Positions 1-38,578 of a stretch of DNA of 38,578 nucleotides are shown piece by piece. The position numbers and the translations under genes were made by a program. The DNA comes from Acidimicrobiia bacterium (GTDB lineage Bacteria; Actinomycetota; Acidimicrobiia; IMCC26256; DASPTH01): contig JBBDHW010000053.1 of the NCBI GenBank assembly GCA_040880805.1, forward strand, positions 20,151 through 58,728. Reading direction: 5' to 3'. The notes under the pieces are model-generated. The model was given only the letters and a program-made list of their open reading frames with translations, was not told where the DNA came from and did no database searches. The stretch's first letter is position 1, and every line of letters begins with the position of its first letter.

Positions 1-21
1 CGGCGCAGGTACCCTGCGCCG
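1..21. repeat. Perfect 9-bp inverted repeat at contig start
   Basis: CGGCGCAGG and CCTGCGCCG flank the trinucleotide TAC, forming a hairpin with a 3-base loop. It is followed by CAGCGAG. The same design (9-bp arms beginning CGG, TAY loop, then YAGCGAG) recurs at 28305-28332. No recognisable rplR 3' end is seen in bases 1-86, although rplR normally precedes rpsE. The contig begins exactly at this palindrome, which would fit an assembly break in a dispersed repeat. Function unknown. Confidence 0.6.
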
Positions 22-86
22 CAGCGAGCCGTGGCCAAGCGGCCCGGCCCGAAGGGCCAAGAGCGGAGAGTGGGAAGGGAATTCGG

Positions 87-635
87 ATGGCCGACGGTCA
101 ACTCGAAGAGCGCGTAATCGCGATCAACCGCGTCGCCAAGGTCGTGAAGGGCGGGCGGCGGTTCTCCTTCACCGCGCTCGTCGTCGTCGGCGACGGCGTG
201 GGCAACGTCGGCCTCGGCTACGGGAAGGCGAAGGAAGTGCCGGCCGCGATCCAAAAGGGCATGGAGGAGGCGCGCAAGAACCTCTTCGCCGTTCCGCTCG
301 CGGGCGACACGATCACCCACCAGATCATCGGCGAGCACGATGCTGCCCGCGTTCTACTCAAGCCGGCGGCACCCGGTACGGGCGTCATAGCCGGCGGCGC
401 GGCGCGTGCCATCCTCGAGGCCGCGGGCGTGCAGGATGTTCTGGCCAAGTCGCTCGGCTCGTCGAATGCGATCAACGTGTCCCGGGCCACGATCAACGGC
501 TTGCGCGAGCTCCGTCGGCCCGACGAGATCGCGAAGCTCCGCGGAAAGTCGCCCGAGGAAGTCAGCACCAAGGGCATGCTGCGGGCCTACAACGAGCGCA
601 ACGCACGCAAGGTCGAGCCCACGGAGGTGGCGTGA
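87..635 (+). CDS. rpsE: 30S ribosomal protein S5
   Basis: Ribosomal protein S5 of the small subunit, which helps secure decoding accuracy and lies near the mRNA entry site. The 182-residue product has the N-terminal double-stranded RNA-binding fold (about residues 8-72, with the [12 protein letters not shown] and [11 protein letters not shown] signatures) followed by the C-terminal S5 fold (about 85-160, containing [16 protein letters not shown]). The ATG at 87 is preceded by a purine-rich GGGAAGGG at 71-78. The reading frame is open upstream to the contig edge, but the upstream residues do not resemble S5. The stop overlaps a possible GTG of rpmD by four bases, so translational coupling is likely. 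Standard spc-operon position before rpmD and rplO. Confidence 0.98.
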
Positions 636-637
636 CC

Positions 638-820
638 ATGACGTCACTCCGCATCACGCAAGTCCGTTCGTCGATCGGTACCAAGCCGAAGCAGCGCGGT
701 ACGTTGCGCGCGCTCGGACTGCGCCGGATCAACCACACGGTCGAGCACCCCGACGGACCCGTTGTGCGCGGCATGCTCGCTCGGGTTCCCCACCTCGTAC
801 GCGTGGAAGAGGTCTCATGA
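638..820 (+). CDS. rpmD: 50S ribosomal protein L30
   Basis: Small large-subunit protein L30. The product of about 60 residues begins [14 protein letters not shown] and contains the typical [17 protein letters not shown] segment and a [17 protein letters not shown]-terminus. The ATG at 638 is used here. A GTG at 632 overlapping the rpsE stop would add two residues and is equally possible, since both can be served by GGAGG at 623-627. It lies between rpsE and rplO as in most bacterial spc operons. Archaeal-type extensions are absent, so this is the short bacterial form. Confidence 0.95.
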
Positions 821-893
821 TGGCCGCGCAGCGAACGGAGCGGATGGAGCGAGCGTCAGCGAGCGGAAGTAGCGGAGTGGGAGCGAAGCAATC
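821..893. repeat. GAGCG-rich intergenic spacer in the ribosomal operon
   Basis: This 73-bp spacer between rpmD and rplO is built from imperfect copies of AGCGAGCG/AGCGGA. Bases 846-861 (GGAGCGAGCGTCAGCG) match 28291-28306 upstream of guaA at 15 of 16 positions. Spacers this long and repetitive are unusual inside a spc operon. Shorter runs of the same flavour precede rpmJ (6071-6093) and rpsK (6604-6625). It probably belongs to a dispersed intergenic family. Its ends supply the purine-rich ribosome-binding region of rplO. No open reading frame of note. Confidence 0.5.
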
Positions 894-1385
894 ATGAAGG
901 TTCACGATCTGAAGCCGCCGCCCGGCGCGAAGAAAGCGCGGCGGCGGGTCGGGCGCGGGATCGCCGGCAAGGGCGGGAAGACCGCCGGCCGCGGCATGAA
1001 GGGAACGGGCGCGCGCAACAGCGTGTCGCCGCGCTTCGAGGGTGGTCAGACGCCGATCCACCGGCGCACGCCGAAGGCCAAGGGCTTCCGGAACCCGTTC
1101 CGCGTCGAGTACGTCGTCGTGAACCTCGACACGCTCGAGGCGCTCGACCTCGGCACCGACATCGACCCGGGCGTGTTGCGCGCTCACGGGCTCGTCGCCA
1201 AGCGCGGCCTGGTCAAGATCCTCGGCCGGGGCGAGCTCACGCGGGCGCTGACGGTCCGCGCCCACGCCTTCTCGCAAGGTGCGATCCGGGCCATCGAGGC
1301 CGCCGGCGGACGGGTCGAGACGATCCCGGCGCCGTGGGGTGACCGACGCCCACCGGCTCGCGGAAACGCGTTGAGCAACCGATAA
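894..1385 (+). CDS. rplO: 50S ribosomal protein L15
   Basis: Large-subunit assembly protein L15. The 163-residue product has the basic glycine-rich N-terminus that threads into 23S rRNA (GRGIAGKGGKTAGRGMKG, about residues 22-39) and the globular L18e/L15 fold after about residue 75, including the VKILGRGELTRALTVRAH segment. The final 15 or so residues (RRPPARGNALSNR) extend a little past the usual end. The ATG at 894 follows GGGAGCGAAG. It stands directly upstream of secY, the standard arrangement. Confidence 0.97.
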   Translation: MKVHDLKPPPGAKKARRRVGRGIAGKGGKTAGRGMKGTGARNSVSPRFEGGQTPIHRRTPKAKGFRNPFRVEYVVVNLDTLEALDLGTDIDPGVLRAHGLVAKRGLVKILGRGELTRALTVRAHAFSQGAIRAIEAAGGRVETIPAPWGDRRPPARGNALSNR

Positions 1386-1422
1386 GCTGCGGTACCCGTT
1401 TCGGAGAGGAGGTCGCGCCCCG

Positions 1423-2730
1423 ATGTTGTCCCGGCTGCGGAACATGTTCCGGGTGCCCGACCTGCGCAACAAGATCCTCTTCACGATCTTGATGATCGCG
1501 GTCTACCGCCTCGGCGCTCACCTCCCGGTTCCGTACGTCAACTTCGACGCGATCAAGGACCTCCAGGACCAGGCGAACAACAGCGGAGTGGTCGGCTTCC
1601 TCGACCTCTTCTCGGGTGGCGCGATCACGAACGTCGCCATCTTCTTCCTCGGGATCATGCCGTACATCACGGCATCGATCATCATGCAGTTGCTGCAGGT
1701 CGTGATCCCCAAGCTCGAGCAGTGGCAACAGGAAGGCCAGGTCGGACAGAAGAAGATCACCCAGTGGACCCGCTACGTCACCATCGGCCTCGCCCTCATC
1801 CAGTCCACCGGGTTCGTGTTCGCGCTGCATCAGGGCAAGGGCGGGCTGCTGGGCTTCGCCGGCTTCCAGGGCACCGACATGATCCCCAACTTCGACGCCG
1901 CCCGTGCCGCGTTGATCGTGCTCACGTGGACGGCCGGTACCGCCGTTGTCATGTGGCTCGCCGAGCTCATCACCCAGCGTGGCATCGGGAACGGCATGTC
2001 GATCCTGATCTTCGCTTCGGTCGTGTCGAGGCTGCCGGCGCAGGGCTCGGCCATCTACACCGAGGGCAGCAAGGCCCAGTTCTTCACGATCCTCGCGATC
2101 GGCGTCGCCATGATCGTGGGCATCGTGTTCGTCGAGTCGGGCCAGCGCCGAATACCCGTGCAGTTCGCCAAACGTGTGGTGGGTCGCCGCATGTACGGCG
2201 GCCAGAGCACCTACATACCGCTGAAGGTCAACCAGTCGGGGGTGATCCCGGTGATCTTCGCGAGCTCGATCCTCGCGTTCCCCGCGCTGATCGCCTCCGC
2301 GCTCGGCAACAACGCGGTCGGTGTCCAGCAGTGGGTCAACGACAACCTGGTGAACAACCAAGGCTGGTGGTACATCGGCTTTTACACGCTTCTGATCATC
2401 TTCTTCGCGTACTTCTACACCGCGATCGCGTTCAACCCGCAGCAGCAGGCCGACATCATCCGCAAGCAGGGTGGCTTCATCCCGGGTATCCGCCCCGGTC
2501 CACAGACCGAGCGCTACCTCGCCAAGGTGCTGAACCGCATTACTTTGCCGGGATCGCTCTTTCTCGCCACCATCGCGATCACACCACTCCTCGTGTTCGC
2601 GTTCTGGGACATCCGTCAGTTCCCCTTCGGCGGTACGGCATTGCTGATCACCGTCGGCGTCGCGCTGGAAACGATGAAGCAGATCGACAGCCAACTCATG
2701 ATGCGGAACTACGAAGGGTTCCTGGCCTGA
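1423..2730 (+). CDS. secY: Protein translocase subunit SecY
   Basis: Channel-forming subunit of the SecYEG translocon in the inner membrane, exporting unfolded proteins with SecA and receiving membrane proteins from SRP. The 435-residue product has ten predicted membrane segments. It shows the plug and TM2 region (GFLDLFSGGAITNVAIFFLG, about residues 59-78), the IMPYITASIIMQLL signature and the C-terminal RNYEGFL. The ATG at 1423 has an AGGAGG-type site at 1407-1412. It is four bases upstream of adk, in the usual secY-adk-map order. Length is normal. Confidence 0.98.
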   Translation: MLSRLRNMFRVPDLRNKILFTILMIAVYRLGAHLPVPYVNFDAIKDLQDQANNSGVVGFLDLFSGGAITNVAIFFLGIMPYITASIIMQLLQVVIPKLEQWQQEGQVGQKKITQWTRYVTIGLALIQSTGFVFALHQGKGGLLGFAGFQGTDMIPNFDAARAALIVLTWTAGTAVVMWLAELITQRGIGNGMSILIFASVVSRLPAQGSAIYTEGSKAQFFTILAIGVAMIVGIVFVESGQRRIPVQFAKRVVGRRMYGGQSTYIPLKVNQSGVIPVIFASSILAFPALIASALGNNAVGVQQWVNDNLVNNQGWWYIGFYTLLIIFFAYFYTAIAFNPQQQADIIRKQGGFIPGIRPGPQTERYLAKVLNRITLPGSLFLATIAITPLLVFAFWDIRQFPFGGTALLITVGVALETMKQIDSQLMMRNYEGFLA

Positions 2731-2734
2731 CCTC

Positions 2735-3406
2735 ATGAGCACGCACGGCCCCCGCCTCGTGCTGCTCGGCAAACAAGCAGCCGGCAAGGGCACCCAAGCC
2801 GCGCGCCTCGCCGAGCACTACGCCGTCGAGCACCTCTCAACCGGCGAGCTGTTTCGCGCCTCGGCGGCGGCGGGCACCGCGGCTGGCCTCGAAGCGAAGC
2901 GCTTCATGGATGCGGGCGAGCTCGTGCCCGACGAGACCGTCATCAAGGTGGTCGACGAGCGCTTCACGGGCGACTTCCTCGACCGCGGCTTCATCCTCGA
3001 CGGTTTCCCGCGCACGCCGCCCCAGGCCGAGGAGCTCGAGATCGTACTCGTTGGGCACCCGCTCGACGTCGTGCTGAGCCTCGAGGTACCAACCGAGATC
3101 GTGCTCGATCGCATTGCCGGCCGCAGGGTGTGCGAGAACTGTGGCGCCAACTACCACGTGAACATGCCACCCGCGGAGAACTGGACGTGCGACGTCTGCG
3201 GCGGCCGAGTCGTGCAGCGAGACGACGACACCGAAGAAGCCGTGCAGCGGCGGCTCGAGATCTACGAGCTCGAGACGGTGCCGATCATCGATTTCTACGA
3301 CCGGCTCGGCAAGCTGGTCGTGGTCGACGCCGTCGGCGAAGGCGACGATGTGTTCGAGCGGTTGGTGAAGGAGATCGACCAGCGCTTCGACCTCACCACA
3401 CGGTGA
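2735..3406 (+). CDS. adk: Adenylate kinase with zinc-type LID
   Basis: Catalyses ATP + AMP = 2 ADP in the cytosol. The 223-residue product is the long form. The P-loop reads GKQAAGKGT at residues 12-20, where most family members have GPPGAGKGT, so the usual Pro-Gly is replaced while the catalytic Lys18 remains. The AMP-binding segment (STGELFRA) and DGFPRTPPQAEEL are intact. The LID domain carries C133/C136 and C152/C155, a four-cysteine zinc site of the Gram-positive/zinc type. The gene starts four bases after secY, and its stop overlaps the GTG of map, so the three genes are likely co-translated. Confidence 0.97.
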   Translation: MSTHGPRLVLLGKQAAGKGTQAARLAEHYAVEHLSTGELFRASAAAGTAAGLEAKRFMDAGELVPDETVIKVVDERFTGDFLDRGFILDGFPRTPPQAEELEIVLVGHPLDVVLSLEVPTEIVLDRIAGRRVCENCGANYHVNMPPAENWTCDVCGGRVVQRDDDTEEAVQRRLEIYELETVPIIDFYDRLGKLVVVDAVGEGDDVFERLVKEIDQRFDLTTR

Positions 3407-4155
3407 TCACGCGCAAGAGCCGCGAGCAGATCGCCCTGATGCGGCGAGCGGGCAAGGTGGTTTCCGAGATGCACGAGGTGTGCATCCGCGCCGCCAAGCC
3501 GGGCGCCACCACCCTCGACGTCGACCGCGTTGCCCGTGACGTGATCGAGCGCCGCGGAGCCGTGTCGAACTTCCTCGGGTATCACGGATTCCCCGCCGTG
3601 GTGTGCACGTCGCCCAACGACGTGATCGTGCACGGGATCCCGAGCGACACCGTCGTGCTCGAGGAGGGCGACATCCTCTCGCTCGACTGCGGGGCGATCG
3701 TCGAGGGTTGGCACGCCGACGCGGCCGTCACCATCCCGGTGGGCGAGGTCGACGACGAGTCGAAGCGGCTCATCCAGGTCACACGCGACTCGCTCGAGGC
3801 CGCGATCGACCAGGTGGCCGCAGGCAAGCAGTTGGGCGATGTCGGCGCCGCAGTCGAGGGGAAGGCGGAGGCGGCGGGGTTCACCGTGGTGCGCGAGTAC
3901 GTCGGCCACGGGATCGGCACCGCCATGCACGAAGATCCGCAGGTCCCCAACTACGGGCCCGCCGGGCGCGGGATGCGGCTCAAGGAGGGGCACGTGCTGG
4001 CCATCGAACCCATGGTGAACGCGGGCGGTCCCGAGACCGAGGTCCTCGACGACGGCTGGACCGTCGTCACCCGCGACGGCCGCAGGTCCGCGCACTTCGA
4101 GCACACCATCGCCGTCACCGACCACGGCCCCGAGGTGCTGACGCTGCCCTGGTGA
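3403..4155 (+). CDS. map: Type I methionine aminopeptidase
   Basis: Removes the initiator methionine from nascent proteins. The 250-residue product starts at a GTG that overlaps the adk stop by four bases (GTGA). Upstream codons in this frame lie inside adk and are not used. All five metal ligands of the pita-bread fold are present: D95 (LSLDCG), D106 (HADAAVT), H169 (VGHGIGTAMHE), E202 (AIEPM) and E233 (FEHTIAV). There is no N-terminal zinc-finger or SH3-binding extension, so it is MetAP type Ia-like. The gene normally next downstream, infA, is 1.7 kb away here because a toxin-antitoxin region intervenes. Confidence 0.97.
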   Translation: MITRKSREQIALMRRAGKVVSEMHEVCIRAAKPGATTLDVDRVARDVIERRGAVSNFLGYHGFPAVVCTSPNDVIVHGIPSDTVVLEEGDILSLDCGAIVEGWHADAAVTIPVGEVDDESKRLIQVTRDSLEAAIDQVAAGKQLGDVGAAVEGKAEAAGFTVVREYVGHGIGTAMHEDPQVPNYGPAGRGMRLKEGHVLAIEPMVNAGGPETEVLDDGWTVVTRDGRRSAHFEHTIAVTDHGPEVLTLPW

Positions 4156-4236
4156 TGGGCCTGGCTCTCCTCGGGCCGCGCCGGTGCCAGCAACGGACGA
4201 TCCCGAACCGCACCCTTCATCCGGCCGAGCCCCTGC

Positions 4237-4275
4237 GACTTTCCGCCTTCGGCGAAAAGTCGGCTCTCCGAGCCG
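4237..4275. terminator. Tandem hairpins between convergent map and mazF
   Basis: Two adjacent hairpins lie in the 197-bp gap between the 3' ends of map (plus) and mazF (minus). The first (4237-4261) pairs GACTTTCCGCC with GGCGAAAAGTC around TTC, with one mismatch. The second (4261-4275) pairs CGGCTC with GAGCCG around TCC, perfectly. There is no clear T tract, so termination without Rho help is uncertain. The position between convergent genes fits a bidirectional terminator. No coding sequence is credible in 4156-4352. Confidence 0.4.
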
Positions 4276-4352
4276 GGTCTCGTCCGGCGGGTGCATCATT
4301 CGGAATCACCGAAGCTGCCACCGACGCTCGACTCTTTGCTGATCACGCAGCG

Positions 4353-4670
4353 TCAGGGCAGCGCAAGGACGGTGCGGAGCGCGTCGTCGATGCTCCAACG
4401 CTCCTCGTGGGACACGTGCGTGACGCGCCGTCCGAGGCGGGTCGTGTTGACGGCGCCCGTCTGTTCGACGAGCACGCGTGTGCGAGTACCCCGAACGTCG
4501 ATCTCCGGGCGCCAGGACGCGGCCCGGGCGGAGATCGATGTCGGAGCGATCAGCACGGTCGACAACGCCGTGAGTTCGTCGGCCTGAACGACGACGCCGT
4601 ACCGCCGGCCGCGTTGCTCGTGACCGGTTCCGGGTCGAAGCTGCAACTCGTAGACATCACCACGGGTCAC
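4353..4670 (-). CDS. MazF/PemK-family toxin endoribonuclease
   Basis: Predicted ribosome-independent mRNA interferase of a type II toxin-antitoxin pair. The 105-residue product begins VTRGDVYELQL (GTG at 4670) and shows the family pattern RGDVY, GHEQRGRRYGVVVQ and STVLIAPTS, corresponding to the beta-barrel with the conserved Arg region and the Thr/Ser strand. The GTG is preceded by GGAGGAT and overlaps the 3' end of the upstream antitoxin gene by 14 bases. An alternative start at 4742 would add 24 residues lying inside the antitoxin and is rejected. Cleavage specificity cannot be read from sequence. Confidence 0.88.
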   Translation of the reverse strand: MTRGDVYELQLRPGTGHEQRGRRYGVVVQADELTALSTVLIAPTSISARAASWRPEIDVRGTRTRVLVEQTGAVNTTRLGRRVTHVSHEERWSIDDALRTVLALP

Positions 4671-4899
4671 GCAGATCCTCCATGACGGTCGCGACGTGTG
4701 CGATCTCGCGCCGGTCGTCGGCGTCGGCAGCAACGGCGGCAACCTCGTCGCGTAGCGCCTCAGCGCGTTGACGCCGTTCGGCCGTTTCGATCAATGCGGC
4801 GCGGATGGCCTGACTCCTGCTGAGCCCCGACGCCTCGAGACGGGCCAGCGCGCGCAGTGCGTCGTCGTCGAGCCGGACGGAGACTGCCTTTGCCACCAT
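4657..4899 (-). CDS. Ribbon-helix-helix antitoxin (MazE-like)
   Basis: Antitoxin partner of the MazF-like toxin. The 80-residue product starts MVAKAVSVRLDDDALRAL, a ribbon-helix-helix DNA-binding strand and helix, followed by LSRSQAIRAALIETAERR as helix 2. The acidic, flexible C-terminal half (about residues 45-80) would wrap the toxin. Gene order antitoxin-toxin with a 14-base overlap is typical. Like most such antitoxins it probably represses its own promoter. Candidate half-sites TGTATCACG and TGTATGACG lie just upstream at 4905-4925. CopG/Arc-type would be an equally fair family name. Confidence 0.85.
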   Translation of the reverse strand: MVAKAVSVRLDDDALRALARLEASGLSRSQAIRAALIETAERRQRAEALRDEVAAVAADADDRREIAHVATVMEDLRDPW

Positions 4900-4960
4900 G
4901 CGAATGTATCACGTTCTGTATGACGATGCGGCGCAGACCTGCACATGCTAAGGTCTGCAT
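4900..4960. promoter_or_regulatory. Shared divergent TA control region
   Basis: The 61 bp between the divergent mazEF-like and vapBC-like operons hold two kinds of repeat. Direct repeats TGTATCACG (4905-4913) and TGTATGACG (4917-4925) are 12 bp apart, the one-turn spacing favoured by ribbon-helix-helix repressors. A perfect 8-bp inverted repeat, GCAGACCT (4933-4940) and AGGTCTGC (4951-4958), lies nearer the vapB start with a 10-base spacer. The likely reading is one operator per module, each bound by its own antitoxin. AAGG at 4950-4953 also serves as the vapB ribosome-binding site. Confidence 0.6.
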
Positions 4961-5206
4961 ATGTTGAACCATCGGCTGCAGGTTCTGATCGACGACGAGC
5001 GGTACGAGCGCCTGAAGCGCGAGTCCGAGGCAACCGGCGTGCCTGTCGGCGAGATCGTCCGCCGCGCGATCGACCGAGAGCTGCCGGTCACCGCCAACGA
5101 GCGGAGCGCGGCGATTCAGCGTCTGCTGGCGGCGGAGCCGATTCCGGTTCCCGACGATCCTGCCGACCTCAAAGCGGAGATCCTCGCCGCCAGGAGCAAG
5201 CTGTAG
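4961..5206 (+). CDS. Ribbon-helix-helix antitoxin (VapB-like)
   Basis: Antitoxin of the plus-strand module. The 81-residue product begins MLNHRLQVLIDDERYERLKR, a ribbon strand and first helix, then VPVGEIVRRAIDREL as helix 2, in the CopG/VapB ribbon-helix-helix manner. The C-terminal 35 residues (IPVPDDPADLKAEILAARSKL) are of the kind that occupy a PIN toxin active site. It is 11 bases upstream of the PIN-domain toxin. The start is an ATG directly after the inverted repeat at 4933-4958, so repressor binding would also cover the translation start. Confidence 0.85.
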   Translation: MLNHRLQVLIDDERYERLKRESEATGVPVGEIVRRAIDRELPVTANERSAAIQRLLAAEPIPVPDDPADLKAEILAARSKL

Positions 5207-5217
5207 CACCGGGCCGG

Positions 5218-5649
5218 ATGCTCCTCCTCGACACGAACGTCTTGGCGTACGCGGTCGGGCGCGACCACCCCCTTCGTCAGCCCGCGCAAGCCCTCCTCCG
5301 CGCGGCAGATGACGGGCGAGTCGCGATCACGACGACGCCCGACGTCATCCAGGAGTTCACGCACGTCTACTCGCTGACCAGACCTCGGGACGAGACGGCT
5401 GAGCGAGCGCTCGATTTCGCGCGTGCGTGCAGTCCGCTGATCACCTCCCGTGAGAGCGACGTGTTGGGCGCGATCGAGCTCTTCAGGCGACACGTGCGAA
5501 TCGATGCGTTCGATTGCCTCCTGGCTGCGACCGCACTGCGTGAGAATGTCGACGGCCTCGTCTCTGCTGATAGGGCATTCGCGGCGATAGCGGACCTTCG
5601 GTGGATCGATCTCGCCGATCTCGATGTCGAGGAGCTGACCGGGCGGTAA
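5218..5649 (+). CDS. PIN-domain toxin ribonuclease (VapC-like)
   Basis: Predicted Mg-dependent RNase toxin of 143 residues. PIN-domain acidic residues are in place: D5 (LLLDTNVLAY), E46 (VIQEFTHVY), D99 (AFDCLLAATAL) and D118 (LVSADRAFAAI). The ATG at 5218 is chosen because the PIN fold begins immediately there; the open frame extends upstream through the antitoxin in another phase. The ribosome-binding site is weak (GGGCCGG), so coupling to the antitoxin 11 bases upstream is likely. VapC toxins commonly cleave tRNA or the sarcin-ricin loop. The target here is unknown. Confidence 0.9.
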   Translation: MLLLDTNVLAYAVGRDHPLRQPAQALLRAADDGRVAITTTPDVIQEFTHVYSLTRPRDETAERALDFARACSPLITSRESDVLGAIELFRRHVRIDAFDCLLAATALRENVDGLVSADRAFAAIADLRWIDLADLDVEELTGR

Positions 5650-5747
5650 GAACCGGCGGCGTCGCGACATGTTGGGGCTGAGCGCGGATGGCACCGCGCT
5701 GCTCCGCTACCGGCCGGCGTCCTGACCGGTCTGTCCGAATCGTCTGA

Positions 5748-5777
5748 TTGCTGGAAACGGGGGCGGTCGAGTATCCT
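5748..5777 (+). promoter_or_regulatory. Candidate promoter of the infA operon
   Basis: TTGCTG (5748-5753) and TATCCT (5772-5777) are separated by 18 bases, an acceptable sigma-70-type promoter about 60 bp upstream of infA. A promoter is expected here because the TA insertion separates infA from map and the upstream operon. The rest of 5650-5836 shows no gene. Confidence 0.4.
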
Positions 5778-5836
5778 TGCCGGTCGACTCCCGGTGGGTT
5801 CGCGCGTCTTGTTCCGGCGCGCCAGACGTGAGGTAG

Positions 5837-6070
5837 GTGGCGGCTATCGCCAAGCCCAAAGACGACACGATCCTGGTCGAGGGAACGGTGGTCGAGCCGT
5901 TGCCCAACGCCATGTTCCGTGTGGAACTCGAGAACGGGCACAAGGTGCTCGCTCACATCTCGGGCAAGATGCGGATGCACTACATCCGGATCCTGCCCGG
6001 CGATCGGGTTCAGGTGGAGCTCACCCCCTACGACCTCAGCCGCGGTCGTATCACCTACCGCTACAAGTAG
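5837..6070 (+). CDS. infA: Translation initiation factor IF-1
   Basis: IF-1 binds the 30S A site during initiation and assists IF-2 and IF-3. The 77-residue product is a single OB fold of S1 type with the family signatures [39 protein letters not shown] and the RITYRYK C-terminus. The GTG at 5837 adds AAIA before the usual KPKDD start. An in-frame GTG at 5828 is followed at once by a TAG and is excluded. The gaggta purine patch sits unusually close to the GTG. It heads the infA-rpmJ-rpsM-rpsK-rpsD-rpoA-rplQ-truA series. Confidence 0.95.
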
Positions 6071-6095
6071 ACGAGCGAAGTAGAACGAGCAGGCA

Positions 6096-6209
6096 ATGAA
6101 GGTCCGGCCGTCGGTCAAGAAGATGTGCGAGAAGTGCAAGGTGATCCGCCGCCACGGTGTCGTGCGGGTCATCTGCGTCAACCCGCGCCACAAGCAGCGT
6201 CAGGGATAG
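6096..6209 (+). CDS. rpmJ: 50S ribosomal protein L36, zinc-binding form
   Basis: The smallest large-subunit protein, 37 residues: [20 protein letters not shown], then [17 protein letters not shown]. The zinc ligands C11, C14, C27 and H32 are intact, so this is the C+ (zinc-dependent) version rather than the zinc-free paralog induced under zinc starvation in many actinobacteria. ATG at 6096, with AACGAGCAGG as a modest ribosome-binding region. It lies between infA and rpsM in the standard order. Confidence 0.97.
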
Positions 6210-6227
6210 GTAGAGGAGAGGTTTCCG

Positions 6228-6605
6228 TTGGCTCGTATCGCAGGTGTCGACATTCCACGCGAGAAGCGGCTCGAGATCTCGCTCACGTACATCTTCGGTG
6301 TCGGGCGCACCACCTCGCATCAGGTCTGTGACGGCGCGAACATCTCGCGGAACACCCGTGTGCGTGACCTCACCGACGAAGAGGTGGCGCAACTCCGCAC
6401 CTACGTCGACTCGAACCTCAAGGTCGAGGGCGACCTGCGGCGCGAGATCGCCGCCAACATCAAGCGCAAGGTCGAGATCGGCAGCTACGCGGGCATCCGC
6501 CATCGGCGCGGTCTCCCGGTGCACGGCCAGCGGACGCGCACCAATGCGCGCACCCGCAAGGGCCCGAAGAAGACAGTCGCCGGCAGGAAGAAAGCACGGA
6601 AGTAA
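6228..6605 (+). CDS. rpsM: 30S ribosomal protein S13
   Basis: S13 sits in the head of the small subunit, contacts the P-site tRNA and forms bridges to the large subunit. The 125-residue product opens [20 protein letters not shown] and has the helix-two turns-helix region ([13 protein letters not shown]) and the basic C-terminal tail ([19 protein letters not shown]) that reaches the tRNA. The start codon is a TTG at 6228, chosen because the conserved second residue Ala follows it and GAGGAGAG (6213-6220) lies seven bases upstream. No ATG or GTG fits, so the rare start is noteworthy. Confidence 0.96.
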
Positions 6606-6627
6606 CGAGAGAGAGCGAGCGAGTGGT

Positions 6628-7026
6628 ATGGCAAAGCCGGCAGCGGGTGGAAGACGCCCGAAGAGGCGCGAGCGCAAGAACGTCGCGTACGGAACGGCGC
6701 ACATCAAGTCGTCGTTCAACAACACGATCATCACGTTCACCGACCAGCAGGGCAACACCATCGCCTGGGCGTCGGCGGGCAACGTGGGATTCAAGGGCTC
6801 TCGGAAGTCCACGCCGTTCGCCGCGCAGCTCGCGGCCGAGACCGCGGCGCGCCGCGCGATGGAGCACGGGATGCGCCGCGTCGACGTCGTGGTGAAGGGC
6901 CCAGGCTCCGGACGTGAGACTGCCATCCGCACCATCCAGAACACCGGCATCGAAGTGGTCGGCATCAAGGACGTCACGCCGATCCCGCACAACGGGTGCC
7001 GTCCTCCAAAACGGCGGAGGGTCTGA
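6628..7026 (+). CDS. rpsK: 30S ribosomal protein S11
   Basis: S11 lines the mRNA exit platform next to the Shine-Dalgarno helix. The 132-residue product has the family core [41 protein letters not shown] and the C-terminal [16 protein letters not shown]. The ATG at 6628 is preceded by a GAGAGAGCGAGCGAG tract that doubles as ribosome-binding region. The open frame runs upstream inside rpsM but those residues are not S11-like. It is two bases upstream of the rpsD ATG, so the two are probably co-translated. Confidence 0.97.
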
Positions 7027-7028
7027 CG

Positions 7029-7652
7029 ATGGCGCGGTACACGGGAGCCGTCTGCAAGCTCTGCCGCCGCGAGCGGATGAAGCTGTTCCTCAAGGGCGCG
7101 AAGTGCGACACGATGCGCTGCCCGGTGGAACGCAAGCCGTACCCGCCGGGTCAGCACGGCCGCGGCCGCATCCGCGAGAGCGAGTACCTTCTCCAGCTTC
7201 GTGAGAAGCAGAAGGCGCGCCGCATCTATGGCGTGTTGGAGAAGCAGTTCCGCAACATGTACGCCGAGGCGGCGCGCGAGCGCGGCATCACTGGTGAGAC
7301 CCTGCTGCGGATGCTCGAGCTGCGGCTCGACAACGTGGTGTTCCGCACCGGGTTCGCCGCGAGCCGCAGCCAGGCCCGTCAGTGGGTCCGCCACGGGCAT
7401 GTGAACGTGAACGGCAAGCGGGTCACGATCCCGTCCTACGAAGTCCGCAAGGGCGACGTGATCGAGATGGCGCCGAAGGCGCAGAAGATGATCGTGCTCC
7501 GGCACAACCTCGACACGATCGACCGTGCCGTACCGCTGTGGCTCGAGGCCGAGCCGTCGAACCACAAGGCCACCGTTCGCGACCTGCCGATGCGCGGGCA
7601 GATCGACGTGCCCGTGCGCGAACAGCTCATCGTCGAGCTCTACTCCAAGTAA
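7029..7652 (+). CDS. rpsD: 30S ribosomal protein S4, zinc-binding form
   Basis: Primary 16S rRNA-binding protein that nucleates assembly of the 30S body. The 207-residue product carries a four-cysteine zinc knuckle at the N-terminus (C9, C12, C26, C31) and the S4 RNA-binding domain at about residues 97-160 (LELRLDNVVFRTGFAASRSQ, then HGHVNVNGKRVTIPSYEV). The ATG at 7029 is used; an ATG 33 bases upstream would lie within rpsK. S4 often represses its own operon by binding its mRNA, but no such site is evident by eye here. Confidence 0.97.
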   Translation: MARYTGAVCKLCRRERMKLFLKGAKCDTMRCPVERKPYPPGQHGRGRIRESEYLLQLREKQKARRIYGVLEKQFRNMYAEAARERGITGETLLRMLELRLDNVVFRTGFAASRSQARQWVRHGHVNVNGKRVTIPSYEVRKGDVIEMAPKAQKMIVLRHNLDTIDRAVPLWLEAEPSNHKATVRDLPMRGQIDVPVREQLIVELYSK

Positions 7653-7664
7653 GTCCCCCGGCAC

Positions 7665-7682
7665 GGTCGCCAGGCGGCGACC
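7665..7682 (+). promoter_or_regulatory. Hairpin between rpsD and rpoA
   Basis: GGTCGCC (7665-7671) and GGCGACC (7676-7682) form a perfect 7-bp stem with an AGGC loop in the 60-base gap between rpsD and rpoA. There is no T tract. It may be an RNA processing site, attenuator or stabilising element that sets the level of rpoA relative to ribosomal proteins. The function is inferred only from position and structure. Confidence 0.35.
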
Positions 7683-7712
7683 AGATCACGATCAGATCAG
7701 AGGCGATGCACC

Positions 7713-8648
7713 ATGCTCATCATCCAACGTCCGCAAGTCGAGGCCGGCGAGCCGGAGGGCAACCTCCAGCAGTTCACCATCAGCCCGCTCGAGCCGGGCT
7801 TCGGCCACACGGTCGGGAACAGCTTGCGCCGCACGCTCCTCTCGTCGATCCCGGGTGCCGCCGTCACACAGGTGCGCTTCGACGAGGCACTCCACGAGTT
7901 CTACGTCATCCCCGGTGTGAAGGAAGACGTCACCGACCTCATCCTGAACATCAAGGATCTGGTGCTGCGTTGCTCGTCGGAGGAGCCCGTCACGCTGCGC
8001 CTCGACGCGCGCGGCCCCGGTGACGTCACCGCGGGCGACATCCAGACCACCGCCGACGTCGAGGTGCTCAACCCCGAGCTCCATCTCGCAACCGTCAACG
8101 CCAAGGGCCGGCTCGCAATCGACCTCACCGTCGAGCAGGGTCGCGGCTACCTGTCGGCCGAGCGCAACCCCAAGCGCACGTCCACGATCGGGCTCATCCC
8201 CGTCGACGCGATCTTCTCCCCTGTGCGGCGGGTCGCGTTCTCGGTGGAACCCACGCGTGTCGAGCAGGCCACCAACTACGACAAGCTCACACTCGAGATC
8301 GAGACCGACGGTTCGATCTCGCCGCGCGACGCGCTCGCCTCGGCGGGCGACACGCTGCGCAACCTCGTGGCACTGGTTGCCGATCTCACCGACGATCCGC
8401 GCGGGCTCGAGCTCGGAGAGGTTGCACCGTCGACCGTTTCGCCCGACCTCGACCTTCCGATCGAGGAGCTCGAGCTGTCCGAGCGGCCGCGCAACTGCCT
8501 CAAGCGGGCGCGGGTCGACACCATCGGCCAACTCGTGCAGAAGACCGAGGACGATCTCCTCGCGATCACGAACTTCGGTTCGAAGTCGCTCGACGAGGTC
8601 ATGCAGAAGCTCGACGAGCGCGGTCTTTCGCTGCGGGTCAAGGAGTAG
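7713..8648 (+). CDS. rpoA: RNA polymerase alpha subunit
   Basis: Alpha dimerises to start assembly of RNA polymerase, and its C-terminal domain contacts UP elements and activators. The 311-residue product has the N-terminal dimerisation domain (to about residue 225; FTISPLEPGFGHTVGNSLRR and KGRLAIDLTVEQGRGYLSAE) and an acidic linker. The alpha-CTD (about 250-308) contains LSERPRNCLKRARVDTIGQL and ITNFGSKSLDEV. The length is slightly shorter than the common 330-345 residues of other actinobacteria, mainly at the C-terminal tail. ATG at 7713; it sits three bases before the rplQ ATG. Confidence 0.98.
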   Translation: MLIIQRPQVEAGEPEGNLQQFTISPLEPGFGHTVGNSLRRTLLSSIPGAAVTQVRFDEALHEFYVIPGVKEDVTDLILNIKDLVLRCSSEEPVTLRLDARGPGDVTAGDIQTTADVEVLNPELHLATVNAKGRLAIDLTVEQGRGYLSAERNPKRTSTIGLIPVDAIFSPVRRVAFSVEPTRVEQATNYDKLTLEIETDGSISPRDALASAGDTLRNLVALVADLTDDPRGLELGEVAPSTVSPDLDLPIEELELSERPRNCLKRARVDTIGQLVQKTEDDLLAITNFGSKSLDEVMQKLDERGLSLRVKE

Positions 8649-8651
8649 ACG

Positions 8652-9002
8652 ATGCCGACACCGACGAAGGGCCCGCGGTTCGGGCGCGACCCCGCCCATC
8701 AGCGGTTGATCATGGCGAACCTGGCCGCGCACCTGTTCGAGGCCGGCCACATCGTCACCACGGTTCCCCGCGCGAAGGCGCTGCGTCCGTACGCCGAGCA
8801 CCTCATCACCAAGGCCAAGCGCGGTGGTGTCCATCAACGCCGCCAGGTGATCGCGCGGATCCACGACCACAACGTCACGCACAAGCTCTTCGCCGAGATC
8901 GCGCCGCGCTATGCCGACCGGAGCGGCGGCTACCTGCGCATCCTCAAGCTGGGTCCGCGCCCCGGCGACAACGCGCCCATGGCGCGTATCGAACTGGTGT
9001 GA
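8652..9002 (+). CDS. rplQ: 50S ribosomal protein L17
   Basis: L17 lies near the peptide exit tunnel of the large subunit. The 116-residue product has the typical [20 protein letters not shown] start, then [20 protein letters not shown], and ends [22 protein letters not shown]. It lacks the long acidic C-terminal extension found in mycobacterial and streptomycete L17. It follows rpoA by three bases, and its stop overlaps the GTG of truA. Confidence 0.97.
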
Positions 9003-9790
9003 GCCAGCTCTCACTCGGCGAGCCGTCAACTCCCCCGAGTGAGTCGCGAACGCTCAAGCTCGTCGTCGCCTACGACGGTACGGACTTCCATGGGTTCGCC
9101 GCGCAGCGCGACGTGCGCACGGTCGAGGGGGTGCTCGCCGAGGCGTTGGGACGCACGCTCCGCGGGCCGGTCGAACTCGCGTGTGCCGGGCGCACCGATG
9201 CGGGAGTGCACGCCTGGGGTCAGGTGGTGAGCTGCGCGGTCGCGGCCGACACCGATCCGCTCGTCGTGTTGCGCTCGGTGAACTCGCAGCTCGGGCCGGA
9301 GGTCGTCCTGCGCAGCGCCGAGCTCGTCGATGGCGCGTTCGATGCCCGGAACTCCGCGGAGTGGCGGGCGTACCGCTACACGATCGTGAACCGTGACACA
9401 CCCGACCCGTTCCGCGCGCGACATGCGTGGTGGATCCACGAGGCACTCGATCTGTCGAGAATGCGGCTCGCGGCCGGTCCGTTCCTCGGCGAGCACGACT
9501 TCTCGAGTTTCTGCCGTAAGGGCCCGGTCGGATCGACGACGGTGCGCCGAGTGCTGGCGTCGGATTGGCACGACGAGGGCGACGGCGTGCTCGTCTACGA
9601 GGTCCGCGCCACCGCCTTCTGCTGGCAAATGGTGCGATCGATCGTCGGCACGCTCGTCGACGTCGGGATCGGCAAGATCCGGCCGGGCGAGATCTTGGGG
9701 ATCCTGCGGGCGCGCGACCGTGCCGTCGCCGGTCGGCTCGCGCCGCCAAACGGGCTGTGCCTGTGGGAAGTGGGCTACCGCGCTGGGTAG
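8999..9790 (+). CDS. truA: tRNA pseudouridine(38-40) synthase
   Basis: Isomerises uridines 38, 39 and 40 in the anticodon arm of many tRNAs. The 263-residue product carries the catalytic aspartate D67 in [14 protein letters not shown]. Other family blocks are [46 protein letters not shown] and [17 protein letters not shown]. The GTG at 8999 overlaps the rplQ stop (GTGA), giving translational coupling. The first 20 residues are a little longer than usual, so a later start cannot be excluded. truA downstream of rplQ is a common actinobacterial arrangement. Confidence 0.96.
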
Positions 9791-9799
9791 CGTGACGTC

Positions 9800-10915
9800 G
9801 TGACGACGGCGGCTCCCGACGCGAAGCGGCTCGAGCGCATCCAGGACATGTATGCCGACGAGCTTGCCGGCGGCACGCTGTTCCGGGGCCTCGCCGAGTA
9901 CGCCGACGAACAGCGGCGCAGCGTGTTTCTCCAGCTCGCCGAGGCCGAGGAGCGCCACGCCGAGCACTGGTCTCGTCTCCTGCGCGAAGCCGGAGTGGAG
10001 CCACGACGCCCGCGCGTGCCGTTCCGCGTCAAGGCGCTGTGCTTCCTCGCGCGTCATCTCGGCACGGAAGCCGTCCTTCCACTGATGCTGCGCACCGAAG
10101 CTGCCGAAGCCAACCGCTATCGCGACGAGGCCGAGGCAACCGACACGATGGCGCAGCAGGAGGCCGCGGCCGGCCGCACGATCGCGGCGATGCAGGGGAT
10201 TCCTACGGGCGGACGCATCGCTCGTTCCGAAGGGCGCCACCGCGCGGGCATCGGTGGCGCGTTGCGGGCGACCGTGTTCGGCGCCAACGACGGCCTGGTT
10301 TCGAACTTCTCGCTCGTGATGGGGGTCGCGGGCGGCACGAGCAGCAACAGCTTCGTGGTGCTCGCGGGCGTCGCCGGCCTCGTCGCGGGCGCGTTCTCGA
10401 TGGCGTCGGGGGAATGGATCTCCATCCGCTCGCAGCGTGAGCTCTATGAGAACGAGCTACGCATCGAGCAAGAAGAGCTCCGCGCGTTCCCCGAGGAGGA
10501 ACGAGAGGAACTCGAGCTCATCTACCAGGCGAAGGGCATCGCACCCGAAGCCGCGCGGGCTCTCGTCGACAACATCATGCGGCGATCCGATGTCGCGCTC
10601 GACACCCTGGCGCGTGAGGAGCTCGGACTCGACCCCAGCAAGCTCGGTTCGCCGTGGGTCGCGGCGGTGTCGTCGTTCCTCGCGTTCGGGGTCGGCGCGG
10701 CGATACCCGTCGTCCCGTTCCTGATCGGGAGCGGTACCGCGGCCACGGTCACAGCCGCGATCGTGTCGGTGGTCGCGCTGTTCGGCGCCGGCGCGGCAAC
10801 GTCGATCTTCACGGGCCGTCACGCCGGCCGGTCGGGCTTGCGCATGGCCGCCATCGGCGCCGTCGTCGCGACGGTCACGTTCTTCATCGGCAAGGCCGTC
10901 GGCACGAGCCTGTAG
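9800..10915 (+). CDS. Ferritin-like/VIT1 fusion iron transporter
   Basis: A 371-residue membrane protein joining two iron-handling modules, as in the MbfA (erythrin-VIT) family that exports iron and protects against peroxide. Residues 1-150 form a rubrerythrin-like four-helix domain with candidate diiron ligands E21, E33 and the E50-R-H53/E55-H56 region. Residues 160-371 are a CCC1/VIT1 transporter with five membrane segments, including FGANDGLVSNFSLVMGVAG and FSMASGEWISIRSQRE. A charged cytosolic metal-binding loop follows the second segment (about 215-275, rich in Glu). GTG start at 9800, nine bases after truA. Direction and substrate are by family analogy (Fe2+, possibly Mn2+). Confidence 0.9.
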   Translation: MTTAAPDAKRLERIQDMYADELAGGTLFRGLAEYADEQRRSVFLQLAEAEERHAEHWSRLLREAGVEPRRPRVPFRVKALCFLARHLGTEAVLPLMLRTEAAEANRYRDEAEATDTMAQQEAAAGRTIAAMQGIPTGGRIARSEGRHRAGIGGALRATVFGANDGLVSNFSLVMGVAGGTSSNSFVVLAGVAGLVAGAFSMASGEWISIRSQRELYENELRIEQEELRAFPEEEREELELIYQAKGIAPEAARALVDNIMRRSDVALDTLAREELGLDPSKLGSPWVAAVSSFLAFGVGAAIPVVPFLIGSGTAATVTAAIVSVVALFGAGAATSIFTGRHAGRSGLRMAAIGAVVATVTFFIGKAVGTSL

Positions 10916-10976
10916 TCCGCGTGTCGTAGCCTGCGAGTGCGGATCAGCGCTTCGAGAGCGGGTGAGGAGGCGCACG

Positions 10977-11570
10977 GTGAACTGTCAGCGATGCGGAAGC
11001 GCGATGAGCGCCGACGCGCGGTTCTGCCCGTCGTGCGGTGCCGCGGCACCGGAGACCGCGCCTGGCGCCACCGCGCCTTTGGCACCGCCGCCGCCCCCAC
11101 TGCTGCCGCTGCCGCCGCCCCCGCCGGGCATGAGCGCGCCGCCCCCGCCATCTCCACCGCCATCTCCACCCCCGGTGGTGCAGAGCTACCCGCCGCCGGC
11201 CTACGGGTATGTCCAGCCGACCAAGACCAACGGCATGGCGATCGCGTCCATGGTGCTCGGGATCCTCTGGATCTATTGGATCGGCTCGATCCTCGCGTTG
11301 ATCTTCGGGTACATCGCAAAGAGCCAGATCGACCAGTCAGGAGGCACGCAGACCGGTCGCGGGATGGCGATCGCCGGCATCGTGCTCGGTTGGGTCGGCG
11401 TCGGCCTCCTCGTCATTGTGATCGTCGTGGCGGCCGCACGGCGAACTGAGGCAGATCGCGCGCGGTCGAGGGCTATCCCTCGATGCCCTCACCGAGGTAG
11501 AGGAACCCGTATCCCTCGTCGCGGAAGGGGATGCCCGCGTCGCGCAACACCATGTCCCAGTCGCCCGTGA
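10977..11570 (+). CDS. Zinc-ribbon, proline-rich DUF4190 membrane protein
   Basis: A 197-residue protein with an N-terminal zinc ribbon (C3, C6, C17, C20 in CQRCGSAMSADARFCPSC) and a proline tract at about residues 37-75. Two membrane segments of the DUF4190 type follow (AIASMVLGILWIYWIG and GMAIAGIVLGWVGVGLLVIV). DUF4190 proteins are common in actinobacteria and have no known biochemical function. The GTG at 10977 follows GAGGAGG. The last 40 or so residues are Arg/Pro-rich, do not look like the family, and overlap the 3' end of the convergent phosphodiesterase gene by 98 bases. In another frame a TGA occurs at 11447-11449, where the protein would be expected to end, so an indel near 11430 or simple loss of the stop is possible. 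Confidence 0.75.
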   Translation: MNCQRCGSAMSADARFCPSCGAAAPETAPGATAPLAPPPPPLLPLPPPPPGMSAPPPPSPPPSPPPVVQSYPPPAYGYVQPTKTNGMAIASMVLGILWIYWIGSILALIFGYIAKSQIDQSGGTQTGRGMAIAGIVLGWVGVGLLVIVIVVAAARRTEADRARSRAIPRCPHRGRGTRIPRRGRGCPRRATPCPSRP

Positions 11571-12984
11571 CGCCAGGGTCGGTCTGTTGCATCCCGTGGT
11601 CGGCCACGAGCACGAACGCGGTGTCGTCGAATACGCCGGCGCGCTCCACGGCAGTGAGCACGTCACCGACCCGGGCGTCGGTGTCGCGCACGGATGCCTC
11701 GGCGATCTCCGAGTGCGGCCCGCCCGCGTGGAACGCGGAGTCGGTGAGCGTGAAGTTGCACCACATGAAACGCGGCGCCGGGTACGTGACGCCGCGGTAC
11801 TCGCCGTTCCAGATGGCAACGGCCTGCTCCGTGCACAGGTGGTCGACGACGCTCGACCACGAGTAGTCCTTCGACGGGCGCACGAAGCGCTCGCTGACGT
11901 GCGGGAGGCCGTCGGGCGTCGCCGGCATCGGAGGAACGTCGCCGTCACGGAAGAAATCGAACGTGGAGTAGTCAGCGTCGATGTCGCACGGCTCGTTGAC
12001 CGACGCGGTGCACGCGTCGGGCCACGTGCGATGGATCGCGTGGTGGAGCGACTCCACACCGTCGACGAGGTGTTGCATCGACCACGGCCATGTTGCCTGC
12101 GAATTGGTGATCACCTGCTCGCGCCGTTCGCGATCCCACCACGCGTTGTGGAGGATGCCGTGGTGCCCGGGGTAGCGGCCGGTGAGGATCGACGTGTGGT
12201 TCGCCAGCGTGACCGTCGGCATACAGGAAACCGCGCCCCACTCGTAGGCGGTGCCCATCGCGATGAGGCGGGCGATGTTCGGCGCCGCGCCCGAGGCTGC
12301 CAGCGCGTACAACACGTTCGGGTTCGCACCGTCGAGCAGGAAACCGACCATGTGACGCGGTGGTTCGCTCGTCTCGTCGATCACGTCGGTGCGCACCTCG
12401 CCGTCTTGACCCGCGAGGTACGTATGGTCGGAACGCGGCGTGACTCCGAGCAGCTCGGCGATCGTCGGCGCGACGTCGACGAGGCGCGCGACTCGCGGCA
12501 CCATTCCGTCGTTGCGGACCCCCTTCCCCGCGATCACGAACGGCGCCCGCGCCTGCACCACGCCGAGCGACCCATGCTCGCCGCGGTGCCCACCCTGGTC
12601 CTCCCAGTTGTGCGCAGCCGAGTGGACGACGCAGAGGTCGGGTGACGCGGGGTGGTCGAAGAGCTGAGCGGTCTGCTCGAACGCGAACGGATAGGAGTTG
12701 TCACGCCGGTCGGGGTGCGGATCGGTGAGCTCGGCCTCGAGGCCGGCGAGATGGGAGGGCGACTGGTCGGCGAAGGGATCGTGGCCCTCGGTCTCGATGG
12801 TCTCGAAGCCCCCTGCGGTGCGCCGGAAGGTGACTCGACCGTCGGCGCTCGCGGCCTCGAACGTGTCGTTGCCGGCTTGCCGTTCTGGCACGGAGCCGGT
12901 CCGCTGCAGCACCAGGTCGACGATCGGCGAGAGCTCCGAGCCGAGCAGCACGGCGAGCGCCTTTTCCCGAACTGCCTCGGCCAC
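11473..12984 (-). CDS. Phosphodiesterase/alkaline-phosphatase-fold protein, apparently permuted
   Basis: A 503-residue member of the type I phosphodiesterase/nucleotide pyrophosphatase superfamily. The classical two-zinc site can be read at D218 (FLLDGANPN), nucleophile T259 (PTVTLANHTSILTG), D415 and H419 (LTDSAFHAGG), and D462/H463 (LVADHGMQ). The seventh ligand, a histidine normally downstream in a G-x-H-G segment, is missing after residue 463. Instead it appears upstream as H137 in GGHRGEHGSLG, followed by RAPFVIAGKG and VDVAPTIAELLG, blocks that in relatives close the C-terminus. The order of the fold therefore appears rotated. No signal peptide is seen, so it is probably cytosolic. Substrate unknown. 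The gene ends against the convergent DUF4190 gene. Confidence 0.85.
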   Translation of the reverse strand: MAEAVREKALAVLLGSELSPIVDLVLQRTGSVPERQAGNDTFEAASADGRVTFRRTAGGFETIETEGHDPFADQSPSHLAGLEAELTDPHPDRRDNSYPFAFEQTAQLFDHPASPDLCVVHSAAHNWEDQGGHRGEHGSLGVVQARAPFVIAGKGVRNDGMVPRVARLVDVAPTIAELLGVTPRSDHTYLAGQDGEVRTDVIDETSEPPRHMVGFLLDGANPNVLYALAASGAAPNIARLIAMGTAYEWGAVSCMPTVTLANHTSILTGRYPGHHGILHNAWWDRERREQVITNSQATWPWSMQHLVDGVESLHHAIHRTWPDACTASVNEPCDIDADYSTFDFFRDGDVPPMPATPDGLPHVSERFVRPSKDYSWSSVVDHLCTEQAVAIWNGEYRGVTYPAPRFMWCNFTLTDSAFHAGGPHSEIAEASVRDTDARVGDVLTAVERAGVFDDTAFVLVADHGMQQTDPGVTGDWDMVLRDAGIPFRDEGYGFLYLGEGIEG

Positions 12985-13016
12985 GACGGCCAGGCTAGGC
13001 CTGCGGTGGGCGCCGA

Positions 13017-13046
13017 TTGCCCGAACCGGTGCCCGGCGGCTAAATT
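13017..13046 (+). promoter_or_regulatory. Candidate promoter of rplM-rpsI
   Basis: TTGCCC (13017-13022) and TAAATT (13041-13046) are spaced 18 bases apart, giving a transcription start near 13053 and a leader of about 27 bases before rplM. A promoter is required here because the upstream gene is divergent. TAAATT also stands out as AT-rich in its surroundings. Confidence 0.5.
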
Positions 13047-13079
13047 GCCCAGTCCCCGCGATACGTCGAGAGCGGTTCT

Positions 13080-13526
13080 GTGCCGACCTTCACTCCAAAG
13101 CCTGCCGACATCACACGCGCCTGGCATGTCGTCGATGCCGACTGCCTGGTGCTCGGACGCGTCGCGACCCAAGTTGCCACGCTGCTACGGGGGAAGCACA
13201 AGCCGATCTGGGCGCCTCACGTCGACTGCGGCGACCACGTCATCGTTGTGAACGCCGCCAAGCTCGACCTCAGCGCGCGCAAGATCGCCGACAAGCGCTA
13301 CTACCGTCACTCGGGCTATCCGGGCGGCCTCACCGCCGAGTCGCTCGAGCACCTGCTCGCACGCGACCCCGAGCGGGTGGTGCGGCTGGCAGTGAAGGGC
13401 ATGTTGCCGAAGGGCCGGCTCGGCCGCCGGATGATCAAGAAGCTGAAGGTCTACGCGGGTCCCACGCATCCTCACGCGGCGCAGCAGCCGCAGCCGTTCG
13501 CGCTTACGTCGAAGCGCGCCATTTAG
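13080..13526 (+). CDS. rplM: 50S ribosomal protein L13
   Basis: Early-assembly large-subunit protein. The 148-residue product has the L13 blocks [60 protein letters not shown] and the signature [20 protein letters not shown]. The GTG at 13080 is chosen since [10 protein letters not shown] is the usual N-terminus. The ribosome-binding region (CGAGAGCGG) is weak. First gene of an rplM-rpsI pair, transcribed away from the phosphodiesterase gene. Confidence 0.97.
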
Positions 13527-13544
13527 GAGTTCAGGAGTTCTCGG

Positions 13545-13937
13545 GTGTCGAATCCTCTCGTTCAGAGCACCGGTCGTCGCAAGGAAGCGGTCGCCCGTGT
13601 GCGGTTGCGTCCCGGGTCGGGCGTCATCACCGTCAACGGCCGGTCCTTCGAGCAGTACTTCCCGATTCTCACCCACCGCGTCGTCGCCATCGAGCCGCTG
13701 CGGCTCACGCAGACGGCCGACGTGTACGACGTCGACGCCACGCTCGACGGCGGTGGTGTGAGCGGGCAGGCCGGTGCACTGCGGCTCGGCATCGCCCGTG
13801 CGTTGGTCTTCCTCGACGATGAGGCGCGCCCCCAGCTCAAGAAGGCGGGTCTTCTCAAGCGCGACGCGCGTGAGAAGGAGCGGCGCAAGTACGGCCTCAA
13901 GAAGGCCCGGAAGGCGCCGCAGTACTCGAAGCGCTGA
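13545..13937 (+). CDS. rpsI: 30S ribosomal protein S9
   Basis: S9 lies in the 30S head, with a C-terminal tail that touches P-site tRNA. The 130-residue product shows [51 protein letters not shown] and the basic tail ending [12 protein letters not shown], whose terminal Lys-Arg is the conserved tRNA contact. GTG start at 13545. Two copies of AGGAGTTC (13525-13540) lie upstream, the second well placed as ribosome-binding site. It is followed 22 bases later by glmM, the common actinobacterial order. Confidence 0.97.
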
Positions 13938-13959
13938 GCGCTTCCGCCACCGCACGCTC

Positions 13960-15318
13960 ATGACTCTGCGTTTCGGCACGGACGGCGTGCGGGGAGTCGC
14001 GAACTCCGAGCTCACGGTCGAGCTCGTCACCGCACTCGGCCGTGCTGCAGCGCGGGTCCTCGGCACCGAACGGCCCTTCGTCGTGGGCCGCGACACGAGG
14101 CGTTCGGGCCCCATGCTCGAAGCCGCGCTCGTGGCCGGGATCTGTACCGAAGGTGCCGATGTCGTGCTGGCCGGTGTGCTGCCCACGCCCGGTGTCGCGC
14201 ACCTCGCACGCGAGCGTGCTGCGTCGGCTGCAGTGATCTCCGCGAGTCACAACCCCTACGCGGACAACGGCATCAAGCTCTTCGCGCCGGGCGGACGCAA
14301 GATCTCCGAACCGCTCGAAGCGCGCGTCGAACACGAGCTCGGCGAGCTCGCCGCGACGATGCCCGACCCCGGTCCGGCCGGCGTCGGCGTCGGCGTCGCG
14401 TCCGAGTATCGGGGCGCGCTCGACGACTATGTCGCGTACCTCGTCGACTCGCTCGAGGGTCGGCGGCTCGACGGCATGCACGTCGTGGTCGACTGCGGCA
14501 ACGGTGCCGCGTTCCGTGTCGCTCCGTCGGCGCTGCGCGCGCTCGGCGCCGAGGTCGACGTGCTCCACGCCGCGCCAGACGGCTCGAACATCAACGAGGA
14601 GTGCGGCTCCACGCACCCCGAGGAGCTGCAGGGCGCGGTCGTCTCCGCGGGGGCGCGGATCGGCTTGGCGTTCGACGGCGACGCCGACCGGGTGATCGCG
14701 GTCGACGAACGCGGCCAGCTCGTCGACGGCGACCAGATGCTCGCGATCGCGGCGATCGACCTTCACGACCGCGGATTGCTTCGCAGCGGCGCAGTGGTGA
14801 CCACCGTGATGTCCAACTTCGGGTTGAAGCGTGCGCTCGACCCGTACGGCATCGAGCTCGTTCGGACGCCGGTGGGTGACCGCAATGTGCTCGACGAGCT
14901 CGAGCGCCGCGACCTCGTGCTCGGCGGCGAGCAGTCGGGCCATGTGATCAACATGCTCCACGCGACGACCGGCGACGGCGCGCTCACCGGGATCCTGCTC
15001 CTCGATGCGATGGCGCGCCGGAACCGAGGGCTCTCCGAGCTCGCGGCCGTGATGACCCGTGTCCCTCAGGTCCTCCGGAACGTCCCGATGGAGAATCCCG
15101 GCGCCCTCAACGGCGACAAGGTGTTCTGGAGCCGGGTGCGGGAGGTCGACACCGAGCTCGGCGACGATGGGCGAGTGGTCGTCCGGCTGTCGGGCACCGA
15201 GCCGCTCGTACGGGTCATGGTCGAGAGCCCCGACCCGGACGCCGCCGCGGAGGCGGCAGACCGTCTGGTGACGCTCATCGAGCACGTGGCGCGCAGAACT
15301 CAGCCCGAGGCGCCCTAA
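13960..15318 (+). CDS. glmM: Phosphoglucosamine mutase
   Basis: Converts glucosamine-6-phosphate to glucosamine-1-phosphate on the route to UDP-GlcNAc and peptidoglycan. The 452-residue product begins MTLRFGTDGVRGVANSELT. The phosphoserine is S96 in ISASHNPYADNGIKLF, the metal-binding loop is D239-G-D-A-D243-R, the sugar-specificity loop is GGEQSGHVI, and the phosphate-binding loop is RLSGTEPLVRVM near the end. The ATG at 13960 is selected because FGTDGVRG follows directly; the longer open frame overlaps rpsI. The glmS-like gene follows after 11 bases, so the two steps of glucosamine synthesis are linked. Confidence 0.97.
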   Translation: MTLRFGTDGVRGVANSELTVELVTALGRAAARVLGTERPFVVGRDTRRSGPMLEAALVAGICTEGADVVLAGVLPTPGVAHLARERAASAAVISASHNPYADNGIKLFAPGGRKISEPLEARVEHELGELAATMPDPGPAGVGVGVASEYRGALDDYVAYLVDSLEGRRLDGMHVVVDCGNGAAFRVAPSALRALGAEVDVLHAAPDGSNINEECGSTHPEELQGAVVSAGARIGLAFDGDADRVIAVDERGQLVDGDQMLAIAAIDLHDRGLLRSGAVVTTVMSNFGLKRALDPYGIELVRTPVGDRNVLDELERRDLVLGGEQSGHVINMLHATTGDGALTGILLLDAMARRNRGLSELAAVMTRVPQVLRNVPMENPGALNGDKVFWSRVREVDTELGDDGRVVVRLSGTEPLVRVMVESPDPDAAAEAADRLVTLIEHVARRTQPEAP

Positions 15319-15329
15319 ATTGAAGTGAT

Positions 15330-18300
15330 ATGTGCGGCATCGTCGGCGTCGTGAGGCGCCGCGCCCGGCGCACGCCCCCCGATCCCGCGGTGCTCGCCCG
15401 GGAGCTCGCCGGTGGTCGTGAGGCCCTCGAATCGAACGCCCGGATCGTGGACCGGCTCGCCGCCGCCGCCACCGTCGTCGAAGCCGTCGACGCGGTGCTC
15501 CGTGGTGCTCCGGGGGTCGTCGCCTTGCTGGGCGCGCCGGCGATCGCGGCTCAGCTCGGGGATCAGCTCGCCGAGATGTGGCAGCGCCTCGACGCCATCG
15601 AGGAAGACCTCGACCTCAGCGGCGCGGCCGCGATGGACGCAGCCGAGATCGAGCTAGTCAACTCGGCACTGATCCGCGCGCGCGACGCCGTGTGGGCCGT
15701 CCGGCAGGAGCGTCTTCCGATGGCCGCCGCGATCGCCGAGTTCGACCCGCCGTCGCCGTCGGCCGTCGACGCCTACCTCTCGATCCAGGTTGCGCTCTCG
15801 TCGCTCGATCGACTCGAGGTGCGTGGGCGCGATTCTGCGGGCCTGCACGTGCTCGTGCGCGGGCATGCACTCGATCTCGACGACGGAGACGTGCGCGACC
15901 TGATCGACGCCCGCACGCGCGATCCCCTCTTCAGCTCCCGCTCGATCCGTGTCACCCCACACTGTCTGTCGTTCGTCTACAAGGCCGCCGCGGAGATCGG
16001 CGAGCTCGGCGACAACACCGCCGTGCTGCGCGCCGCCATCCAGAGCGACGAGTTGCTCAGGCGCGCGGTGACTACCGACACCGCCGAAGTAGTCGTGCTC
16101 GGTCACACTCGCTGGGCGAGCGTCGGGAGCATCTCCGAGGCGAACGCGCACCCGCTGAACCACGAGGAGTTGCACCAAGCGGGCGCGCCCTATGTGATCG
16201 GTGTGCTCAACGGCGACGTCGACAACTTCGCCAACCTCACCGCGATCGAGGGCCTCGAGTTCGCGCCGGAGATCACTACTGATGCAAAGGTCATCCCCGC
16301 GCTGATCTCGCGGCGAATCGCGGCCGGCGTTGCGCCCCACGAAGCGTTCCGCGCGACCGTCGCCGCGCTGGAGGGATCGCTCGCGATCGGCGCGCAGCTC
16401 GACGCGGTTCCCGAGGAGCTGTTCCTCTCGCTGCGGGGGAGTGGTCAGGCGCTCTACGTGGGGCTCGCCGAGGACGCCTTCGTCGTCGCGAGTGAGCCGT
16501 ACGGCCTCGTCGAAGAGACGCCCGCCTACGTGCGGATGGACGGCGAGACCCCGGCCGATCCCAACCACCCGTCGGCCACGCGCGGCCAGGTGGTGGTGCT
16601 CGACACCGAGCACGCCGGCACGATCGACGGCATCCGGCGGATCGCGTTCGACGGCACGCTCCTCCCGGTCACCAGCGACGAGGTGAAGCACGCGGAGATC
16701 ACCACGCGCGACATCGACCGTGGCGAGTTCACACACTTCCTGTTGAAGGAGTTGTCGGAGTCGCCGTCGTCGTTCCGCAAGACGTTGCGGGGACGGATCG
16801 TCGAACACGAGGGCGGTCGGCTGAGTGTGACACTCGGCCCCGAAACCCTGTCGCAGGATCTCCGAGACCGCCTGCGCGCAGGGGGGATCCGCCGGGTCGT
16901 GGCGATCGGTCAAGGCACCGCGGCCATCGCCGCCCAGGGTGTGGCGGCCACGCTCTCGACCCTCGTGGGCTCGCACCTGCGCGCGGAGGCGATGGCCGCC
17001 ACCGAGTTCTCGGGTTTCGACCTCATCGACGACATGTCCGACACGCTCGTCATCGCGATCAGCCAGAGCGGTACGACCACCGACACGAACCGCACGGTCG
17101 ACCTCGCGCGCGCGCGCGACGCGGTCGTCGTCGCGATCGTGAACCGGCGGAACAGCGACCTCGTCGACAAGGCCGACGGCGTGCTCTACACGTCCGACGG
17201 GCGCGATCTCGAGATGGCGGTTCCGTCGACGAAGGCGTTCTACGCGCAGATCGCCGCGGGCTACCTGCTCGCGCTCGCGCTGGCCGCCGAGCTCGGTGAT
17301 CTCGACGTTGCCCGGCAGCACGAGCTCTTGTCCGAGCTGCGGCTGCTCCCCGACGCGATGCAAGAGGTGCTCGCGCAGCGCGAGGCGATCGCCGGCATCG
17401 CGCTTCGCCACGTTCCGTCACGCCGGTACTGGACCGTCGTCGGCAACGGTCTCAACCGGATCGCCGCCAACGAGTTGCGGATCAAGCTCTCGGAGTTGTG
17501 CTATCGGTCGATCTCGTCCGACATCGCCGAAGACAAGAAGCACATCGACCTCTGCACCGAGCCGCTCATCCTCGTCTGCGCGGTTGGGCTCCGCGGATCC
17601 AACGTCGACGATGTCGCGAAGGAGGTCGCGTACCACCGGGCGCACCGCGCCGCGCCCATCGTGATCACCACCCGTGGCGAAGACCGCTTCTCGAGCGCGG
17701 CCGAGACCATCGAGGTCCCGCCGGTGCACCCCGATCTGGGATTCGTGCTCTCGGCGATGGCGGGGCACCTCTTCGGCTACGAGGCCGCACTCGTCATCGA
17801 CGCGTCGGCGCGCCCGCTCCGCGAGGCTCGCGCCATGATCCAGGAAGCTGCGATCGCCGGTGATTTCACGTCTCTCGCTCGTGATCTCGTCGCGCCCGCC
17901 GGCGTGTTCCTCGACGGCCTGCGCGCCTGTTTCTACGACGGCAACCTCACCGCCGGCACCGCGGTCCGGCTCGCGTCGCTGCTCCGCTACGCAACCGGCA
18001 TCATGCCGCTCGATCTCTACGAGGTCGACCACGGCAAGGTCGGCACGCCGGTCGTCGTCGCCGACGATCTCACCGCGGCGCTCACCGACGGGATCGAGGA
18101 GCTCACCCGCACGATCGACACGATCAAGCATCAGGCGAAGACGGTCACCGTCGGCATCTCGCGCGCCGACGAGGAGCTCCTGCAGGTGCCGCTCGTCCGT
18201 GAAGTGCTCGCCGCGGGAACGGCTCGCGACGCGCTGAGCTACCGCGCGCTGCGCACACTCGTCGCACTCGACCCCGCAGTCGAGCGGGTCACCGCGTGGA

Positions 18301-18728
18301 CCCGCTACCGCGTCGAGGGCGACCTCGCGGGCGACGCGGCAACCATTCACGTGATCGACAGCACTGCCGGCTTCCCGTCGCTCACCGCGACCGACGCCAC
18401 GCTGCGAGGCACGAAGCACCGAGTGGCAACCCAGCGCGAGGTCACGGTCGCGCGTGGACGCGACGGGCGCACCCTCGTCTTCGTGCCCGAGATCAAGGGC
18501 AACGAGACGGTGGGTATGACTCTGCTGCACGCCGATTTCGCACCGACGGTCCCGCCCGATGTCGCGCGCGGCGTGCTCCAGGGCTACCAGGGTCGTTACG
18601 GCGCGTTGAAGGACGCCGTCACCGAGACCGTGCCGGAGTTCGACGATGCCGTGCTCGGCGAGTTCGACCTCTTCGAGCTGCTGACCGAGCCGGTGTACGT
18701 GATGGCCCGTCGCTGGCCCCGCACGTGA
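15330..18728 (+). CDS. glmS: Expanded GlmS-like glutamine amidotransferase/SIS protein
   Basis: Likely makes glucosamine-6-phosphate from fructose-6-phosphate and glutamine, but at 1132 residues it is nearly twice the usual 600-620. C2 (MCGIVGVV) is the class II amidotransferase nucleophile. A helical insert of about 140 residues (13-155) then separates it from RGRDSAG (165-171). GHTRWASVGS (from 258) and NGDVDN (from 294) continue the domain. SIS-1 has ISQSGTTTDT (577-586) and STKAF (633-637). The usual GELKHGP is replaced by EDKKHID (734-740). Where the terminal DQPRNLAKSVTVE normally ends the protein there is ARPLREARA. A similar QAKTVTVG with K937 comes 100 residues later, then about 190 residues of unknown function. 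ATG start; the stop overlaps acpS. glmM lies immediately upstream. Confidence 0.85.
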   Translation: MCGIVGVVRRRARRTPPDPAVLARELAGGREALESNARIVDRLAAAATVVEAVDAVLRGAPGVVALLGAPAIAAQLGDQLAEMWQRLDAIEEDLDLSGAAAMDAAEIELVNSALIRARDAVWAVRQERLPMAAAIAEFDPPSPSAVDAYLSIQVALSSLDRLEVRGRDSAGLHVLVRGHALDLDDGDVRDLIDARTRDPLFSSRSIRVTPHCLSFVYKAAAEIGELGDNTAVLRAAIQSDELLRRAVTTDTAEVVVLGHTRWASVGSISEANAHPLNHEELHQAGAPYVIGVLNGDVDNFANLTAIEGLEFAPEITTDAKVIPALISRRIAAGVAPHEAFRATVAALEGSLAIGAQLDAVPEELFLSLRGSGQALYVGLAEDAFVVASEPYGLVEETPAYVRMDGETPADPNHPSATRGQVVVLDTEHAGTIDGIRRIAFDGTLLPVTSDEVKHAEITTRDIDRGEFTHFLLKELSESPSSFRKTLRGRIVEHEGGRLSVTLGPETLSQDLRDRLRAGGIRRVVAIGQGTAAIAAQGVAATLSTLVGSHLRAEAMAATEFSGFDLIDDMSDTLVIAISQSGTTTDTNRTVDLARARDAVVVAIVNRRNSDLVDKADGVLYTSDGRDLEMAVPSTKAFYAQIAAGYLLALALAAELGDLDVARQHELLSELRLLPDAMQEVLAQREAIAGIALRHVPSRRYWTVVGNGLNRIAANELRIKLSELCYRSISSDIAEDKKHIDLCTEPLILVCAVGLRGSNVDDVAKEVAYHRAHRAAPIVITTRGEDRFSSAAETIEVPPVHPDLGFVLSAMAGHLFGYEAALVIDASARPLREARAMIQEAAIAGDFTSLARDLVAPAGVFLDGLRACFYDGNLTAGTAVRLASLLRYATGIMPLDLYEVDHGKVGTPVVVADDLTAALTDGIEELTRTIDTIKHQAKTVTVGISRADEELLQVPLVREVLAAGTARDALSYRALRTLVALDPAVERVTAWTRYRVEGDLAGDAATIHVIDSTAGFPSLTATDATLRGTKHRVATQREVTVARGRDGRTLVFVPEIKGNETVGMTLLHADFAPTVPPDVARGVLQGYQGRYGALKDAVTETVPEFDDAVLGEFDLFELLTEPVYVMARRWPRT

Positions 18729-19102
18729 GCATCGTCGGGCTCGGTACTGATCTGGTCGAGGTCGCGCGGTTCCGCGCCTCGATGGAGCGAACCGTGACGC
18801 TCGCCGATCGGTTGTTCAGCGACGACGAACGCGCCTACGCGTCGGAGCAGCACGATCCCGCGAAGAGCCTGGCGGCGCGGTTTGCCGCGAAGGAAGCGGT
18901 GATGAAGGCACTCGGTGTCGGCCTGGGCGACTTCGACTTCCACGACGTCGAAGTGATGCGGCACGACAGCGGGGCCCCGTCGCTCGAGGTGCGCGGCCGA
19001 GCGCACGAGCTCGCACGCGAGCGAGGCGTGACCGGCTGGCTGCTCTCGCTCAGCCACACCGAGTCCACCGCGATGGCTGTCGTGATCGCAGTGTCGGGCT
19101 GA
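18725..19102 (+). CDS. acpS: Holo-[acyl-carrier-protein] synthase
   Basis: Transfers phosphopantetheine from CoA to the serine of acyl carrier protein. The 125-residue product has the AcpS blocks IVGLGTDLVEVARF (metal Asp in GTD), SLAARFAAKEAVMKALG (metal Glu in AAKEA) and LLSLSHTESTAMAVVI. The GTG at 18725 overlaps the glmS-like stop by four bases (GTGA), indicating coupling. A longer open frame upstream lies in a shadow frame of the preceding gene. acpS followed by nnrD/E is a common actinobacterial pair. Confidence 0.96.
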   Translation: MSIVGLGTDLVEVARFRASMERTVTLADRLFSDDERAYASEQHDPAKSLAARFAAKEAVMKALGVGLGDFDFHDVEVMRHDSGAPSLEVRGRAHELARERGVTGWLLSLSHTESTAMAVVIAVSG

Positions 19103-19105
19103 TTG

Positions 19106-20575
19106 ATGGAACCGGTCCTCACGCCGGAGGCGATGGGACGCGCCGACCAGCGCACCATCGAGGGCGGCACGCCGGTCGCCGTGCTCATGGAGCGCGCTGG
19201 GCGGGCCGTCGCGTGGGAAGCGCGCCGAGTCGCCCGCGGGTGTTACGGGCGACGCGCGGTCGTGGTGTGCGGCAAGGGCAACAACGGTGGCGACGGTCTG
19301 ATCACCGCGGCCACACTCGAGAGCTGGGGAATGCGCGCGCATGTCGTCGAGCTCGCGGCCGGAGTGGATCGGCGCGCCCTCACGCGCGCGCTCGCACGCG
19401 CTGATCTCGCGATCGACGCGATGTACGGCACGGGCTTTCGTGGCGCGCTCGAAGGCGACGCCGCCTGGTTCGTGGACGAGCTGTCGGCGTGGGGCGGACC
19501 CGTGGTCGCGGTCGACATCCCGTCGGGCGTCGACGGGCTCACCGGCGAGGTGCAAGGCACCGCGGTGCGGGCGAACAGCACCGTGACGTTTGCCGCACGC
19601 AAGCCGGGTCTCGTGTTCGAGCCGGGGCGGTCGCACGCCGGACGCATCACCGTTGCCCAAATCGGCATCGACCTCGGCGACGACGGCGCCGACCTGCCGC
19701 AGATCGCACTGTTCGAGGCGAACGATGTCCGCCACGCGCTCCCGCCGCGTGCGCCTACCGCGCACAAGTGGGCTGCGGGCGTGATGGTCGTCGGCGGTTC
19801 GGGCGGCATGACGGGCGCGCCGATGTTCGTGAGCCACGCGGCGATGCGCGCGGGCGCGGGAATCGTGTGGTGCGGTCTGCCGGGCGACGACGCCGCGAAC
19901 CGCGCCGGAGGCACCGAGGTGATCACGCGCGCGCTGCCTGCCACACCCGAGGGTGCGCTCGCCCTTTTGGCCGCCGACGCGGTGCTCGCCGACATCGCGC
20001 GTTTTCGAGCGCTCGCGCTCGGCCCCGGTCTCGGGTTGGATCCAGCCGTGCGCGGGGCCGTATGCGCGCTCGTTGCCGAGGCGCGCGTGCCACTGGTGCT
20101 CGATGCCGATGGGCTCAACGCGTTGAACGGCGACCTCGAGCCGCTGCGCGCCCGACAGACGCTCGGTGTGCCCACCGTGCTCACACCTCACGACGGCGAG
20201 TACGCGCGTCTCGCGGGCGAGCCTGTGGGGGACGATCGCATCGCGGCGGCGACCCGGCTCGCTGATCGGAGCGGCGCGGTCGTGTTGTTGAAGGGGCCCG
20301 GAACCGTGATCGCAGCGCCGGCATCCGGCCGCATCGCGCTGAACGGCACCGGGAGCTCGGCGCTCGCGACCGCCGGCTCCGGCGACGTGCTCACCGGAGT
20401 GATCGCGGCCTTCCTCGCGCGCGGCCTGCCGGGTTTCGAGGCCGCGGCCTGCGCGGCGTGGGTGCACGGCCGTGCCGCTGACCGCGCGGCCGAGTCGATG
20501 GGCGCGACCGGAGTTGTCGCGGGCGATCTGCTGGAGGCTCTCGCACCCACGATCCATGATCTGGCTCTGAGATGA
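19106..20575 (+). CDS. nnr: Bifunctional NAD(P)H-hydrate epimerase/dehydratase
   Basis: Repairs hydrated NADH and NADPH: the N-terminal YjeF_N domain epimerises R and S hydrates and the C-terminal YjeF_C domain dehydrates the S form with ADP. In the 489-residue product the epimerase shows GKGNNGGDGL, DAMYGTGFRG and VDIPSGVDGLTGEV (to about residue 205). The dehydratase shows HKWAAGVMVVGGSGGMTGAP, LDADGLNAL, LTPHDGEYARL and the nucleotide-binding TAGSGDVLTGVIAAFLARG. The ATG at 19106 is chosen; a TTG immediately upstream (19103) would add one residue. The stop overlaps the ATG of the hydrolase gene that follows. Confidence 0.96.
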   Translation: MEPVLTPEAMGRADQRTIEGGTPVAVLMERAGRAVAWEARRVARGCYGRRAVVVCGKGNNGGDGLITAATLESWGMRAHVVELAAGVDRRALTRALARADLAIDAMYGTGFRGALEGDAAWFVDELSAWGGPVVAVDIPSGVDGLTGEVQGTAVRANSTVTFAARKPGLVFEPGRSHAGRITVAQIGIDLGDDGADLPQIALFEANDVRHALPPRAPTAHKWAAGVMVVGGSGGMTGAPMFVSHAAMRAGAGIVWCGLPGDDAANRAGGTEVITRALPATPEGALALLAADAVLADIARFRALALGPGLGLDPAVRGAVCALVAEARVPLVLDADGLNALNGDLEPLRARQTLGVPTVLTPHDGEYARLAGEPVGDDRIAAATRLADRSGAVVLLKGPGTVIAAPASGRIALNGTGSSALATAGSGDVLTGVIAAFLARGLPGFEAAACAAWVHGRAADRAAESMGATGVVAGDLLEALAPTIHDLALR

Positions 20576-21615
20576 ATGTGGGCGGCGCGCTCAAGCGCAC
20601 CGGGATCGCCGCGGGAGTCACCGCTGGAATCGGTGGCGCGGTCTACGCGGGCCAGCGTGCCCTCGCCGCCCGACTGCGCCATCGGGAGGACCCCGACGCC
20701 GACGACCCGTTGATCCCGCGGTTCGACGAGGCGATCCGCATCGATTGCCACGACGCCGGAAGCCTCTATGTCATCACTCGGGGCGATGGTCCGCCGGTCC
20801 TGTTCGCGCACGGTGTCACGCTGTCGTCGCGCGTGTTCGCGAAGCAGTTCGACTCGTTCCCCGAAGCCGGCTTCCGCGCGATCGCCTTCGACGGACGTGG
20901 TCACGGCGAGTCCACGGTCGGCGAGAGCGGCCACTCGATCGACAACCTCGCCGAAGACGTGCGGAGCGTCCTCGAGCATCTCGACCTGCGCGACGCCATC
21001 CTCGTGGGCCACTCCATGGGCGGTATGGCGGTGCAGGCGTTCGCGATCGGTCATCCCGACATCGCGCGTGCTCGGGTGGCAGGGCTCGTGCTGATGTCGA
21101 CGGCTGCTCGCACCGTCACGAGCGACGCCCGCCGACTGCGCGGTGGCCTCGAGCGGATGACGAGCGCGGTCCCGAACGTCGGCGCGATCATGCGCCAGCG
21201 CAACTTCGGCCTCTTGGTGGCTCGGATGGGATTCGGCGACTCGCCGCACCCGAGCCACGTCGAGGCGACGCGCCAGATGCTTGCCGAGTGCTCGCGCGAG
21301 ACGCTCCGCGATGCGTCGCGCGCGATGCTGTCGCTCGATCTCACTGAGGGGCTACCGTCGATCACCCTCCCGACGCTCGTCCTGGTCGGCACCGCCGACG
21401 TACTCACTCCTCCGCGCGACGCGCGCCAGATCGCGTCTCTGATCCCTCACGCCGACCTCGTCGAGTTCACCGGCGCCGGACACATGCTCATGTACGAACG
21501 GGCCGCCGAGGTCGACCAGATCGTGATCGACTTCGCGCGCGAGCGCACCGGCCTTCCGTTCAGGCACGGAGCCGGGGAGACTCCGACCCGGAGCGGTCGC
21601 GCGGCCGCGCAATGA
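20572..21615 (+). CDS. Alpha/beta hydrolase
   Basis: A 347-residue alpha/beta-fold hydrolase. The catalytic triad can be read as S148 (VGHSMGGMAVQA), D276 (VGTADVLTPP) and H304 (GAGHMLMYER), with an oxyanion HG motif in LFAHGVTLSSRVF. Residues 2-34 (small and hydrophobic, with Arg and Ala) could be a membrane anchor or uncleaved signal. Hydrolases of this type often sit between alr/nnr and tsaE in actinobacteria. The substrate is unknown. The ATG overlaps the upstream stop (ATGA), and its own stop overlaps the next ATG in the same way. Confidence 0.92.
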   Translation: MNVGGALKRTGIAAGVTAGIGGAVYAGQRALAARLRHREDPDADDPLIPRFDEAIRIDCHDAGSLYVITRGDGPPVLFAHGVTLSSRVFAKQFDSFPEAGFRAIAFDGRGHGESTVGESGHSIDNLAEDVRSVLEHLDLRDAILVGHSMGGMAVQAFAIGHPDIARARVAGLVLMSTAARTVTSDARRLRGGLERMTSAVPNVGAIMRQRNFGLLVARMGFGDSPHPSHVEATRQMLAECSRETLRDASRAMLSLDLTEGLPSITLPTLVLVGTADVLTPPRDARQIASLIPHADLVEFTGAGHMLMYERAAEVDQIVIDFARERTGLPFRHGAGETPTRSGRAAAQ

Positions 21616-22487
21616 TCACCGACGTGCCCGGGGTGCGCGTCGGTCACTGGACGGGTGACGCGACCGGCGTGACCGTCGTTGTGTTCCCGCCCGACACGGT
21701 CGCTTCGTGCGAGATCCGCGGTGGCGCGCCGGCGACGCGCGAAACCGCGCTCCTCGAACCGCACCGCACGGTCGAGCATGTCGACGCGATCGTGTTGTCG
21801 GGCGGGTCGGCGTTCGGGCTCGCCGCGGCCGACGGCGTGATGCGGGCGCTGGCGGAGGCCGGTCGCGGGTTCATGACGCGGGGTGGGCCGGTGCCGCTCG
21901 TCCCGGCGGCAGCGATCTTCGACCTGGTCACGTCGGGCGGCGTCACACCTGGCCCGGAGGAGGGCCGCGCCGCGCTCGCGGCGGCATTGCGTGAGCCTGG
22001 TGCCAGGCTCCAGATCGGGCGCGTGGGCGCGGGTCGTGGAGCCACGATCGGCAAGTGGCGCGGCGGGGAATACGCGGTGCCCGGAGGGCTCGGTTCGGCG
22101 AGCGCACGCGATGGCGACGTGGTGGTCGGCGCGCTGGTGGTCGTGAACGCGGTCGGTGACGTGCTCGGCGAGGACGGTCAAGTGCTCGCCGGTTCGACCG
22201 CGCCCGACGACGCGCCCGCGTTTCCGGCGGTCCGCCCGTTCGAAGAGGCCGGTAACACCACGCTGGCAATTGTCGCCACGAACGCGCGCTGCACGAAGCT
22301 CGAGTGCCGGCTACTTGCCGAGAGCGCGCACCACGGCCTCGTCCGGGCGATTCACCCGTCCCATACCCGCCACGACGGCGACATCGCGTTCGCCGCTGCG
22401 ACGGGCGCGGTCGAGGCGAACGTCGACCGTTTGCGCCTACTGGCCACCGAGGTCACGGCCGCCGCGGTCCGTTCTGCGGTCGCGTAA
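21612..22487 (+). CDS. P1-family (DmpA/NylC-like) peptidase
   Basis: A 291-residue member of the P1 family of N-terminal nucleophile hydrolases, which includes DmpA aminopeptidase and nylon-oligomer hydrolase. Family blocks are TDVPGVRVGHWTGD, VLSGGSAFGLAAADGVMRAL, GRVGAGRGATIGKWRGG and, at the self-cleavage site, AGNTTLAIVATNA. Autoproteolysis is expected between N215 and T216, leaving Thr as the nucleophile. The natural substrate is unknown. Its four-base overlap with the hydrolase gene suggests a shared transcript with the nnr and tsaE genes. Confidence 0.9.
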   Translation: MITDVPGVRVGHWTGDATGVTVVVFPPDTVASCEIRGGAPATRETALLEPHRTVEHVDAIVLSGGSAFGLAAADGVMRALAEAGRGFMTRGGPVPLVPAAAIFDLVTSGGVTPGPEEGRAALAAALREPGARLQIGRVGAGRGATIGKWRGGEYAVPGGLGSASARDGDVVVGALVVVNAVGDVLGEDGQVLAGSTAPDDAPAFPAVRPFEEAGNTTLAIVATNARCTKLECRLLAESAHHGLVRAIHPSHTRHDGDIAFAAATGAVEANVDRLRLLATEVTAAAVRSAVA

Positions 22488-22530
22488 TATTCTCGGCACC
22501 CACACGCGCGAAAGAACCGAGTGGCCGCCC

Positions 22531-23148
22531 GTGTCTTTGATCGAACCGCCTTCCGAACATTTGGCGTCCGAACCCTTGGCGTTCGCATCGTTCGCTGATC
22601 TCGAACGCGTCGCGCTCGCGTGTACGAGGTGCCCGCTGGCCGATACCCGCACCCAGGTGGTGTTCGGCGCCGGCGATCCGGAAGCCGACCTGATGTTCGT
22701 GGGCGAGGGCCCGGGGGAGCAGGAGGATCGCGATGGGATACCGTTCGTCGGCCGCGCCGGTCGCCTGCTCACGAGCCTGATCGAGGGCGTCGGGCTCGAT
22801 CGTGACGTCGTCTACATCGCGAACGTCGTGAAGTGCCGGCCACCGGGCAACCGTGATCCGCTCACGCAGGAGATCGAGAGTTGCCGCCCGTACCTCGAGG
22901 CCCAGATCGATTTCATCGATCCTTCGGTGGTCGTGACGCTCGGCAACTTCGCGACCAAGCTCCTCCTCGACACCAAGGAAGGCATCACGAAGTTGCGCGG
23001 CCGCGAGTTCCCGTTCCGTGACCACGCGGTGCTGATGCCCACGCTCCATCCCGCGGCGGTGCTGCGGAACGGCGGTGCGGCGCTCGCGCAGGCGCGCGGG
23101 GATTTCGTGCGCGTGAAGCGAGCGTTGGCAGGGGCGTCGACAGGATGA
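22531..23148 (+). CDS. Uracil-DNA glycosylase, family 4 (Fe-S)
   Basis: Excises uracil from DNA to start base-excision repair. The 205-residue product is a family 4 enzyme. Four cysteines for a [4Fe-4S] cluster are C31, C34, C102 and C118. The active-site motif is GEGPGEQEDRDGIPFVGRAG and the C-terminal block is MPTLHPAAVLRNGG. The GTG at 22531 is taken because TRCPL lies about 30 residues in, as is usual; the longer open frame overlaps the peptidase gene. Its stop overlaps the tsaE ATG by four bases. Confidence 0.93.
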   Translation: MSLIEPPSEHLASEPLAFASFADLERVALACTRCPLADTRTQVVFGAGDPEADLMFVGEGPGEQEDRDGIPFVGRAGRLLTSLIEGVGLDRDVVYIANVVKCRPPGNRDPLTQEIESCRPYLEAQIDFIDPSVVVTLGNFATKLLLDTKEGITKLRGREFPFRDHAVLMPTLHPAAVLRNGGAALAQARGDFVRVKRALAGASTG

Positions 23149-23639
23149 ACACGCTTGCGGCACAGACGCACTCGTCGGCCGAGACGTTCTCGTTGGCGGC
23201 ACGCGTCGGCACGATCTTGCGCGCTGGTGATGTCGTCGCCCTGGTCGGTGACCTCGGCGTCGGCAAGACCGTGTTCGCGAAGGGGATCGCCCGCGCGCTC
23301 GGCATCGACGAAGAGGTCGTGAGCCCCACGTTTACGCTCGTGCGCGAGTACGAGGCGCCCGTGCCGCTCGTGCACGTCGACGTGTACCGCCTCGACCACC
23401 TCCAGGAGCTGCACGACGTAGGGTTCGACGAACTCGTCGGTGGCCCGTCGGTTACCGTCGTCGAATGGGGGGATCGCGTGGGCGCGCTGCTCCCGGCCGA
23501 GCGTCTCGAAGTTCTGCTGACGCAGGGCGACGACGACGAGGACCGCGTCGTCGTGTTCGAGCCTTCCGGTCGCTCGTGGGCGGTGCGCAGCGACGCCCTC
23601 GCCGCGCTCGTCGGTGACGATCACACGGGGAGCGAGTGA
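23145..23639 (+). CDS. tsaE: tRNA t6A synthesis ATPase TsaE
   Basis: ATPase that resets the TsaB-TsaD complex during synthesis of N6-threonylcarbamoyladenosine at position 37 of ANN-decoding tRNAs. The 164-residue product has the Walker A GDLGVGKTVFAKGIARALG with K41 and T42, SPTFTLVREYE as switch region, HVDVYRLDH and VVEWGDRVGALLP, all typical of TsaE. The ATG overlaps the glycosylase stop. tsaE, tsaB, rimI and tsaD form one block. Confidence 0.96.
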   Translation: MNTLAAQTHSSAETFSLAARVGTILRAGDVVALVGDLGVGKTVFAKGIARALGIDEEVVSPTFTLVREYEAPVPLVHVDVYRLDHLQELHDVGFDELVGGPSVTVVEWGDRVGALLPAERLEVLLTQGDDDEDRVVVFEPSGRSWAVRSDALAALVGDDHTGSE

Positions 23640-23640
23640 C

Positions 23641-24345
23641 GTGCTGATGGGGATCGACACCGCCACGACGCGAGTGTCCGTCGCGATCGCCGACGGCGGC
23701 GAAGTCTTGGGCGTCGTGTCGCTCGCGGGCGGGCGGCGGCACGCCGAGCAGCTCGCACCCGCGATCCGGTACCTGTGCGACGAGCTCGACGTGTCGCTCG
23801 GACAGCTCGCGGCGATCGCGGTCGACCTCGGGCCCGGGCTGTTCACGGGACTGCGCGTGGGGGTGACCACCGCGAAGGTCATGGCGCAGGCGCTGCGCGT
23901 GCCGGTCGTCGGCATCCCGAGCCTCGACCTGGTGGCGTATCCGCTGCGGCACGCCAACCGCCTCGTTGTCGCCGTGCTCGACGCGCGACGGCGCGAGGTG
24001 TTCTCGGCGTCGTACCGGCCGGTGCCGGGTGGTCTGCAGCGGGTTTCCGACTACGAGGTCCGAGCGCCCGCTGAGCTCGTCGCCGAGCTCGAGTCCGGCA
24101 CCGACGAGCTCCTGCTCGCCGGTGACGGGGTTGCTGCCTACCGCGACGAGTTCGCGTCACTCGACCGCGCCGAGCTTGTGGGAGGGAGCCATGCGTCACC
24201 GAGCGCGGCTGCGCTGGTCGAGCTCGCCACGGCACGCGTCGAACGCGAGGACTTCCAGTTGCCGCGCGACCTCCGGCCGCTCTACCTCCGCACGAGCGAC
24301 GCCGAGATCCACTGGGAGCGCGAGCACGTTGGAGTGAGGAAGTAA
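23641..24345 (+). CDS. tsaB: t6A complex scaffold TsaB
   Basis: Inactive ASKHA-fold partner that dimerises with TsaD for t6A formation. The 234-residue product begins VLMGIDTATTRVSVAIADGG and has the family region AIAVDLGPGLFTGLRVGVTTAKVMAQAL and GIPSLDLVAYPL. It lacks the metal-binding histidines of TsaD. The GTG at 23641 is used, with GGGGAGCG as ribosome-binding site; an ATG two codons later is possible. The stop TAA shares its last base with the rimI ATG. Confidence 0.94.
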   Translation: MLMGIDTATTRVSVAIADGGEVLGVVSLAGGRRHAEQLAPAIRYLCDELDVSLGQLAAIAVDLGPGLFTGLRVGVTTAKVMAQALRVPVVGIPSLDLVAYPLRHANRLVVAVLDARRREVFSASYRPVPGGLQRVSDYEVRAPAELVAELESGTDELLLAGDGVAAYRDEFASLDRAELVGGSHASPSAAALVELATARVEREDFQLPRDLRPLYLRTSDAEIHWEREHVGVRK

Positions 24346-24899
24346 TGGCTGCGCAGCCGGAACAGGTGGAACCCGTCGTGCATGTCCAGGCGATGCGGCG
24401 CCGGCACGTGCGGTCGGTCCTGAAGATCGAACAGGAGGTGTACCCGCGGCCGTGGAGCGCGTCGCTGTTCCTCTCGGAGCTCGCGCTGCGGTCCACTCGC
24501 GCCTACTTCGTCGCGCGGATCGGTCGCGAGCTGGTGGGGTATGCGGGGCTGATGATGACCGTCGACGACGGTCACGTCACCACGATCGCCGTCGATCCAA
24601 AGTGGCACCGCAACAAGGTCGGTACCCGTTTGCTGCTGGTGCTCGCGCGTGAGGCGATCGCACGCGGCTCGACGAGCCTCACGCTCGAGGTGCGGATGAC
24701 GAACCGCGGCGCGCAGGAGCTCTACCGGCGTTTTGGATTCGGACCGGTTGGCGTGCGCAAGAACTACTACCAGGAGGTCAACGAGGACGCGCTCGTGATG
24801 TGGGCGCACGAAGTCGATCGCCCCGAGTACTCCGAGTTACTCGACTCGATCGAGCGCGGACTTCCTGGTGACACGCTTCTGGAGGATCGGCGCGCCTGA
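24345..24899 (+). CDS. rimI: Ribosomal-protein-alanine N-acetyltransferase RimI-like
   Basis: GNAT-fold acetyltransferase, by family the enzyme that acetylates the N-terminal alanine of S18. The 184-residue product shows MRRRHVRSVLKIEQEVYPRP, FVARIGRELVGYAGLMM, the acetyl-CoA loop WHRNKVGTRLLLVLAREAI (RxxGx-type) and LEVRMTNRGAQELYRRFGF. The C-terminal 25 residues extend past the usual GNAT end. In the tsa block, RimI may act on other N-termini. Its stop overlaps the tsaD ATG. Confidence 0.92.
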   Translation: MAAQPEQVEPVVHVQAMRRRHVRSVLKIEQEVYPRPWSASLFLSELALRSTRAYFVARIGRELVGYAGLMMTVDDGHVTTIAVDPKWHRNKVGTRLLLVLAREAIARGSTSLTLEVRMTNRGAQELYRRFGFGPVGVRKNYYQEVNEDALVMWAHEVDRPEYSELLDSIERGLPGDTLLEDRRA

Positions 24900-25906
24900 T
24901 GCGCATCCTGGGAATCGAGACATCGTGCGACGAAACGGCCGCGGCGGTAGTCGTTGACGGCCGCGCCGTGTGCTCGTCGGTCGTGTCGAGCCAGGTCGAC
25001 CTCCACGCGCGCTTCGGTGGTGTCGTCCCCGAGATCGCGAGTCGCGCGCACGTCGAGCTCATCACGGAGGTGATCGAGGAGGCGCTCGTCGAGTCGGGGA
25101 TGGAGCTGCGCGCGCTCGACGCGGTCGCCGCGTGCCACGGGCCGGGGCTCGCCGGCGCGTTGCTCGTCGGCGTGAGCGCGGCGAAGGCACTCGCGCTCAC
25201 CGCTGATCTTCCCTACGTCGGTGTCAATCACCTCGAGGCGCACCTGTACGCGGCGTGGCTGGAGGAACCCACCCTGGAGCCGCCGCTCGTGGTGCTGATC
25301 GTGTCCGGCGGCCACACGATGATCGTGGTCATGGAGGATCACGGCCGCTACCGCGTCGCGGGCCAAACCGTCGACGACGCCGCGGGCGAGGCGTTCGACA
25401 AGGTCGCCCGGTTCCTCGGGCTCGGCTATCCCGGCGGACCCGCGATCGACCGGCTCGCCGCTACCGGCGATCCGGCCGCGATCCGCTTCCCGCGCGCGAT
25501 GCCGGGCGAGCTCGACCTGTCGTTCGCGGGTCTCAAGACCGCGGTGGTCAACCACGTGCGCCGAATCGCCGACTCCGTGCCCGAACGGAGAGTCGGTGAC
25601 CGCGTCGCCGACATCGCCGCGTCGTTCCAAGAAGCTGTGATCGACCAGCTCGTCGACAAGCTGTTCGCCGTCGCCGACGAGGCGGGCGTGGGCACGGTGG
25701 TGATCGGCGGTGGGGTGGCGGCGAACTCGCGTCTGCGCGCGCGCGTCGCCGAAATGGCGGCGGGCACCGGTCGCCGAGCATTCCTGCCACCACTCGAGCT
25801 CTGCACGGACAACGGGGCGATGATCGCGGCCACGGCGTGGTGGCGGCTCCTGGCCGACGGCCCCACCCCGCTCAACGCCGGCATCGACCCGAATCTTCGG
25901 CTCTGA
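24899..25906 (+). CDS. tsaD: tRNA threonylcarbamoyltransferase TsaD
   Basis: Catalytic subunit that transfers threonylcarbamoyl from TC-AMP to adenosine 37 of tRNA. The 335-residue product has the ASKHA nucleotide-binding start ILGIETSCDETAAAVV and the metal ligands H111 and H115 in NHLEAHLYA. It also has VLIVSGGHTMIV, VDDAAGEAFDKVARFLGLGY, GGGVAANSRLR and LCTDNGAMIAATAW with the distal metal Asp. The ATG overlaps the rimI stop. It is the last gene of the block, followed by the CIRCE-controlled groES. Confidence 0.97.
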   Translation: MRILGIETSCDETAAAVVVDGRAVCSSVVSSQVDLHARFGGVVPEIASRAHVELITEVIEEALVESGMELRALDAVAACHGPGLAGALLVGVSAAKALALTADLPYVGVNHLEAHLYAAWLEEPTLEPPLVVLIVSGGHTMIVVMEDHGRYRVAGQTVDDAAGEAFDKVARFLGLGYPGGPAIDRLAATGDPAAIRFPRAMPGELDLSFAGLKTAVVNHVRRIADSVPERRVGDRVADIAASFQEAVIDQLVDKLFAVADEAGVGTVVIGGGVAANSRLRARVAEMAAGTGRRAFLPPLELCTDNGAMIAATAWWRLLADGPTPLNAGIDPNLRL

Positions 25907-25919
25907 GCCGAGCCCGCGT

Positions 25920-25949
25920 TTGCTCGATCCCGAGGGTGGCTGGTACCGT
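25920..25949 (+). promoter_or_regulatory. Candidate groES promoter
   Basis: TTGCTC (25920-25925) and TACCGT (25944-25949) lie 18 bases apart just before the CIRCE operator. Transcription would start inside CIRCE, which is the usual way HrcA blocks heat-shock genes. The -10 match is only moderate. Confidence 0.4.
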
Positions 25950-25952
25950 GAC

Positions 25953-25979
25953 TTAGCACTCGCATAGCCCGAGTGCTAA
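25953..25979. promoter_or_regulatory. CIRCE operator (HrcA binding site)
   Basis: TTAGCACTC (25953-25961), nine bases, then GAGTGCTAA (25971-25979) is an exact match to the CIRCE consensus TTAGCACTC-N9-GAGTGCTAA. HrcA represses groE and dnaK operons through this element and releases it on heat shock. It lies 75 bp upstream of the groES ATG, leaving a long leader. Confidence 0.97.
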
Positions 25980-26000
25980 CGAGATCGCATCCCAACCCCG

Positions 26001-26038
26001 CCAGAACCAGCCGGCCAGAACCAGCCGGCCAGAAACAG
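26001..26038 (+). repeat. 14-bp tandem repeat in groES leader
   Basis: CCAGAACCAGCCGG occurs twice without gap (26001-26014 and 26015-26028), followed by a partial third copy CCAGAAACAG (26029-26038). It fills the untranslated leader between CIRCE and the ribosome-binding site GAAGGG of groES. It may be a slippage product or could influence mRNA structure. No known element recognised. Confidence 0.85.
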
Positions 26039-26054
26039 TAGAAGGGTCACGCGC

Positions 26055-26360
26055 ATGAACCTGCAACCGCTCGAGGACCGGATCGTCGTCCGCCCCGGTG
26101 AGGCTGAGGAGATGACCGTGAGCGGCCTCGTCATCCCCGATACCGCCAAGGAGAAGCCCCAGCAGGGCGAGGTCCTGGCCGTGGGCCCGGGCCGTCGCTC
26201 CGACCAGACCGGCGACCTCATCCCCGTCGACGTCGCCAAAGGTGACGTGGTCCTCTACTCGAAGTACGGCGGCACCGAGATCACCGTCGACGGCGAAGAC
26301 CTCCTCGTGCTGTCGAGCCGCGACGTGCTCGCCAGGATCGCGCCCGGGAAGAAGAAGTAG
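26055..26360 (+). CDS. groES: Co-chaperonin GroES
   Basis: Ten-kilodalton lid of the GroEL chaperonin. The 101-residue product has [20 protein letters not shown], the mobile loop [20 protein letters not shown] and the [13 protein letters not shown] strand, and ends [10 protein letters not shown]. The ATG at 26055 follows GAAGGG. It is under a perfect CIRCE site, so HrcA-regulated heat induction is expected. In most actinobacteria a groEL follows directly; here a Nudix gene follows instead, so the GroEL partner must be encoded elsewhere. Confidence 0.97.
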
Positions 26361-26373
26361 CCAGGGGAGGCCG

Positions 26374-26409
26374 CCAGCGCATCCCGCGCCCGCCTGCGGC
26401 GCGCGCTGG
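26374..26409 (+). terminator. Possible terminator hairpin after groES
   Basis: CCAGCGC (26374-26380) and GCGCTGG (26403-26409) can pair around a GC-rich loop with further internal pairing. No T tract follows. The position 14 bases past the groES stop supports a role in ending or trimming the groES transcript, but the evidence is weak. Confidence 0.3.
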
Positions 26410-26458
26410 GGGCCCGTCGCCCTGGGCCCAGGTTCCGTCAGGCCAGCGGGTCCTGTCG

Positions 26459-27040
26459 TTGCACGACGTCCGAGCCCGCTGCGCCGACCTTCCTCCTCCG
26501 CTGCCCGGGCCCGCGCTCGAACCGGATACGCGCGAGGCCGCCGTCCTGCTCCCGCTCTTCGAGCAGCAGGGCGAGACGCGTCTCGTCCTCACGCGGCGTC
26601 CCGACACCATGCCCAACCACCAGGGCGAGATCGCGTTCCCGGGCGGCAAGATCGACCCGCACCTCGACGCCACGCCGCGTGACGCCGCGCTGCGCGAGGC
26701 CGAGGAAGAGATCGGCCTTCCCCGCGACTCCGTCGACGTGATCGGCGAGCTCGACACGATGCACGCGGTCTCGGGCCCTTTCCTGATCGCTCCGTTCGTG
26801 GGGCTGATCGGTGTGCCGCCGACGCTCGTCCCCGATCCCCGCGAGGTCGAGCGCGTCTTCCACGTCTCGCTCTCGACCCTGCTGAGCGACGAGGTCCACA
26901 GTCAGGAGCGATGGGACCTTGTCGGTGCCGAGCGCACGATGCACTTCTTCGAGCTCGAGGACGAGACCATTTGGGGTGTCACTGCGCGCATCCTGGCCGG
27001 GTTCCTCGCGCACCTCGTGGGCACACCGATCTTCGAGTGA
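26459..27040 (+). CDS. Nudix hydrolase, CoA-pyrophosphatase-like
   Basis: A 193-residue Nudix protein. The Nudix box begins GGK at residues 62-64 and continues to R79-E-A-E-E-E-I-G with the metal-binding glutamates. The upstream motif LTRRPDTMPNHQGEIAFPGG matches the NuCoA signature of enzymes that cut CoA or its esters to phosphopantetheine and 3',5'-ADP. The start is uncertain: a TTG at 26459 is given because no ATG or GTG precedes the conserved region closely, and its ribosome-binding site is poor. Other Nudix substrates are possible. Confidence 0.85.
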   Translation: MHDVRARCADLPPPLPGPALEPDTREAAVLLPLFEQQGETRLVLTRRPDTMPNHQGEIAFPGGKIDPHLDATPRDAALREAEEEIGLPRDSVDVIGELDTMHAVSGPFLIAPFVGLIGVPPTLVPDPREVERVFHVSLSTLLSDEVHSQERWDLVGAERTMHFFELEDETIWGVTARILAGFLAHLVGTPIFE

Positions 27041-27083
27041 TGCCGGCCGGTTCGGCGAGCGCTGGCAAGGGACTGCGGGCCTC

Positions 27084-27104
27084 GAGCGGTAAGCTCTTTT
27101 CTTT
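27084..27104 (+). terminator. Short hairpin with T-rich tail before guaB3
   Basis: GAGC (27084-27087) and GCTC (27093-27096) flank GGTAA and are followed by TTTTCTTT. This is the only T-rich run in the region. It could be a weak terminator for the Nudix gene. Alternatively TAAGCT (27090-27095) could be a -10 element for guaB3, although no good -35 is visible. The two readings cannot be separated by sequence alone. Confidence 0.25.
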
Positions 27105-27117
27105 GCGGAGGTGATAG

Positions 27118-28278
27118 GTGGAAGTCGAGATCGGTATCGGCAAGTCCGGTCGGCGGGCCTATGGCCTCGACGACATCGCGATCGTCCCCAGCCGGCGAAC
27201 GCGCGATCCCGGTGACGTCGACATTTCGTGGGAGCTCGACGCGTTCCGTTTCGAGTTGCCGGTCATCGCAGCCGCAATGGACGGCGTGGTGTCACCACGG
27301 GTCGCGATCGACGTCGGCGAGCTCGGTGGGCTCGCGTGCCTCAACCTCGAAGGCCTGTGGACGCGATACGAAGATCCGGAACCGCTCTTCGAGGAGATCG
27401 CCGAGCTGTCGGCCGAGAAGGCCACACGCCGCATGCAGGAGATCTATTCCGAGCCGATGAAGGCCGAGCTCATCGGTCAGCGAATCCGTGAGGTAAAGCT
27501 TGCAGGCGTCGTCGCGTGCGCGTCACTCACGCCGCAGCGCGTCGAGCGTTACGCCAAGCATGTGCTCGACGCCGAGCTCGACATCCTCGTGATCCAGGGC
27601 ACGGTCGTTTCTGCGGAGCACGTGTCGAAGACTGCCGAGCCCTTGAACCTGAAGAAGTTCATCCGTGAGTTCGAGATCCCCGTCTTGGTGGGCGGCTGCG
27701 CGTCGTACTCCACCGCGCTGCACCTCATGCGCACGGGCGCGGTCGGTGTGCTCGTGGGTGTCGGCCCCGGTCACGCGTGCACCACGCGCGGCGTGCTCGG
27801 CATCGGCGTGCCGCAGGCCACCGCGATCGCCGATGCCGCGGGTGCGCGGATCCGCCATCTCGACGAGACCGGTGTGTACGTGCATGTCATCGCCGACGGC
27901 GGCATGCGCACCGGCGGCGACATCGCCAAGGCCATCGCGTGCGGAGCCGACTCCGTGATGATCGGCTCGCCGTTGGCGGCTGCCTACGAAGCCCCGGGCC
28001 GCGGTTACCACTGGGGCATGGCCACGTTCCATGCCGACCTGCCTCGTGGCGCGCGCGTGAACGCGGGCCGCCGCGCGACGCTCGCGGAGATCCTCACCGG
28101 CCCCGCGCACGACAACGACGGCACGCTGAATCTCTTCGGCGCACTCCGCACGTCGATGGCCACCACGGGCTACGAGACGCTCAAGGAGTTCCAGAAGGCC
28201 GAAGTGATGGTTGCGCCCTCGCTCCAGACCGAAGGTAAGGCGCTCCAGCGCGCGCAGGGCGTCGGCATGGGCCGGTGA
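27118..28278 (+). CDS. guaB3: GuaB3-type IMP dehydrogenase-related protein
   Basis: A 386-residue TIM-barrel protein of the IMPDH/GMP reductase family without the CBS domains of true GuaB. The catalytic cysteine is C221 in [15 protein letters not shown], where IMPDH has [27 protein letters not shown] at the N-terminus, [20 protein letters not shown] and [16 protein letters not shown] are typical of the GuaB3 branch. GuaB3 of cyanobacteria has been reported to act as a GMP reductase, so this protein may recycle GMP to IMP rather than make XMP. GTG at 27118 with GCGGAGG upstream. It precedes guaA, so both work at the guanylate branch point. Confidence 0.92.
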
Positions 28279-28290
28279 CCCATGGTGTCG

Positions 28291-28333
28291 GGAGCGAGCG
28301 TGAGCGGATCGGGTATCCCGATCCGTAGCGAGT
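28291..28333. repeat. Palindromic GAGCG-type element upstream of guaA
   Basis: GGAGCGAGCGTGAGCG (28291-28306) overlaps a perfect 9-bp inverted repeat, CGGATCGGG (28305-28313) and CCCGATCCG (28317-28325), with loop TAT, followed by TAGCGAG. It resembles the contig-start palindrome at 1-21 and the spacer at 846-861. It lies 9-51 bases before the guaA ATG and would fold in the guaB3-guaA transcript. Probably a member of a dispersed intergenic repeat family rather than a gene-specific riboswitch. Confidence 0.65.
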
Positions 28334-28341
28334 AACCCATC

Positions 28342-29901
<1,560 letters not shown>

Positions 29902-29905
29902 ACAC

Positions 29906-30934
29906 ATGAGCCTCAACGAGCTGAACGCAACGGCGCGTGCGCTCGTCGCACCCGGTAAGGGCATCCTCGCTGCCGACGAGAGCGGCGGCACCATCAAGAA
30001 GCGCTTCGACTCGATCGGCGTGGAGTCCACCGAGACGAACCGACGCGACTACCGCGAGATGCTGTTCACCACGCAAGGCGCAGGCGACTACATCAGCGGT
30101 GTGATCCTCTACGACGAGACGATCCGGCAGTCCGCCGGCGACGGCACCCCGCTCGTGAAGCTGCTGCAGGACCAGGGCATCATCCCCGGCATCAAGGTCG
30201 ACGCCGGCGCGAAGCCGCTCGCGTTCTCCGAGGGCGAGACCGTCACCGAGGGCCTCGACGGGTTGCGCGAGCGCCTCGCCGAGTACCGGGAGCTCGGTGC
30301 CCGCTTCGCCAAGTGGCGCGCGACGTATTCGGTGAGCAACGGTGACGGCCACCCGAGCGACTACTGCGTGGACGTGAACGCGCACGCGCTCGCGCGCTAC
30401 GCCGCGCTCTGTCAGGAGGCGAGCATCGTGCCGATCGTGGAGCCCGAGGTCTACATGGAGGGCGATCACACGATCCACGAGTCGTTCCTCGCAACCGAGC
30501 GCGCCCAGGCCGCGATGTTCCACGCGTTGTTGCACCAGAACGTGGAGTTCGAGGGGATCCTCCTCAAGCCGAACATGGTGCTTCCGGGGTACGACTGCAC
30601 GAAGCAGGTGTCCGACGAGGAGATCGCCGAAGCCACGATCCGCTGCTTCCACGTCACCGTGCCGGCTGCGGTTCCCGGCGTCGTTTTCCTCTCGGGTGGG
30701 CAGTCCGACGAGCAGGCCACCGCACGCCTGAACGCGATGAACAAGCTCGGTCCGCACCCGTGGCAGCTCAGCTTCTCCTATGGGCGCGCGCTGCAGGCCC
30801 CGGCGTTGAAGGCATGGAAGGGCGCCGCCGCGAACGTCGACGCCGGTCGCGCCGCGCTCCTTCACCGCGCCCGGATGAACAGCCTGGCGCGGTCGGGCAG
30901 CTACTCGCCCGACATGGAGAAATCGGCCGCGTAG
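29906..30934 (+). CDS. Class I fructose-1,6-bisphosphate aldolase
   Basis: Schiff-base aldolase interconverting fructose-1,6-bisphosphate with dihydroxyacetone phosphate and glyceraldehyde-3-phosphate. The 342-residue product is of the animal/plant type: [29 protein letters not shown] and the Schiff-base lysine K221 in [15 protein letters not shown], plus [18 protein letters not shown] and [18 protein letters not shown]. The mobile C-terminus ends MEKSAA without the terminal Tyr of vertebrate enzymes. Most actinobacteria use a metal-dependent class II enzyme, so this may replace or supplement it. ATG at 29906, a few bases after guaA. Confidence 0.95.
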
Positions 30935-30938
30935 CCCG

Positions 30939-31382
30939 ATGCGCGCGCTCGTGCAGCGCGTCACCGAAGCGCGCGTCCGGATCGATGGGGCCGTCGTCGG
31001 CGAGATCGGCATCGGGCTGTGCGTGCTCGTCGGTGTCACGCACGGCGACGACGAGGCAGTCGCGCGCAAGCTCGCCGACAAGGTGTGGAACCTCCGCGTG
31101 TTTCCCGACGACGCGGGCACCATGAACGTCCCGGTCGCGGATGCGGGCGGCCAGGTGCTCGTCGTGAGTCAGTTCACGCTCTACGGGAACACCGAACGGG
31201 GCCGCCGACCGTCGTGGATCGAGGCCGCCCGACCGGAGCAGGCCGAACCGCTCGTGCGCGCGTTCGCCGACGCGCTGCGTGATCTGGGCGCGACCGTAGC
31301 GACCGGTGAGTTCGGTGCCGACATGCAAGTGGAGCTGGTCAACGACGGCCCGGTGACCCTGCTGCTCGAAGTCAACCGCTGA
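30939..31382 (+). CDS. dtd: D-aminoacyl-tRNA deacylase
   Basis: Hydrolyses D-amino acids (and Gly-tRNA(Ala)) mischarged on tRNA. The 147-residue product begins [20 protein letters not shown] and carries both DTD motifs, [17 protein letters not shown] and [12 protein letters not shown], whose cross-subunit Gly-cisPro dipeptide (GP) excludes L-amino acids. The ATG is four bases after the aldolase stop, suggesting co-transcription. The 3' end overlaps the convergent cyclase-STAND gene by 11 bases. Confidence 0.96.
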
Positions 31383-34083
31383 GTGCTTCGTCGACCAGCG
31401 CGCGGGCGAGGTCGGCTGCTTCCGGTTCGGTCATCAGAGCACCCTGTTCACGATCGCGGGCAACGGCTTCGGGATCGACATGCGCGTCGATGGCCTCGAC
31501 GGCGCGGGCACGAGTCACGACGAGAGGCCCCCACTGGACGAGCCCCGGGGTGAGCACGTCGACTGCACCGTGGAGGATTGCCGCGCCGTCAGGAGACTCG
31601 GGCGCAACGGATGCGGCCACGTTTTCGAGGACGCCACCGAGTATGAGTGTGCTCGAAGGAGTCCGGTCGAGGATGCGAGCGGCAGCGCGAAGGGTGACGG
31701 CGCGCTCGGCGAGGCGCGCGCCGACCATTGCGATGGTGCTCAGAGCCGCTTCTTCCGCAAACGCCGGCCCGAGCGCGTCGTGCCATTGCATCGCCTCGAC
31801 AAGATTTGCACGAGCAGTCTCGGCGTCGGAGTCGACGAGCGTCTGGGCGAGGAACGCCAGGTTCGACGCGATCGAGGCCGGCGCTCCCGTACGTCGGCTG
31901 AGCGCGAGTGCCTCGCGCGCATTGGCAATGCCCGTGCCCGTGCCGGGGTCTCCCGCGGACGCTCGGAACATGACGAGCGACCCGGCCATTCCCGCTTGTT
32001 CGTAGTCGTAGCCGTTGCGGCGAGCCCACGCAACGATGTGTTCCGTACACTCGACCGCTCGCGCGAGGTCGCCCGCCCCCAGCGCGATCCATTCCTCCGC
32101 GGCCCATACGTCGTAGAGATCGTCGTCATCGGGGCCGTCTGCTGCCGCCCGAGCCTCGTCGCAGAGCTGCTCGGCTCGGCCGCGGTCACCTCGAAACGCG
32201 GCCAGGAGTGCGGCGTGCGCGAGCACGAGAGTGAGGCGATCGAGGTCCGTCGCTCGCACGAGCTCGAGCACCGCATCGGCGGAGTCCAACATCGCCCGCC
32301 CGACCGTGAACGTGCCAAGCGGGCTCCGCGTTCCGGTTGCCAAGAGCTCGACGGCCGTCGGCGTGTCCTCGCGGGCGATGGCCCAGCTCACCGCGGTGCG
32401 GAGATTCTCGGCATCGCGGTCGACGCGCGCGAACCACTCGGCCTGCTCGGGCCCTTGAGAGCCTGCGAGCGCGACCGAAAGCCACTCGGCGAAATGTCGG
32501 GAGTGCCGGTCTCGTGTCGCGTCACGATCTTGTGGTTCGAGGCACTCTTCGGCGTACTGGCGGATCGTCTCCAGCAGCCGGTAGTACGTGTCCCCCGCGC
32601 TGTCGGTGTCGGCGACGACGAGCGAACGCATGACGAGCCCGGACACCAGGTCGAGAACGTCATCGGGCCCGATCGCCTCACCTGCGCAGGTCGCCTCCGC
32701 GGCTTCGAGTGTGCAGCCGCCCGCGAACACCGAGAGGCGCGCCAGCATCAGCTGCTCCTCCGACGCGAGCAGGTCGTAGGACCAGTCGATCGCGGCGCGG
32801 AGGGTCGCGTGGCGTTCGATGGCACCGCGTTCGCCCCCCGCGAGGATCCGGAACCGTTGGTCGAGGCGCTGGGCGAGCTGGGCCGGGCTCAGCGCCGCGA
32901 CGCGTGCCGCGGCGAGCTCGATCGCGAGCGGGATGCCGTCGAGCCGGCGGCACACCTCGGCGATGGCAGGCGCGTTCGCGTCGGTGACCTCGAAGTCTGC
33001 CTTCACTGCGACCGCGCGCTCGACGAAGAGCTGTTCCGATTCGCTCTCGGCCAACGAACGCACCGCGACGAGGCGTTCGCCGCTGATGCCGAGACCCTCT
33101 CGGCTCGTTGCCAACACGACGAGCTGCAGGCAGGCATGTTCGAGCGTGCGGACGAGCTCGGCTGCGGGGGCGAGGAGGTGCTCGCAGTTGTCGAGCACGA
33201 CGAGGAGTTGCTTCGGGCGGACGAACTCGATGAGGGTGTCGAGCACGGGGATTCCCGGCCGAGTCGGCGCGCCGAGCGCCGCCGCGACAGCATCCGCGAC
33301 GACGCCCGGGTCGCGGACGCTCGCTAACTCGACCAGCCTCGCGCCCTCGCGGAACCGCGCCTGCAGTTCGCTCGCGACCTGCAACGCGAGGCGCGTCTTG
33401 CCGACTCCACCGACACCGGTGAGGGTCACCACGCGCGCCGCATCGAGGAGTCCGACGATCTCGCGCACGTCCCGTTCGCGTCCGACGAAGGAGCTGACTT
33501 GCGCGGGCAGGTTTTCCGGGAACGCGTCGAGGGTCAGGAGTGCCGGAAACTCGCTCGGAAGACCCACCGCCACGAGCTGAAAGATCGCGATCGGCGTTGC
33601 GACGTCGCGCAACCGGTGTTCGCCCAGCGGAACGAGATCGACTCCGTCGGCGAGGTCGTTGCCCACGACGGCCGCGGTGGCGTCGGAAACGACGATCTGG
33701 CCGCCGTGACCGACGCCCATCAAACGGGCTGCACGGTTGGTGGACGATCCGTAGTAGTCGCCGGCACGTTGTTGAGCTTCGCCCGTGTGCACGCCCATCC
33801 GGACCCGCAACCTGGTGAGCTCGGGCCACGGTTCCTGCTCGATCGTGACCTGGGCGGCGAGCGCGGCCCCGATCGCGTCGTGCGCACTCGCGAACACCGC
33901 GTGGAAGCCGTCACCGGTGGTCTTGACCACATGCCCGTTCTGCGACTCGATCGCCGACCGAACGATCTCGTCGTGGCGCGTGAGCGCGCCGTGCATCGCA
34001 TCGGGATTGTCTTCCCACAGACGCGTCGATCCCTCGAGGTCGGTGAACAGGAACGTCACCGTCCCGCTCGGCAGTTCGGTCAA
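31372..34083 (-). CDS. Class III nucleotidyl cyclase-STAND ATPase regulator
   Basis: A 903-residue multidomain signalling protein. Residues 5-165 are a class III cyclase domain with both metal aspartates, D15 ([10 protein letters not shown]) and D58 ([12 protein letters not shown]), Lys54 and the transition-state pair N116/R120 (STNRAARL), so it may be active. A STAND/NB-ARC ATPase follows (from about 205): P-loop [13 protein letters not shown], Walker [13 protein letters not shown] and [16 protein letters not shown]. The rest (about 520-880) is alpha-helical and TPR-like. There is no LuxR-type DNA-binding domain. Such proteins are abundant in Acidimicrobiia and Mycobacteria and their inputs are mostly unknown. 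ATG at 34083. Not obviously linked to its neighbours. Confidence 0.9.
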
Positions 34084-34153
34084 GATTCCCTCCCGAATGC
34101 TGTGGCGCTCCAGTCAACCAGGGTCCGCGGTGAGGCGAAAGAGGAACCGGCGC

Positions 34154-34531
34154 TCAGAACGCTGACTGCAGTGTTTCGAACATCGGAAAGTGGCGGACGT
34201 TCAGTGTCATCAGCTCCGCACCCAATTCCTCCGCGGTCGCGGCGATCACGTAGTCGACGATGTCGATACCCGCGTGCGAGCTTCGGTACTGGCGGAGCAT
34301 TGACCCGGCGCGCACGGCGATCGCGTCGCTCACCGGCTCGAGGCGCAGGGCGGAGAAGAGGCGAGATACGTCGGCTCGTTCGCCGCTGCGCATCCCGCCC
34401 TCGATCTCGACTCGCGAGAGCACGCTCGCGGCTGCCGTGCAGCTCCCCACGGACTCCCGAAGCAGGTTGGTGGCGCCGGGCACGCCGCGCAGGTGCGCGA
34501 TGAGCACCGTCGAGTCGAAGAGAAGGGTCAC
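34154..34531 (-). CDS. PIN-domain toxin ribonuclease (second VapC)
   Basis: Toxin of the third TA module of the window, 125 residues. PIN residues are D6 (LLFDSTVLIAHLRG), E42 (SRVEIEGG) and D93 (IDIVDYVIAATA). The fourth position is N111 in LMTLNVRHFPMF, a pattern frequent in VapC proteins. The GTG at 34531 overlaps the antitoxin stop by four bases (GTGA), so translation is coupled. A start 19 codons earlier would lie inside the antitoxin gene and is rejected. Confidence 0.9.
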   Translation of the reverse strand: MTLLFDSTVLIAHLRGVPGATNLLRESVGSCTAAASVLSRVEIEGGMRSGERADVSRLFSALRLEPVSDAIAVRAGSMLRQYRSSHAGIDIVDYVIAATAEELGAELMTLNVRHFPMFETLQSAF

Positions 34532-34788
34532 AATCCGAGCTCGGTCAGGCGCTCGGCGGCCGTTGCGCCACGCACGTCCTCCAACCACTCCGGCCAGTCG
34601 GGTGCGTCGTGCAAGAGACCCGCGGTGGCGTCGATCGCGGCGATCCGATCGGCTGCGCCGTCGTCGAAGCCCAACGCGCGATCGAGGATCCTACGCACAA
34701 CCTCTGCTTGGGAGACACCACCGTCCTTCGCGAGGCGGGCGATCTGTCGGCGCTGTTCCTTGCTGAGATAGATCTGTGTACGCTCCAT
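34528..34788 (-). CDS. Ribbon-helix-helix antitoxin (second VapB)
   Basis: An 86-residue antitoxin: MERTQIYLSKEQRRQIARLA is the ribbon strand and helix 1, and VSQAEVVRRILDRALGF is helix 2. The C-terminal DWPEWLEDVRGATAAERL probably occupies the PIN toxin. CATACA repeats at 34786-34791 (overlapping the start codon) and 34799-34804, 13 bp apart, are likely half-sites for autorepression. It is divergent from uvrD across a 63-bp gap. Confidence 0.87.
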   Translation of the reverse strand: MERTQIYLSKEQRRQIARLAKDGGVSQAEVVRRILDRALGFDDGAADRIAAIDATAGLLHDAPDWPEWLEDVRGATAAERLTELGL

Positions 34789-34804
34789 ACATCAGCAGCA
34801 TACA
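34786..34804. promoter_or_regulatory. Candidate VapB operator half-sites
   Basis: Direct repeats CATACA (34786-34791 and 34799-34804; TGTATG on the minus strand) are 13 bp apart, about one helical turn plus. The core TGTAT also forms the direct repeats upstream of the mazE-like gene (4905 and 4917). The arrangement suits a ribbon-helix-helix repressor. Inference from pattern only. Confidence 0.4.
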
Positions 34805-34818
34805 GCAAACCGGGGCCC

Positions 34819-34832
34819 CGAACACGCGTACG
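34819..34832. promoter_or_regulatory. SOS-box-like site upstream of uvrD
   Basis: CGAAC-ACGC-GTACG differs by one base from the actinobacterial/Gram-positive LexA site CGAAC-N4-GTTCG. It lies 20 bases before the uvrD GTG. An overlapping perfect inverted repeat, CGTACGG (34827-34833) and CCGTACG (34837-34843) with loop TCG, is also present. LexA control of a repair helicase is plausible. The mismatch leaves it unproven. Confidence 0.45.
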
Positions 34833-34851
34833 GTCGCCGTACGATGAGTCG

Positions 34852-37587
34852 GTGACCGAGACCGACGTGCTGCTTGCAGGGTTGAACCCGGTGCAGCGCG
34901 AGGCGGCGTCGGCGCCCGACGGGCCGATCCTCGTGATCGCGGGTGCGGGCAGCGGCAAGACGCGGGTGCTCACCCACCGGGTCGCCTTCCTCGTCGCCGA
35001 GAAGCGCGTCTCGCCGTTCGGCCTGCTCGCGATCACGTTCACCAACAAGGCCGCGGGCGAGATGAAGGAGCGGGTCGCCGACCTCGTCGGCCCCGTGGCG
35101 CACCGGATGTGGGTGTCCACCTTCCACTCCGCGTGCGCGCGCATCCTCCGGCGTGAGGCGCCGGTACTCGGCTACCGGTCGTCGTTCTCGATCTACGACC
35201 AGTCCGACGCCGTCCGCCTCACCGACTATGTGCGGCGCGATCTCAACCTGGATCCCAAGCGCTTCCCCGCCCGACGGTTGCACGGGGCGATCTCGGCGCT
35301 GAAGAACGAGCTCGTCACACCCGAGCAGGCCGGCGACCGTGCGTTCACCCCGCCCGAGTACCGGGTGGCCGAGGTGTACCGCGAGTACCAGCGCCGGCTG
35401 CTCGAGGCGTCGGCCGTCGACTTCGACGATTTGCTCGTGCTCAGCGTGCGGCTGTTCCGCGAGCATCCCGACGTGCTCGCGCGCTGGCGCGCACGGTTCA
35501 GCCAGGTGCTCGTCGACGAGTTCCAGGACACGAACGTCGCGCAGTGGGAGCTCGTGCGCATGCTCACCGAAGAGCACCGCAACGTGCTGGTCGTAGGAGA
35601 TACGGATCAGTGTCTTGTCGAGGGCACCGCGATCACCATGGGAGATGGTTCACGCCGTCGCATCGAGCAAGTGCGCGCGGGCGATGAGGTGCTTTCCTGC
35701 TACGGGAGCGGCGACTTCCGACCGGCGCGCGTCATGCGCGTGCACCGATCGACCGCTCCGAGCGGCATCGCGATCACCACACAGAGCGGCCGGCGCATCG
35801 TGTCAACGGCGGACCACGTCCATTTCGCCGGTAAAAGAGCGCGATCTGACACGGAAACCGTGCCAAACCGCGTGCGATTGGAGGACGCGAGCAGCTGGCC
35901 GGTCGCCTCGTCGGTTCGGAGCGGAATGATCATGCACGACGAGCACGGTAGGCCGGATCCGGTCACGTGGGTCGAACGGGTGCAGCTCGACCGGCTGGTC
36001 TACGACCTCGACGTCGAGGGCACGCACAACTTCGTGGCCGACGGTCTCGTCACGCACAACTCGATCTACAAGTTCCGCGGGGCCGACTTCCGCAATCTCA
36101 TGCGGTTCGAAGAAGTGTTCCCCGACGCGACCGTGATCGTGCTCGAGCAGAACTACCGGTCCACCCAGCGGATCCTCGACGCCGCGAACGCGGTCATCGC
36201 CAACAACGCGGCGCGGCGGCCGAAGCAGTTGTGGACCGAGCAGATCGGCGGCGAGCTCATCACCCGCTACCACGCGGAGGACGAGCACGACGAGGCCGGC
36301 TTCGTGGTGCGCGAGACGATGCGCCTGGTGGAGACCGACGGCGAGCGGTTCAACGACGTCGCGGTCTTCTATCGCACGAACGCGCAGAGCCGCGTCATCG
36401 AGGAGCAGCTCGTGCGCGCAGGCGTTCCGTACCGCGTGGTCGGCGGCGTGAAGTTCTACGACCGCCGCGAGGTGAAGGACCTCCTCGCGTACCTCCGCGC
36501 CCTCGTGAACCCCGACGACGAAGTGAGCTGGCGGCGAATGGTGAACACGCCCAAGCGTGGGGTCGGCGAGACGTCAGTGAACCGTGTGTCCGCCTACGCC
36601 CAGGGCGCCGGGCTCACATTCCGCGAAGCGCTGCACGAAGCCGCCACCGCCGGCGTCACCGGCAAGGCGCTCGGCGGCATCGGGGAGCTGCTCGAGCTCA
36701 TGGACACGTTCGAGTACGCGGCGGAATCGGGCGTGGCGGCCACGGTGGAAGCGGTGCTCGAGGAAACCGGCTATGTCGCGGAGCTGGAAGCCGAGCACAC
36801 CATCGAAGCGCAGGGACGGATCGAGAACCTCCAGGAGCTCGTGGGCGTCTGCCGCGAGTTCGACGAGGCGATCGAAGCCGGCGACCTCACCGGGCTCCCG
36901 GGAATCGCGGGAGTGGGTACCGCCGACACGGATGCTGTACCGGTCCTGCCCACGGGACTCGTTCGCGTCCAGGCATTTCTCGAAGCGATCTCGCTCGTCA
37001 CCGACCTCGACACCGCCGAGGGCGCGGGTGGCGAACAGAGCGCGGTCACACTGATGACCCTGCACTCGGCGAAGGGCCTCGAGTTCCCGGTGGTGTTCAT
37101 CACCGGCCTCGAAGACGGCGTGTTCCCGCACGTCCGGAGCCTCGGTGACCCCGACGAGCTCGAGGAGGAGCGGCGTCTCTGTTACGTGGGCATCACGCGA
37201 GCACGCGAGCGGCTGTACCTGTGCCACGCGTGGTCACGGATGCTGTTCGGTTCCACCGACTACTACCCACCGAGCCGGTTTCTCTCCGAGATCCCCGAGG
37301 AGCTCGTGCACGCGCAGGAGAGCGCGAAGCCGATCGGGCGGGGACGCAGGCACCGCGAAGCGGTGGTCGAGGCTGCGCTCGCGGCGTCGGCGTCCGCGCC
37401 GTCGGGTGCGCGCGGTGCCGAGAGCCTCGGGATCCGAGTGGGCGACGACGTCGCGCACGAGAAGTTCGGCGAAGGTGTCGTGCTCGAGCTGATCGGTGAC
37501 GGCGACAAGACCGAAGCGGTCGTCAACTTTCCCGAGGTGGGAGAGAAGCGACTGCTGCTCGCCTGGGCACCGCTCCAGAAGATCTAG
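34852..37587 (+). CDS. pcrA: UvrD/PcrA-type DNA helicase precursor with intein
   Basis: ATP-dependent 3'-5' superfamily 1 helicase for nucleotide-excision repair and replication-conflict removal. The precursor has 911 residues; the spliced protein would have 761, normal for PcrA. Motif I is AGAGSGKT (K36), motif Ia TFTNKAAGEM, motif II LVDEFQDTN and motif III GDTDQ...SIYKFRGAD. LEQNYRSTQRIL, VTLMTLHSAKGLEFPVVF and LCYVGITRARERLYL follow. The C-terminal KFGEGVVLELIGDGDK resembles the PcrA RNA-polymerase-binding tail. A 150-residue intein sits inside motif III, between Q253 and the following Ser. GTG at 34852 is chosen as the first start past the divergent vapB. Confidence 0.96.
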   Translation: MTETDVLLAGLNPVQREAASAPDGPILVIAGAGSGKTRVLTHRVAFLVAEKRVSPFGLLAITFTNKAAGEMKERVADLVGPVAHRMWVSTFHSACARILRREAPVLGYRSSFSIYDQSDAVRLTDYVRRDLNLDPKRFPARRLHGAISALKNELVTPEQAGDRAFTPPEYRVAEVYREYQRRLLEASAVDFDDLLVLSVRLFREHPDVLARWRARFSQVLVDEFQDTNVAQWELVRMLTEEHRNVLVVGDTDQCLVEGTAITMGDGSRRRIEQVRAGDEVLSCYGSGDFRPARVMRVHRSTAPSGIAITTQSGRRIVSTADHVHFAGKRARSDTETVPNRVRLEDASSWPVASSVRSGMIMHDEHGRPDPVTWVERVQLDRLVYDLDVEGTHNFVADGLVTHNSIYKFRGADFRNLMRFEEVFPDATVIVLEQNYRSTQRILDAANAVIANNAARRPKQLWTEQIGGELITRYHAEDEHDEAGFVVRETMRLVETDGERFNDVAVFYRTNAQSRVIEEQLVRAGVPYRVVGGVKFYDRREVKDLLAYLRALVNPDDEVSWRRMVNTPKRGVGETSVNRVSAYAQGAGLTFREALHEAATAGVTGKALGGIGELLELMDTFEYAAESGVAATVEAVLEETGYVAELEAEHTIEAQGRIENLQELVGVCREFDEAIEAGDLTGLPGIAGVGTADTDAVPVLPTGLVRVQAFLEAISLVTDLDTAEGAGGEQSAVTLMTLHSAKGLEFPVVFITGLEDGVFPHVRSLGDPDELEEERRLCYVGITRARERLYLCHAWSRMLFGSTDYYPPSRFLSEIPEELVHAQESAKPIGRGRRHREAVVEAALAASASAPSGARGAESLGIRVGDDVAHEKFGEGVVLELIGDGDKTEAVVNFPEVGEKRLLLAWAPLQKI
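35611..36060 (+). other. Mini-intein in the helicase GDxDQ/SIY motif
   Basis: An in-frame 150-residue protein intron (precursor residues 254-403). Block A starts with Cys1 (CLVEGTAITMGDGS, then IEQVRAGDEVLS). Block B contains the T-x-x-H motif in RIVSTADHVHF. Block F is VYDLDVEGTHNFVADGLV, and block G ends with THN, followed by Ser+1 of the extein. All residues of a class 1 splicing reaction are present. No LAGLIDADG or HNH endonuclease is seen between blocks B and F, so it is a mini-intein. Removing it restores the uninterrupted helicase motif GDTDQSIYKFRGAD. Codon use is visibly less GC-biased than the flanks (for example around 35821-35880), suggesting transfer. Confidence 0.95.
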
Positions 37588-37614
37588 TTGCTCACCGACG
37601 CCGCGGTATCGCGG

Positions 37615-38562
37615 TCAGCGGCGGCCGCCCGCCCGTACCGCGAGCACGCCGGCGATGAGCAACCCGAAGCCGAGGCCGGGTGTGAGGGGTAGCTCCATGT
37701 ACGAGGTGACTCGCCCGAACGGAAACCCACCCATACCGGTGGCCGCGAGCACGAGGAAGCCGCACCCGCAGGCGACGACGCCTGCCGCCGCCAACGCCGA
37801 CCACGCCGGACTCGCGGGACTCGCGGGGCTCGCGGGGGCGCCGGTGCCGGGTCGCTCCAACCACGGGACCGGACGGTGCTCGAAGAAGACCGCCACGCCG
37901 ACCACGACCAGTGTGGTCGCGAGGATCGCGAACGTGTGCAGCGGCGTGGCGAGCCAGAAGCCGATGTCGTCGATGGAGCCGCGGGTGAACCCGACCTCGT
38001 GTTCGAGCACGGTGATCCCGACGAGCGCCGTGAGATGCCAGAGGTACACCGTCATTGCCGCCGCCCCGGCGGCGGCAATGGCCTGCCACAACCGTGGACG
38101 GGCGCACAGCCGATCCAGCCACGGCCACACGAGACCGACCAACGAGATCAGCACGACGGAGTGCAGGGCGAGCGCGAGTGTCGGCGGCGCCATATTGGAG
38201 ATCGGCTCGCCCGGCATCCCGATCATCGAGATCGGGTAGGGCAACAGCGCGACGAGCGCGACGTTCAAGGAGAGCGCCGCGAGCGCGGTGCACGCGAACA
38301 CACGGGCACCCCGACCGACGCGGTCGCGCACGACGAGACCGAGCGTCGCGGCCATGAACCACACGAGCAGGAAGTTCGCGACCGCGATACCACCGGTGAC
38401 GTGGAAGCGGCCGATGTCGACCAGGGCGATCACGGCGACGAGCGCGGCCACCGCCGGGAGTCCGAACTCGGCGAGACGCACCTGCCACCGGCTCGTTGCG
38501 ATCACGAACAGGTACACGCCGAGAAACCACAGCAGCTGGGTGGAGAGCTTTCCGAGAGGAGC
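37615..38562 (-). CDS. Acyltransferase-3 family membrane protein (5' truncated)
   Basis: C-terminal part of an integral membrane acyltransferase of the OafA/NodX family, which O-acylates sugars or cell-envelope polymers. About 300 residues are visible with eight or so membrane segments, including TGGIAVANFLLVWFMAATLG and MTVYLWHLTALVGITVLEHE; the WHL region is characteristic. The frame stays open past the GTG at 38517 (QLLWFLGVYLF, another family feature) to the contig edge, so the N-terminal catalytic His segment is missing. Near the C-terminus is a PASPASPASPA linker at about 37805-37840. It is convergent with the helicase gene. Confidence 0.8.
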   Translation of the reverse strand, partial: APLGKLSTQLLWFLGVYLFVIATSRWQVRLAEFGLPAVAALVAVIALVDIGRFHVTGGIAVANFLLVWFMAATLGLVVRDRVGRGARVFACTALAALSLNVALVALLPYPISMIGMPGEPISNMAPPTLALALHSVVLISLVGLVWPWLDRLCARPRLWQAIAAAGAAAMTVYLWHLTALVGITVLEHEVGFTRGSIDDIGFWLATPLHTFAILATTLVVVGVAVFFEHRPVPWLERPGTGAPASPASPASPAWSALAAAGVVACGCGFLVLAATGMGGFPFGRVTSYMELPLTPGLGFGLLIAGVLAVRAGGRR

Positions 38563-38578
38563 GGGGGGGGGGGGGGGG
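38563..38578. other. Terminal poly-G run, probable artefact
   Basis: The window ends with 16 consecutive G. Nothing comparable occurs elsewhere in the 38.6 kb. Runs like this are produced when two-colour sequencing reads dark cycles as G, and they can be assembled onto contig ends. It should not be translated: in the acyltransferase frame it would give a run of prolines. Confidence 0.85.

Follow-up and report, generated by a model that had tools for sequence, protein, structure and literature searches.

A probable natural circular permutation of an NPP-like hydrolase of the alkaline phosphatase superfamily, conserved in Actinomycetota

Enzyme evolution and promiscuity are commonly studied in the alkaline phosphatase superfamily, a standard model system. 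In the active sites of this superfamily a threonine attacks the phosphorus, two metals held on Asp and His ligands provide activation and an Asn binds the phosphate, and in PafA-type alkaline phosphatases a Lys and an Arg specific to monoesters lie beside the phosphate. In the nucleotide pyrophosphatases/phosphodiesterases (NPPs; PF01663), such as Xanthomonas NPP (2gsn/7n1s) and human ENPP1/3, a catalytic half is followed by a last third that contributes the final metal-binding His. A search covering 5.39 million open-access papers gave no natural circular permutation in this superfamily. The nearest precedent is provided by the SGNH hydrolases AlgX/AlgJ and PatB1, which are circularly permuted such that the last His block has moved before the nucleophile block (PMC9487903), but their fold and chemistry are unrelated to those of the protein described here.

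This protein is encoded in the window, by which we mean the entire stretch of 38,578 nucleotides from an Acidimicrobiia bacterium that was analysed (contig JBBDHW010000053.1, positions 20,151 to 58,728). Its gene (11473..12984, on the reverse strand, as are all features of the gene given below) is an open reading frame of 503 residues that begins with GTG, delimited by the ORF itself, the PF01663 match, homologue alignment and profile-profile comparison (hhalign). At a probability of about 90%, we consider the product a complete member of the alkaline phosphatase superfamily, a two-metal hydrolase of the phosphodiesterase/pyrophosphatase-like type that has been circularly permuted in nature. 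It is probably cytoplasmic, and no obvious signal peptide was found in the 503 residues. The catalytic front part of the fold, or A half, makes up residues 206-503 (11476..12369), and the counterpart of the C-terminal part of canonical enzymes, or B half, precedes it at residues 1-205 (12370..12984). Homologue alignment and hhalign delimit a linker of about 30 residues between the old C-terminus and the old N-terminus (residues 181-212; 12349..12444). Compared with the NPPs, the catalytic half is alike (131 bits, Z 17.7 over 244 residues) and the site residues are held in common, the phosphate-binding Asn included, but identity is about 20% and the third of the chain that carries the last His comes after the catalytic half in NPPs and before it in the window protein. 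Closer in architecture are canonical-order actinobacterial proteins annotated as 'alkaline phosphatase family' (L044, L037, L072 and L074): both halves and the tail hairpin align with them, over 436 columns after rotation, but they retain the order A-B and their PSITPAATA lacks the NH of the PTVTLANHT found in the window family.

Membership in the NPP family is supported by a PF01663 score of 131.4 bits, above the curated cut-off of 23, although the match spans residues 213-483 and only positions 2-239 of the 342 in the model. All six metal ligands and the Thr nucleophile predicted for this family are present and invariant in the 16 sequences compared (the window protein and 15 homologues): D218 (12331..12333), D415 (11740..11742), H419 (11728..11730), D462 and H463 (11596..11601) as ligands in the A half, T259 (12208..12210) as the nucleophile, its PTVTLANH aligning with PSLTFPNH of Xanthomonas NPP, and H137 (CAT, 12574..12576) as the displaced last ligand, aligned with the His of GTRGSHGYD in Xanthomonas NPP. 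N280 (12145..12147), the predicted phosphate-binding Asn from the alignment to Xanthomonas NPP, is likewise invariant and in sequence order. An earlier note, made from the DNA alone, had placed six of the seven NPP ligands in family order at residues 218-463; the order holds for D218, T259, D415, H419, D462 and H463, but T259 is the predicted nucleophile rather than a ligand. The linear order of the family, with the last His ligand C-terminal, is not kept, as H137 lies ahead of D218. As that note had also observed, the translation has no His in its last 40 residues and the displaced blocks, GEHGSLG (135-141, with H137), RAPFVIAGKG (146-155) and VDVAPTIAELLG (169-180), all stand before the catalytic domain.

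The structure predicted by AlphaFold from the 16 sequences is one compact fold (mean pLDDT 85.5, pTM 0.90). Foldseek and VIA-align 2, which follow sequence order, place model residues 209-503 on residues 45-296 of Xanthomonas NPP (Z 17.7, 244 residues, 3.0 Å), with sequential TM-scores of 0.36/0.46, and find no counterpart for residues 1-205 or for the NPP tail. When residues 1-205 are folded alone the hairpin region is kept, but residues 123-205 fall to a pLDDT of about 30-45, compared with 53-97 in the full chain (above 90 from residue 151). Since this segment collapses when modelled without the A half, the models indicate that the H137 segment is dependent on the catalytic half for folding. 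The N-terminal half alone gave no Foldseek match below E 0.3, in keeping with the poor quality of its model, and the viral fold library gave none under E 0.001. It is thus proposed that the A and B halves fold as one unit, in which H137 from the N-terminal half would complete the predicted metal site of D218, D415, H419, D462 and H463, with T259 acting as the putative nucleophile and N280 placed on the phosphate. One might imagine instead that activity resides in a domain-swapped dimer, with the A half of one chain completed by the B half of another, since such exchange can occur in tandem homologous chains and in permuted ones. However, the single-chain prediction is already compact at its pTM of 0.90 and about 30 residues of linker suffice for closure within one chain, so that we regard a swapped dimer as improbable.

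Could the N-terminal half instead be the leftover of an upstream duplicated copy, in a degenerate gene whose catalytic half has lost its own tail? Duplicated forms do occur in the phylum, as the B-A-B-A proteins discussed below illustrate, but the window protein has only one catalytic block, and the other PF01663 genes of the same genome reside on different contigs. Nor is there space for a missing half, because only 95 bp separate the gene from the start of rplM upstream and its 3' end is overlapped by a convergent ORF, in line with what the earlier note had said of the flanking sequence. This ORF (10962-11570, forward strand) encodes a zinc-ribbon, proline-rich membrane protein and, if read to its stop, covers the final 98 bp of the permuted gene. 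The 15 homologues, which come from Actinomycetota bins, mostly of Acidimicrobiia, are 45-71% identical to the window protein and have the B-A order throughout, with all site residues and N280 invariant; the survey of homologues that the note had called for thus returned the same order in every case. A full-length copy is present in 44 of 198 genomes from a class-wide draw, mostly in the window's own bacterial order, and three other families of the phylum have additional copies with 41-51% identity. Purifying selection acts on both halves, the dN/dS values being 0.09-0.40 in A and B alike for the six pairs in which they could be computed. The leftover scenario fails on this selection on both halves, and with the B-A order kept in homologues and class genomes and with invariant site residues we consider it very unlikely indeed. 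Since the swap is inherited across a whole bacterial gene family, it represents a natural rearrangement rather than a broken gene.

The genomic setting is also conserved. The rplM-rpsI pair lies upstream and is transcribed away from the permuted gene in 13 of 16 homologous loci, adjoining it in 11 and lying 2-3 kb off in two (L009 and L013), and truA-rplQ is found on the other side of the gene in nine loci, as it is in the window. The context offers no clue to the substrate, the gene standing alone opposite a ribosomal operon. No match to anti-phage families was obtained, and a plasmid search returned only distant and partial relatives. At one locus (L019:4914-6450) the homologue is broken by a frameshift into frames of 209 and 405 residues, perhaps through an assembly or sequencing error, with a pseudogene as the alternative. 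Elsewhere in the window (15330-18728, forward strand) an ORF for a GlmS-like glucosamine-fructose-6-phosphate aminotransferase extends to 1132 residues, far above the usual length of 600 or so, with an insert near its N-terminus.

A circular permutation predicts that the N-terminal part aligns with the C-terminal part of canonical relatives and vice versa, and that rotation yields one alignment, and this is the pattern found. In a phmmer comparison with PDB sequences, residues 230-325 and 405-472 fall on positions 23-121 and 161-228 of the Xanthomonas NPP chain, whereas residues 129-182 fall on positions 316-369, with GHRGEHGSL over GTRGSHGYD; a profile of the 16 sequences places the same swapped pieces as the single sequence does. 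Matched directly against Xanthomonas NPP the tail piece scores weakly (0-1 bit), and the link leans on the canonical actinobacterial family as a bridge. From the same phylum, relatives in canonical order and about 500 residues long were gathered, and profiles of 37 permuted and 14 canonical sequences were compared with hhalign. In native order the C-terminal half aligns with template positions 42-321 (score 175, E 1.9e-22) and the N-terminal half with positions 389-529 (E 2.7e-12). Cutting the profile before residues 185-203, within the linker, produces a single alignment of 436 columns with a score of 265 (E 1.2e-34) as against 175 unrotated, while cuts outside the linker score worse. As the earlier note had anticipated, placing residues 1-205 after residue 503 restores the family order. 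Rotation of single sequences against HMMs is informative for two homologues (L026 and L030), which gain 24 to 26 bits and become one full-length domain, but the scan is flat for the window protein; summed across the 14 canonical sequences, the optimum lies at residues 184-193. The rotated window sequence gains only 1.6 bits against Pfam, and the rotated profile gives no stronger match to the Xanthomonas NPP tail among PDB sequences (-2.3 bits). That the N-terminal half is an unrelated domain resembling an NPP tail by chance, as the roughly 1 bit for the tail alone against Xanthomonas NPP might suggest, can practically be dismissed, because the crossed profile comparison gives such low E values, in the right register on the canonical-family tail and continuously once rotated. 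The circular permutation that the note had proposed is thus supported by the rotated profile alignment, by the B-A order and selection seen in homologues and, indirectly, by the compact predicted fold.

Where the new ends lie is apparent from a side-by-side comparison. The canonical chain runs RSALLYL, helix, GVDVAAW, hairpin, YPDAL helix, GDVVLSA, SDHGSL. The window protein ends at its C-terminus with GYGFLYLGEGIEG and starts at its N-terminus with the helix EKALAVLLGSELSP, followed by IVDLVL, a hairpin, the YPFAF helix, PDLCVVHSA and GEHGSL, such that the new ends fall between a strand and the following helix. The B half accordingly reads helix, strand, hairpin, YP helix, PDLCVVHSA strand, H137 loop, QARAPFVIAG and LVDVAPTIAELLG. 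In the circular permutation that we favour, the chain would have been opened after GFLYLGE, the final strand of the catalytic half, and before the helix that comes next in canonical relatives (EKALAVLL...IVDLVL), and the linker of some 30 residues, in which the QDG at 193-195 is invariant in the 16 sequences, would tie the old C-terminus to the old N-terminus.

How such a chain arose may be reflected in other proteins of the phylum. Under the permutation-by-duplication model, functional tandem repeats are expected as intermediates (PMC3320104), and the permuted gene may have originated when a canonical gene was duplicated in tandem and in frame and the two outer halves were then lost. Four apparently secreted proteins of 1181-1389 residues (L053-L056) are arranged B-A-B-A, followed by an Ig-like stretch. 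Like the permuted family they begin with B and end with A (first B, E 2e-20 to 3e-26; last A, E 3e-31 to 2e-37 against the permuted profile), but unlike the window protein they have an extra A and B in between, the Ig-like stretch, and apparent export. Their inner A matches the permuted profile at E 1e-10 to 2e-13 and their inner B weakly. The metal ligands seem to be kept in each of their active sites. This architecture, as read from the sequences, would fit the duplication model, but the four proteins may also have arisen by a later fusion of two permuted units or by insertion of a canonical domain into the linker of one such unit. Extensions ahead of canonical domains in three further proteins (L070, L071 and L075) were considered as B-A-B intermediates and contain no B half.

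A second permuted group (L036, L038, L040, L043, L046 and L048-L051) comprises proteins of 560-720 residues, often several per genome, with an N-terminal membrane or signal segment and the His block ahead of the nucleophile block. Because the hairpin is absent and the helix after the last strand sits at the C-terminus, the chain ends of this group come later in the fold. In the trees built for A and for B, every group stays separate, one versus several origins is left undecided (p-AU 0.12-0.43), and the B-A-B-A form is placed neither before nor after the permuted one. Tentatively, and with the balance somewhat against it, one may imagine that the fold was permuted at least twice in Actinomycetota, at two end sites (that of the window type and that of the membrane-anchored type of L036, L040, L043, L046 and L050), with the secreted L053-L056 as living intermediates.

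By analogy with its relatives, the window protein would employ the Thr, two-metal and Asn chemistry of the superfamily. Diesters or pyrophosphates are the more likely substrates than monoesters, since the nearest solved relatives are NPPs, with PafA not far behind as a structural match (Z 15.3 versus 17.7 for Xanthomonas NPP). Metal binding, activity and diester preference, like the duplication origin, are thus what we infer for the permuted protein. A conserved permuted family would show that the split metal site can accommodate new termini at the point where the final strand of the catalytic half gives way to the following helix. Annotation with order-dependent profiles reads such a permuted protein as a partial match. 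Together, the window family, the B-A-B-A proteins and the second permuted group would form a natural series on how permutations arise, one that lets activity be tested at each permutation step.
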